A stretch of DNA of 42,674 nucleotides, taken from positions 1-42,674 of the forward strand of contig PMYK01000032.1 in assembly GCA_003171255.1 (NCBI GenBank), given 5' to 3'. Positions 1-42,674 of this stretch are shown one piece after another. Source of the DNA: Chloroflexota bacterium. Its GTDB lineage: Bacteria; Chloroflexota; Limnocylindria; Limnocylindrales; CSP1-4. The position numbers and the translations under genes are program-made. Within the stretch, counting starts at the first letter, position 1, and each line of letters begins with the position of its first letter. A model generated the notes under the pieces. It was not told where the DNA came from and did not search any database. It saw nothing but the letters and a program-made list of their open reading frames with translations.

Positions 1-80
1 CACTGAGCTACGGGCGCGCGGCGCGAGGCGAATGTCGCTTGGGCCAGCATCTTAGTCGGTCCGGGACAAGGCGTCCGCCC

Positions 81-128
81 GAACGCGGTCCCGAACGAGG
101 CCGGGAACGAGGCCGGGAACGCGGCTCG
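81..128. repeat. four imperfect 12-bp tandem units
   Basis: Four consecutive 12-bp units start at 81, 93, 105 and 117. Each begins GAACG; units two and three are identical (GAACGAGGCCGG) and the outer two vary. They lie in the noncoding leader before the TelA gene. No function can be assigned. The rest of 1-200 shows no gene I can support. Confidence 0.6.
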
Positions 129-200
129 GAGCAGAGGCTCAGCACGGAGACCGGTGTCCCCGGAGCGTGAGCAAACGGGATGCCGGGGAGTCGCGGCGGC

Positions 201-215
201 TGTAACCTTTACATT
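201..215 (+). promoter_or_regulatory. palindrome and possible -10 upstream of telA
   Basis: TGTAA-CCT-TTACA (201-213) is a perfect 5-bp inverted repeat. It overlaps TACATT (210-215), a fair -10 match about 36 nt before the telA start. It could be an operator or only part of an A/T-rich promoter. No good -35 is visible. Confidence 0.3.
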
Positions 216-250
216 GCAGGAACGGCGAGGTCACGGAGGAGTATCGGGCA

Positions 251-1528
251 ATGGGCGACTCTCTCAAGATCGGCAAGAAGACGGCCGCCGCGAAGGCCAT
301 GGGAATCGTGGCGCCCGTTGCGGATAGCCCTGTGCCGGAGAGTTCGGCCCTCGTCCTCGTTCCGCCGTCGCCCGTCGCCATCGTCGAAGAACCCCAGGCC
401 GCCAACGCAGTCAAGCTCGACAGGTCCACGCTGGCCAAGCTCGACGTCCTGGTCGCCGACTATGTCGTGGCCATCGCCTCGCTTGACGTCAAGGACCCAA
501 AGTTCCGGGCGCGCATCTCGGACATTCGGAAGCTCGGCGATGACGAGATCAAGGCCTCGGCTCAGGTCTCCTCGCGCCTCCTCGACCGCCCGGCCGGCTC
601 GATGCAGAAGGGCGGGCTCGCCGCCTCGTCGGCCGTCGGCAGCAGCCTCATGCAGCTTCGCCGCCAGGTCGACGCGCTCGATCCCGGTCACCAGGGCGAC
701 CTCTTCGGGCCTCGCAAGCTCCTGGGCTTCATTCCCTTCGGCGATCGCCTGCGGGCCTACTTCGCCCGCTACCAGTCGAGCCAGGGCCACATAAACGCGA
801 TCGTCGCCAGCCTCCAGAACGGCCAGACCGAGCTGACCCGCGACAACGACGACCTCGAGCGCGAGAAGGCGAACCTGTGGCAGACGATGGAGCGGCTGCG
901 CCAGTACATATACCTGGCCCAGAAGCTGGACACGAGCCTCACGGAACGCATTGCCAAGATCGAGGCCAACGACCCGGGGCGGGCCCGCATCCTCAACGAG
1001 GACATGCTCTTCTACGTCCGCCAGAAGATGCAGGACCTGACCGCGCAGCTGGCCGTGAGCGTCCAGGGCTACCTCTCTCTCGACGTGATCCGCCGCAACA
1101 ACCTGGAGTTGATCCGCGGCGTGGACCGCGCCACCACGACCACGATCTCGGCCCTGCGGACGGCCGTCATCGTCGCCCAGGCCTTGGGCGATCAGAAGCT
1201 CGTCCTGGACCAGATCACAGCCCTGAACAGCACCACCTCGAACCTGATCGAGAGCACGTCGGCGATGCTGCGCCAGCAGTCGACCGCGATCAACGAGCAG
1301 GCCGCCTCGTCCTCCGTGGACCTCGAGAAGCTCCAGGCCGCCTTCGACAACATCTACGCCACCATGGACGAGATCGACGCCTTCAAGCTCAAGGCGCTCG
1401 ACACGATGTCCAAGACGGTCGAGACGCTGACGGCCCAGATCAACAAGGCCAAGTCCTACGTCGACCGAGCGAAGGCGCAGGAGCCGGCGGCCGCCGGGGC
1501 GAAGAGCGTGACCGCCAGGTCGAAATAG
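251..1528 (+). CDS. telA: TelA/KlaA-family toxic anion resistance protein
   Basis: This 425-residue protein belongs to the TelA family, cytoplasmic mostly helical proteins linked to tellurite and other toxic-anion or envelope-stress resistance; their biochemical role is not settled. The family signature LLGFIPFGDR lies at residues 157-166, followed by a long helical, coiled-coil-like region to about residue 400. The first 50 residues are Ala/Val/Pro-rich and poorly conserved. GGAGGAG (235-241) sits 9 nt before the ATG, which fixes the start. The length is slightly above the usual 380-400 because of that N-terminal extension. TelA is often found beside XpaC-type proteins, but none is present; the arsenic island starts 102 nt downstream on the same strand. 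The family call is firm, while a role in metalloid resistance here rests on context. Confidence 0.85.
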   Translation: MGDSLKIGKKTAAAKAMGIVAPVADSPVPESSALVLVPPSPVAIVEEPQAANAVKLDRSTLAKLDVLVADYVVAIASLDVKDPKFRARISDIRKLGDDEIKASAQVSSRLLDRPAGSMQKGGLAASSAVGSSLMQLRRQVDALDPGHQGDLFGPRKLLGFIPFGDRLRAYFARYQSSQGHINAIVASLQNGQTELTRDNDDLEREKANLWQTMERLRQYIYLAQKLDTSLTERIAKIEANDPGRARILNEDMLFYVRQKMQDLTAQLAVSVQGYLSLDVIRRNNLELIRGVDRATTTTISALRTAVIVAQALGDQKLVLDQITALNSTTSNLIESTSAMLRQQSTAINEQAASSSVDLEKLQAAFDNIYATMDEIDAFKLKALDTMSKTVETLTAQINKAKSYVDRAKAQEPAAAGAKSVTARSK

Positions 1529-1597
1529 CCGACTGGGGTCCGTGCATCCCGAAACGGGCCAAACGGCCCCTGAGTTCGGAGCCGACCGCCCTGGGAT

Positions 1598-1632
1598 ATC
1601 TCAGCGCATATTGAGACAGTTCGCGCTGAGAT
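1598..1632 (+). promoter_or_regulatory. 10-bp inverted repeat overlapping the arsR start codon
   Basis: ATCTCAGCGC (1598-1607) and GCGCTGAGAT (1623-1632) are perfect 10-bp complements separated by 15 nt; the right arm includes the first two bases of the arsR ATG (1631). It may be the ArsR operator, giving autoregulation, or an RNA hairpin that hides the start. Its sequence differs from the ATATCGA operator of the second arsR. Confidence 0.55.
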
Positions 1633-2068
1633 GCCGAACAAAGCCGCCGTCACCGCTACCCCCACTCTCGCCCTGGCGCCCGCCGCTATCGCGGCCACCG
1701 CTCCCGCTCAGGATTGCTGCGCGCCGACCGAAGCGCAGCCCAGGCCCGGGATCAGCCTTCCGCCCGAGCCGCGGCTCAACCTGGCCGCGCCCGAGGTAGG
1801 CGCCTCGGTCGCCATCGCCGCACTCGTCGCGGATAGGACGAGGGCCGGAATTCTGCGCATGCTGGCCGACGGTCCCCATTGCGTGTGCGAGCTGGCCGCG
1901 GCTCTAGGTGAGCGGCAGAACAACGTCTCGATGCACCTTGCCCGCCTCCGTGAGGCCGGGCTAGTTCGGGCGATTCGCCACTCCGGCGACGCTCGGTGGA
2001 TGTTCTACGAGCGCGACGACGAGCGCTGCGCGGCGGCCATCGCCACTCTCGAGGAGCTGCTGCGATGA
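1631..2068 (+). CDS. arsR: ArsR/SmtB-family metalloregulator, first copy
   Basis: A 145-residue winged-helix repressor of the ArsR/SmtB family, expected to leave DNA when As(III) or a methylated trivalent arsenical binds. The ArsR core is residues 56-145. HCVCELA (C84, C86) matches the CVC element of the classic As(III) site, and a vicinal pair C29-C30 in a 50-residue Ala/Pro-rich N-terminal extension may provide further thiol ligands, although I cannot show this. The recognition helix is around NNVSMHLARLREAGLV (97-112). It is the first gene of arsR-arsP-thioredoxin, and its TGA overlaps the arsP ATG in ATGA (2065-2068). The inverted repeat at 1598-1632 overlaps the start. No strong Shine-Dalgarno is visible. 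Confidence 0.88.
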   Translation: MPNKAAVTATPTLALAPAAIAATAPAQDCCAPTEAQPRPGISLPPEPRLNLAAPEVGASVAIAALVADRTRAGILRMLADGPHCVCELAAALGERQNNVSMHLARLREAGLVRAIRHSGDARWMFYERDDERCAAAIATLEELLR

Positions 2069-3108
2069 CGGCACTCACGATCCGCCGCCCGACCCTGCCG
2101 CTCCCCGTTGTGGCAGGCACGGCCGTCTTCGCGTGGCTCGTGGCGTGGATCGTCGAAGCCCCGGCCGCTGACTGGTTCACTTTCTCTGTTCTCGGCCTCC
2201 AGCACGACTCGCATCTCGGCGAAGCCACGGCCTTCTTCCTCGAGGACCTGCCCAAGGTTCTGCTGCTCCTGCTGGGCATCGTCACCGTCGTGACGCTGAT
2301 ACGTGGCTTCTTCCCGCCGGAGCGGATCCGGCCCATGCTGGCCGGCCGCGGCCTGGTCCCCGGTTCGTTCGCCGCGGCCGGCCTCGGCATCGTCACACCC
2401 TTCTGCTCGTGCTCGGCCGTGCCCCTGTTCATCGGCTTCGTGGAGGCCGGCGTGCCGCTGGGCGTCACCTTCGCCTTCCTGATCAGTTCGCCGATGGTGA
2501 ACGAGGTCGCGCTCGTGATGCTGTGGGGCCTGTTCGGTCCTGCCATCGCGCTGGCGTACATGGCCGCCGGGTTGACGGTCGCGATCGTCGGTGGTCTGGT
2601 CATCGGCAAGCTCGGTCTCGAACGCTACGTCGAGGACTACGTCTGGGAGCTGCAGGGTCGGCCGACGATCTCGATCTCGGTCCGCCTCACGTGGTCCGAC
2701 CGCCTCACCGACGCCTGGTCGTACACGCGCGCCCTCGTGCGCAAGCTGCTGCCGTACCTCATCGCCGGCATCGGCATCGGCGCCCTGATCCACGGCTACG
2801 CCCCGACCGATCTGGTAGCCGCCATTGGCGGCCGCTCGAACCCGCTGGCCGTGCCGATCGTGGTCCTCCTGGCGGTGCCGATGTACTCGAACGCCGCCGG
2901 CACGATCCCGATCGTCCAGGCGTTGCTTGGGAAAGGCATGCCGCTCGGCACCACCCTGGCTTTCATGATGGCCGTCACTGCCATCAGCCTGCCCGAGTTC
3001 GTGATCTTGCGGCGAGTCATGAAGCTGCCGCTGCTGGCCGTCTTCATCGGTGTCGTGAGCTCGGGCATCGTGGCCATCGGGTATCTGTTCAACGTCTTCG
3101 TGAGCTGA
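2065..3108 (+). CDS. arsP: ArsP-type organoarsenical efflux permease (COG0701/DUF318)
   Basis: A 347-residue polytopic inner-membrane permease of the COG0701 family. ArsP members export trivalent organoarsenicals such as methylarsenite; other members of the family have less certain substrates. About eight hydrophobic segments are visible in two halves. The first half carries TPFCSCSAVP with C114 and C116, the cysteine motif typical of the family; the second carries the counterpart PMYSNAAGTIP. A soluble linker (about residues 190-230) joins them. The ORF could open further upstream, but the ATG at 2065 overlaps the arsR stop and fits a coupled operon. Placement with arsR, arsM and arsC favours arsenic over other substrates. 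It is the only arsenical exporter candidate in the window. Confidence 0.85.
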   Translation: MTALTIRRPTLPLPVVAGTAVFAWLVAWIVEAPAADWFTFSVLGLQHDSHLGEATAFFLEDLPKVLLLLLGIVTVVTLIRGFFPPERIRPMLAGRGLVPGSFAAAGLGIVTPFCSCSAVPLFIGFVEAGVPLGVTFAFLISSPMVNEVALVMLWGLFGPAIALAYMAAGLTVAIVGGLVIGKLGLERYVEDYVWELQGRPTISISVRLTWSDRLTDAWSYTRALVRKLLPYLIAGIGIGALIHGYAPTDLVAAIGGRSNPLAVPIVVLLAVPMYSNAAGTIPIVQALLGKGMPLGTTLAFMMAVTAISLPEFVILRRVMKLPLLAVFIGVVSSGIVAIGYLFNVFVS

Positions 3109-3169
3109 CCGCGGCCAGCCAATCGCGGCCCAAACGCCCCCGGGTCGGGCGGTTCGCAAAAGGAGAGAG

Positions 3170-3409
3170 ATGCGCACGATCGAAGTCCTGGGATCAGGTT
3201 GCCCAAACTGCCGCCGCCTGGAAGCCAACGCTCGAGAGGCGGTCATGATGGCCGGCGTCGAAGCCGAGGTTAGCCACGTGACCGACCCGCGCGAGATCGT
3301 CGGGCGTGGCGTGATGAGCACGCCCGGCCTGGCCATCGACGGGACGATCGTCTCGACGGGCCGGATCCCCTCGGCGGGCGACATCGCCACGTGGCTCAGC
3401 GAGAGCTGA
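3170..3409 (+). CDS. small thioredoxin-fold protein (TM0996/MTH895 type)
   Basis: A 79-residue minimal thioredoxin/glutaredoxin-fold protein with the redox motif CPNC (C11, C14) after the first strand and a MSTPGLAI cis-proline element near residues 49-56, as in the TM0996/MTH895 group. Proteins of this group are commonly encoded next to COG0701 permeases, as here. It may reduce the permease cysteines or hand over a thiol-bound arsenical; that is inference. AGGAG (3161-3165) precedes the ATG. Its last 14 bases overlap the 3' end of arsC on the other strand, so the two units converge with no spacer and no visible terminator. Confidence 0.82.
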   Translation: MRTIEVLGSGCPNCRRLEANAREAVMMAGVEAEVSHVTDPREIVGRGVMSTPGLAIDGTIVSTGRIPSAGDIATWLSES

Positions 3410-3848
3410 TCGGGGCTCGAGCACGGAGCGCCAGCTCGATGAAGGGGCGCAGCCGGGTGGCAACCTCCGTCCGAGTCCGTCGGAACGCGTCGAGCTTTTG
3501 CTCATCGGTCCCTTCGACATCGGCCGGATCGTCGAGGCCCCAGTGGAGAGAGTTGTGCTCGCCCGGGAAGACCGGGCAGGTCTGGCGGGCGCGGTCGCAG
3601 ACGGTGATGACGTAGTCGAACGGCTGTCCGATGAACTCCGTCACGGACTTGGCCCGCGCTCCGGACCAGTCGAGGCCGATCTCCTCCAGGACGCGGACCG
3701 TGTACGGGTTGACGCCCTTGGGTTCGGTGCCGGCGGAGAAGACTTCGAAGTCGGCGCCGCCGAAATCGCGCAGGAGTGCCTCCGCGATCTGGCTGCGGGC
3801 CGAGTTGCCGGTGCAGACGAACAGGACACGAATTGGAGCGGCTGACAT
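3396..3848 (-). CDS. arsC: thioredoxin-coupled arsenate reductase (LMW-phosphatase type)
   Basis: A 150-residue arsenate reductase that turns arsenate into arsenite, using a low-molecular-weight tyrosine-phosphatase fold. The P-loop VCTGNSARS carries nucleophile C12 and R18. C84 and C91 (VCDRARQTCP) form the second and third redox cysteines, spaced as in the Staphylococcus plasmid enzyme (10, 82, 89), so a cysteine relay finished by thioredoxin is expected. The conserved DP is present in GLDDPAD. The ATG at 3848 has GGAGG 5 nt upstream; longer upstream reading in this frame is spurious. It is the second gene after arsR, 59 nt away. The thioredoxin-like gene converging on it is one possible reductant partner, though that is unproven. 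Confidence 0.93.
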   Translation of the reverse strand: MSAAPIRVLFVCTGNSARSQIAEALLRDFGGADFEVFSAGTEPKGVNPYTVRVLEEIGLDWSGARAKSVTEFIGQPFDYVITVCDRARQTCPVFPGEHNSLHWGLDDPADVEGTDEQKLDAFRRTRTEVATRLRPFIELALRARAPISSR

Positions 3849-3907
3849 CTGTTCCTCCGGCGTGCGCCGCGCTCGATCGACGTCGGCCACATTCAACTCC
3901 TGGTCTG

Positions 3908-4270
3908 TTAACCCCGTGTGAACGGGATCGAAATCGGCGAGTTGCCGCTCGGCGAAGAACCGGACGCCAGCACGCTCGCCGGCCGCGCCGAACTCGGCTT
4001 CAGCTCGCCGGCCAGCTCGCGGAAGCGAGCCACGGCCTCGGGCCGGAGGGAGTAGTAGATCCACGTTCCGCGGCGTTCGGTCGTGACCCAGCCGGCTGTT
4101 CGCAGGACGCGCAGGTGGTGCGAGACCGTGGGCTGGCCCACACCGCAGCAGTCGGTGAAGTTGCACGCACAGACGGCGCCCTCGGAGCTCAGCTGGCGCA
4201 GGATCGAAAGCCTGGTCGGGTCGGCCGAAGCCTGGAGTAGCAGAACGTCCGGGTCGGTGGAGCGCTTCAT
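3908..4270 (-). CDS. arsR: ArsR-family arsenic repressor, second copy
   Basis: A 120-residue ArsR/SmtB repressor. The sensor segment at the start of the recognition region reads VCACNFTDCCGVGQ, giving C34, C36, C41 and C42, a dense thiol cluster suited to As(III). It is followed by the helix-turn-helix QPTVSHHLRVLRTAG (47-61) and wing WIYYSL. The C-terminal 25 residues are low complexity. The ATG at 4270 is chosen over an upstream TTG (4306): the operator and -10 box lie between them, and TATCCT (minus strand, 4283 to 4278) sits 7 nt before the ATG, implying a leaderless message. It heads arsR-arsC and probably controls both this unit and the divergent small protein-arsM-arsN2 unit. Confidence 0.92.
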   Translation of the reverse strand: MKRSTDPDVLLLQASADPTRLSILRQLSSEGAVCACNFTDCCGVGQPTVSHHLRVLRTAGWVTTERRGTWIYYSLRPEAVARFRELAGELKPSSARPASVLASGSSPSGNSPISIPFTRG

Positions 4271-4277
4271 GCGGTTC

Positions 4278-4328
4278 AGGATATCGATCGACTTCGATAT
4301 TGACAAGTCTCGATATAGGCCCCATCAT
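4278..4328. promoter_or_regulatory. divergent ars promoters with three ArsR half-sites
   Basis: ATATCGA (4281-4287) and TCGATAT (4294-4300) form a perfect 7-bp dyad with a 6-nt gap; a third TCGATAT lies at 4310-4316. On the plus strand TTGACA (4300-4305), a 17-nt spacer and CATCAT (4323-4328) form a promoter for the small gene. On the minus strand TTGTCA (4306 to 4301), a 17-nt spacer and TATCCT (4283 to 4278) form the arsR promoter. The two -35 boxes overlap, the dyad fills the minus-strand spacer and the third half-site lies in the plus-strand spacer, so ArsR binding should block both. Confidence 0.75.
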
Positions 4329-4351
4329 TCCGGGCGAAAGGAGATCGAAGA

Positions 4352-4537
4352 ATGTCGATGTATTACAGTCGTGAAATCGTCAAGCTGGTCATGGAGGAGC
4401 GCCTTGAGGGCGCCCGCAAGCACAACCTGCTTAACTGCTGCGAGGAGATCGCTCCCGTGGCGCCGAAGGGCTCGACCCTCCAAACTGCCCTCAACATGTT
4501 CCGCCGACGCCAATCCCCCGCTTCCTGTGCGTGCTAA
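4352..4537 (+). CDS. 61-residue cysteine-containing protein in the ars operon
   Basis: I do not recognise this family. The 61-residue product has a predicted amphipathic helix at residues 6-27, a vicinal pair C29-C30 in LLNCCEE, and a C-terminal CAC (C59, C61). There is no signal peptide or membrane segment. Reality is supported by AAGGAG (4338-4343) 8 nt before the ATG, by its place directly behind a good promoter and ArsR half-site, and by its stop lying 11 nt before the arsM start, with the arsM Shine-Dalgarno beginning at the stop codon. Four thiols in a short soluble protein suggest it may bind As(III), as a chaperone to ArsM or a sink; this is inference only. A second in-frame ATG lies at 4358. 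Confidence 0.7.
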   Translation: MSMYYSREIVKLVMEERLEGARKHNLLNCCEEIAPVAPKGSTLQTALNMFRRRQSPASCAC

Positions 4538-4548
4538 GGAGCCAACTG

Positions 4549-5385
4549 ATGACCAGCGATATTCACGAGGTCGTGCGCGAGCGGTATGCCGAGGCGGCGC
4601 TCGGCGTCATGTCGGGCACGTCGTGCTGCAACGACTCCGACAACTACGGCAGCGAGCTCTATACCGCGCTCGAGCGGGATGAGCTGCCCGATGCCGCCGT
4701 CATGGCGTCCCTGGGCTGCGGCAACCCGATCGCCGTCGCCGACCTGCACGAGGGCGAGCGCGTGCTCGACCTGGGTTCCGGCGGCGGCATCGACGTCCTT
4801 CTCTCGGCGCGGCGCGTCGGACCCACCGGTCGAGCCTTCGGCCTGGACATGACCGACGAGATGCTGGCGCTCGCCCAGCGCAACGCCGCCGAAGCCGGCG
4901 CCACGAACGTAGAGTGGCTGAAGGGCCACATCGAAGCCATCCCACTGCCGGCCGCATCGGTCGACGTGGTGATCAGCAACTGCGTCGTGAACCTGGCGGC
5001 CGACAAGCCGGCGGTCTTCCGCGAGATCGCCCGCGTCCTGCGGCCCGCCGGCCGGATCGGCATCACCGACATCGTTGCCGACGACTCGCTCAGCGCCGCC
5101 GAACGTAGCGAGCGCGGCTCATACGCCGGTTGCATCGCCGGCGCGCTGTCCTTCTCGGAGTTCCGGACCGGCCTCGAAGCGGTTGGACTCGAGGACGTGT
5201 CTCTGACCATCAGCCACGAAGTGGTCGATCGCATGTACAGCGTCATCGTCAAGGCTCGCAAGAGTTCCGCGGCGCCGGCGGCCGCCAGCGTGGGCTCGGC
5301 AGCATCGGCCGATTCGAGCGCTTCGACCGAATCCGGCCCTGCGGCGCCGGCGCCATCATGCGGCTGCAATGGAGCTTGCGGGTGA
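4549..5385 (+). CDS. arsM: arsenite S-adenosylmethionine methyltransferase
   Basis: A 278-residue ArsM that adds methyl groups from S-adenosylmethionine to As(III). The SAM-binding motif VLDLGSGGGID (72-82) is intact. C57 (SLGCGNP), C145 (SNCVVNL) and C195 (YAGCIAGAL) occupy the places of the three arsenic-binding cysteines of known ArsM, and an extra vicinal pair C26-C27 lies in the N-terminal helix region. After the fold ends near residue 237 comes a 33-residue Ala/Ser linker and a terminal CGCNGACG with three cysteines (271, 273, 277). The ATG at 4549 has AAGGAG (4536-4541) 7 nt before it; the upstream in-frame ATG overlaps the previous gene. Its TGA overlaps the GTG of arsN2. Confidence 0.93.
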   Translation: MTSDIHEVVRERYAEAALGVMSGTSCCNDSDNYGSELYTALERDELPDAAVMASLGCGNPIAVADLHEGERVLDLGSGGGIDVLLSARRVGPTGRAFGLDMTDEMLALAQRNAAEAGATNVEWLKGHIEAIPLPAASVDVVISNCVVNLAADKPAVFREIARVLRPAGRIGITDIVADDSLSAAERSERGSYAGCIAGALSFSEFRTGLEAVGLEDVSLTISHEVVDRMYSVIVKARKSSAAPAAASVGSAASADSSASTESGPAAPAPSCGCNGACG

Positions 5386-5855
5386 CCACGATCGAACGCG
5401 CGCTCGACTCCGACCGACTGGCCATCGAGAACCTCCTGACTGCAGCCGGGCTCCCGCTCGACGGACTCGAGGCCGCGCTGCCGGCGGCGCTCGTCGCCCG
5501 AAGCGATGGCGTCGTCGTCGGTTGCGCGGGGGTCGAGGCGCACGGGTCGGTCGGGCTTCTGCGGTCCGTCTGCGTCGCGCCGGATCTCCGGGACGCCGGT
5601 TTGGGCCGCTTGCTCGTCACTGCGGCCGAAGAGCTGGCCGCGAGTCGGAGCATGACGGAGCTGTACCTGCTGACCGAAACTGCCGAGGCGTGGTTCCCAC
5701 GAATGGGCTACAGAGTTTCGAGTCGGAGCTCCGTTCCGACAGAGCTGACCTCCTCAGCCGAGTTCACGGGCGCCTGCCCGGAGGGCGCCGTCGTCCTGCA
5801 CAAGGGCCTCCAGCCCGTGTCGAACGCCGGCCGTCAGGGCGCGAGACCGGAGTAG
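5382..5855 (+). CDS. arsN2: ArsN2-type GNAT acetyltransferase
   Basis: A 157-residue GNAT-fold acetyltransferase matching the arsenic-associated ArsN2 group, which accompanies ars genes; related ArsN1 acetylates arsinothricin, while the ArsN2 substrate is less clear. Recognisable elements are VGCAGVE, LLRSVCVAPDLRDAGLGR (the acetyl-CoA loop, variant RDAGLG), YLLTETAEAWFPRMGY and the CPEGAVVL tail. The GTG at 5382 is preferred because GTGA overlaps the arsM stop and GGAG (5371-5374) is 7 nt upstream; an ATG at 5358 inside arsM would add eight residues. It ends the arsM unit and no terminator is evident. Gene order and overlap imply co-production with ArsM. Confidence 0.85.
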   Translation: MTTIERALDSDRLAIENLLTAAGLPLDGLEAALPAALVARSDGVVVGCAGVEAHGSVGLLRSVCVAPDLRDAGLGRLLVTAAEELAASRSMTELYLLTETAEAWFPRMGYRVSSRSSVPTELTSSAEFTGACPEGAVVLHKGLQPVSNAGRQGARPE

Positions 5856-5916
5856 ACTCGGTGGGTCACGCCCCGCCGGATCGTCGGGAATGCCGGCCGG
5901 GCCGCAGGGAGGGTCC

Positions 5917-7089
5917 GTGTTCCGCTTCAACATGCATCCGGCGACCATAGGGATTGCCGACGGCATCCAGATCGCCCTCGACTACCTCCGGGCGTCCTGG
6001 CGGCGGTGGTTGCCCGTGGTTGTCGTGATCGCGGCATGCACGTTCCTGGTGTATGCGCTCATCGGCACGGCCGATGCGAGCAATCTCTACTACACCGACC
6101 CCAACACGCACCAGACGGTGGTCAACCAGACTGCCTTCAACACGTACATCGGCAAGCTGGTCCCGGCCTCACTGGCTGTTGGCCTCGTTGGCCTGGTGGG
6201 CGGCTGGATCTTCACGGCGACCGCCATTTCCGGTCTGCGGAATCGGCCATTGACGTCGGCGGTCGTGGTCCGCGGCATCGTGGCCGTGGCGGCGTCCATC
6301 CTGCTCTTGCTGGCCGCCTTCCCGCTGATGTTGGTCACGTTGCTCGCGGTCACCATCATCCCGCCATTGCTCCTCGCGGCGATCCCCGTTTGGATCTATC
6401 TCTACATCCGCGTGGTCTTCTACACCCTCGCGGTATTCGACGGCTACGGCCCCATCGAGGGAATCAGGGAGAGCTGGCGGCTGTCTCACGGCGCCATGGT
6501 CCGGATGTTCGGCTGGGGCTTGATGGCCATTCTCATCAGCATTGGGCTCTCTCTTGTGGCGCTCGTGGTATCCGTGCCGTTCGCCTCCGCCAGGACGGGG
6601 GCCTTGGGCCAGGCCGTCTCAAGCGCCATCTCGACAACCGGATCTTGCTTCTCCGTCTTCTTGATGGCCGTCCTGTACGAGAGCCAGCGGGCCCGCTACG
6701 ACCCAATGAGCTACCCGTTCGCTGCCGGGCCTGCCAACCCCTGGGGCTTCCCCGGCGGCCCGTATCCGTACGCGCCCGGACCCTATCCGCCCGGTCCGTA
6801 CGGTCAGGTCGGATATCCCCAGGGGCCGTACCCGTATCCGCCGGCACCGTATCCGGCCGCACCTTACCCCGCTGGGCCGTACCCCGCTGGGCCGACTCCG
6901 TATGCTCCGATGCCCTATCCGGCCGAACCCGCGCCGTATCCTGCGGAACCGGCACCGTATCCGGTTGCACCTCACCCCGCTGGGCCGGCCTGGCCTTCAC
7001 CGACAGGTGTTCCGCCAGCTCCTGACACCAGCCAGGGCGCGGCACCCACGCCGGATACCAAGCCGACGGACCAGACGTCTTCGTCCTGA
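5917..7089 (+). CDS. polytopic membrane protein with proline/tyrosine-rich tail
   Basis: About 390 residues from GTG 5917. The N-terminal two thirds contain five or six hydrophobic segments, with an extracellular-looking loop after the first, and resemble bacterial membrane proteins of the glycerophosphodiesterase membrane-domain/DUF975 kind; I cannot name a function. The last 120 residues are repeats of PYP(A/P)GP and PYPAEPAPYP type, a low-complexity cytosolic tail. GGAGG (5908-5912) is 4 nt before GTG 5917; ATG 5890 has no ribosome site and ATG 5932 is also possible. TAGACT (5853-5858) could be the -10. The same proline-rich style recurs in the RDD protein at 13165. It is separated from the LUD gene by 40 nt, facing it. 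Confidence 0.7.
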   Translation: MFRFNMHPATIGIADGIQIALDYLRASWRRWLPVVVVIAACTFLVYALIGTADASNLYYTDPNTHQTVVNQTAFNTYIGKLVPASLAVGLVGLVGGWIFTATAISGLRNRPLTSAVVVRGIVAVAASILLLLAAFPLMLVTLLAVTIIPPLLLAAIPVWIYLYIRVVFYTLAVFDGYGPIEGIRESWRLSHGAMVRMFGWGLMAILISIGLSLVALVVSVPFASARTGALGQAVSSAISTTGSCFSVFLMAVLYESQRARYDPMSYPFAAGPANPWGFPGGPYPYAPGPYPPGPYGQVGYPQGPYPYPPAPYPAAPYPAGPYPAGPTPYAPMPYPAEPAPYPAEPAPYPVAPHPAGPAWPSPTGVPPAPDTSQGAAPTPDTKPTDQTSSS

Positions 7090-7129
7090 ACGACGGGCCG
7101 TTCCGACGCCGGACCGCTGGGCGACCGGC

Positions 7130-7777
7130 TCAGACGCCGACCGGCTCCCGCACCAGGATGACCGTGATTCGACCGGGGGCGATCTCGGCGTTGATGACCA
7201 GCATCTTGTTGACTGCGCTGCGCCGCCCGTACGCCTCCTGAATCTTGGCGTCCTCGATCGGATAGGAGTATTCCTCGACCCGTCGGAAGGCGGTAGCGAG
7301 GTCCGGCACGACCTTCTGCGCCCCAACGACCAGGATGACGCGGCCCGCACCAAAGACTATCGGCCCGAGCTGGCTGCCGGTCATCGAGGCGACGACGATG
7401 CGGCCATCTTCGGTGAGCGCCTGGACGCTATTGATCTGTACGTCCGGGGCCGCGCCGAGCTTGCGGATCTCGCGCATCTGTGTCGCCCGATCCATCGCCC
7501 GAGTCCGAGGCCGAACGGCGTCATAGCGACCGCTCTTCTCGATGACCTCCGTCACGCCGATCTGGTCGAGCGTCATCGACGCACCCTCGCCCACTTCGGC
7601 GCCTTCGGGGATGAGGTTGAGGACCAGCTCGCGGGCAGCCGCTGAGTCGGCGACCAGCTGGACATCGATCCCATGAGCCCGCAGCGCTTCGGCGGCCCGC
7701 TCGAGTGAGGCCGGGCTTGCCGGCCGGGCGAATTCCTCGTTGACCGGCAAGCGTTCGATGGTTCTGTTCTCGTTCAT
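7130..7777 (-). CDS. LUD-domain protein (LutC/YkgG-like)
   Basis: A 215-residue single LUD (DUF162) domain protein. LUD domains occur in LutB/LutC of lactate utilisation and in stand-alone proteins whose reaction is not always known. The fold is seen in EEFARPASPASLERAAEAL near the start, the loop EGAEVGEGASMTL, a central VASMTGSQLGPIVFGA and the terminal VILVREPVG. No LutA or iron-sulfur LutB partner is nearby, so lactate oxidation is not supported. The ATG at 7777 has AGGAGAT about 11 nt upstream; the longer frame is rejected because its extra residues look non-coding. It is divergent from the marR-dioxygenase pair, with 175 nt between, and may share control with it. Confidence 0.78.
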   Translation of the reverse strand: MNENRTIERLPVNEEFARPASPASLERAAEALRAHGIDVQLVADSAAARELVLNLIPEGAEVGEGASMTLDQIGVTEVIEKSGRYDAVRPRTRAMDRATQMREIRKLGAAPDVQINSVQALTEDGRIVVASMTGSQLGPIVFGAGRVILVVGAQKVVPDLATAFRRVEEYSYPIEDAKIQEAYGRRSAVNKMLVINAEIAPGRITVILVREPVGV

Positions 7778-7904
7778 GGTCGTCTCGATCTCCTGGAAGG
7801 TGGCTCGACGGCGAAGCGGCCTCTCGTGGTCGTCGCGCCACTGGCGACGAATGTCCTCGGAGCTTGCCCGTCTACTTCCGCTGTCTATGATGAATAGGTG
7901 CACC

Positions 7905-7918
7905 GTTACCGTGGTAAC
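7905..7918. promoter_or_regulatory. GTTACC-GT-GGTAAC palindrome, candidate MarR operator
   Basis: A perfect 6-bp inverted repeat with a 2-nt centre lies between the divergent LUD and marR genes, 34 nt before the marR ATG. ATTG (7919-7922) and CAAT (7929-7932) add a second small dyad just beside it. The position fits autoregulation by MarR with possible control of both genes. Confidence 0.5.
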
Positions 7919-7952
7919 ATTGTGGACGCAATACTACCAAGGAAGATAGTGA

Positions 7953-8546
7953 ATGTCTACACCATTCTCTCGGACGGGCGGCCAGAACGAACTCGGTGTT
8001 GAGTCGATGCCCGCGACCGGTTCCGTCGGGGACGGCAATGCAGACGGAGCCGCGGCGGAGGCGGCCCTCGCGACCGATGCGGCAGGTGCTCCGGCCGCGG
8101 CGCTCGCCGTAGCCGCGACGGCATTCGCCGACACCTTCGAGCGCTGGGCGAACCGAAGGGCAATCGAGGCGGGCGCGAGCATTCCGCGCCTGCAACTCCT
8201 CTACGCGGTTCACTGCCGCGGGCCGCAGAGGATGGCCGATCTGGCCGAGGCGCTGGCCGTCACGCCACGCAACGTCACGGCGCTGGTCGACGGCCTCGAG
8301 GCCGAGAGCATGGTCCGGCGCGTCCCCCACTCGACCGACCGGCGGGTCACGCTCGTCGAGTTGACCTGCGACTCCGATCGCGTGGCAACGCAATTCGCGG
8401 CGTATCAAGCCTCGATCGCGGGGCTGTTCGTCGACATGAACGATGCCGACCGGAGCACGCTGTTGCGCCTGTTCGAGACGCTTCGGGGTCGAATGCACGC
8501 CGAGTCCGGCTGCTCGACCGCCGCCCAGGAGGCCCCCGATGCCTGA
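7953..8546 (+). CDS. MarR-family transcriptional regulator
   Basis: A 197-residue MarR-type winged-helix regulator, likely binding a small aromatic or phenolic ligand as many relatives do. The first 45 residues are Ala/Gly-rich and look disordered. The DNA-binding part is RMADLAEALAVTPRNVTALVDGLEAESMV (residues 90-118) with wing STDRRVTLVELT. The ATG at 7953 has AAGGA (7939-7943) 9 nt upstream. Its last 8 bases overlap the start of the downstream dioxygenase gene, so the two form an operon and the regulator probably responds to a substrate of that enzyme. The palindrome at 7905-7918 is the best operator candidate. Confidence 0.88.
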   Translation: MSTPFSRTGGQNELGVESMPATGSVGDGNADGAAAEAALATDAAGAPAAALAVAATAFADTFERWANRRAIEAGASIPRLQLLYAVHCRGPQRMADLAEALAVTPRNVTALVDGLEAESMVRRVPHSTDRRVTLVELTCDSDRVATQFAAYQASIAGLFVDMNDADRSTLLRLFETLRGRMHAESGCSTAAQEAPDA

Positions 8547-9378
8547 GCCAAGCGGGCCGAGCGGGCCGAGCGGGCCGACCGAGTCGACTGGGCCAACGGC
8601 CGCCCCGAGTCGAATGCCCGCGGTCTACCTCGGCCACGGCGCGCCAACCCTCATTGACGACGAGCTCTGGCCGGTCGAGCTGGCCGCCTGGGCCGCCGCG
8701 CTGCCGCGGCCCAAGGCGATCCTGGTCGTGAGCGCGCACTGGCAGTCGGCGCCGCTGACACTGGGAGCCGTCAACCCGGCGCCCCTCGTCTACGACTTCT
8801 ACGGCTTCCCGGAGCGCTATTACCAGATCCGCTACGAATCGCCCGCGGCCCCGGAACTGGCGGCTCGGGTCAAGGACATGATGCCCGCCGGCGAGACCGT
8901 CGCCCAACGCGAACGCGGCCTCGACCACGGCGCCTACGTGCCGCTGCTCGTCATGTATCCGGAAGCCAACGTGCCGGTTCTGCAGATGTCGATGCCGGAC
9001 CTCGCGCCGGAGCACCTCTTCGAGATCGGCCGGAGGCTCGCGCCGCTCCGCGACGAGGGCATCATGATCATGGGCAGCGGCTTCCTGACCCACGGCCTGC
9101 CGTTCATCCATGAGTACTGGGATGGCCGCCCAGGCGCGCCCGAATGGTCGGTCGAGTTCGACCTCTGGGCCGCCGAGGTGCTGGGGCGAGGCGACATCGA
9201 CGCGCTCTTCGACTTCCGAAATCGAGCTCCCGGGATGCCCTACGCCCACCCCACGGTCGAGCACTTCGCGCCGCTCTTCGTGGCCCTCGGGGCGGCGACA
9301 GACCCGTCGGCGCCGCCCGCATTCACGATCGAAGGCTACTGGCTCGGTCTCGCCAAGCGCTCGTTCCAGGTCCGCTGA
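8539..9378 (+). CDS. DODA-type class III extradiol ring-cleavage dioxygenase
   Basis: A 279-residue protein of the LigB/4,5-DOPA extradiol dioxygenase group (E. coli YgiD-like), non-heme Fe(II) or Zn-binding enzymes acting on catechol-like compounds. Metal and active-site positions are visible: H33 in YLGHGAPT, H67 in VVSAHWQ, H130 in LDHGAYVPL and a later histidine in LTHGLPF. Length is near the family norm of about 260 plus a 25-residue Ser/Gly/Pro N-terminal extension with repeated PSG. AGGAGG (8527-8532) lies 6 nt before the ATG. It overlaps marR by 8 nt. The true substrate cannot be read from the sequence; a phenolic is the best guess given the MarR partner. Confidence 0.87.
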   Translation: MPEPSGPSGPSGPTESTGPTAAPSRMPAVYLGHGAPTLIDDELWPVELAAWAAALPRPKAILVVSAHWQSAPLTLGAVNPAPLVYDFYGFPERYYQIRYESPAAPELAARVKDMMPAGETVAQRERGLDHGAYVPLLVMYPEANVPVLQMSMPDLAPEHLFEIGRRLAPLRDEGIMIMGSGFLTHGLPFIHEYWDGRPGAPEWSVEFDLWAAEVLGRGDIDALFDFRNRAPGMPYAHPTVEHFAPLFVALGAATDPSAPPAFTIEGYWLGLAKRSFQVR

Positions 9379-9453
9379 GCAGCCACGCGGCGTGGTCCGG
9401 GAGCCGCCTCGCCGGTCCGGCTTGACGGCTCGGCGCGGCCTCGATACGATGCC

Positions 9454-9486
9454 GGCTAATTCCGACTATCTAAGTATGAATTAGCC
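9454..9486 (+). promoter_or_regulatory. 9-bp inverted repeat upstream of the ZIP gene
   Basis: GGCTAATTC (9454-9462) and GAATTAGCC (9478-9486) are perfect complements with a 15-nt A/T-rich spacer, ending 23 nt before the ZIP start. TATCTA (9467-9472) inside the spacer could be a -10 box. This is a good candidate site for a metal-responsive repressor, though no such regulator is adjacent. Confidence 0.55.
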
Positions 9487-9509
9487 CTGCTGCGCCCGAG
9501 AGGAGTCCG

Positions 9510-10295
9510 GTGAGCTTCGCCCAGACCGTCATCCTGGCCGCGTTCGCGGGCGGGACGATCTTCCTCGGTCTGCCGGTGGGGCGGCTGCGCGCGCTCTCGC
9601 GCACGACGCAGGCGGCGCTTACTACGGCCGCCGGCGGCGTGATCCTCTTCCTCATCTACGACGTGCTGTCACAGGCAGTCGAGCCGGTCAGCCGGGCCCT
9701 CGACGAGGCCCGCGCCGGCGACTCCCCAGCCAGGTTCGCCGGTTATGCCACCGCACTCGGGCTGAGCGTGGCCGTGGGCTTGCTGTCGGTCACCTACCTG
9801 ACGTCGAAGATGGCGGCCCGGCGCGTGAACCCGGTGGCGATCTCGCCGAGCCAGGTCGCCATGGGAACGGCCGTGGGGCTTGGCCTGCACAACTTCTCCG
9901 AGGGCCTCGCGATCGGGCAGTCGGCCGCGACCGGCGCGACCACGTTCGCGCTGCTGCTGGTCGTGGGTTTCGCCCTCCACAACACTACCGAGGGCTTCGC
10001 CATCTCGGCACCGCTCAGCGGTGGCACGCCGCCGAGCTGGAGCTTCCTGGCCGCGACGGGAGTCGTCGGTGGCGGCCCGACCTTCGTCGGCGGCGTTCTC
10101 GGCTACGCGGTCGTTTCGCCGGTGCTGTCGATCCTATTCCTCGGCCTCGCGGCCGGCGCGCTCATCTTCGTGTTCAACGAGATGATGGCCGTCGCCAGGC
10201 GCTTTTCACTGCCGATGGTTACAGGCGTGGCGCTGACGATCGGGCTGCTGGCCGCCTTCGGAACGGACTTCATCCTCTCGGCCGCGGGGGCGTAG
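9510..10295 (+). CDS. ZIP-family divalent metal transporter
   Basis: A 261-residue eight-helix inner-membrane transporter of the ZIP family, moving zinc or another divalent cation into the cytoplasm. The two signature helices are intact: GLHNFSEGLAIG (H127, N128, E131) and FALHNTTEGFAI (H157, N158, E161), which form the binuclear metal site. The variable loop between helices 3 and 4 is short and lacks a His-rich stretch. The GTG at 9510 is chosen because GAGAGGAG (9499-9505) is 4 nt upstream. The inverted repeat at 9454-9486 suggests metal-dependent repression. The gene is alone and converges with the M24-like gene 19 nt away. Confidence 0.9.
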   Translation: MSFAQTVILAAFAGGTIFLGLPVGRLRALSRTTQAALTTAAGGVILFLIYDVLSQAVEPVSRALDEARAGDSPARFAGYATALGLSVAVGLLSVTYLTSKMAARRVNPVAISPSQVAMGTAVGLGLHNFSEGLAIGQSAATGATTFALLLVVGFALHNTTEGFAISAPLSGGTPPSWSFLAATGVVGGGPTFVGGVLGYAVVSPVLSILFLGLAAGALIFVFNEMMAVARRFSLPMVTGVALTIGLLAAFGTDFILSAAGA

Positions 10296-10314
10296 TCGAT
10301 CCTCAGCGCCGAAC

Positions 10315-11451
10315 TCAGGCCGAGACGACCGGCTCGATCGGATAGTCGACCAGGATCTCCGGCCCGGCCGCGCCGACGCGATAGACGTCCTCGAACCTCA
10401 CGCCGCCGAAGCCCGGGATCGCCAGCACCGTGTGACCGATCGTCACGGTCATGCCCTCCTGCAAGGGCAAGCTGCGATGCGGCGGGATGATTGTCGGGGC
10501 GGGCGGTTCCTCGAAGCGCAGCCCGATGCCGTGGCCGATGCCATAGACGTGGTAGTCGCCGAAGCCGTGGGCCACGCATACGGCGTGGGCCCTCTCGTCG
10601 AGCTGGGCGGTGGTCACGCCGGGCCGCATCTCGGCCTGAACCGCGGCCACGATCTCGCGGTATGTGGCGATGAGCTCGGCCTGGCGGGCGTCCGGCTCGC
10701 CGACCACGAAGCTCCGGGCCAGGTTGGCGCAGTAGCCATCGATCTGGGGCGTCAAATCCACCAGCACCAGCTGGCCGCGCTCGAGCGGCGCCGGGCTGAT
10801 CCGGCCGTGGAGCATGCACGTCTCGACGCCGAAGTTGACGTAGATGGGCGTGCTCGTGCCGCCGGCCCCGGCCCGCATCATCGCGTACGTCGCCTCGGTC
10901 GCAACTTCATGGGCCGTGACTCCCGGCCGCAGCAGCTCGCGCGCACGAGCCATGCCGACCCCGGCGATGCGCTGGGCTTCGGTCATCGACGCCAGCTCTT
11001 CGGCGTCCTTGATCATCCGTAGCGGGTCCATTACCGGATCCGAAGAAACGACCTCGACCTCCGGGTTGACCTGCCTGAACAGGTCGACCAGGAAGGCCGG
11101 CGTGGCGAACCACATCTGCAGGCCGACCTTGAAGCGCCCGTCCTGGGCCCACGAAGCGGGCGCTGCGGCGGACAGCTCGCGCAGACGCCCGACGACGTCG
11201 TGGATCTGGCCGCCGACGCTGCCGAAGACCCGGACCTCGCCTGCGGCCAGCGAGGCCCGCAGCTCGGGCTCCTCGCCGGTGAAGGCGATCAACTCGGCCG
11301 GGCCCTGGAACGGGATGAGCGCTCGCGGCTGGGCCCGGTCGGTCCCGAACAGGTAGCGGTAGTCGTCGTGGTTGAGGACGACGATGGCGATCCAGCCCCG
11401 CTCGCGCATGGCTGCCTGAATTCGGGCGATACGGTCGAGGCGAACCTTCAC
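10315..11451 (-). CDS. M24 peptidase-fold protein with degenerate metal site
   Basis: A 378-residue protein with an N-terminal creatinase-type domain (1-150) and a C-terminal pita-bread M24 domain (155-378), the layout of Xaa-Pro aminopeptidases. D232, H307 and E354 are kept, but the second metal aspartate is N243 (GYCANLAR), the first metal glutamate is G339 (TVTIGHTV), and the second catalytic histidine, seven residues after H307, is E314. Three of six key positions are therefore lost, so ordinary dinuclear-metal peptidase activity is unlikely. It may act as a metal-free hydrolase, as creatinase does, or as a binding protein. The intact M24 protein at 25195-26349 offers a direct comparison. 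mscL lies 57 nt away on the same strand, but upstream of it. Confidence 0.85.
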   Translation of the reverse strand: MKVRLDRIARIQAAMRERGWIAIVVLNHDDYRYLFGTDRAQPRALIPFQGPAELIAFTGEEPELRASLAAGEVRVFGSVGGQIHDVVGRLRELSAAAPASWAQDGRFKVGLQMWFATPAFLVDLFRQVNPEVEVVSSDPVMDPLRMIKDAEELASMTEAQRIAGVGMARARELLRPGVTAHEVATEATYAMMRAGAGGTSTPIYVNFGVETCMLHGRISPAPLERGQLVLVDLTPQIDGYCANLARSFVVGEPDARQAELIATYREIVAAVQAEMRPGVTTAQLDERAHAVCVAHGFGDYHVYGIGHGIGLRFEEPPAPTIIPPHRSLPLQEGMTVTIGHTVLAIPGFGGVRFEDVYRVGAAGPEILVDYPIEPVVSA

Positions 11452-11508
11452 GTCAGCTCCTTCGGGCGCGGCGGTCGAGCCGTCGCCAGTTCACGGGGAC
11501 GCCGGCTG

Positions 11509-11907
11509 CTAGATGGCGCTCGTGCAGGCTCGGCATTTCGTGGCGTCGGCCGGAACGGCTTCCTTGCAGTACTGACAGGTCTTGGTCGGCGGCGCAGGGG
11601 CCTCGGCAGCAGCCCGCAGGAGCAGCGAAGTGACGAAATAGACGACCAGGGCGACGATGACGAAGGAGATGACGACATTGATGAACACGCCATAGCGGAT
11701 CGCCACTTCCTTCGCGGGATCGGCCGACGCCTTGAGCACGATCTTGAACTGCGAGAAATCGAGGCTGCCGAGGGCCAGGCCGATGGGCGGCATGATGACG
11801 TCGTTGACCAGCGAGTTGACGACGTTCCCCATGGCCAAGCCGATGACCACGGCCACCGCCAGGGCCAGGGCATTGGTCTTGAGCAAGAACGCCTTGAAGC
11901 CAGCCAC
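11509..11907 (-). CDS. mscL: large-conductance mechanosensitive channel with C-terminal zinc ribbon
   Basis: A 132-residue MscL, the stretch-gated pore that releases solutes on osmotic downshock. The N-terminal amphipathic helix and first transmembrane helix (NALALAVAVVIGLAMG, 12-27) and the second (VFINVVISFVIVALVVYFV, 74-92) are typical. In place of the usual charged C-terminal helix the protein ends in CQYC-10-CRAC (C111, C114, C125, C128), a zinc-ribbon pattern. The start is GTG 11907 with GGAGGAGG on the minus strand just upstream. It lies 5' of the M24-like gene and may share a transcript with it. Confidence 0.92.
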   Translation of the reverse strand: MAGFKAFLLKTNALALAVAVVIGLAMGNVVNSLVNDVIMPPIGLALGSLDFSQFKIVLKASADPAKEVAIRYGVFINVVISFVIVALVVYFVTSLLLRAAAEAPAPPTKTCQYCKEAVPADATKCRACTSAI

Positions 11908-12131
11908 AACGACCTCCTCCGACTGCTCGAGTCGTTTCGACCCGACGACGGCGAACTCGGCCGCGCCACCGGCAGCATAGACCAGGCGCGCGAAGTGCCA
12001 GATCCAGGAGCGGGCTGTTCGGCGCGGCGTGGTAATTTGGTCGCGATGCCGGCGTTGATCAGGCTCGGGTGCCTGTCGCCCCGATGTCGGCCACCGTCAG
12101 CCGGCCTCAGCAGCGACAAGGGGAGGTCCGA

Positions 12132-12424
12132 ATGCTCCCGTTTGTTCACAGGCAGGGCTGCGGAGTGCTTGTATCGCTGGCAGTCGTGGCGATTGCCCTG
12201 AACGGCTGCGGCGGCAGCTCCGCCACCGCGGCGCCGACGAGTGGCAGCAGTAGCGCCAACTCCGCCGCCACCGACAACGGCGGTTCAGGCCTCAGCAGCG
12301 CGGCGAGCGCTTTCTCTATAAGGCCACCGATCGCAGCATCGCGTACGAGATCCTGATCGACATCACCAACGTCAACGACCCCGCGAATAAGGTGACCGCC
12401 CCGACCAACCTGACGGTCGACTAG
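12132..12424 (+). pseudogene. frameshifted small lipoprotein
   Basis: GGGGAGG (12120-12126) and ATG 12132 open a lipoprotein: signal segment VLVSLAVVAIALNGC with the lipobox cysteine at residue 24, then a Ser/Ala/Gly linker. In this frame the product stops at 12356 after an arginine-rich tail that does not look real. From about 12305 the +2 frame instead reads FLYKATDRSIAYEILIDITN and continues to TAG 12422-12424; this looks like the end of a small beta-rich lipoprotein, loosely like MmpS/DUF4352-type domains. That second frame is closed upstream by TAG at 12251, so a shift near 12296-12310 is implied. It is either a true decayed gene or an assembly error. The domain also seems short. Confidence 0.55.
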
Positions 12425-12566
12425 CTCACAACCGCGGCACCCCATCGCCTCGAACCAACTGGACGGGCCCGTAGACTTCGCCGGGTCGGGGCGAGAGGAG
12501 CAGGGCCTCCGACCACGAAGGTCCCGGCGAGCCCAGCGCTCTGACCGGCCCAGGCCGAGCGAGGCG

Positions 12567-12986
12567 TCAGAGTCCGAGCAGGCGGCGCTTGGCGGCCGTG
12601 AATTCCTCATCCGTCAGTTCGCCGCGGGTGTGCATCTCCGTCAGCTGCTGCAGTCCGTCCACGCCTGAAGCTGGCGCGGCAGGGCTCGGGCTCAGGCTCG
12701 GGGCGGGTTGAGTGGATGAGGGCGCGGGCCGGCCGCCCGGCGTGGCCAGGAACGCGATCAACCCGACGATCAGGAGGCCCAGAAGCAGCAGCGGGAACAG
12801 GCCCCAAAGGCCGAGGCCGGCATCGAAGCCGCCCATCCTGCCGTAGCCCCGCATCGGACCGAACATCGGTTGCGCGCCGCCATGGCCGGCGTTGATGCCC
12901 AAGTTGTATGCGACGACGCCCACGATCGCCAGCACCACAACGCCGATGACGAGCCCGAGGAGACGCCGGACGACCTTGCTACTCAT
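12567..12986 (-). CDS. SHOCT-domain membrane protein
   Basis: A 139-residue protein with two hydrophobic helices (about 8-28 and 60-81), a Gly/Met-rich loop between them, a Pro/Ser linker (85-108) and a C-terminal SHOCT domain (111-139: LTEMHTRGELTDEEFTAAKRRLL). SHOCT is a short helical module at protein ends, thought to aid oligomerisation; no enzymatic role is known. The ATG at 12986 has AAAGGT about 10 nt upstream. It converges with the broken lipoprotein and is 178 nt from the divergent RDD gene. Function unknown. Confidence 0.82.
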   Translation of the reverse strand: MSSKVVRRLLGLVIGVVVLAIVGVVAYNLGINAGHGGAQPMFGPMRGYGRMGGFDAGLGLWGLFPLLLLGLLIVGLIAFLATPGGRPAPSSTQPAPSLSPSPAAPASGVDGLQQLTEMHTRGELTDEEFTAAKRRLLGL

Positions 12987-13164
12987 GTGCGCAGACCTTT
13001 CGGTGAGGAGATATTGCCCGGAAGCGTGGACTGCCTTGCTTGAGCATTCCTGAATGGTGACGGTGTTCCGCCTGAGAACGTGGGAGCGTTCCGAGCCGCG
13101 GACCCGCTGCTACCATGACGCGCGGTGCGGTGCATGTGGCATCGCGGTCGCCAAGAGGCGGGCA

Positions 13165-13896
13165 ATGGTCGAGGACTGGCAGGGCGGCGCCGGCTCGACC
13201 GTGCCGGGCGACGACCCAACCGCCGGACCCGAGGCGAGCCCGCCGAATGTGCCGCAGGTGCCGCCCGCGGGCTATCCGCCGAAGTGGCCGCCCCAGCCAG
13301 GCTATCCACCCGGGCCGGGGTTCGGGCAGGCCGGCTACCCGCAGGCCGGCTACCCGCCGGTTTACTACCCGCCTTACTACTCGCCCCAGCCCGGATTCCA
13401 GCCTTGGTTCGGGCCTGGCTCCTACGCGCCACCCGGGCCGGGCCCGGGCGTGGTATGGGGCGGCATAGGCCTCAGGTTCGGGGCCCTGGCGCTGGACGCC
13501 GTGATGCTCGTGGCGACTCTCTTCGCGCTCAGTCTGGTCGCGTCGGCCCTTGGCGGCACCGGCACGTCGGGCCGGGCCGACTCGGCCGCCACCGCGGCCG
13601 GGATCGTGTGGTGGTTGCTGGTGATGGTCTATTACCCGACCTGCTGGTACGTCTTCGGCGCCTCGCCCGGGCAGAAGGTCCTCGGCCTGCGGGTCGTCCG
13701 CGCGTCCACCGGGCAGGATCTCGGTATCGGCGAGGTCCTGGTCCGCTACATCATCTTCATCTTCGTCACCGTGGCCATTCCCCTGGGAATCGTCTCAGCC
13801 GCAATGGCGGCGAACGATCCGTTCAAGCGAGCCTGGCACGACGACGTGGCAAGGTCGGTTGTCGTCCGGCGCTTGTGGCCGGAGCCCCGTCGATGA
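13165..13896 (+). CDS. RDD-family membrane protein with proline-rich N-terminus
   Basis: A 243-residue protein. The first 97 residues are a low-complexity Pro/Gly/Tyr segment (GYPP, YPPYY units), the rest an RDD domain with three or four membrane helices. RDD landmarks are R104 and D111 (LRFGALALD), the middle ASPGQKVLGLRVV (167-179) and the closing KRAWHDDVARSVVV (221-234). Some RDD proteins exchange cations, but most have no known function. An earlier in-frame ATG (13054) is rejected because the extra residues are Arg/Cys-rich and unlike the family; AGAGG (13153-13157) supports 13165. TACCAT (13111-13116) is a possible -10. Confidence 0.82.
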   Translation: MVEDWQGGAGSTVPGDDPTAGPEASPPNVPQVPPAGYPPKWPPQPGYPPGPGFGQAGYPQAGYPPVYYPPYYSPQPGFQPWFGPGSYAPPGPGPGVVWGGIGLRFGALALDAVMLVATLFALSLVASALGGTGTSGRADSAATAAGIVWWLLVMVYYPTCWYVFGASPGQKVLGLRVVRASTGQDLGIGEVLVRYIIFIFVTVAIPLGIVSAAMAANDPFKRAWHDDVARSVVVRRLWPEPRR

Positions 13897-14026
13897 CCGA
13901 GCCCGGCTCGTCGGCGCGCTGAACGCGGCCCTGCCGCGGAGCGCGATGGCCGCGGTGGGAAGCAGGGTCAGATGGAGCGGGCGCGAACGATCCATCCGAA
14001 CCGCCCGCGCCCACATGCTGTGGAAG

Positions 14027-14704
14027 CTACTTGCTTGTGATCGTCACGTCCGATGCGGTGCCCGCGCCTGCCGTGCCGGGGCTGGCGCTCGCCGAAGCCG
14101 AGCCGGAGTTTGGCACCACGCCGGTGCCGGATGTCTGAACTACGACCGTGGCTCCGGTGGTCACGTCGGAGCTGGTCGCCGACGTCTGGCTGTGATAGGC
14201 GGTCGAGGAGCCGGTGGCTACCGTGACCGTTCGACCGTTGGCCTCCTGGATCGTCATCGAAGTCGATGTGACGCTCACGACGGTTCCGGTGACCGTGGCA
14301 GCGCTCAAGCGGACGCCGTCGTCGGGCCCGCCGCGTACGAAGTTGAGGGCGCCACTGGCGTTGGCCCCAAGCGCGGGGACGCCGTTCTGGCCGATCGCAC
14401 CGTTGTTGGTCAGGCCGGTGCCACTCTGGCCGCTCGAGGTCGCACGGCCGACCGCGAAGGTGACGCCGCCCAGGGCGACCATCGCTGAGATCACGAGCAG
14501 CACCGAAACCGAGCCGGCGCGCCGCGCTCGATCCGGCCGCTGGGCCGGCAAGTCGCTAGGTGGCGCGGCGTCGGTTGCCGGTTCACCTGGGGCCGCATCG
14601 TCCATGGCGTTGAGTGGCTCCGCAGGCAGCATCTCAGGCTGCCACACCGGGACCTCCTCGCTGGCTGGTTGAAGGACTATTCCACGCTCCATCGGCGTCG
14701 TCAT
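14027..14704 (-). CDS. Ser/Thr-rich membrane-anchored exported protein (DUF5666-like)
   Basis: A 225-residue protein with a 63-residue acidic Pro-rich cytoplasmic N-terminus, one membrane helix (64-86) and an outside domain. Residues 136-192 (VTGTVVSVTSTSMTIQ, VTVATGSSTAYH, TGATVVVQ) resemble the small beta-barrel repeats of DUF5666 proteins. The exterior is very rich in Ser, Thr, Gly and Ala and ends in a (SA)n stretch. Function is unknown. The ATG at 14704 has GGAG 9 nt upstream. It lies downstream of the kinase gene and has its own copy of the 13-bp motif 118 nt before the start. Being Ser/Thr-rich and possibly co-regulated with a GT39 protein O-mannosyltransferase relative, it is a conceivable glycosylation target (inference). 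Confidence 0.72.
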   Translation of the reverse strand: MTTPMERGIVLQPASEEVPVWQPEMLPAEPLNAMDDAAPGEPATDAAPPSDLPAQRPDRARRAGSVSVLLVISAMVALGGVTFAVGRATSSGQSGTGLTNNGAIGQNGVPALGANASGALNFVRGGPDDGVRLSAATVTGTVVSVTSTSMTIQEANGRTVTVATGSSTAYHSQTSATSSDVTTGATVVVQTSGTGVVPNSGSASASASPGTAGAGTASDVTITSK

Positions 14705-14822
14705 CGCAGTGTCTCCAGAGTGTTCGTCAGTTGGTCGGAGGCCTTGGGCCATCCGTACCGGAGCCGTCGCCGACCCAAATCGTGAAGCCGGCGTTCATGC
14801 CCAGTGTCGTTCGGCGATGCTG

Positions 14823-14835
14823 TCGAACTGGTTAC
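14823..14835 (-). promoter_or_regulatory. shared 13-bp motif, copy A
   Basis: On the minus strand this reads GTAACCAGTTCGA. It lies between the histidine kinase stop and the Ser/Thr-rich protein start, 118 nt upstream of that start. Copies with at most one change occur at 17046-17058 and 19590-19602. Confidence 0.6.
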
Positions 14836-14908
14836 AACCGCGGGCGGCGGTAGCCGCGCGGTGCGAGGGACGCGGGCAGCGGGCCGCGGGCTACTGGCTA
14901 CTGGCCCG

Positions 14909-16234
14909 CTACTGACCGGGGTGCGAGTCCCGATGGCCGCTGATCGAGCGCGGCCAGCTGACGCTGATGCTCGCCCCGCCCGCGGCGGAGGTGCCGATCT
15001 GCCACCGGCCGCCGGTGGCGCGCACGATCGCGTCGGCTATGGCGAGGCCCAGGCCGGCACCGCCAGGTTGATCGGTGGCACGGTGGAATCTGTCGAAGAT
15101 GCGCCCCCGCTCGGCCTCGGGGATGCCCGGGCCCGAGTCGTCGACCGTGAGACGGACACGCCGCCCCTCGCCGGCCACGCCCACCGTGATGGAACCGCCC
15201 TGCGGTGAGTACCGGCAGGCATTGTCGAGGAGAATGCCGACCAGCCGATCGAGCCAGTCCGGCGCAGCGGTGACGATCTCGTCGGCATTCAGGGAACCGG
15301 CAAGCACCTCGAGGTGCTGCCCGCGCGTCTCGGCAACCGAACCGAATCGATCGGCCGTCTGGGCCGCCAGAACGCGCAGGTCGACCGGCTCAGCCTGAGG
15401 CTGCCCGCCGGTCGAATCGAACCGGGCGAGCCAGAGCATGTCGTCCACGAGTCGGCGCGATCGCTTCAACTCGACGTCGATCCGCCCGAACGCGGCGGCA
15501 TCCCAGGCTGCTTCTCGGCCGCGAGCGAGAGCAAGCGTCGCGGTCGCTTCGATGACCGACAGAGGCGTCCGCAGCTCATGCGAGGCATCGGCCGTGAACT
15601 CGAGCTGGCGCAGTCGGGCGCGCTCGATCGGCAGAGCTACCCGGCGGCCAACGACCACCGACCCCAGGAAGACGAAGACGAGCAGGATGCAGCCGATCCC
15701 GAACTCCGCGACGATGAGGGTCGAGGTGGTCTGCGAAACGCTATCGAGCGACTGGCCGACGACCATTCGCACGGAGCCGACCGCTCGGCCGGCCATCCGG
15801 TAGTTCACGCCATCGATGGCGACGGTGGTCGGCACCGTGACGGTTCGGTCGGCGACGGGAAGCTGGAGGTCGTTCAGGCCCTGGCCGGCGGCCGTCCCGT
15901 CGGCCTTCACGATCCACAGCAGAACGGGGAGCCCGCGCGGGTCCTGGTGGCTCGGATCGAAGCCCGGGCCGCCGAGGGCGCCGGAGTCGGGCAATCCACC
16001 CGGCCCGCCGGTGTTGGCAACGACGTCCAGGGACTGGACCAGGTGCCGGTCGACGTCGGAGGTCAGGTTGCCCGAAACGACGACGGCAACTGAGACGGCG
16101 ATGACCAGATACGCCACGCCGACGACGGCGCCGGCGGCCAGGGCCACTCGGATTGCGAGCATCTCGACGGAGGGACCGGCGTGGCCATCGACGGGCGCGC
16201 GACCGGCGCCGCGCCGCCAACCGAACGTCTTCAC
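14909..16234 (-). CDS. sensor histidine kinase
   Basis: A 441-residue two-component kinase. Two membrane helices (27-54 and 172-195) enclose an extracytoplasmic sensor of about 115 residues with a Gly/Pro-rich first part. The H-box is FTADASHELRTPLS with the phospho-accepting H219. The ATP-binding part has an N-box (LLDNACRYSP), G1 box (VDDSGPGIP), F-box (IFDRFHRA) and G2 box (GAGLGLAI). Only about 15 residues separate the second helix from the H-box region, so a full HAMP domain is missing. Its GTG start (16234) overlaps the response regulator stop in GTGA, so the pair is co-translated. The signal is unknown; context suggests envelope state. Confidence 0.92.
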   Translation of the reverse strand: MKTFGWRRGAGRAPVDGHAGPSVEMLAIRVALAAGAVVGVAYLVIAVSVAVVVSGNLTSDVDRHLVQSLDVVANTGGPGGLPDSGALGGPGFDPSHQDPRGLPVLLWIVKADGTAAGQGLNDLQLPVADRTVTVPTTVAIDGVNYRMAGRAVGSVRMVVGQSLDSVSQTTSTLIVAEFGIGCILLVFVFLGSVVVGRRVALPIERARLRQLEFTADASHELRTPLSVIEATATLALARGREAAWDAAAFGRIDVELKRSRRLVDDMLWLARFDSTGGQPQAEPVDLRVLAAQTADRFGSVAETRGQHLEVLAGSLNADEIVTAAPDWLDRLVGILLDNACRYSPQGGSITVGVAGEGRRVRLTVDDSGPGIPEAERGRIFDRFHRATDQPGGAGLGLAIADAIVRATGGRWQIGTSAAGGASISVSWPRSISGHRDSHPGQ

Positions 16235-16899
16235 GCTTCCTCCAGCCGGTAGCCCGCGCCTCGAACCGTGACGATCCGAACACCGGCGCTGGGCAGCTTG
16301 GCTCGAAGCCGGCTGAGTTGGACATCGATCGCGTTCGAGCCGAGCGGATCTGTCTCATCGTCCCAGCCGTGTTCGGCGATGGCCTTGCGATCGACGACCG
16401 CGGGCGAGCGGCGCATCAACAGCTCGAGGATCTTGTATTCGGTGGCGGTGAGCGGCAGCGGTCGATCGCGCATGGTTACCTCTCGCCGGACTGGATCGAG
16501 CGACAGTGAACCACGCGAGACGACGGGCGCGTCGACGCCGCGCGGTCGGCGCTGGAGGGCGCGGATTCGGGCGAGCAGCTCCCCGAAGTCGAAGGGCTTG
16601 ACGAGGTAGTCGTCCGCCCCAGCGTCCAGGCCGCGGATCCGGTCCGGCGGAGCGTCTCGGGCGGTCAGCATCAGGATCGCCGTCGGCTTGCCCTGCTTTC
16701 GTGCCCAGGCCACGACGTCGATCCCTTCGACGCCGGGCATGCGCCAGTCGATCACAGCCACGTCGTAGTCGTAGAACTTGAACAGGTCGATGGCGTCGTC
16801 GCCGCGCTCGGCGGCGTCCACTTGATAGCCATAGTCCCTGAGCCCCATCACCAGGACCTGGCGCAGACCGGGATCGTCTTCGGCTACGAGCACGCGCAT
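16231..16899 (-). CDS. OmpR-family response regulator
   Basis: A 222-residue regulator: receiver domain (1-115) with acidic pocket D8/D9, phosphorylation site D51 (VIDWRMPG), switch threonine in LMLTAR and lysine in LVKPFDF; then a winged-helix DNA-binding domain (about 128-220) with LTATEYKILELLMRR and VRGAGYRLE. It is the partner of the overlapping kinase. The ATG at 16899 is preceded 6 nt upstream by TAGGAT (minus strand, 16911 to 16906), which could be a -10 for a leaderless message or double as a ribosome site. The 13-bp motif (17046-17058) lies 146 nt upstream, a candidate autoregulatory site. Confidence 0.93.
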   Translation of the reverse strand: MRVLVAEDDPGLRQVLVMGLRDYGYQVDAAERGDDAIDLFKFYDYDVAVIDWRMPGVEGIDVVAWARKQGKPTAILMLTARDAPPDRIRGLDAGADDYLVKPFDFGELLARIRALQRRPRGVDAPVVSRGSLSLDPVRREVTMRDRPLPLTATEYKILELLMRRSPAVVDRKAIAEHGWDDETDPLGSNAIDVQLSRLRAKLPSAGVRIVTVRGAGYRLEEA

Positions 16900-17045
16900 T
16901 TCGTCATCCTAGCGCGGCCGGCGGGCGGCCTCGGACCGGCGCCACCGCGGCCCGGCGAGAGGGGGAGCCGAGCGGGGTGGCACCGGGGAGGATTTCGGGA
17001 GGAGCCGGGGGATGTGCACGGCTGAAGATTGGGGCAGTCGGCCTT

Positions 17046-17058
17046 TCGATCTGGTTAC
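17046..17058 (-). promoter_or_regulatory. shared 13-bp motif, copy B
   Basis: The minus strand reads GTAACCAGATCGA, followed by AAGGC as in copy C. It sits 9 nt beyond the GT39 stop and upstream of the response regulator. Confidence 0.6.
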
Positions 17059-17067
17059 ATGGAGCGG

Positions 17068-19071
17068 CTAGGCCGCGCCGGCGCAGTCGTACAGGCCGGA
17101 GGACCCGCTTACGTTGGCGACCTTGCAGGTGCTCGTCACCCAGGAACTGACACCGGTGTCGCTGCTGCCGCCGCCGAAGCCGCCGCCTCCTCCGCCGCCG
17201 CCGATCAGGACGAACCGGAGCTTGCCCGAGGCGATATAACCCTTGAACTGGTCGAGCGTGGGCGTGGGGTCGGAGCCCGTGAAGCCCCCCATGGCCATGA
17301 CCGGCAGACCCGTGGTCAGCTCGAGCGTGCCCGCCTCCTGGGCTGAGTTCATGGCCACGATCCAGGTGGCGGTGCCGCGGTTGGCGACGAGATAGTCGTC
17401 GAGGGCGGAGGTCGAGGTGCCGCCGACATTGCCGCCTCCACCGATGACGCCATTTCCGACGTTCGGGACGACGCCCGGGATGTTGGGGAAGACCAGCACG
17501 CGACCGTCACCGAAGGCGGCCTGACCGCCGAGACCACCCTGCCCGCCGCCGAAGCCGCTCGTGCTGCCGGGGCCCGGGTGCGGATCGCCGCCGCCGTAGG
17601 CAATGCCGGTCGTGTCGAGCGAGTAGGCCGCCGGCGCGAGGAGAGTCGCGCAGATGCCAAGGCCGGCCGCCGCGACGGCGATTCGCTTGACCGCCACCCT
17701 GTCGGCGATGGCCGGCAGCGACGCTGCGACGAGCGCCAGCAGGGCCACGCCCGCCATGACGATTGCGACAGTACCGAGTCCGGGGTCGAAGTTGGGCGTG
17801 CGATCGAGCAGCGTCGAACCGAACCAGGCCGAGCCGAGGCAGACGGCTCCAACGGCGATGCCGCCGATCCAGATCCGCAATCGGGTTCCCCAGAGATCGA
17901 CCAGCCCGGCGCCGACGAGAGCGCCGACGGCCGGCGCCAGGGCAACCGCGTAGTAGGAGTGGATGATCCCGGACATGTAGCTGAAGACGATTGCCGTCAC
18001 CAGGAACCAGCTGCCCCAAAGCAGATAGCCGGCGAAGGCCAGGTCGGTTCGGTGAGCCCAGCGGCGCCGGAACAGACCTACGACAAGGCACACGATTGCG
18101 AGCGGGATGAGCCAGGCGATCTGGCCGAAGAGCTGGTCGTTGAAGAGTCGCAGCGGACCGACGTCGCCGCTGAAGCCGCCGCCACCCGCGCCGCCCGGGC
18201 CGGGCCCGCCGGTGCCGAAGATACGGCCGAGGCCGTCGTAGCCGAAGATCAGGTCGAGAGGCGAGCCGGTCGTGCTGCCGCCGATGAATGGCTTGCTGCC
18301 GGCGGGCAGCATCTGGACGATCGCAACCCACCAGCCGCTGGTCACGAGAACCGTGGCAAACGCCACGAGGAGTCCGACGAGCCGCCGGCGCAGGGTGGTG
18401 TTGGCCGAGAAGCCGAATACCAGCGCATAGCCCGGAAGCACGAGGTAGGCCTGCAGGTACTTGGTCAGGAAGGCGAGGCCAACGCACGTGGCCGCGAGTG
18501 CCATCCAACGGTAGCTGCCGTTCTCGAGCGAGCGGAGGAGGGCCCATGCCGAGATGACGAAGAGCAGGGTCAGCAGGGCATCGGGGTTGTTGAAGCGGAA
18601 GATCAGGGCCGCCGCCGGAGTGAGGGCCGTCACGATCGCCGCGATCGTTGCCGCAGCCGGCCCGAACGAGCGCCTGACCGCAAGGAACAGGACGCCGACC
18701 GTGGCCACGCCGGTCAGGGCCTCGGGCAGGAGAACGCTCCACGAGCTCAGCCCGAAGATTCGGACCGACAGACCCATGAGCATTGTGGAGAGCGGCGGCT
18801 TGTCGACGGTGATGAAGTTGGACGCGTCGAAGCTGCCGAAGAACCAGGCCGACCAGCTCTGGGACGCCGACAGCGCCGCCGCGGAGTAGTAGGTGTTGGC
18901 GTAGCCGCTGACGGTGAGGTTCCAGATGTAGAGAACGGCCGCGAGGGCCAGCACGCCAACGAACGCCGGACGTACCCACATGGCCTCATCAGCGTTGCCG
19001 CGGGCGAGGCTGCGGAGCGCGCTCAAGGGCCGAAGCCTCGGCATGAAGGCAGGTCTGGTGACGGCGGTCAT
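17068..19071 (-). CDS. GT39/ArnT-like membrane glycosyltransferase (YkcB type)
   Basis: A 667-residue integral membrane GT-C glycosyltransferase of the PMT/ArnT superfamily, closest in look to the YkcB group, which uses a polyprenyl-phosphate sugar on the outer side of the membrane. The first extracytoplasmic loop has the family stretch YYSAAALSASQSW and the acidic motif TVDKPPLS (D90). FNNPDALL is a second conserved loop motif. About twelve to fourteen hydrophobic helices follow. Glycine-rich tracts near 280-300, 490-560 and 620-640 interrupt the outside parts. A soluble C-terminal domain (about 480-667) ends in a Cys pair. The ATG at 19071 overlaps the gtrA stop in ATGA. A YkcC-like polyprenyl-phosphate sugar synthase is not in the window. 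Confidence 0.87.
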   Translation of the reverse strand: MTAVTRPAFMPRLRPLSALRSLARGNADEAMWVRPAFVGVLALAAVLYIWNLTVSGYANTYYSAAALSASQSWSAWFFGSFDASNFITVDKPPLSTMLMGLSVRIFGLSSWSVLLPEALTGVATVGVLFLAVRRSFGPAAATIAAIVTALTPAAALIFRFNNPDALLTLLFVISAWALLRSLENGSYRWMALAATCVGLAFLTKYLQAYLVLPGYALVFGFSANTTLRRRLVGLLVAFATVLVTSGWWVAIVQMLPAGSKPFIGGSTTGSPLDLIFGYDGLGRIFGTGGPGPGGAGGGGFSGDVGPLRLFNDQLFGQIAWLIPLAIVCLVVGLFRRRWAHRTDLAFAGYLLWGSWFLVTAIVFSYMSGIIHSYYAVALAPAVGALVGAGLVDLWGTRLRIWIGGIAVGAVCLGSAWFGSTLLDRTPNFDPGLGTVAIVMAGVALLALVAASLPAIADRVAVKRIAVAAAGLGICATLLAPAAYSLDTTGIAYGGGDPHPGPGSTSGFGGGQGGLGGQAAFGDGRVLVFPNIPGVVPNVGNGVIGGGGNVGGTSTSALDDYLVANRGTATWIVAMNSAQEAGTLELTTGLPVMAMGGFTGSDPTPTLDQFKGYIASGKLRFVLIGGGGGGGGFGGGSSDTGVSSWVTSTCKVANVSGSSGLYDCAGAA

Positions 19072-19562
19072 CCTCGTGTCCTTTTCGACTGGGAGAGCGT
19101 AGCGAGTCCTGGTTCGGTCGACACTCGGCCATCTCGAGACCGGTCTATGGCGACCCGGAGGAGCAGGAAGCGAACGAGTGTGGCGGCGGCGTTGGCCGCC
19201 ACCAGGACGGCGACCTCTGCCATGCGGCCGTGTTGGGGCTCGGCCTGCTGCAGGATCGCCAGCGATGCTGAAGTGATGGCCAGCGCCGCGCCGAAGGCGA
19301 TGAGCCCCGCGGCGTGGTCGCGCGCAAGACCATCGCGGCCCCGCACCTCGAATGTGAGGCGCCGGTTAGCCGCGGTGTTGGCCACGGCCGTGACCACCAA
19401 CGCCAGGGCGTTCGCGACACCGGCCGGGGAGACGCTCCGGAGCCCGGCATACAGGGCGACGTAGGCCGCCGTGCTAACCACGCCGATTGCGACGAAGCTC
19501 GCGATCTGTCGGACGCCGTCACGATGGGAGGCCAGAGGGTTGCGCAGAGTCTGAGCCGTCAT
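19068..19562 (-). CDS. gtrA: GtrA-family membrane protein
   Basis: A 164-residue GtrA-family protein with four membrane helices, roughly 22-42, 48-66, 84-104 and 116-136. GtrA-like proteins are thought to move polyprenyl-phosphate-linked sugars across the membrane, supplying enzymes such as the GT39 protein encoded directly after it (ATGA overlap at 19068-19071). Family cues are ASFVAIGVVSTAAYVALYAGLR and VANTAANRRLTFEVRGR. The 20-residue C-terminus is hydrophilic. Copy C of the 13-bp motif begins 27 nt before the ATG, so control at this promoter would set both genes. marR is divergent, 81 nt away. Confidence 0.88.
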   Translation of the reverse strand: MTAQTLRNPLASHRDGVRQIASFVAIGVVSTAAYVALYAGLRSVSPAGVANALALVVTAVANTAANRRLTFEVRGRDGLARDHAAGLIAFGAALAITSASLAILQQAEPQHGRMAEVAVLVAANAAATLVRFLLLRVAIDRSRDGRVSTEPGLATLSQSKRTRG

Positions 19563-19589
19563 GACCCGGAATCTGGGCCGGACTGCCTT

Positions 19590-19602
19590 TCGAACTGGTT
19601 AC
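19590..19602 (-). promoter_or_regulatory. shared 13-bp motif, copy C
   Basis: The minus strand reads GTAACCAGTTCGA, followed by AAGGC. It is 27 nt before gtrA and 41 nt before the divergent marR start. The 18 bases 19585-19602 differ from 17041-17058 at one position only. Confidence 0.62.
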
Positions 19603-19630
19603 GCCCGTACGTGGAATTGCGGAACCCTGA

Positions 19631-19636
19631 TATACT
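19631..19636 (+). promoter_or_regulatory. -10 box TATACT for leaderless marR
   Basis: TATACT lies 7 nt before the marR ATG (19644), and no Shine-Dalgarno is present, so transcription should start at or next to the A of the ATG. No clear -35 is seen at the usual distance. Confidence 0.55.
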
Positions 19637-19643
19637 CAATGCC

Positions 19644-20189
19644 ATGCGGAATATCACTGTCACGCAGAGTAACGGCTCCGAGCCCCCAACGGCTGCGTCC
19701 GACCGCCAGTCCCTCGAGCGGGAGCTGCTCGACGAGATGACGGCCTGGTCGCCTCGCGACCGCGGCGGAATGTTCAAGACGTGGCATCGCCACGCCCTCA
19801 GTCTGGTTCATCTCAACGTCCTGACCGCGCTGGAGGCCGAGGGGCCGCTCTCCATGCGCCGCCTGGCGGAGGCGATGGACGTCTCCGACGCAAGTGCCAC
19901 GGGCATCGTCGACAGGATGGAGAAGCGTGGCCTGGTCGAACGCCGCCACGGAACCGGAGACCGCCGCATGGTGCTGGTCCACGCCACGGGCGCCGGCGAG
20001 CAGGTCTTCCGCGACATGGCCGCCCACCACCGCGACGTGCTTTCGAGGGTCCTGGCCGAACTCACCGAGGAGGAAGTGACCGCGCTCCTGGTGGGTATGA
20101 GGGCCATCCACGCCGCCAAGCGCAGGGCGCTCGAGTGGGACCCGGATCAAGGATTGCCGCCAGGCCCGGAAACCGTGGCCACCGGCTGA
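19644..20189 (+). CDS. MarR-family regulator of the ABC exporter operon
   Basis: A 181-residue MarR regulator, probably a repressor of the two ABC exporter genes behind it. The helix-turn-helix spans about residues 70-100 (MRRLAEAMDVSDASATGIVDRM) and is followed by the wing HGTGDRRMVLVHAT. An N-terminal extension of 25 residues is polar. ATG 19644 is chosen because the reading frame further upstream runs antisense through gtrA and because TATACT sits 7 nt before it. The ABC unit begins 55 nt later (leader ORF). Autoregulation is likely; no strong palindrome stands out between 19603 and 19643. Confidence 0.88.
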   Translation: MRNITVTQSNGSEPPTAASDRQSLERELLDEMTAWSPRDRGGMFKTWHRHALSLVHLNVLTALEAEGPLSMRRLAEAMDVSDASATGIVDRMEKRGLVERRHGTGDRRMVLVHATGAGEQVFRDMAAHHRDVLSRVLAELTEEEVTALLVGMRAIHAAKRRALEWDPDQGLPPGPETVATG

Positions 20190-20244
20190 GGCCGACTACC
20201 ACTTCTCCCGCCACGCTACCAACCACGCAGAAGGATCCGCACCA

Positions 20245-20271
20245 ATGACCACTTCGGACTCACGCCCATGA
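20245..20271 (+). CDS. possible 8-residue leader peptide before the ABC genes
   Basis: ATG 20245 opens MTTSDSRP and stops at TGA 20269-20271, whose TG overlaps the ATG (20268) of the first ABC gene. AAGGA (20231-20235) lies 9 nt before this short ORF, whereas the ABC gene has no ribosome site of its own in the 20 nt before its ATG. Translation of the exporter may therefore depend on ribosomes ending here. Such a short ORF can also be chance. Confidence 0.45.
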   Translation: MTTSDSRP

Positions 20272-21998
20272 CGAAGCTGCTGCCCAGGTACCTCTGGCCA
20301 TACCGCCTGCCACTCATCCTGGTGCTGGTCCTGGTCGCGGTCCAAGCCCTGGCCAACCTGTACCTGCCCAACCTCAACGCCGACATCATCAACAACGGCG
20401 TGGTCAAGGGCGACACCGACTACATCGTCCGGACCGGCGGCTTCATGCTGCTGATCACCTTCGGGCTGGGCATCTGCTCGGTGATCGCCGTCTACTTCGG
20501 CTCGAAGGTGGCGATGTCGTTCGGCCGAGACGTGCGCAGCGCGATCTTCCGCAAGGTCATGGACTTCTCTCAGAAGGAGACCAACCTCTTCGGGACGCCG
20601 ACGCTGATCACCCGCAACACCAACGACGTCCAGCAGGTCCAGATGGTCCTGGTCATGGCGTTCAACATCATGATCATGGCCCCGATCATGTGTGTCGGCG
20701 GCATCATCATGGCGATGCGTGAGGACGTTCCGCTCTCCGGACTGCTCCTGATCATCATTCCGCTCATCGTTGGGATGATCGCAATCGTGGCAACGAAGGC
20801 CCTGCCGATGTTCCGATCTGTCCAGAAGAAGACGGACCGCATCAACCAGGTCATGCGTGAAGCCCTGAGCGGCATCCGCGTCATCCGGGCATTCGTTCGG
20901 ACCGAGCACGAAGAGCGCCGCTTCGACGAAGCCAACGCCGACCTGACCCGGACCCAGCTCCGCGTCAACCGCCTCTTCGCGATCATGCTGCCGTTCCTGT
21001 TCGGCACGATGAACCTCTCGACTGTCGCGATCGTCTGGTTCGGCGGCCTGCGGATCGACTCGGGCGGAATGCAAATCGGAAACCTGTCGGCCTTCCTCCA
21101 GTACGTGATGCTGGTCCTCTTCTCGGTGATGATGGCGGCCCTGATCTTCATCATGGTCCCGCGCGCCGCCGCTGCGGCCGAGCGCATCCAGGCCGTTCTC
21201 GAGACCGAGCCCGACCTGTGCGATCCGGATGAGCCCGTCGAGATCGCCGAACCCAAGGGCGTCGTCCAGTTCGACAACGTGGAGTTCCGCTATCCCGGCG
21301 CCGAGGATGCCGTGCTGTGCGGCATCTCGTTCACGGCAAAGCCCGGCGAGACGACCGCCATCGTCGGCGGCACCGGTTCGGGCAAGACGACCCTCGCCAA
21401 CCTGATGCCGCGCTTCTACGACGTCACTTCCGGCAGCGTGAGCATCGATGGGGTTGACGTCCGAAAGCTCCGCCTGGAGAACCTGTGGAGCATGATCGGC
21501 ATCGTGCCGCAGAAGGCGTTCCTCTTCAGCGGCACCGTCGCCAGCAACCTGCGCTACGGCAACGAAGCCGCCGACAACGACGACCTGTGGCGCGCCCTGA
21601 CGACCGCCCAGGGCAAGGATTTCGTGACCGCGATGGATGGCGGGCTCGATGGCGAAATCGACCAGGGCGGCACCAACGTCTCCGGCGGCCAGCGCCAGCG
21701 CCTGGCAATCGCCCGAGCGATCGTGAAGAAGCCGAAGGTCTACATCTTCGACGACAGCTTCTCCGCCCTCGACTTCAAGACAGACCAGATGCTCCGGGCC
21801 GCCCTCCACAAGGAAACGCGCGAAGCGACGGTGATCATCATCGCCCAGCGCGTTGGGACGATCATGCACGCCGACCAGATCGTGGTCCTCGACAGCGGCT
21901 CGATAGTCGGCATCGGGACGCACGGTGAATTGATGAAGACCTGCGAGACGTATCAAGAGATCGTGTACTCGCAGCTGACCCAGGAGGAAGTCGCATGA
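20268..21998 (+). CDS. ABC exporter half-transporter with degenerate ATPase site
   Basis: A 576-residue fused permease-ATPase of the multidrug/lipid exporter class. Six membrane helices fill residues 1-310; the ATPase occupies 330-570. Walker A is GGTGSGKTT (K373), the signature VSGGQ (471-475) is normal, but Walker B reads IFDDS with D496 where the catalytic glutamate should be, and the switch histidine is Q527 (IIAQRVG). These are the usual changes of the non-hydrolysing partner in heterodimeric exporters such as BmrC/BmrD or TM287/288. Its TGA overlaps the ATG of the second half-transporter. No ribosome site lies directly before ATG 20268; see the leader ORF. Confidence 0.93.
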   Translation: MTKLLPRYLWPYRLPLILVLVLVAVQALANLYLPNLNADIINNGVVKGDTDYIVRTGGFMLLITFGLGICSVIAVYFGSKVAMSFGRDVRSAIFRKVMDFSQKETNLFGTPTLITRNTNDVQQVQMVLVMAFNIMIMAPIMCVGGIIMAMREDVPLSGLLLIIIPLIVGMIAIVATKALPMFRSVQKKTDRINQVMREALSGIRVIRAFVRTEHEERRFDEANADLTRTQLRVNRLFAIMLPFLFGTMNLSTVAIVWFGGLRIDSGGMQIGNLSAFLQYVMLVLFSVMMAALIFIMVPRAAAAAERIQAVLETEPDLCDPDEPVEIAEPKGVVQFDNVEFRYPGAEDAVLCGISFTAKPGETTAIVGGTGSGKTTLANLMPRFYDVTSGSVSIDGVDVRKLRLENLWSMIGIVPQKAFLFSGTVASNLRYGNEAADNDDLWRALTTAQGKDFVTAMDGGLDGEIDQGGTNVSGGQRQRLAIARAIVKKPKVYIFDDSFSALDFKTDQMLRAALHKETREATVIIIAQRVGTIMHADQIVVLDSGSIVGIGTHGELMKTCETYQEIVYSQLTQEEVA

Positions 21999-24079
21999 GC
22001 GGCCCCACCAACGGCGCCGACAACCAAACGGCCGGCGGCATGGGCGGGCGCCCGACAGGCGGCCCCGCTGGAAGACCCGCCGGCGCAACCGGCGGCGCTG
22101 CATCGGGCGGCCTCGGCAGCCCGGGTGGTCCCCGGCGCGGTCCGATGGGCGGCGGCATGGGGCCGATGGGCCACATGGCGATGCCTGCGGAGAAGCCCAA
22201 GAACTTCCGTGCCACGTTCAGACGCCTCCTCGGTGAGCTGCGACCGGAGCGAAAGTGGGTCGGCCTCGTGGGCGTCGTTGCCCTCTTCAGCACGGCCGGC
22301 CAGGTCTTCGGCCCGAAGATCCTGGGCAACGGCATCAACCAGCTGATGGACGGCCTGGTCGGCAAGATGCTCGGGCAGTACTTCCCAAAGGGCACGACCC
22401 ACGATCAGGCAGTGGCGGCGCTGCAGGCGCAGCACAGTCCGCTGGCGGACCTTGTCTCGGCCACGAGCGCGCGGCCGGGTGTCGGCGTCGACTTCGGGGC
22501 GCTGGGCATAGTCCTCCTCGGCCTCGTCGGGCTCTACCTGATGGCCACCTTCTTCAGCTGGGTGTCGTGGTACGTGATGGCCGGGGTCTCGCAGCGAACC
22601 GTCTACCGGCTTCGCCGCGACGTCGACCTCAAGCTCGCCAGGCTTCCGCTGAAGTACTTCGACACTCATCAGCGAGGCGACACCCTCAGCCGCGTCACCA
22701 ACGACATCGACAACATCGGCAACACGCTCCAGCAGTCGCTGACTCAGATCATCACGTCGCTGGCCGTGGTCGTAGGCATCCTGGCGATGATGTTCTGGAT
22801 CAGCCCGCTCCTGGCCGTGATCTCGCTGCTGGTCATCCCGGCGGCCGCGGTCACGACGATGCTCATCGCCAAACGGTCTCAGAGCCAATTCGCGGCCCAG
22901 TGGGCGCGGACCGGCACGCTCAACGGCCACGTCGAGGAGTCGCACACCGGCCACGCGATCGTCAAGGCCTTCGGCCACCAGGAAGACGCGATCCGCCGCT
23001 TCGACGAAGAGAACCAGCTTGTCTATGACGCGAGCTTCAAGGCCCAGTTCATCTCGGGAATCATCATGCCGACGATGAACTTCATCAGCAACCTCAACTA
23101 CGTCGCCATCGCGGTGATCGGCGGCGTCCAGGTGGCGACAGGGCGGATGTCGCTCGGCGACGTCCAGGCGTTCATCCAGTATTCGCGTTCGTTCACCCAG
23201 CCGATCACGCAGACGGCGAGCATCGCCAACCTGCTGCAGTCGACCATGGCGTCGGCAGAGCGCGTGTTCGAGCTCCTCGACGAAGCGGAAGAAGTCCCCG
23301 AAGCGGCCGTCCCGGTCGAGCTCGAGCACGTCACCGGCCATGTCAGCCTCGAAGGGGTTTCGTTCCGCTACGTGGCCGACAAGCCGCTCATCGAAGATCT
23401 CAACGTCGACGTCCGATCCGGCGAGGTCCTGGCGATCGTCGGCCCCACCGGCGCCGGCAAGACGACCCTCGTCAACCTGCTGATGCGGTTCTACGAGCTG
23501 GACGCCGGCAAGATCTCCATCGACGGCGTGGACACGCGGATGCTCACCCGCGACAAGCTACGCTCCACCTTCGGAATGGTCCTCCAGGACACGTGGCTCT
23601 TCGGCGGCACGGTCCGCGAGAACATCGCCTACGGCCGCGAGAACGCGACCGAGGACGAGATCATCGCCGCGGCCAAGGCAGCTCACGTGGACCACTTCGT
23701 TCGCACGATGCCCCACGGCTACGACACGGTCATCGACGACGACGCTTCGAACCTGTCCCAGGGCGAGAAGCAGTTGCTGACGATCGCGCGGGCCTTCCTG
23801 GCCGACCCGGAGATCCTGATCCTCGACGAGGCCACCAGCTCCGTTGACACACGAACTGAGGTTCTCGTTCAGCAGGCGATGGCGCGTCTGATGAAGGGTC
23901 GCACGGCCTTCGTCATCGCCCACCGCCTGTCCACGATCCGCAATGCGGACGAGATCCTGGTCATGGATCAGGGCAAGATCGTCGAGCAGGGCAGCCACGA
24001 CGAGCTGATGGCTCGGAAGGGCTTCTACTACGACCTCTACAACTCGCAATTCGAGGAGGCCATCGCGGAAGCGGGGTAG
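21995..24079 (+). CDS. ABC exporter half-transporter with canonical catalytic residues
   Basis: A 694-residue half-transporter that should pair with the preceding one. It starts with an unusual 65-residue Gly/Pro/Met-rich, probably disordered segment; membrane helices follow, with a loop of about 60 residues after the first. Walker A GPTGAGKTT (K489), Walker B ILDEATS (D611, E612) and switch H643 are canonical, but the signature is LSQGE (587-591) where LSGGQ is usual. The signature of this chain completes the ATP site of the other chain, which is already degenerate, so one site is fully consensus (this Walker A/B with the VSGGQ of the partner) and one fully degenerate. A terminator follows at 24106-24128. 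Confidence 0.93.
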   Translation: MSGPTNGADNQTAGGMGGRPTGGPAGRPAGATGGAASGGLGSPGGPRRGPMGGGMGPMGHMAMPAEKPKNFRATFRRLLGELRPERKWVGLVGVVALFSTAGQVFGPKILGNGINQLMDGLVGKMLGQYFPKGTTHDQAVAALQAQHSPLADLVSATSARPGVGVDFGALGIVLLGLVGLYLMATFFSWVSWYVMAGVSQRTVYRLRRDVDLKLARLPLKYFDTHQRGDTLSRVTNDIDNIGNTLQQSLTQIITSLAVVVGILAMMFWISPLLAVISLLVIPAAAVTTMLIAKRSQSQFAAQWARTGTLNGHVEESHTGHAIVKAFGHQEDAIRRFDEENQLVYDASFKAQFISGIIMPTMNFISNLNYVAIAVIGGVQVATGRMSLGDVQAFIQYSRSFTQPITQTASIANLLQSTMASAERVFELLDEAEEVPEAAVPVELEHVTGHVSLEGVSFRYVADKPLIEDLNVDVRSGEVLAIVGPTGAGKTTLVNLLMRFYELDAGKISIDGVDTRMLTRDKLRSTFGMVLQDTWLFGGTVRENIAYGRENATEDEIIAAAKAAHVDHFVRTMPHGYDTVIDDDASNLSQGEKQLLTIARAFLADPEILILDEATSSVDTRTEVLVQQAMARLMKGRTAFVIAHRLSTIRNADEILVMDQGKIVEQGSHDELMARKGFYYDLYNSQFEEAIAEAG

Positions 24080-24105
24080 CCGATTCGATCCACACGCAAC
24101 GTGGT

Positions 24106-24128
24106 GGGCCGGGCGCTTTGCCCGGCCC
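24106..24128 (+). terminator. intrinsic-type terminator of the marR-ABC operon
   Basis: GGGCCGGGC (24106-24114), loop GCTTT and GCCCGGCCC (24120-24128) form a perfect 9-bp G+C stem 27 nt after the ABC stop, followed by TTCTCGTTT, a short T-rich stretch. Confidence 0.75.
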
Positions 24129-24203
24129 TTCTCGTTTCCGAGGGCTGGCCGACTCGCTCCGGTCCGGCCGAGCCGGGTTCGACCGGTGGAGTAACCTCAG
24201 CCG

Positions 24204-25127
24204 ATGCATCCGTTTCGATTCGCCGTGCAGCAGGGATCGGCGCCGAGCGGCGAGGCCTGGGCCACGCTGGCGCGTCGCGCGGAATCGATCGGGTACGACG
24301 TGCTGGTCATGCCCGACCACCTCGGCCACCAGCTCTCCCCTTTCGCCGCCCTCGCCACTGCCGCGGCGGCCACCACCCGGCTCCGCGTCGGCGTCTTCGT
24401 CTTCGCCAACGACTACCGCCACCCGCTGATACTCGCCCGTGAGGCCGCCACGCTGGACCTCCTTTCCGGTGGCCGCTTCGAGCTGGGGCTCGGCGCGGGC
24501 TGGATGATGGACGACTATCGCCACCTCGGGATGGCCTACGACGCGGCGCCCCGGCGTATCGATCGGCTCCAGGAAGCGATCCCATTGATCAAGCGGCTGC
24601 TCGCCGGCGAGACGGTCACTCACAACGGCGAGCATTACCAGCTGGACCGCGCCTCCACCGGCGTTGAGCCCGCGCAGAAGCGACGGCCGCCGCTGGCGAT
24701 CGGTGCTGGCGGGCCGCGAATGCTCAAGCTGGCCGCGCGCGAAGCCGAGATCGTGGGACTGGTGCCGGGGTTCGATGCCCACGGCCGAATCCGCGTCCGA
24801 CAGGCAACCGAGAAGGCGACCGCGGAGAAGGTAGCGCTCATACGCGCGGCCGCAGGCGATCGGTTCGAGCGGCTCGAGATCAACCTCTGGCTGGGCGACG
24901 CGTCTCTGGTCGGGAGCGGGAATTCGCTGCTTGGGTCGGTGGCCGCTGCCGCCCGTTGGGCCCCGACTGCGATCTACGGCAGCCCGTACGTGCTCTACGG
25001 CACGCTCAATTCGACACGCGAGAAGCTGCTGCGGCGCCGCGACCGGCTCGGCATCAGCTACTACACGGTGCCCGCCCACGCCATGGAATCGATGGCACCG
25101 CTGGTTGAGGCTCTGGCGGGCAAATAG
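24204..25127 (+). CDS. LLM-class (probably F420-dependent) oxidoreductase
   Basis: A 307-residue TIM-barrel protein of the luciferase-like monooxygenase superfamily, in the F420-dependent style found in Actinobacteria and Chloroflexota. Cues are VMPDHLGHQLSPFAAL near the start, LRVGVFVFANDYRHPLILAREAATLD, then SGGRFELGLGAGWMMDDY (the flavin/F420 phosphate region) and PPLAIGAGGPRMLKLAARE. Substrate unknown. The ATG has only GGAG 13 nt away, but TAACCT (24192-24197) 6 nt before it fits TANNNT and a leaderless start. It follows the ABC terminator, so it is a separate transcript; the M24 gene follows after 67 nt with its own possible promoter. Confidence 0.85.
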   Translation: MHPFRFAVQQGSAPSGEAWATLARRAESIGYDVLVMPDHLGHQLSPFAALATAAAATTRLRVGVFVFANDYRHPLILAREAATLDLLSGGRFELGLGAGWMMDDYRHLGMAYDAAPRRIDRLQEAIPLIKRLLAGETVTHNGEHYQLDRASTGVEPAQKRRPPLAIGAGGPRMLKLAAREAEIVGLVPGFDAHGRIRVRQATEKATAEKVALIRAAAGDRFERLEINLWLGDASLVGSGNSLLGSVAAAARWAPTAIYGSPYVLYGTLNSTREKLLRRRDRLGISYYTVPAHAMESMAPLVEALAGK

Positions 25128-25194
25128 CCGCGGAGCGTCCGGCGTGGCCGTTGGCGTGCGGGCGTTCGGCGCGGGATCGGGCTACTCTCCGCTG

Positions 25195-26349
25195 ATGAAC
25201 GACTCCCGCCCCGGCATTCCCGCCGATCGCTACGTAGAACGACTTGCTGCGTGCCGCGAGGCCGTCGCGGCGTGCGGGTTCGCGGCCCTGCTCATCGGCG
25301 TCGGGCCAGACCTGCGGTACCTGACGGGGTTTGTGGGCGAGCCGATGGAACGGCTGACATTGCTCGTGATCCCGGTCAACGGACCCGTGCGCTTCGTCGT
25401 TCCGCACCTCGAAGCGACCAAGGCCGCGGCCACGCCACTCGTCGCGGCGGGAGTGGCGGAGGTCGTGCCCTTCGGGGAGACGGACGACGTGGCGGCCAGG
25501 GTCGCCGCCTTGCTCGGCGCCGCCAAGCCCGCTGACCCGATCGGCCTGTCCGATCGACTCTGGGCAATGCACGTCCTCCAGCTTCAGCGGGCGCTCTCCG
25601 CTCGCCGGTTCGAACCCGCCAGCACCGTCCTGCGTGACCTGCGCCAGGTCAAGGACGCGGACGAGGCGCGGTTGCTCCGCCTCGCCGCGCAGGCCGCCGA
25701 CCGCACCATGGATGCGATCGCCGCCGGACCTCTCGTCGGCCGCACTGAGGCCGAGGTCGGTCGGGAGATCCGAGGGCGGCTGATAGACGAGGGCCACGAT
25801 CTCGCCGACTTCGCCATCGTCGGTTCCGGCCCCAACGGCGCGGCGCCTCACCACGATGCCGGCGATCGTGTGATCGCGGCCGGCGAGCCCGTCGTCCTGG
25901 ACCTGGGCGGGACGCTGGCAGGCTACGTGAGTGACACGACTCGCACGATCTGGGTCGCCGGCGAAGCCTGGATCGCGCCGGAGCCCGAGTTCCGGCGCGT
26001 CTTCGACGTCGTGCGCGCGGCTCAGGCAGCCGCGACGGCCGCCGTCAAGCCCGGCGTCCCGGCCGAGCAGATCGACGCCGCAGCCCGTCGAGTCATCGGC
26101 GCCGCGGGCTACGGCGAATACTTCACTCATCGCGTCGGCCACGGCGTCGGGCTCGAGACCCACGAGGACCCGTACATGGTCTCCGGCAACGTCACTCCTC
26201 TGCGCCCGGGCATGGCCTTCAGCGTCGAGCCGGGCATCTACCTGCCGGGCCGCTGGGGCGTGCGACTCGAGAACATCGTCATCTGCACCGACTCCGGCCC
26301 TGAGGTCCTGAACCACTCGAGCCTCGATTTGCGAGTCGTCCGCGGCTAG
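25195..26349 (+). CDS. M24-family Xaa-Pro aminopeptidase (intact site)
   Basis: A 384-residue aminopeptidase P/prolidase-like enzyme that removes N-terminal residues before proline. The N-terminal creatinase-like domain spans about 1-150 and the pita-bread domain 160-384. All catalytic positions are present: D236 and D247 (VLDLGGTLAGYVSD), H316 and H323 (GHGVGLETHE), E345 (FSVEPG) and E359 (VRLEN). TACTCT (25183-25188) is 6 nt before the ATG with no ribosome site, again suggesting a leaderless transcript. An upstream in-frame start (24931) lies inside the LLM gene and is rejected. Compare the degenerate paralogue at 10315-11451. Confidence 0.92.
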   Translation: MNDSRPGIPADRYVERLAACREAVAACGFAALLIGVGPDLRYLTGFVGEPMERLTLLVIPVNGPVRFVVPHLEATKAAATPLVAAGVAEVVPFGETDDVAARVAALLGAAKPADPIGLSDRLWAMHVLQLQRALSARRFEPASTVLRDLRQVKDADEARLLRLAAQAADRTMDAIAAGPLVGRTEAEVGREIRGRLIDEGHDLADFAIVGSGPNGAAPHHDAGDRVIAAGEPVVLDLGGTLAGYVSDTTRTIWVAGEAWIAPEPEFRRVFDVVRAAQAAATAAVKPGVPAEQIDAAARRVIGAAGYGEYFTHRVGHGVGLETHEDPYMVSGNVTPLRPGMAFSVEPGIYLPGRWGVRLENIVICTDSGPEVLNHSSLDLRVVRG

Positions 26350-26380
26350 CTCGACCCACCAGAAGCCGCCGCTCCCGCGC

Positions 26381-26424
26381 CGCCACTCGCCCGCCACTCG
26401 CCCGCCACTCGCCCGCCACTCGCC
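26381..26424. repeat. four tandem copies of an 11-bp unit
   Basis: CCACTCGCCCG is repeated exactly three times from 26381, with a fourth copy (26414-26424) ending CGG. It is noncoding, between the M24 gene and the transglutaminase-like lipoprotein. Similar broken units continue to about 26460. Confidence 0.8.
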
Positions 26425-26556
26425 GGCCGCTCCGCGCCGCGACTCGCCAGCCGCCACCAGCGAATTGACGCTGGTACATGCGACCCGACCACGCTAGGAT
26501 CGCAGCGTCGATCTTCCCGAATGGCAGGCCCGTTAGTCGCGGGTCAGGAGGTTCCG

Positions 26557-27756
26557 ATGGGTTCGTTCCACAAAGAACACGGGCGCCTCGGAGCCCTGAC
26601 CCTGGTCGCAGTCATCCTGGCCGCGTGCAGCGGCGTCACGGCGACCTGGCCAGCGGTCAAACCATCGACCGGCCCGCTCGCCTCGGGGATTCATGTGGCC
26701 GTACCCGGCACTTCGGGCGCCGCCGCATCAGAGGAGGTGGCCTCCGCCGCCCCACGGTCTACGTCCAACGCCGTCACCGTCGACCAGATCACGGCGGACT
26801 ACACGTACAAGGACGAGCTGATCACGCCGCTGGCCCACCTGTACGGGAACAAGCTCGACGACTTCGTGATCGCAACCATCACCAATGACAACGCCACCTC
26901 GGTGAAGGTCGTGGTCACGAGCGAGATCACCGGCTACACGGACAAGGCCTCCGACACGGTCACAGTCGACGCAAACGGAACCGCGGAGGTCCGTCAGAAC
27001 CCGCGTCTGACCTCGACCGCAATCGACGGCCTCAACAGCCAGCATCAGGCCGACGTCCATGTGACCGTCTCCTACCTTGAAAGCGGCCAGCCTCGAACGG
27101 TCCTCGACCAGACGAGCCAGACCCTCATCACGTCCCGCCGTGACTTCCCGTGGTCGATCGAAGGCTTCACCCAGCAGGAGAACTATCAGCTGGTCGTGGC
27201 GATGGTCACGCCAACGGATCCATCGGTGGAAAAGCTGATCGTCGACGCCGGCCACTACGACCCGCAGAACGCAATGACGAGCGGCTACGAATCTGACAAC
27301 GACGCCGATGGCTCGGTCTATCAGCGGCTCGATGACGTCTGGCAGGCCGAGCAAACCAACTTCGGCCTCACCTACGACAGCACGACGATCTCCTTCGCAT
27401 CCGGCTCGTCGCAGCGCATTCGGCTGCCGGGCGAGGTTTTGGACCAGAACGCCGGCAACTGCATCGAACTGACCCTGCTCTATGCCTCGGTCGTCGAGGC
27501 GCTGCACATGCAGGCTGCCCTCGTCATCATCCCGGGGCATGCCTACGTCGGGGTCCGCCTGGACGGCACTAATGACAACTACTACTTCATCGAGACCACG
27601 ATGATCGGCTCGGCGACGTTCAAGGACGCCGCGGTCGAGGGCAGCACCGAGTGGCAGGACGCCCAGCCGCACATCGCCGCCGGCGATGCGGACTACGGTT
27701 GGGTCGATGTGCCGTCGGCTCGAGCCGACGGCATCATCCCGATCCCCTGGCGCTAA
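26557..27756 (+). CDS. lipoprotein with transglutaminase-like domain
   Basis: A 399-residue exported lipoprotein. The signal segment ends in the lipobox ILAAC with C24. Residues 75-210 form a beta-rich domain (TYKDELITPLAHLYGNKLDD and following). Residues about 230-399 look like a transglutaminase/papain-like fold: nucleophile candidate C302 (NAGNCIELT), H328 (IPGHAYVGV) and an acidic residue in YFIETT. Such domains act as proteases or crosslinking enzymes, or have lost activity; the reaction here is unknown. AGGAGG (26546-26551) is 5 nt before ATG 26557, which favours it over ATG 26521. The aldo/keto reductase starts 22 nt after its stop, so co-transcription is possible. Confidence 0.8.
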   Translation: MGSFHKEHGRLGALTLVAVILAACSGVTATWPAVKPSTGPLASGIHVAVPGTSGAAASEEVASAAPRSTSNAVTVDQITADYTYKDELITPLAHLYGNKLDDFVIATITNDNATSVKVVVTSEITGYTDKASDTVTVDANGTAEVRQNPRLTSTAIDGLNSQHQADVHVTVSYLESGQPRTVLDQTSQTLITSRRDFPWSIEGFTQQENYQLVVAMVTPTDPSVEKLIVDAGHYDPQNAMTSGYESDNDADGSVYQRLDDVWQAEQTNFGLTYDSTTISFASGSSQRIRLPGEVLDQNAGNCIELTLLYASVVEALHMQAALVIIPGHAYVGVRLDGTNDNYYFIETTMIGSATFKDAAVEGSTEWQDAQPHIAAGDADYGWVDVPSARADGIIPIPWR

Positions 27757-27777
27757 CCGCCAGGCGAGGAGCAACAC

Positions 27778-28767
27778 GTGAAGAGGACACTGGGCCGGAG
27801 CGGCATCGAAGCGTCCGCCGTGGGCATGGGCTGCTGGGCAATCGGCGGACCGTCGCGGTCGGCAGGCGCCCAGGTCGGTTGGGGCGTCGTTGACGACGCC
27901 GAATCCACCCGAGCCATCCACGCGGCCCTCGAGCTCGGGGCCAACTTCTTCGACACGGCCGCCGGTTACGGCGCCGGCCACAGCGAGCGGGTCCTGGGTG
28001 CCGCCGTCAAGGGTCGCCGCGACAAGGTCGTCATCTCAACCAAGTTCGGCCAGGAGGTCGACGAGGCCGCCAAGACGGTCGTTGCCTACGGTGAGAGCGA
28101 GGAAGACGGCGACGTCGCCGGCCACGTTCGAGCCAACCTGGAGAACAGCCTGCGACGTCTCGACACCGACTACATCGACGTCTACCTGCTCCACGTCTGG
28201 GGGCTTAAGATCGAGCGGGCCATGGCCACGCGCGACGTCCTCGAGGAGCTGGTCGCCGAAGGCAAGATCAGGACCTACGGTTGGAGCACGGATAGACCGG
28301 ACGCGGTCGAAGCATTCTCGACCTCGCCTCGGTGTGGAGTCGTCGAGCAGGAACTCAACGTCCTGACAGGAAGCGCCGAGGTCCTCGCCATCGCCGAGCG
28401 GCTGAACATGGCCAGCATCAACCGCGCCCCGCTGGGCATGGGCGTCCTGACCGGCAAGATCACTCCGCAGACCAGGTTCGCCGACACCGACATCCGCCAG
28501 AAGGTGGAATGGTTCGCCGGCATCAAGGACGGCCGGGCGAACCAGGCCTGGCTCGACTCTCTCGCGGCCATCCGCGAGATCCTGACCAGCGAGGGTCGAA
28601 CCCTGGCTCAAGGCGCACTGGCCTGGATCTGGGGTCGCAGCCCCAACACGGTGCCCATCCCAGGCTTCCGAACCGTCACCCAGGTCCAAGAGAACGCCAA
28701 GGCGATGGACTTCGGACCGCTGACGCCCGCTCAGATGGCCGAGGTCGACCGGATCCTGGGTAGGTAG
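27778..28767 (+). CDS. aldo/keto reductase
   Basis: A 329-residue NAD(P)H-dependent oxidoreductase with the (beta/alpha)8 aldo/keto reductase fold, of the bacterial general-stress or YajO type. The catalytic tetrad is complete: D59 and Y64 (FFDTAAGYGAGHSE), K89 (ISTKFG) and H139 (YLLHVWG). Near the end, IPGFRTVTQVQENAKAMD is the usual phosphate-binding region of the cofactor. The start is GTG 27778, with AGGAG (27767-27771) 6 nt upstream. The natural substrate cannot be told. No terminator is evident after the stop. Confidence 0.92.
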   Translation: MKRTLGRSGIEASAVGMGCWAIGGPSRSAGAQVGWGVVDDAESTRAIHAALELGANFFDTAAGYGAGHSERVLGAAVKGRRDKVVISTKFGQEVDEAAKTVVAYGESEEDGDVAGHVRANLENSLRRLDTDYIDVYLLHVWGLKIERAMATRDVLEELVAEGKIRTYGWSTDRPDAVEAFSTSPRCGVVEQELNVLTGSAEVLAIAERLNMASINRAPLGMGVLTGKITPQTRFADTDIRQKVEWFAGIKDGRANQAWLDSLAAIREILTSEGRTLAQGALAWIWGRSPNTVPIPGFRTVTQVQENAKAMDFGPLTPAQMAEVDRILGR

Positions 28768-28860
28768 CCGGCCGACTCGCAGATTTCTGGACGGTTCGGA
28801 GCACCGGCCGTGCGCAGGGGTCGGCGGCTGAGGAGCGAGCTTCTTCCGTGGCGGCGCCGA

Positions 28861-28940
28861 TCTCGATTGGCCGCCGCGTGACCGGCATGGCGCCGGATCG
28901 GCCGCCGAGGTCTCGAATAGCCACCACGTGACTGGTATCG
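28861..28940. repeat. imperfect 30-bp direct repeat, 50-bp period
   Basis: 28861-28890 and 28911-28940 agree at 23 of 30 positions, both beginning TCTCGA and sharing the CGTGAC core. They lie between the aldo/keto reductase and DinB genes, which converge here. Most differences are transitions, so this may be an old duplication. Nothing else is seen in 28768-28963. Confidence 0.5.
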
Positions 28941-28963
28941 AAGTTCGCGGTCACCTGCCGAGG

Positions 28964-29500
28964 TCAACCGACCGGCCGTGGCCGCCGGACTTGAGCCAGG
29001 GCTCGCTCGGCCTGGGCCCGATGGACCCGGCCGTGCCCGGCCTGGAGCCGGAAGAGCAACTCGTAGGATTCCGGGCCGCGCTCGGAGTGCATGCCGATCC
29101 GGGCGCGCTCGGTTGTCGGGGTGCGCCGCCACAGCGCCACATTGGCCCGCCGCAGAACGCCGAAGACCTCGAGCAGCAGCGTCGGATCGTCCGAGGCGCG
29201 ATCGGGGCGAGCCGCCCAGGCATTCTGGTCGAAAGCGACGAGCGGAGGCTCGTCCTCGGACAGAACCCAGCGGTATCGGGCAGAGGTGATCAGCTCCGAG
29301 TCGGTCAGGTGGCCCAGACACTCGAGCACCGACCACTCACCCGGCTCCGGCCGAGTGCGCAGATGCGCGCCGGCCTGCTCGATCAGGCGCCGCCACGACT
29401 CCGCTTCGACCTCCTGGACGGCCACGGGGTCGTCCTGGCCGAGCGCATCGAGCACAGATCGGCGGTAGGCGTCTGCCTCCTCGGGTGACATCAGAGCCAT
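28964..29500 (-). CDS. DinB-like metal-binding four-helix protein
   Basis: A 178-residue DinB/YfiT-superfamily protein, a four-helix bundle that holds a divalent metal. The three-histidine site is visible as H64 (CLGHLTDSE) and H156 plus H160 (AGHGRVHRAQ). GEWSVLECLGHL is the usual family opening of helix two. Some relatives are thiol transferases using mycothiol or bacillithiol; most have no proven activity. GAGGAGG lies 7 nt before ATG 29500 on the minus strand; a second ATG is three codons later. It stands alone, divergent from the glycerol operon. Confidence 0.85.
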   Translation of the reverse strand: MALMSPEEADAYRRSVLDALGQDDPVAVQEVEAESWRRLIEQAGAHLRTRPEPGEWSVLECLGHLTDSELITSARYRWVLSEDEPPLVAFDQNAWAARPDRASDDPTLLLEVFGVLRRANVALWRRTPTTERARIGMHSERGPESYELLFRLQAGHGRVHRAQAERALAQVRRPRPVG

Positions 29501-29845
29501 TTGGCAACCTCCTCGACTTCCGCATGACTGGCGGCCTGCGGTCGGCCGCCGACTAGGACGCTGGCAGCCGGGCAGTGATCTCGAACGCCCGAGTCTGAGG
29601 GCCCGTGCATGCCGCTCAAGGTACTCCCAATCGAGGTCCGGCCGGCCCGCACGATGCCGGCCGGGGGCCGGAACGAAAGCCCATCGTCTGGAGCCTGGGA
29701 TCGGAGGCCGGACCGGGAAAGTACCCTACCGGGGCGAACGTCCCGGACCTCTGGGATCGTCCGGCGCCCTCCACGAGCACTCGTTCGGCGGTTAGGCTAC
29801 GGGTGTCGGGGGTGCGGGACGGTCGAATCAGCATGGGTGGCCGCA
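29501..29845. other. 345-bp divergent intergenic region with a hairpin
   Basis: No gene is supported here. CCGGCCGGC (29638-29646) and GCCGGCCGG (29656-29664) form a perfect 9-bp inverted repeat with a 9-nt loop. TAGGCT (29793-29798) could be a -10 for the glycerol kinase operon. The open frame running upstream of the kinase through this region has composition unlike a protein and is not used. A glycerol-responsive operator was looked for but not identified. Confidence 0.5.
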
Positions 29846-31375
29846 ATGCCGAAGTACGTGGGGGCCCTCGATCAGGGCACAACGAGCACGCGCTTCATGG
29901 TCTTCGACCACGCCGGCGCGGTCGTCGCGATCGATCAGCACGAGCACGTTCAGGTCTACCCCCGGCCGGGTTGGGTCGAGCACGACGCGCTCGAGATCTG
30001 GGCGCGGTGCCGGGAAGTCATCCACGGGGCGCTGACCAAGGCGGGGCTGACGGCCCGCGACCTGGCCGCGATCGGGGTGGCGAACCAGCGTGAGACGACG
30101 GTCGTATGGGATCGTCGGACCGGCCGGCCGGTGCACAACGCCATCGTCTGGCAGGACACCCGCACCGACACATTCATCGCCGAGCTCGCGCACGACGGCG
30201 GCCAGGATCGATTTCGAGCGAGGGTCGGGCTGCCGCTGGCGACCTACTTCTCGGGGCCGAAGATCCGCTGGATCCTCGACAACGTGCCCGGCGCTCGCGA
30301 TAGGGCGAAGGTCGGCGAGCTCCTCTTCGGCACGATCGATAGCTGGGTCATCTGGAACCTGACCGGCGGCGCGGCGGACGCGGCGAGCGGGGGCGGCGCG
30401 CGAGCCGCGACCGGCATCCACCTGACCGACGTTACGAACGCCAGCCGGACAATGCTGATGAACCTCCGCACGCTCGACTGGGACGACGAGATGCTCGCCG
30501 TCATGGGCGTGCCGCGCTCGATGCTGCCGGCCATTCGGTCGTCGAGCGAGGTCTACGGCGAGGCCGTCGGCGAGCTGGCGGGGGTTCCGATTGCCGGCAA
30601 TTTGGGCGACCAGCAGGCGGCGCTGTTCGGCCAGACGTGTTTCGCGCCGGGCGAGGCCAAGAACACCTACGGCACGGGCTGCTTCATGCTCCTCAATACC
30701 GGCTCCGAGCCCGTCGCGTCGAAGTCGGGGCTGCTCACGACCCTGGGCTACCGGATCGGGACCGCCCCGGCCGCATACGCCCTCGAGGGCTCGATCGCGA
30801 TCACCGGCGCCCTGGTCCAGTGGCTCCGTGACAACCTCGGCCTGATCCGCGACTCGGCCGAGGTCGAGACGCTGGCGCGGACGGTCGACGACAACGGCGG
30901 CGTCTATTTCGTGCCCGCCTTCTCCGGCCTGTACGCGCCGTACTGGCGGGCCGACGCCCGCGGCGTGATCGCCGGGCTGACCCGCTACGCCAATCGCGGC
31001 CACATCGCCCGGGCCGTCCTCGAGGCCACGGCCTGGCAGACGCGCGAGGTGCTCGACGCAATGAACGCCGACTCGGGCGTGGCCCTGACCGCGCTCAAGG
31101 TCGACGGCGGCATGGTCCACGACGAGCTGCTGATGCAGTTCCAGGCCGATGTTCTGGGCGTCCCCGTGATCCGGCCGAAAGTCGCCGAGACGACGGCCCT
31201 CGGCGCGGCCTACGCGGCCGGACTGGCCGTCGGGTTCTGGAGCGCGCTCGACGATCTCCGGGCAAACTGGGCGAGCGACCGCGAGTGGCGACCGGCGATG
31301 GACCCGGTCCGGCGCGAAAAGGAGTACGCACTCTGGAAGAAGGCCGTGACGAAGACCTTCGATTGGGCAGAATGA
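29846..31375 (+). CDS. glpK: glycerol kinase
   Basis: A 509-residue FGGY-family kinase that phosphorylates glycerol to glycerol-3-phosphate. The N-terminal phosphate loop [10 protein letters not shown], the substrate strip [27 protein letters not shown] (given here in two parts, [10 protein letters not shown] and NAIVWQDTR), and [13 protein letters not shown] are all typical, as is the C-terminal [16 protein letters not shown]. The MPKYVG start at 29846 matches other GlpK proteins; GGGTGG (29835-29840) is a weak ribosome site. A Gly/Ala insertion of about ten residues follows NLTGG. Its TGA overlaps the ATG of glpA (31372), so the operon order is kinase, dehydrogenase, iron-sulfur subunit. 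No glycerol facilitator is present in the window. Confidence 0.95.
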
Positions 31376-32835
31376 ACGGCGACGATCCGACGAAGCAGGC
31401 GGCCGAGCCGGGAACTACGGCGAAGACGACGAAGGCGGCGGCCAAAGCTCGACCGACAGCCGGGGGTCGATCTCGCCCGGCGCCCTCGGAAGCCGGGCCG
31501 CGAGCGCCGCGCCCAAAGCGGGCGCGGTCGGCGGTCGAGGCGCGGTCGGAGCCAAGCGGCGCGCCCGTTCCTGCACCCGCACCTGCGCCCCACGTCCTGA
31601 TCATCGGCGGCGGCGGCACCGGCGGCGCGCTCGCCCACGACCTGGCGCTGCGCGGCCTGCGCGTGACTCTCGTCGAACGGGGAGAGGTCACCTCCGGGGC
31701 AACGGGCCGTCACCACGGCCTGCTCCACAGCGGCGCCCGCTACGCCACCACCGACCGCCCGGCCGCGATCGACTGCATCACCGAGAACAAGATCCTGCGG
31801 CGCATCTGCCCGGGCTCGTTCGAGGAGAACGACGGCCTGTTCGTTGCCATCTCCGACGAGGACGTCGAGTACGAGAAGCAGTTCGTGGAGGCGTGCTGGC
31901 AGTGCGCCGTACCCACGAAACGCCTGACCCGCGAGGCGGCGCTGCGGATGGAGCCCGGCCTGAACCCCGGGCTGCGCTTCGCGTATCAGGTCCCCGACGC
32001 CACCATGGACGCGATGCGGGTCCCGCTGCGCTTCATGGCCACCGCCCGCCGCAACGGGGCGGACATCCGGCCCTTCACGGAGGTCGTCGAGGTCACGATG
32101 ACCGGCCGGACCGTCAGCGGCGTCAAGGTCCGCGACCACGCCGCCGGCCGCGACTACGAGATCGGCGCCGACATCGTCGTCAACGCCGCGGGGCCGTGGG
32201 CGGCGAAGGTGGCGTCTCTGGCGGGCGTCAGCGTGCCGGTGGTGGCCTCGCCGGGAGTGCTGGTCGCGGTTCGGGGCCGCCACTGCAACATGGTCGTGAA
32301 CCGGCTCCACGCACCCGGCGACGGCGACATCGTGCTGCCGCAACGGCTGCGAACAATCGTCGGGACGAGCTCGTGGGTCACCGACGACCCGGACGAGATC
32401 ACGGCCCCAGCGGACCACGCGGCGATGATCGTCCGGGAGAGCGCGGCGCTGGTCCCGGCCATTGCCCGGGCCGAGGTGGCGGCGGTCTGGTCCGCGGCCC
32501 GGCCGCTGGTCAGTGGCGGCGCCGTGGTCAGTGGCCAGGCCGTGGCCGGTCCCAGGCACAGGGGCCGCCTCGCGGCCGCGGGGATTCCCGCCGCCGGAGT
32601 GGCCGCGCCCACGGGAACCGGACGCGGCCTCGCCCGCGACCTGCGCTGCTTCGACCACGCCACGGACAAGACACCCACCGAGGGCTTCGTGACCATCGCC
32701 GGCGGCAAGGCCACGACGCTGCGGGCGATGGCCGAAGCCGCGGCCGACGTCGTCTGCGCCAAGCTGGGCCTGACGCTGCCGTGCCAGACGACCGATGTCG
32801 TGCTCCTCCCCCACACGGCGTGGTACTCGGCATGA
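31372..32835 (+). CDS. glpA: FAD-dependent glycerol-3-phosphate dehydrogenase (GlpA/GlpD type)
   Basis: A 487-residue flavoprotein that oxidises glycerol-3-phosphate to dihydroxyacetone phosphate. The FAD motif [11 protein letters not shown] (75-85), [25 protein letters not shown] (in pieces [12 protein letters not shown] and [12 protein letters not shown]) and the later [12 protein letters not shown] are typical, and the pattern around the flavin is closest to anaerobic GlpA. Two oddities are visible: a 70-residue Ala/Pro/Lys-rich N-terminal extension before the fold, and an insertion of about 35 residues ([13 protein letters not shown] onward) between RPLV and [10 protein letters not shown]. 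No C-terminal [2Fe-2S] BFD-like domain of long GlpA is present; the separate iron-sulfur protein follows with an ATGA overlap. Confidence 0.9.
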
Positions 32836-33665
32836 GCCCGCGTAGAGCCCGGCCCGTGGCGCCGGTCGAGGCCATTCAGTCGGTCGAGGCCATTCAGTCG
32901 GTCGAGGCCATTCAGTCGGTCGAGGCCGAGATCGCCCCGCCCGCCAAGCCCGCCATCCATTTCCAGATCTCTCGTCGCAGGCAGGGCGACCCCAAGCGCC
33001 ATTTCGACGACTTCGATCTCGAGGTCGAGCCGGGCGCGACCGTCCTGGACGCGCTGCTCCAGATCCGGCGCCGCCACGACCCGTCGCTGGTCGTCCGTCA
33101 CTCCTGCATGCACGCCTCCTGCGGCACATGCGGCGTCCGGGTGAACGGCCGCGAGGTCCTCGCCTGCGACACCAGGATCGCCGGCCTGCCAGTCGAGAAG
33201 CCGCTCCGTGTCGAGCCGCTGGCGAACCAGCGCCCCGTCGCCGACCTAGCCACCGACATGGTCGACTTCTACGCCCGGTTCGACGCCGCCGGGATGCCAT
33301 TCGTCCGCGCCTCCGAAACCCGGGCCGGCGCCACTCCACCCGAGAACATCAAGGCCTTCGGCCGCTTCGAGAACTGCATCGAGTGCGGTCTGTGCCTGTC
33401 CGCCTGCCCCATCGCCCGCACCAGCCACGACTTCATCGGACCCGCCGCCCTCGCCGCCGCGGCCCGCGTCGTGGAAGAGCCCCGTGGCCGCGATCTGGGC
33501 CCTGTCCTCGCTCTTGCCGCCGAACCGGACTCCGTCTGGCGCTGCCACGACGCCCTCGAATGCACGGCCGTCTGCCCCTCGGCCGTCGACCCCGCCCGAG
33601 CCCTGCTTACGCTCCGCCGGCGCGTGGCGGCGAATGGTGCGAGGCGTTTCCTCGCCCGCCGCTGA
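32832..33665 (+). CDS. SdhB/FrdB-type iron-sulfur subunit paired with GlpA
   Basis: A 277-residue electron-transfer subunit. The plant-type [2Fe-2S] domain has C92, C97, C100 (CMHASCGTC) and C112; the C-terminal domain has CIECGLC (182, 185, 188) with C192, then C238, C244 and C248, the full SdhB set for one [4Fe-4S] and one [3Fe-4S] cluster. This is the succinate dehydrogenase/fumarate reductase layout, unlike GlpC. Here it follows glpA by ATGA overlap, with no SdhA or membrane anchor nearby, so it probably takes electrons from GlpA and delivers them to a quinone or another acceptor (inference). Residues 12-29 are three copies of VEAIQS. The ATG at 32832 is set by the overlap. Confidence 0.88.
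   Translation: MSPRRARPVAPVEAIQSVEAIQSVEAIQSVEAEIAPPAKPAIHFQISRRRQGDPKRHFDDFDLEVEPGATVLDALLQIRRRHDPSLVVRHSCMHASCGTCGVRVNGREVLACDTRIAGLPVEKPLRVEPLANQRPVADLATDMVDFYARFDAAGMPFVRASETRAGATPPENIKAFGRFENCIECGLCLSACPIARTSHDFIGPAALAAAARVVEEPRGRDLGPVLALAAEPDSVWRCHDALECTAVCPSAVDPARALLTLRRRVAANGARRFLARR
32865..32927 (+). repeat. 18-bp in-frame tandem triplication
   Basis: GTCGAGGCCATTCAGTCG occurs three times without change (32865, 32883, 32901), plus a half copy to 32927, inside the iron-sulfur gene. Each unit encodes VEAIQS in an N-terminal linker. Perfect identity points to recent expansion by slippage. Confidence 0.95.
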
Positions 33666-33678
33666 CAGCCGCCCCGGG

Positions 33679-33816
33679 CTACTTGCGCTTCGTCCGCCAC
33701 CACCAGATGGCGACGACGACGACCAGGACGACGAACCCGATCGCCCCGAGGATCACGGCCAGACGCAATGGATGCACGCCGATAGCCGCCAGGCGCAATG
33801 GGTGCATGGACAACAT
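33679..33816 (-). CDS. 45-residue single-pass membrane protein
   Basis: A tiny protein starting MLSMHPLRL, with one strong hydrophobic helix (about residues 18-38) ending in WWWRTKRK, the positive-inside end that would face the cytoplasm. The 10-codon unit HPLRLA(A/V)I is duplicated in tandem: bases 33758-33777 and 33788-33807 agree at 17 of 20. It starts 7 nt after the stop of the kelch lipoprotein on the same strand, with AGGAAAGG just before the ATG, so the two are probably co-expressed. No known family. A longer start at 33873 would run inside the kelch gene. Confidence 0.55.
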   Translation of the reverse strand: MLSMHPLRLAAIGVHPLRLAVILGAIGFVVLVVVVAIWWWRTKRK

Positions 33817-33823
33817 CCCTTTC

Positions 33824-35050
33824 CTACGGCAGAAAGATCTCCGCGCTGGTGGCGTCCGAGCCGGAGCCTCCACCCGCGATCAGGACCCGGCCGTCGAGCA
33901 GCAGGGTTGCGGTCGCCGGGCCGGTTCGAGATGCCTTCATCTCGCCGACGGACTGGAACTTGCCAGTGGTCGGGTCGAGGATCTCGGCGGATCCGCCGTC
34001 GCCTCCGGCGAGCAGGACGCGGCCGTCGAGCAGTCGCGTGGCCGTATCGCCGACACGAGGCGCGGACATCGACCCGATCGTGGTGAAGGCCAGCGTCTTT
34101 GGGTCGAAGATCTCGGCGGATGCGAGGGGCTTCTCGGCGATGGCGCTGCCGTCGCCGCCGGCGAGCAGGACACGACCGTCGCGCAGGGTGACGGCGGCGG
34201 GGGCCACGCGGGCGGTCGCCATCGACCCGGCCGTCTGGAAGGCTCCCGAGCCCGGGTCGTAGATCTCGGCCGACGTAAGGAGGCTCGGGCCGGTGCAGCA
34301 GCCGCCGACGACGAGCACACGGCCGTCGGCGAGCTCGGCCGCGCCGAAGCCGTCGCGCAGCTGCATCATCGAGCCGGTGGCGCCGAACTTGCCCGACTTC
34401 GGGTCGTACAGCTCGGCCGAGGCGAGAGGGCCGCCTGCGGCGTCGTGGCCGCCCACGACCAGAACGGAGCCGCCCGGCAGCAGGAAGGCCCTCGCCCCTG
34501 AGCGGGCGGTGGTCATCGGCCCAGTCGGCGCGAATGTCCCGTTGATGGGGTCGTAGAGTTCGGCCGAAGCCTGGGCCACAGACGAGCCGTCCTGGCCGCC
34601 CGCGACGAGAACGCGGCCGTCCTTGAGCACGGTGGTCGTCGGATCCAGGCGCGGCGACTTCATCGACCCCGTGTTGAAGAAGGCGCCCGCTTTCGGGTCG
34701 TACAACTCGGCCGTGGCGACCACTGCGCCCGACGCGTCGCTGCCGCCAACCATAAGGACGCGCCCATCCTGGAGCAGGGCCGCATTCAGGCGCTCGGCCT
34801 GCATGGAGCCGCCTGAGGCGAAGGTGTTATGCGCGGGGCTCGGAGAGGGAGCGAGCGTTGGCGAAGGCCTGACCGTCGAGGTGGCGGTGGCGTCCGGCGG
34901 CGGCGTCCTGCTGGCCGACGGCGAGGCCTGGCCGTTGCCACAGCCCGCGCCCGCGACCAACAGCAGACACGCCAGCGAAGCCAAAAGAGCTCGGGAACAA
35001 GGTCGACTCTGGCTGGATCCCCGCATCCGCTTCCTCTTCTGTTTGCCCAT
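33824..35050 (-). CDS. seven-bladed kelch-repeat lipoprotein
   Basis: A 408-residue exported lipoprotein: basic N-terminus, hydrophobic segment and lipobox AGAGC (C37), a Pro/Ser/Thr linker to about residue 80, then seven kelch-type repeats of about 45-50 residues, each built as GSM-x3-R, LxDGRVLxxGG and SAE(L/I)YDP-x2-G-x-F. Seven blades would close a complete beta-propeller. The fourth blade has a Cys pair (GGCCTG) in place of GGxD. The last blade ends at the protein end. No catalytic residues are evident; a binding or scaffolding role at the cell surface is likely. ATG 35050 is followed by the signal peptide directly. It is divergent from the PanE-family gene. Confidence 0.88.
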   Translation of the reverse strand: MGKQKRKRMRGSSQSRPCSRALLASLACLLLVAGAGCGNGQASPSASRTPPPDATATSTVRPSPTLAPSPSPAHNTFASGGSMQAERLNAALLQDGRVLMVGGSDASGAVVATAELYDPKAGAFFNTGSMKSPRLDPTTTVLKDGRVLVAGGQDGSSVAQASAELYDPINGTFAPTGPMTTARSGARAFLLPGGSVLVVGGHDAAGGPLASAELYDPKSGKFGATGSMMQLRDGFGAAELADGRVLVVGGCCTGPSLLTSAEIYDPGSGAFQTAGSMATARVAPAAVTLRDGRVLLAGGDGSAIAEKPLASAEIFDPKTLAFTTIGSMSAPRVGDTATRLLDGRVLLAGGDGGSAEILDPTTGKFQSVGEMKASRTGPATATLLLDGRVLIAGGGSGSDATSAEIFLP

Positions 35051-35186
35051 GACCGCGGCCTCTCGAGCTCAGCGCTGCTCGGGCGTGGCGCGGGCTCGCT
35101 CCGCCGACTAGTCTAGGCGAGCCGACGCCCATCGACGCGGCCCAGACCGAGGCCCGGTCGTCGAACGCAGGGGTCAGCCCGAGCCA

Positions 35187-36296
35187 ATGACGGCACCCGA
35201 CACGACCACGACTTCTGGATCCCCCGCCACCGAAGGGTCGGTTCGACCGCGGCGAACCCTGGTCGTCGGCGCCGGGGCAGTTGGTTCGTTCCTCGGGGCG
35301 CTGCTCGGGTCGGTCGGCCACGACGTGACGCTGGTCCGAATCTTCGAGCCCGACTCCGCCAGACCATTGGCGCTGGTCCGCCCCGACGGTTCGCGCGTCA
35401 GCATTCCGGTCCATCGATTCACGCACACACAGGACGCGCCGCCACCGGACCTCATCCTGGTCGCGGTCAAGATGCCGGCCCTGCGCGAGGCACTCGCGGC
35501 GACACTGCGCTGGCCGGACGTACCGACCCTCACCGTGGAGAACGGCATCGGCGCGGAAGCGATCGCGGCCGAGGTGCGGCCCGCCGCCCCGATGCTGGCG
35601 GGCTCGCTGACCGCGCCGATCCGGCTCGCGTCCGAGGACGAGGTCCAATGGCTTGGCCGCGGCGGCCTGGCGCTTGCCGCCGCCACCGAGTCGGCGCGGC
35701 CGTCCGTTCGCGGGCTGCTCGACGATTTCGAGCGAGCCGGGCTGCGCGTCCTCGAACGACCGGCCGCGCCACCGATGAAGTGGTCGAAGCTCCTCGCCAA
35801 TCTGATGGCAAACGCGACGGGCGCAATCCTCGACATGGACGCGGACGCGATCTACCGCGACCCACGGCTGTTCGACGTGGAGCGGCGGCAGCTCCTCGAA
35901 GCGCTGGCCGTCATGAAGCGCCTGGGTCTGCGACCGGTGGCGCTGCCCGGTGGCGCCGTTCCATGGCTGGCCCGCAGCCTCCGGCTGCCGGCCTGGCTCG
36001 CCCGTCCCATCCTGATCCGTGTCGTCAGTGGCGCCAGGGCCGGCAAGACCCCGTCACTCCGACTCCACGTCCGATCCGCGGCTCCGGACGCTCCGTGCGC
36101 AGAGCAGACCGAGGTCGAGTGGATGAACGGCGCCGTCGCCCGTGTGGGCGCGGAGCTTGGAGTTGCCACTCCAGTGAATGCCCGGCTCGCCGCCCTCGTC
36201 GACGAGGTCGCCACGAACCCGGGGCAGCGGGCCTGGTTCGCCGGCTACCCCGAACGGCTGCTCGGCGCACTGGCCGGAGATCGGGCGCCGCGATGA
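35187..36296 (+). CDS. ketopantoate reductase (PanE/ApbA) family protein
   Basis: A 369-residue NADPH-dependent 2-dehydropantoate 2-reductase family member; PanE makes pantoate for coenzyme A. The Rossmann motif VVGAGAVGSFLG (26-37), ILVAVKMP, TVENGIG and the C-domain motif KWSKLLANLMAN, with K201 and N205 at the catalytic positions, are present. It is about 60 residues longer than E. coli PanE, with a Thr/Ser-rich N-terminus and a longer C-domain insertion, so a related 2-oxo acid reductase cannot be excluded. No panB, panC or panD is near. plsY follows after 40 nt with its own apparent promoter. Confidence 0.82.
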   Translation: MTAPDTTTTSGSPATEGSVRPRRTLVVGAGAVGSFLGALLGSVGHDVTLVRIFEPDSARPLALVRPDGSRVSIPVHRFTHTQDAPPPDLILVAVKMPALREALAATLRWPDVPTLTVENGIGAEAIAAEVRPAAPMLAGSLTAPIRLASEDEVQWLGRGGLALAAATESARPSVRGLLDDFERAGLRVLERPAAPPMKWSKLLANLMANATGAILDMDADAIYRDPRLFDVERRQLLEALAVMKRLGLRPVALPGGAVPWLARSLRLPAWLARPILIRVVSGARAGKTPSLRLHVRSAAPDAPCAEQTEVEWMNGAVARVGAELGVATPVNARLAALVDEVATNPGQRAWFAGYPERLLGALAGDRAPR

Positions 36297-36322
36297 CCCG
36301 CCACCGGCCAGATTTGCCGCCC

Positions 36323-36328
36323 TATACT
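36323..36328 (+). promoter_or_regulatory. -10 box TATACT for leaderless plsY
   Basis: TATACT lies 8 nt before the plsY ATG (36337), and no Shine-Dalgarno is present. This is the same arrangement as at marR (19631-19636). No -35 consensus is visible. Confidence 0.5.
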
Positions 36329-36336
36329 TCGCGGCG

Positions 36337-36999
36337 ATGCAAGACCTCGACCTCGCCCGGGTCGCCGTAGCGCTCGTCGCCGGCTATCTCCTGGGCGGTA
36401 TTCCGTTCGGGATCATGATCCCGCGCCTCATCGGCGGAGTCGACCCCCGAACGATCGGCAGCGGCCGGACGGGCGGCGCCAACGTGTCGCGGGCCGTCGG
36501 CTTCCGCTGGGCGGCGGTATCGGGCCTGCTCGACGTGGCCAAGGCGTCGGCGGCAGTGCTCCTCGTCATCGTCATCGGGGGCGGAGCCGTCCCGCAGGTC
36601 CTCGCCGGGCTTGCCGCGATCGTCGGCCACAGCCGCTCGCCGTTCATCGGGTTCCACGGCGGGCGCGGCGTCGCCCCCGCCACCGGCGGCGCGATCATCA
36701 TCGCCCCGATCATCCTGGCCGCCATCTTCCCGGTGTTCGTCCTCACGATCCTCCTGACCCGCATATCCTCGATCGGGTCGCTCAGCGCGAGCCTCATTGG
36801 TGGCGTCGTCATGATCGTGGTCACCGCCCTGGCGCCGCTGCCGCCGATCTACACGACACCGCTGCCGCCGATCTACTTCGTCTACGGGGTCGGCGTGCCG
36901 GGCTTGATCTGGCTCTTCCACCTGGACAACATCGGCCGGTTGCTCCGGGGTCAAGAGCGGCGAGTCGGCCCTCGATCCGGTCCTGCGGTGGCGCCCTGA
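36337..36999 (+). CDS. plsY: acyl-phosphate:glycerol-3-phosphate acyltransferase
   Basis: A 220-residue PlsY-family inner-membrane enzyme that puts the first acyl chain on glycerol-3-phosphate. Five hydrophobic helices are visible. Motif 1 reads GSGRTGGANVSRAVG where GSGNxGATNxxR is usual (serine and final arginine kept); motif 2 is GHSRSPFIGFHGGRGVA with the glycine-rich phosphate site; the C-terminal motif is weaker and a Pro-rich loop (LPPIYTTPLPPIY) is inserted late. The altered motif 1 may mark a lineage form or a paralogue. An upstream in-frame ATG overlaps the PanE gene and is rejected. It consumes the glycerol-3-phosphate made by the nearby glycerol kinase, although they are not one operon. 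Confidence 0.85.
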   Translation: MQDLDLARVAVALVAGYLLGGIPFGIMIPRLIGGVDPRTIGSGRTGGANVSRAVGFRWAAVSGLLDVAKASAAVLLVIVIGGGAVPQVLAGLAAIVGHSRSPFIGFHGGRGVAPATGGAIIIAPIILAAIFPVFVLTILLTRISSIGSLSASLIGGVVMIVVTALAPLPPIYTTPLPPIYFVYGVGVPGLIWLFHLDNIGRLLRGQERRVGPRSGPAVAP

Positions 37000-37248
37000 G
37001 GGGTTTTGCCCCGCGCCTTGAGCCACGTGGTCCGGCCCGGTTGCGGCTGGTTACGTAGGGCGGTTTAGCGATCCGACTGGGGAGATCGTGGGAAACGAGA
37101 TAGATTTCGTCGGATTTGCCGACGACTGCCGCGTCGAGGGGAAGGTAGAGCTGGATGATCGCAGCCGCGGCCACCCGAATCGGACCGTCGGGGCCCGAAC
37201 CTGGCATCATTGGCGGCACAGGGGCTCACAGGAGATACCGCTCTGTCG

Positions 37249-39267
37249 ATGGATCGCGCGTCAGCCGGCAACCCGGCTCGAGCAATCGCCGGCTTGGCCG
37301 CACTACAGGACCTCAGTGTCCTGCTCGAAGGAATCGAAGACCCCAGGTCCCAGCGGGCCGTCTGCCGGCAGGTCCTGGAAGCGCGCCGCAAGCTCCTCGG
37401 GCCCGACCATCCGACCACCATGGAGGTCGAGGCACGCCTTGCCGCGATTGCCATGGAGCTCGAGGAATACCTCGTCGCCCGAGACGCCTACACAGTCCTC
37501 GTGGAACGCTCCGAGCGCGTGCTCGGTCCGCGCAACCTCGACACTCTCTCCGCCGTGCACGGCCTGGCTGTCGCCCTTTCGTTCATGGATGAGCCCCAGA
37601 CGGCCCGGCCGATGTACGAACGCGTCTACAACGGGCGTCGTAATGCCCTCGGTGCCGACGACCCTTCGACCCTGAGCGCCCTCCACAACCTCGGCCTGAC
37701 GCATCGCACCCTTGGCGACAACGCGGCGGCCAGGACGATCCTCGAACAACTCCTGGAGACCCAGAGGCGAGTCTTCGGCCCGGAGAATGTCCTGACTCTG
37801 CGGACGATGTCGAATCTGGGCGGCGTCCTGATCGCGATGGAGGAGTTCCCGCGGGCCTGCGAAGTGCTCGCGGAGCGCGTCGACCGCAGCCGCCGCCTCC
37901 TGGGGCCGTCCCACCCGGACACCCTCGACGCGATGTTCGGCCTGGCCCGGGCCCTCGTCGGGACAGGCGATCGTGCCTCGGGCCGCTCGCTCTCCGACCA
38001 GGCAATGGCCGCGACGCTCGCAGCCTACGGCCCGGACTCCGAAGAGACGATCAAGGCCATCACCGCGCACAGCCGCCTGTTGCTACGGCTCGGCGAGGCC
38101 AAGGCGGCGGGAGCCGCCTACAGGACTCTGTTCGACAAGCTGACCCGGCTCAACGGACCGGAGGACGTGGCCACGCTCGACGCGCTGGCGGGCCTGGCGG
38201 ATTCCGTCGGCCGCGGCGGCGACCACAAGCGCGCCCACGACCTCGACTTGCAGCTGTTCGACCGCCGCCAGAAAGTACTTGGTCCGGACCATGCAGCCAC
38301 GCTGTGGGCGCTCGGCGACCTGGCCTGGAACATGGAGCAGCTCGGCGACATGACCGGCGCCGCGGCCCGTTTCGGCGAGCTTGCCGAAGCTCGCAGCCGA
38401 ACGCTCGGCCCCGACGAGCCCGACACGGTCTGGTCTCTCCAGGGCCTGACCCGCGTCCTGACCAAGCTGGAGGCGCATGCCGACTCTCGCCGGGCGCTTG
38501 CCCGGTTGTACGAGACACAGGACCGGCGTCTCGGTGCCGAGGCCGAAGAAACCCTCGACGCGTTGCGCAGCCTGGCCTCGGAGCTGAGCAAGGTCGGCGA
38601 GCTCGAGGCGGCCCGGCACTCCTGGACTCAACTCGTGGAGACGCACGAGCAGATCCACGGGTCAAAGGATGCGCGCACCCTCGACAGCCTGGTCTGGCTG
38701 GCCCAGGCGCTCGACGACGTGGGCGACGAGGAGCAGGCGCGATCTATCTCGGAGCGGGTGGCCGGTCCGCTCGGCAGGCTGTATGCCGCCAGCGCCGACG
38801 CCGTCGGCGCGGACGATCCACTGACCCTGACCCTGGGCCACGGCCTCGGCCTGACCCTGGAGCGGCTCGGCCAGCTCGAGGCAGCCCGCGTCGCGTATCA
38901 GACGACCCTCGATGGCTACGTCCGAGTCCTGGGCAGACGCAGCCGATCTGTCGCGGATCTGCAGGGCCGTCTTGGGGACATCACCCTCAAGCTCGGTGAT
39001 CCGGCTGCCGCCCACGCGATATACGGGCAGGCCCTCGCGATCATGCGTAAGCATCCCGGCCCCGAGGATCCCGACACGCTCCAACTGGTCGGTCGGGACG
39101 CCGGCGCGCTGCTGGAGATGGGCAAGAAGATCGCCGCCCGCAACCAGGCCCGCACCGTTGTCGACGGCTACCGCCGCACCCTGGGTGAGGAGAACCCGCT
39201 CACGCGTCGCGCGCAAGCCCGACTGGACGCGATGACACCGGGGAAGAGCCGCAAACCCACCTTCTAG
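37249..39267 (+). CDS. kinesin-light-chain-like TPR repeat protein
   Basis: A 672-residue protein made almost wholly of TPR repeats of the 42-residue kinesin-light-chain type. About 15 units can be counted by their junction (L/F/Y)G-P-(D/E)-x-P-x-T-L, for example LGPDHPTT, LGADDPST, FGPENVLT, LGPDEPDT and LGEENPLT. There is no signal peptide, membrane helix, NB-ARC ATPase or enzymatic domain, so it should be a cytoplasmic protein-binding superhelix. The start is unsure: ATG 37249 has AGGAG 14 nt upstream, and TTG 37210 is an in-frame alternative. The 249 nt before it (37000-37248) hold no gene I can support, only a GTAACCAG (minus strand, 37054 to 37047) that matches part of the 13-bp motif. 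The kinase-like gene follows after 22 nt. Confidence 0.83.
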   Translation: MDRASAGNPARAIAGLAALQDLSVLLEGIEDPRSQRAVCRQVLEARRKLLGPDHPTTMEVEARLAAIAMELEEYLVARDAYTVLVERSERVLGPRNLDTLSAVHGLAVALSFMDEPQTARPMYERVYNGRRNALGADDPSTLSALHNLGLTHRTLGDNAAARTILEQLLETQRRVFGPENVLTLRTMSNLGGVLIAMEEFPRACEVLAERVDRSRRLLGPSHPDTLDAMFGLARALVGTGDRASGRSLSDQAMAATLAAYGPDSEETIKAITAHSRLLLRLGEAKAAGAAYRTLFDKLTRLNGPEDVATLDALAGLADSVGRGGDHKRAHDLDLQLFDRRQKVLGPDHAATLWALGDLAWNMEQLGDMTGAAARFGELAEARSRTLGPDEPDTVWSLQGLTRVLTKLEAHADSRRALARLYETQDRRLGAEAEETLDALRSLASELSKVGELEAARHSWTQLVETHEQIHGSKDARTLDSLVWLAQALDDVGDEEQARSISERVAGPLGRLYAASADAVGADDPLTLTLGHGLGLTLERLGQLEAARVAYQTTLDGYVRVLGRRSRSVADLQGRLGDITLKLGDPAAAHAIYGQALAIMRKHPGPEDPDTLQLVGRDAGALLEMGKKIAARNQARTVVDGYRRTLGEENPLTRRAQARLDAMTPGKSRKPTF

Positions 39268-39289
39268 GTCATGACACCGGGAACGAACG

Positions 39290-39895
39290 ATGGCAAGCAC
39301 GCTGCACCCAGCCACCCGCATCGTGGTCGTGACGGGACCTCCGGCCAGCGGCAAGACGACGCTCGGACGGGCACTTTCCGAGCGGCTCGGCGTCCCGCTG
39401 ATCGCCAAAGATGGGATCAAGGAGCGGCTGTATGCGGCCTTCGGGAGCGGCGATCGCGAATGGTCCCGCTGGCTCGGACGAGCAACCTATCCTCTGATCT
39501 ACCACTTCCTCGAGGCTCATCTGCGAGTCGGCTGCAGCGTTGTAGTAGAGGGCACTTTCGGCCCCGAGAGCGCGAACGGCGAGTTCGCCGAACTCCATGC
39601 TCGCTGGCCCTTCGATGCCCTGCAGCTGTTCCTCTGGGCTCCCGACGAGATCCTGATCAAGCGCGTCGAGGCGCGCGCGCCCGAACGGCATCCCGGGCAT
39701 GTGGAAGCCTCAACCCTCGAGGAGATGCGAAGCCAGCTGGCGGCGGGTCGCTGGCAGCCGCTTCAGCTCCCCGGCGAGTTGCTGAAGGTCGACACACGGT
39801 CGTTCGAGGCCCTCGATCTCGAGGCGATCATGTCCCGGGCGCGCCGACACCTGGTCTCGGGCCAGGTCGAGGAGTCGGCGTCGACGTTGCCCTGA
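39290..39895 (+). CDS. P-loop AAA_33/zeta-like kinase
   Basis: A 201-residue P-loop protein. The Walker A TGPPASGKTTLG (15-26) is followed by LIAKDGIKERLY, the position where small-molecule kinases of the AAA_33, zeta-toxin and shikimate-kinase-like groups bind substrate. VVVEGTF (strand 3 with acidic residue) and the lid-like KRVEARAPERHPGHVE complete the fold. It may phosphorylate a small metabolite, an antibiotic or a nucleotide sugar; there is no antitoxin-like neighbour, so a toxin role is not favoured. There is no strong ribosome site. Probably co-transcribed with the TPR gene. Confidence 0.78.
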   Translation: MASTLHPATRIVVVTGPPASGKTTLGRALSERLGVPLIAKDGIKERLYAAFGSGDREWSRWLGRATYPLIYHFLEAHLRVGCSVVVEGTFGPESANGEFAELHARWPFDALQLFLWAPDEILIKRVEARAPERHPGHVEASTLEEMRSQLAAGRWQPLQLPGELLKVDTRSFEALDLEAIMSRARRHLVSGQVEESASTLP

Positions 39896-39942
39896 GAGCG
39901 AGGTCCCGTGCCAGTCAGGAGTAGACCGCCAGAAAGGCTGAG

Positions 39943-41241
39943 TCAGCCGGCCCGACCCAGCGCTTGATCGAGGTCCGCGATCAGGTCTGCGGCGGTCTCG
40001 ATGCCGACCGAAAGGCGGATCACATCGTTGCCGGCGCCTGCGGCGTCACGCTGCTCGTCGGTCAGCTGGCGGTGCGTCGTGGAGGCGGGGTGGATGATCA
40101 GCGAGCGGGTGTCACCGACGTTGGCCAGGTGCGACCACAGTTCGACCGACTCGACGACCTTGATCCCGGCCTCGTAGCCGCCCCGAAGGCCGAAGGTGAA
40201 GACCGAGCCCGAGCCCTTCGGCAGGTAGCGCTCGGCCAGGGCGCGATACGGGCTGGACGGCAGGCCGGCATAGCTGACCCACGCAACCGCCGGGTGCCCC
40301 GCCAGGAACGTGGCCACGGCCATGGCGTTGGCGCAGTGGCGGTCCATGCGCAGGGGCAGCGTCTCGATGCCGGTCAAGATGTAGAAGGCGTTCTGGGGCG
40401 AAAGAGCCGGCCCCAGGTCGCGCAGCGCCACGGCCCGAGTCTTCATGGAGAACGCAGACTCGCCGAACTTCTCGTAGAAGTCGAGGCCGTGGTACGCCGG
40501 ATCGGGCTCGGTGAGCGCCGGGAACTTGCCGTATGCCGCCCAGTCGAACTTGCCCGATTCGACGACGATCCCGCCCATCGAGGTGCCGTGGCCGGACAGG
40601 AACTTGGTCATCGAGTGAGTGACGATGTCGGCTCCCCATTCGAAGGGCCGCCACAGATAGGGCGTGGCCAGGGTGTTGTCGACGACGAGCGGCAGACCGT
40701 TCGCATGCGCGATGTCCGCCAGCGCCGCCAGATCCACGACCACGCCGCCCGGATTGGCCAGACTCTCGGTGAAGATGAGTCGGGTCCGGGGCGTGATCGC
40801 CGCCCGAACCTCGTCCGCATCGCGGGGATCCACAAACGTGCCGTGCCAGCCCAGCCGGGGAAAGGTGTGGCTGAATTGGGTGATAGAGCCGCCGTAGAGG
40901 AAGCTCGAGGCCACGAAATGGTCGCCCGGGCCCATCAGTGTGTAGAAGGCCAGCGTTTGCGCCGCGTGGCCTGATGCCGCGGCGACAGCAGCCGTCCCTC
41001 CCTCCAGACTGGCCACGCGTCCCTCGAGCGCGGCCACCGTCGGGTTGCCCAGGCGCGTGTAGATGTAGCCCTCGGCCTCCAGGTTGAAGAGCGCGGCCGC
41101 GTGGTCGGCGTCGTTGAAGACGTACGCGGTGGTCTGGTAGATCGGCACGTTGCGGGCGCCGGTGACTGGCTCCGGAGCGGTCCCGGCGTGGACGGCCCGC
41201 GTCTCGATGCCGTACGAATGGGACTTGGCGGGGTCGGTCAT
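39943..41241 (-). CDS. metY: O-acetylhomoserine sulfhydrylase (MetY)
   Basis: A 432-residue PLP enzyme of the Cys/Met metabolism family, forming homocysteine from O-acetylhomoserine and sulfide. The PLP lysine is K213 in THSMTKFLSGHG, with the cofactor aspartate in VVDNTLATPY (D188) and the YTRLGNPT loop (61-68). The length and the long C-terminal half fit MetY better than cystathionine gamma-synthase (about 380). The ATG at 41241 has GGAG 5 nt upstream on the minus strand; the longer frame enters the upstream terminator region. I looked for a SAM or T-box type leader in 41242-41330 and saw no clear one. No met genes are adjacent. Confidence 0.92.
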   Translation of the reverse strand: MTDPAKSHSYGIETRAVHAGTAPEPVTGARNVPIYQTTAYVFNDADHAAALFNLEAEGYIYTRLGNPTVAALEGRVASLEGGTAAVAAASGHAAQTLAFYTLMGPGDHFVASSFLYGGSITQFSHTFPRLGWHGTFVDPRDADEVRAAITPRTRLIFTESLANPGGVVVDLAALADIAHANGLPLVVDNTLATPYLWRPFEWGADIVTHSMTKFLSGHGTSMGGIVVESGKFDWAAYGKFPALTEPDPAYHGLDFYEKFGESAFSMKTRAVALRDLGPALSPQNAFYILTGIETLPLRMDRHCANAMAVATFLAGHPAVAWVSYAGLPSSPYRALAERYLPKGSGSVFTFGLRGGYEAGIKVVESVELWSHLANVGDTRSLIIHPASTTHRQLTDEQRDAAGAGNDVIRLSVGIETAADLIADLDQALGRAG

Positions 41242-41330
41242 GTGATCTCCGGCGGGCGGTTGGCGGACGCCGACAAGCTTAGGCCGGTGAGATGGTGTCT
41301 GCGGCTGCCGGAAACGCGAGCGGGCACACA

Positions 41331-41369
41331 AAAGCGCCGGCCGGCCCGAGAGTTCGGGTCGGCCGGCGC
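41331..41369 (-). terminator. strong intrinsic terminator of the beta-helix gene
   Basis: Arms 41334-41349 and 41354-41369 form a 16-bp stem with one G-U pair and a 4-nt loop. On the minus strand it is followed at once by TTTTGTG, a T-tract. It ends transcription of the gene at 41406-42674, 37 nt after its stop, before metY on the same strand. Confidence 0.88.
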
Positions 41370-41405
41370 AGCCACTCCCCTGGAGTTACTGCCGGAGACG
41401 AACGA

Positions 41406-42674
41406 TCACGGGAAGGAGGTCACCGTCACTGGTGTCACGTTGATCGGCGTCGCACCGCCGATGTTGTTGATGACGTGCAGGATCTGGCCTTTCCCTAGCG
41501 AGATCGTCGTCAGGTTGTGGAACTTGACGCCCGCCGTGCTCGGCGCCTGGAAGGCGTGGTCCACGACGATCGTGGGGTCGGCGTTCATGAGGATGTAACT
41601 ACCCAATCCCCATGCCTCGTGCGTCGTGACGTTGGTGGCCACCTTGTAAGCGGCGTAACCGTTGGTGGTGCCATCCATGAACGAGGCCTGATTCGGCTCG
41701 TCATATCCGATCTCGTTCTGGAAGAAGATGGTCCTGCCGTTCTGGCCGTTCCAGACGACGTCCCACTTCTGATAGTGCTCGACGAAGAGCCCGGTGGCGA
41801 GGACGTTGTTGCCGTTCACGGTCAGACCGGTGTCGGCCGTGTTGCTGGTCCAGCCAACGCCGGCCCCGTGGTCGGCTCGCCAGGCCCAGATGTGGTCGAT
41901 GATCGTGTCGTAGCTGTTGACGGTAAGGCTGTACGTCACCTTGCCCGCAAACTCGCCGCCGACACGGAAGAAGACGTCCTGGATCGTGGTCGGGTTGCTG
42001 GCGTGGCTGGTGGTGTTGCCTGCGGTGCCGATGGTGAGCTGGGTGTTGGCCTGAGTGGTGCCGGCATCTAGGAGCAGGCCCTTGAGCCGGACGCCGTCGA
42101 CGTCGGCGACGTGCATCGTGTCGACGCCGTTGTCATTGACGATCGTCGGGTACCCAATGCCCATGACCACGGTGTTGGCCTTGGTGACGTTGAGCGTCTG
42201 GTTGACGTGGTAGACACCAGGGGTGAAGAAGAGGTTGCAGCCGTTGGCCAGCGCGCCGGTGATCTGCGCGGTGGTCGCACCGGGCGTTACAACGAAGAAC
42301 TGGGTCATCGGCAGCGAGGTGCCGGGGGTGTTCGGCCAGCTGGTGCCGGACTTGTTGGTCTGGAGGCTCGGAACGAAGACGTTCCAGGCGCTGCCGGTCC
42401 AGTAGAGGTACGGAACGTCGCGGGAGACCGGGGTGGTCGCGAGGACGGTCATCGGCGGGGTCGGGAAGCTGGCCGCCGGGGCGCCGGTGACGCCCGAGAA
42501 GACCATATTCCAGACCGAGCCGGACCAGCTACCGAAGTTGCTGTTCTTCGAGTACCACTGCTGCTGCTCGACGGAGGACGCCTGGCCGGTGACCTTGACG
42601 TCGGAGATGTAGCCGCCGCTCGCCCAGCCATAGCTTGCCGGGAAGAGGTTGAGGCCACCGTTGACCTGGATGCG
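41406..42674 (-). CDS. secreted right-handed beta-helix protein, 5' end missing
   Basis: The frame is open to the window edge, giving 422 residues of a larger protein; the apparent ATG at 42506 is internal. The sequence is rich in Thr, Asn and Gly. From about residue 100 on (ITGALANGCNLFFTPGVYHVN, in parts ALANGCNLFFTPGVY and VYHVN) it follows the pectate-lyase/GH55-like beta-helix pattern, with TVVMGIGYPTIV, VDGVRLKGLLLDAG and YDTIIDHIWAWRADHG as successive rungs. Similar Streptomyces proteins are often mislabelled adenylyl cyclase. The edge portion (VSSVEQQQW-like and NFGSWSGSVWNMVFSG) resembles their middle region. A polysaccharide-binding or lyase function is plausible, but no catalytic set is identifiable. 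It ends in a strong terminator. Confidence 0.8.
   Translation of the reverse strand, partial: RIQVNGGLNLFPASYGWASGGYISDVKVTGQASSVEQQQWYSKNSNFGSWSGSVWNMVFSGVTGAPAASFPTPPMTVLATTPVSRDVPYLYWTGSAWNVFVPSLQTNKSGTSWPNTPGTSLPMTQFFVVTPGATTAQITGALANGCNLFFTPGVYHVNQTLNVTKANTVVMGIGYPTIVNDNGVDTMHVADVDGVRLKGLLLDAGTTQANTQLTIGTAGNTTSHASNPTTIQDVFFRVGGEFAGKVTYSLTVNSYDTIIDHIWAWRADHGAGVGWTSNTADTGLTVNGNNVLATGLFVEHYQKWDVVWNGQNGRTIFFQNEIGYDEPNQASFMDGTTNGYAAYKVATNVTTHEAWGLGSYILMNADPTIVVDHAFQAPSTAGVKFHNLTTISLGKGQILHVINNIGGATPINVTPVTVTSFP

Follow-up and report, generated by a model that had tools for sequence, protein, structure and literature searches.

Within the 42,674 nucleotides of DNA analysed here (the window), three minus-strand gene units are each preceded by a copy of the same short box, and from the sequence we consider it highly probable that they form a local, self-controlled two-component regulon, in which a sensor pair would drive its own operon, a gtrA-PMT glycosylation unit and the gene of an exported protein, STex (Table 1).

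Table 1. Genes, boxes and predicted promoter elements of the cluster.
Feature	Position	Strand	Description	Basis
gtrA	19068..19562	-	GtrA/DPMS transmembrane protein, putative lipid-linked sugar flippase	PF04138 E 1.2e-10
PMT	17068..19071	-	GT39/PMT_2 family GT-C glycosyltransferase with YkcB_C domain	PF13231 E 7.8e-28, PF24878 E 1.5e-27
Response regulator	16231..16899	-	OmpR/PhoB family, proposed box reader	PF00072, PF00486
Histidine kinase	14909..16234	-	Membrane histidine kinase, H219	PF00512, PF02518
STex	14027..14704	-	Ser/Thr-rich membrane-anchored exported protein, small predicted beta-barrel domain	ORF from ATG
Box A	14819..14835	-	Upstream of exported-protein gene	GTAACCAGTTCGACAGC, incl. 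one flanking base
Box B	17042..17058	-	Upstream of response regulator gene	GTAACCAGATCGAAAGG, incl. one flanking base
Box C	19586..19602	-	Upstream of gtrA-PMT	GTAACCAGTTCGAAAGG, incl. one flanking base
Predicted -10 hexamer	19570..19575	-	CAGATT (NANNNT), 11 bp after GAAAG of box C	Inference from sequence
Predicted -10 hexamer	17026..17031	-	CAATCT, box B position 28-33	Inference from sequence
Predicted -10 hexamer	14803..14808	-	GACACT, box A position 28-33	Inference from sequence

The box and its distribution in the genome

The sequence-only reading that preceded this work had reported a 13-mer, GTAACCAG(T/A)TCGA, in three minus-strand copies, and we found these at 14835-14823, 17058-17046 and 19602-19590. 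Copies B and C are alike over 18 bases with one change (GTAACCAG[A/T]TCGAAAGGC), the window holds no further site even at ≤ 2 mismatches, and the partial GTAACCAG remarked on at 37047-37054 exists, on the minus strand. The motif does not recur throughout the genome: the exact 13-mer was found three times in all 2,556,102 bases (genome G000), each time in the cluster, against 0 sites in a reversed control and 0.04 copies expected per genome from the base composition of the window. Allowing one mismatch added 7 scattered sites. When the window alone was shuffled, three matches at ≤ 2 mismatches were reached in 5 of 100 shuffles, so that the weight of the observation rests on exactness, clustering and conservation.

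The full box reads GTAA(C/T)-N6-GA(A/C)AG, with half-sites 11 bp apart, a spacing like that of OmpR-family boxes (GlnR, PmrA). This register was seen over 92 unique sites, the repeat being imperfect and the same pattern having been used for their selection. A PadR-like gene of the genome also has a site ahead of it, GTAACCAGACCGAAAG (G000:C30), and a PadR-like gene in G101 has a strict box. This fourth site was not counted, because in 4 of 4 other genus genomes with an orthologue of the G000 gene no site with ≤ 2 mismatches was found nearby.

Gene units of the cluster

The three units have the content that had been claimed for them: GtrA with a PMT_2/YkcB_C enzyme, a Response_reg/Trans_reg_C regulator with a HisKA/HATPase kinase, and a membrane-anchored exported protein. 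The receiver and winged-helix Trans_reg_C domains of the regulator both score above cut-off, placing it in the OmpR/PhoB family, and by inspection it carries D51, T79 and K101. Its nearest solved structures were 7lz9 (E 2.5e-40) and then 8jo2, which is BasR/PmrA (E 4e-36). For the extracytoplasmic sensor region of the kinase (residues 105-162), an alignment and a low-confidence model (mean pLDDT 60 for the kinase) predict five strands. The gtrA unit combines a GtrA flippase and a GT-C transferase, as expected of three-component transmembrane glycosylation, but differs from multi-component systems of this kind in that it contains no GT2 enzyme; the best candidates elsewhere in the genome were only 27-37% identical.

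Conservation of the box within the genus

The box was found before the same genes in related genomes: before gtrA in 13/13 genus genomes with a gtrA match, before the exported-protein gene in 16/16 genomes having that gene, and within 400 bp upstream of the regulator gene in 11/16, box B being missing in the other 5. These counts include two core-only sites (at gtrA in G007, at the regulator gene in G004) and the AACGA variant found in G010. They also include boxes seen by locus comparison before gtrA of G003 and the exported-protein gene of G013 and G014, whose starts had to be extrapolated across a divergent N-terminus. The regulator count of 16 leaves out G015, which lacks upstream sequence, and G002. 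The latter genome has kept PMT and a 41-residue remnant of the regulator, with no gtrA or exported-protein match, and contains zero strict boxes genome-wide, thus representing a natural loss of the regulator without a strict box. Conservation of the box in relatives makes it most likely that the sensor pair activates its own genes together with the adjacent ones.

Linkage of the box to the regulator across family and class

In a sample of 101 family genomes we found 53 strict sites, compared to 1 in the reversed control, and 41 of the 53 lie ≤ 6 kb from the regulator or a PMT/gtrA gene. The 12 outside the module comprise 4 at adaptor genes, 1 at a ferric-reductase/ApbE operon (G068:C8) and 7 others (G030, G101, G068 twice, G023, G065 and G115). 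The regulator has matches in 41 family genomes besides that of the window, at 74-97% identity, partial matches included. Strict box and regulator occur together in 26 of the 101 genomes, with the regulator alone in 16, the box alone in 4 and neither in 55 (one-sided Fisher P = 1.9e-9, a value which overstates independence as the genomes are related). Within the genus the strict box was present in 13/13 regulator genomes vs 0/3 others; for the family outside the genus the corresponding four counts were 13, 16, 4 and 52 (Fisher P = 8.5e-5, kinship again inflating independence).

A degenerate form of the box was found in 15 of the 16 regulator-only genomes (21 sites; 3 in the reversed control), in 13 of them ≤ 6 kb from the regulator. 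Among 16 regulator-less genomes, hand-picked from those without a match and including G065, already known to have a strict box, 2 had the degenerate form (5 sites; control 2). Outside the family the regulator was detected in 4 of 70 genomes of the class (G162, G060, G160 and G161), none of which has a strict box; a degenerate box stands ahead of the operon in G162 and G060, where the operon start is on the contig, and in G160 and G161 the stretch ahead of the operon is off the contig. The strict box of G133, also outside the family, occurs without the regulator. When 13 loci were checked, 7 had a degenerate box, 2 a loose match only (L257, L258) and 4 none (L254, L255, L259, L261); at the regulator operon of G095 there is a loose match only. 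Changes in the recognition helix of the regulator showed no clean co-variation with box variants. In G030 the regulator is present, but the 18 kb fetched on its account contain no box, and the sole strict box of this genome precedes an HtrA-like protease.

Strict boxes without a detected regulator were found in G023, G065, G090 and G111, and in the last three (91%, 81% and 61% complete) the box still precedes gtrA-PMT, which means either that the regulator gene was missed by the assembly or that there is another box reader. A different OmpR-type regulator elsewhere in the genome (GlnR-, MtrA- or PmrA-like) could be that reader, as the geometry of the box is generic for the family, or the pair could act as a repressor. 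We give this little credence, since a global regulator would be expected to have further sites and G000 has no exact one outside the cluster, and since a box at -40 to -25 fits activation through contact with sigma, though it may also serve repression.

Some loci and genes were set aside. Those of Mycobacterium/Mycolicibacterium (L055, L056), which carry PMT, GtrA and a kinase-regulator pair, were left out, their regulators being 38-39% identical and the locus pattern giving no box. A 13-mer with one mismatch does occur in L056, some 1 kb away from the regulator and on the other strand. An efflux adaptor (HlyD/MacA-like) was rejected as a core member because a degenerate box was found in only 4/29 fetched loci, from four genomes; relatives of it occur in 20/21 genus genomes, the G000 copy having no box, and it is at most an accessory member of the regulon.

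Promoter layout

A NANNNT hexamer begins 11 bp past the box in all three window copies; at L041, box B has no such hexamer at the expected place. The gtrA ATG follows 7 bp after CAGATT, and transcription is predicted to start, leaderless, at 19562. In relatives an ATG most often stands at box position 40-41 (49 of 92 unique degenerate sites), and of the 55 sites with an ATG at 38-42, 40 have A at -11 and 38 have T at -7. Leaderless genes are described as being marked by TA-like signals around 12 bp before the start codon (PMC3160421). With its ATG at the expected transcript start, gtrA would thus have the layout of a leaderless gene under a class-II activator.

The same layout could be read as the promoter of an alternative, ECF-type sigma factor, with GTAAC as its -35 element and the two-component pair merely a client. 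GTAAC is similar to -35 elements of ECF sigma factors that have an AAC core, and a -10-like element follows the box at near-constant spacing. We nevertheless think this very improbable: the conserved block of about 16 bp has a second fixed part, CGAMAG, and exceeds a -35 element; with the start at the ATG, GTAAC would occupy -40 to -36 and so lie a few bp upstream of where a -35 element belongs; the -10 is NANNNT-like; and it is the response regulator which tracks the box, while inspection of the module genes brought no sigma gene to notice. That the divergent MarR-family regulator (19626-20189, plus strand) is the binder, and the box its operator, controlling the cluster as well as the pair of ABC exporter genes, is scarcely credible, for although box C and the assumed MarR start codon (19626) are 24 bp apart and MarR-ABC1-ABC2 adjoins many genus loci, the box is non-palindromic, L047 and L052 keep boxes A and C with no MarR match, only 1 of the 20 other-genus loci L196-L215 has such a match (L210), and G002 retains MarR and the ABC pair despite its lack of strict boxes.

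Comparison with known systems

PmrA controls itself together with a lipid-carrier sugar-transfer set. The PmrAB-arn system of enterobacteria joins an OmpR-type regulator to GT2-flippase-GT-C sugar transfer and has head-to-tail half-sites 11 bp apart in common with our cluster; its half-sites are reported to lie 5 bp apart and to be bound head to tail (PMC3973317). However, the PmrA box is of the CTTAA-N5-CTTAA type, as opposed to GTAAC/GAAAG here, the regulator scores 163 bits against a cut-off of 330 for the PmrA NCBIfam equivalog, the flippase here is GtrA-type and the promoter here looks leaderless.

The GlnR box of actinomycetes, given as gTnAc-n6-GaAAc (PMC10704036), is nearly the same 16-bp box as ours: the spacer is again 6 bp, and of the 9 letters that it specifies 8 agree, the exception being the last base (G here, C in GlnR). 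GlnR controls a nitrogen regulon, whereas here there is a single local cluster, and unlike GlnR the regulator comes with a partner kinase and by inspection carries a canonical acceptor Asp. GtrA and GT-C proteins are also shared with multi-component systems built on a GT-A/GT2 enzyme, a GtrA-type flippase and a GT-C enzyme, such as CsbB-GtcA-YfhO and YkcBC of B. subtilis; the function of YkcBC is called unknown in a 2021 review (PMC8035078). In sister genera GT2 was found fused to GtrA (L209) or following the box (L208). Titles on GtrA and two-component systems, Chloroflexota regulons and YkcB/GtrA did not reveal the present system, a title-level result that does not establish its absence from print.

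The exported protein and the flavinylation branch

Ser and Thr make up 33% of the outside-membrane part of STex. For comparison, the 235 proteins called in the fetched loci, taken whole, have a median of 11% and reach 21% at the 95th percentile. STex has no Pfam match at E ≤ 0.001. DUF5666 matched 3/12 exported-protein sequences (best E 1.6e-4), the window protein not among them, and other barrel families matched more members, weakly (ProQ_C 9/12, best 1.7e-5). The predicted fold is a small beta-barrel surrounded by Ser/Thr-rich stretches, at low confidence (mean pLDDT 56), and a function was not assigned from it because all PDB matches were weak (best E 0.037).

Genes for ApbE, ferric-reductase-like and NuoF-like proteins belong to the regulator operon in several sister genera and in one other family (f4), and ApbE was also found in family f5. 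MsrQ-like clusters, with ApbE, a ferric-reductase-like membrane protein and a NuoF-like donor, were recognised at L207 (Pfam) and at L253 and L255 (tblastn); 31 MsrQ-like flavinylated electron-transfer clusters with NuoF have been described (PMC8238504). No such genes were seen near the window, and ApbE had no match in its genome in a search without a positive control. The small Ser/Thr-rich proteins at such promoters in sister genera differ from STex, are mostly found beside apbE and have a conserved C-terminal [ST]GGS tail; two that were tested had no Pfam domain. A tentative and rather doubtful extension would be that the same box and pair couple lipid-linked sugar transfer and ApbE-dependent flavinylation across several families, with Ser/Thr-rich membrane-anchored proteins as shared or alternating substrates and the [ST]GGS tail as a possible new minimal C-terminal flavin attachment site; the window's genome would then have lost the flavin branch and kept the glycosylation branch with a different Ser/Thr-rich protein.

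Proposed regulon and its meaning

In the two-component regulon that we propose, the kinase would detect an extracytoplasmic signal and phosphorylate the regulator, a dimer of which may bind the box head to tail, one subunit per half-site, at around -40 to -25. There it would stand in for a -35 element beside the weak NANNNT -10 (class II activation) and turn on gtrA-PMT, its own operon and the exported-protein gene, the gtrA-PMT mRNA probably beginning at the A of the gtrA ATG. GtrA and the GT-C enzyme may then translocate a lipid-linked sugar through the membrane and attach it to an envelope acceptor. The original suggestion that the regulator controls the cluster is partly supported, in that the exact motif is confined to the cluster in this genome, is conserved before the same genes in relatives and tracks the regulator gene. 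Its description as self-contained applies to the window's genome and goes too far for relatives, in which further envelope and redox genes have the box ahead of them. Taking STex for a target of the glycosyltransferase likewise exceeds the evidence; its Ser/Thr-rich stretches are modelled at low confidence, and the different small Ser/Thr-rich proteins of sister genera mostly pair with a flavin transferase.

Envelope control in uncultivated Chloroflexi is hard to study, and here sequence alone yields a candidate regulator, its box, a promoter layout and targets. The box can serve as a search key. In relatives it points to an operon for extracytoplasmic electron transfer and to more envelope genes, those of an efflux adaptor and of YceI, DM13 and HtrA-like proteins, and it may offer a first guess at the co-regulated partners of YkcB-type glycosyltransferases of unknown function.

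Exact copies of the box in the window genome

The sequence-only reading had placed a 13-bp motif before three units, and a scan of the window bore out the three exact copies and their coordinates. Across the window genome (55 contigs, 2,556,102 bases) the exact motif was likewise found only three times, every copy inside the cluster; base composition of the window gives an expectation of about 0.04 per genome. The reversed pattern, used as a control, was absent from the same 2,556,102 bases, and 7 more copies with one mismatch were scattered in the genome. In its general form the box is GTAA(C/T)-N6-GA(A/C)AG, whose two half-sites keep an 11-bp register; copies A, B and C precede STex (a Ser/Thr-rich exported protein), the regulator-kinase pair and gtrA-PMT, respectively. 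No Pfam family matched STex at E ≤ 0.001. A transferase-based search brought up 18 relatives, 15 of them MAGs named 'Chloroflexi bacterium'.

The MarR-ABC set of the window, divergent from gtrA with an assumed MarR start 24 bp from copy C, is a conserved neighbour of the cluster at many loci of the genus, and the RDD and SHOCT genes adjoin STex at many. A one-mismatch box before a PadR-like gene (contig C30, 9124-9139, minus strand) was rejected, being unconserved in 4/4 genus orthologues; a strict box precedes a PadR-like gene in genome G101.

Table: Features of the window and [ST]GGS-ending proteins at loci in relatives (L numbers)
Feature	Location	Positions	Hexamer at box positions 28-33
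gtrA	window	19068-19562	CAGATT (C)
PMT_2/YkcB_C transferase (PMT)	window	17068-19071	
Response regulator	window	16231-16899	CAATCT (B)
Kinase partner of regulator	window	14909-16234	
STex, membrane-anchored, Ser/Thr-rich, exported	window	14027-14704	GACACT (A)
MarR-family regulator, two ABC exporter genes	window (+)	19626-24079	
RDD-family membrane protein (PF06271), SHOCT protein (PF09851)	window	12567-13896	
[ST]GGS protein	L199	8912-9190	
[ST]GGS protein	L200	9413-9799	
[ST]GGS protein	L201	1362-1640	
[ST]GGS protein	L203	1241-1531	
[ST]GGS protein	L203	5259-5690	
[ST]GGS protein	L205	98-445	
[ST]GGS protein	L207	4919-5314	
[ST]GGS protein	L121	3012-3302	
[ST]GGS protein	L132	5972-6340	
[ST]GGS protein, by tail pattern	L253	3975	
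[ST]GGS protein, by tail pattern	L257	473	
[ST]GGS protein, by tail pattern	L260	91	

Conservation within the genus

Genus genomes keep the box upstream of gtrA, STex and, mostly, the regulator. It was found in 13/13 genomes with a gtrA match (including G003, read directly from locus sequence, and G007, with the core only), in 7 of them precisely 40 bp before the extrapolated start, and before STex in 16/16 (14 by upstream scan, G013 and G014 from locus sequence). Bases of the 5' flank appear unconserved. For the regulator, a separate box stands no more than 400 bp upstream in 11/16 genomes; the other five (G008, G012, G013, G016 and G018) lack one there and have the regulator following PMT, both on one strand, so that it is presumably transcribed by read-through from the gtrA promoter. 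Genome G002 is a natural deletion of the module: it retains PMT, without a box, MarR and the ABC pair, and beside PMT a deletion scar holds a 41-residue remnant of the regulator (L136, 3637-3759). gtrA, kinase and STex were not found, and the G002 genome has no strict box.

Box and regulator across the family and class

Scanned with the strict pattern GTAAYCNNWTCGAMAG, a sample of 101 family genomes gave 53 sites in 30 genomes, against 1 site for the reversed pattern; 31 of the 53 had the regulator no more than 6 kb away, and 41 had either the regulator or PMT/gtrA in that range. The regulator (E ≤ 1e−65) was present in 42/101 genomes. Box and regulator occurred together in 26 genomes, regulator alone in 16, box alone in 4 and neither in 55 (one-sided Fisher P = 1.9e−9), and outside the window's genus in 13, 16, 4 and 52 (P = 8.5e−5), both P values being inflated by phylogeny. 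The looser pattern GTAAYNNNNYCGAMAG was found in 15 of the 16 regulator-only genomes (21 sites; reversed control 3), lying within 6 kb of the regulator, a zone of about 0.4% of the genome, in 13, and in 2 of 16 hand-picked regulator-less genomes (5 sites; control 2). Class-wide, 35/177 genomes had strict sites, including 1 of 70 outside the family (G133), and 50/177 had the regulator, 4 of these belonging to two other families. A degenerate box, with about 0.86 sites expected per 2.6 Mb, precedes the regulator operon in both outside-family cases with upstream sequence, G162 (ATG 40 bp on from the start of the box) and G060 (GTG at 38 bp, ATG at 41 bp); in G160 and G161 this stretch is off the contig.

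Predicted promoter layout and candidate reader of the box

A NANNNT hexamer follows all three window copies. Among 92 unique degenerate sites at the loci examined, ATG peaks at box positions 40 (32 sites) and 41 (17 sites); in the 55 sites where ATG falls at 38-42, the hexamer from −12 to −7 is most informative at two positions, −11 (A in 40 sites) and −7 (T in 38 sites). Such an arrangement before ATG is typical of leaderless genes in high-GC bacteria (PMC3160421), so gtrA would be leaderless; by eye, Shine-Dalgarno-like GGAG and AGGA precede the STex and regulator starts. Transcription starting at the ATG would put the box at −40 to −25, in place of a −35 element, resembling PmrA and PhoB promoters, where the −35 element is at half-site 1 (PMC4660055).

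Judged from sequence, the encoded OmpR-type regulator is the best candidate reader. Its solved relatives include BasR/PmrA, RegX3, PhoP and MtrA, and its recognition helix, SNAIDVQLSRLRAKL in the window protein, varies little over 34 sequences. Its own family uses boxes of this kind, such as gTnAc-n6-GaAAc for GlnR (PMC10704036) and, for PmrA, half-sites separated by 5 bp (PMC3973317). Among the best 25 of 93 NCBIfam matches it was above no curated cut-off. Counting against it, G030 has the regulator with no box in the surrounding 18 kb, and three genomes with a box before gtrA-PMT (G065, G090 and G111) yielded no regulator. Reading of the box by the MarR-family regulator, or its recognition by a sigma factor, fits worse than the OmpR-type regulator.

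Genes preceded by the box

Outside the genus, L208, L209, L210 and L215 have a gene after the box that begins like a GT2 enzyme, with Pfam identifying GT2 in L208 and a GT2-GtrA fusion in L209; PMT then follows in L209 and L210. These genes support GtrA-PMT as a putative lipid-linked sugar-transfer system. The window's gtrA-PMT unit has no GT2, and three distant GT2s lie elsewhere in that genome. A 2021 review (PMC8035078) could assign no function to YkcBC-type pairs.

The regulator operon of several sister genera includes ApbE, a ferric-reductase-like membrane protein and a NuoF-like protein, with a ferredoxin additionally in L207. In family f4 the operon has ApbE, ferric reductase and NuoF, and in family f5 only ApbE of these was found. 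The sister-genus and f4 operons match MsrQ-like flavinylation clusters with NuoF (PMC8238504). A search run without a positive control gave no ApbE match in the window genome at E ≤ 1e−10. Boxes precede ferric-reductase-like and small-protein/ApbE genes at L120 (3983), L121 (2068 and 3380, in one apparent operon) and L200 (8478).

A HlyD/MacA-like efflux adaptor gene is preceded by a box in four genus genomes (L124 2555, L125 2189, L126 2056 and L127 1723); the common paralogue has no box. At L135, divergent boxes 60 bp apart (2012, minus; 2072, plus) sit between the regulator gene and a gene that by eye is adaptor-like. Boxes also precede genes for YceI and for an HtrA-like protease, and an operon that includes a DM13 protein gene.

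An alignment of 12 STex sequences (1 truncated) and a model give a protein with its N-terminus in the cytoplasm, a single membrane segment, stretches rich in Ser/Thr/Gly/Ala (modelled at low confidence) and a small beta-barrel weakly matching several families (ProQ_C 9/12, DUF5666 3/12); Ser/Thr content is high. Small Ser/Thr-rich proteins of sister genera, also with a single membrane segment, end in [ST]GGS plus 0-2 residues. This end was seen in 9 of 14 small proteins picked by position, the other 5 looking like different proteins, and in 9/99 called proteins under 200 aa, the same 9 and no others. Including three more found by tail pattern, 9/12 are closely upstream of apbE and 6/12 immediately follow a box. 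The tail may be a C-terminal flavin attachment site, because published ApbE sites are [S/T]GA[S/T]-like (PMC8238504).

The sequence evidence points to a real and conserved regulon, most likely self-controlled by its two-component pair and adding to an already known kind of system.
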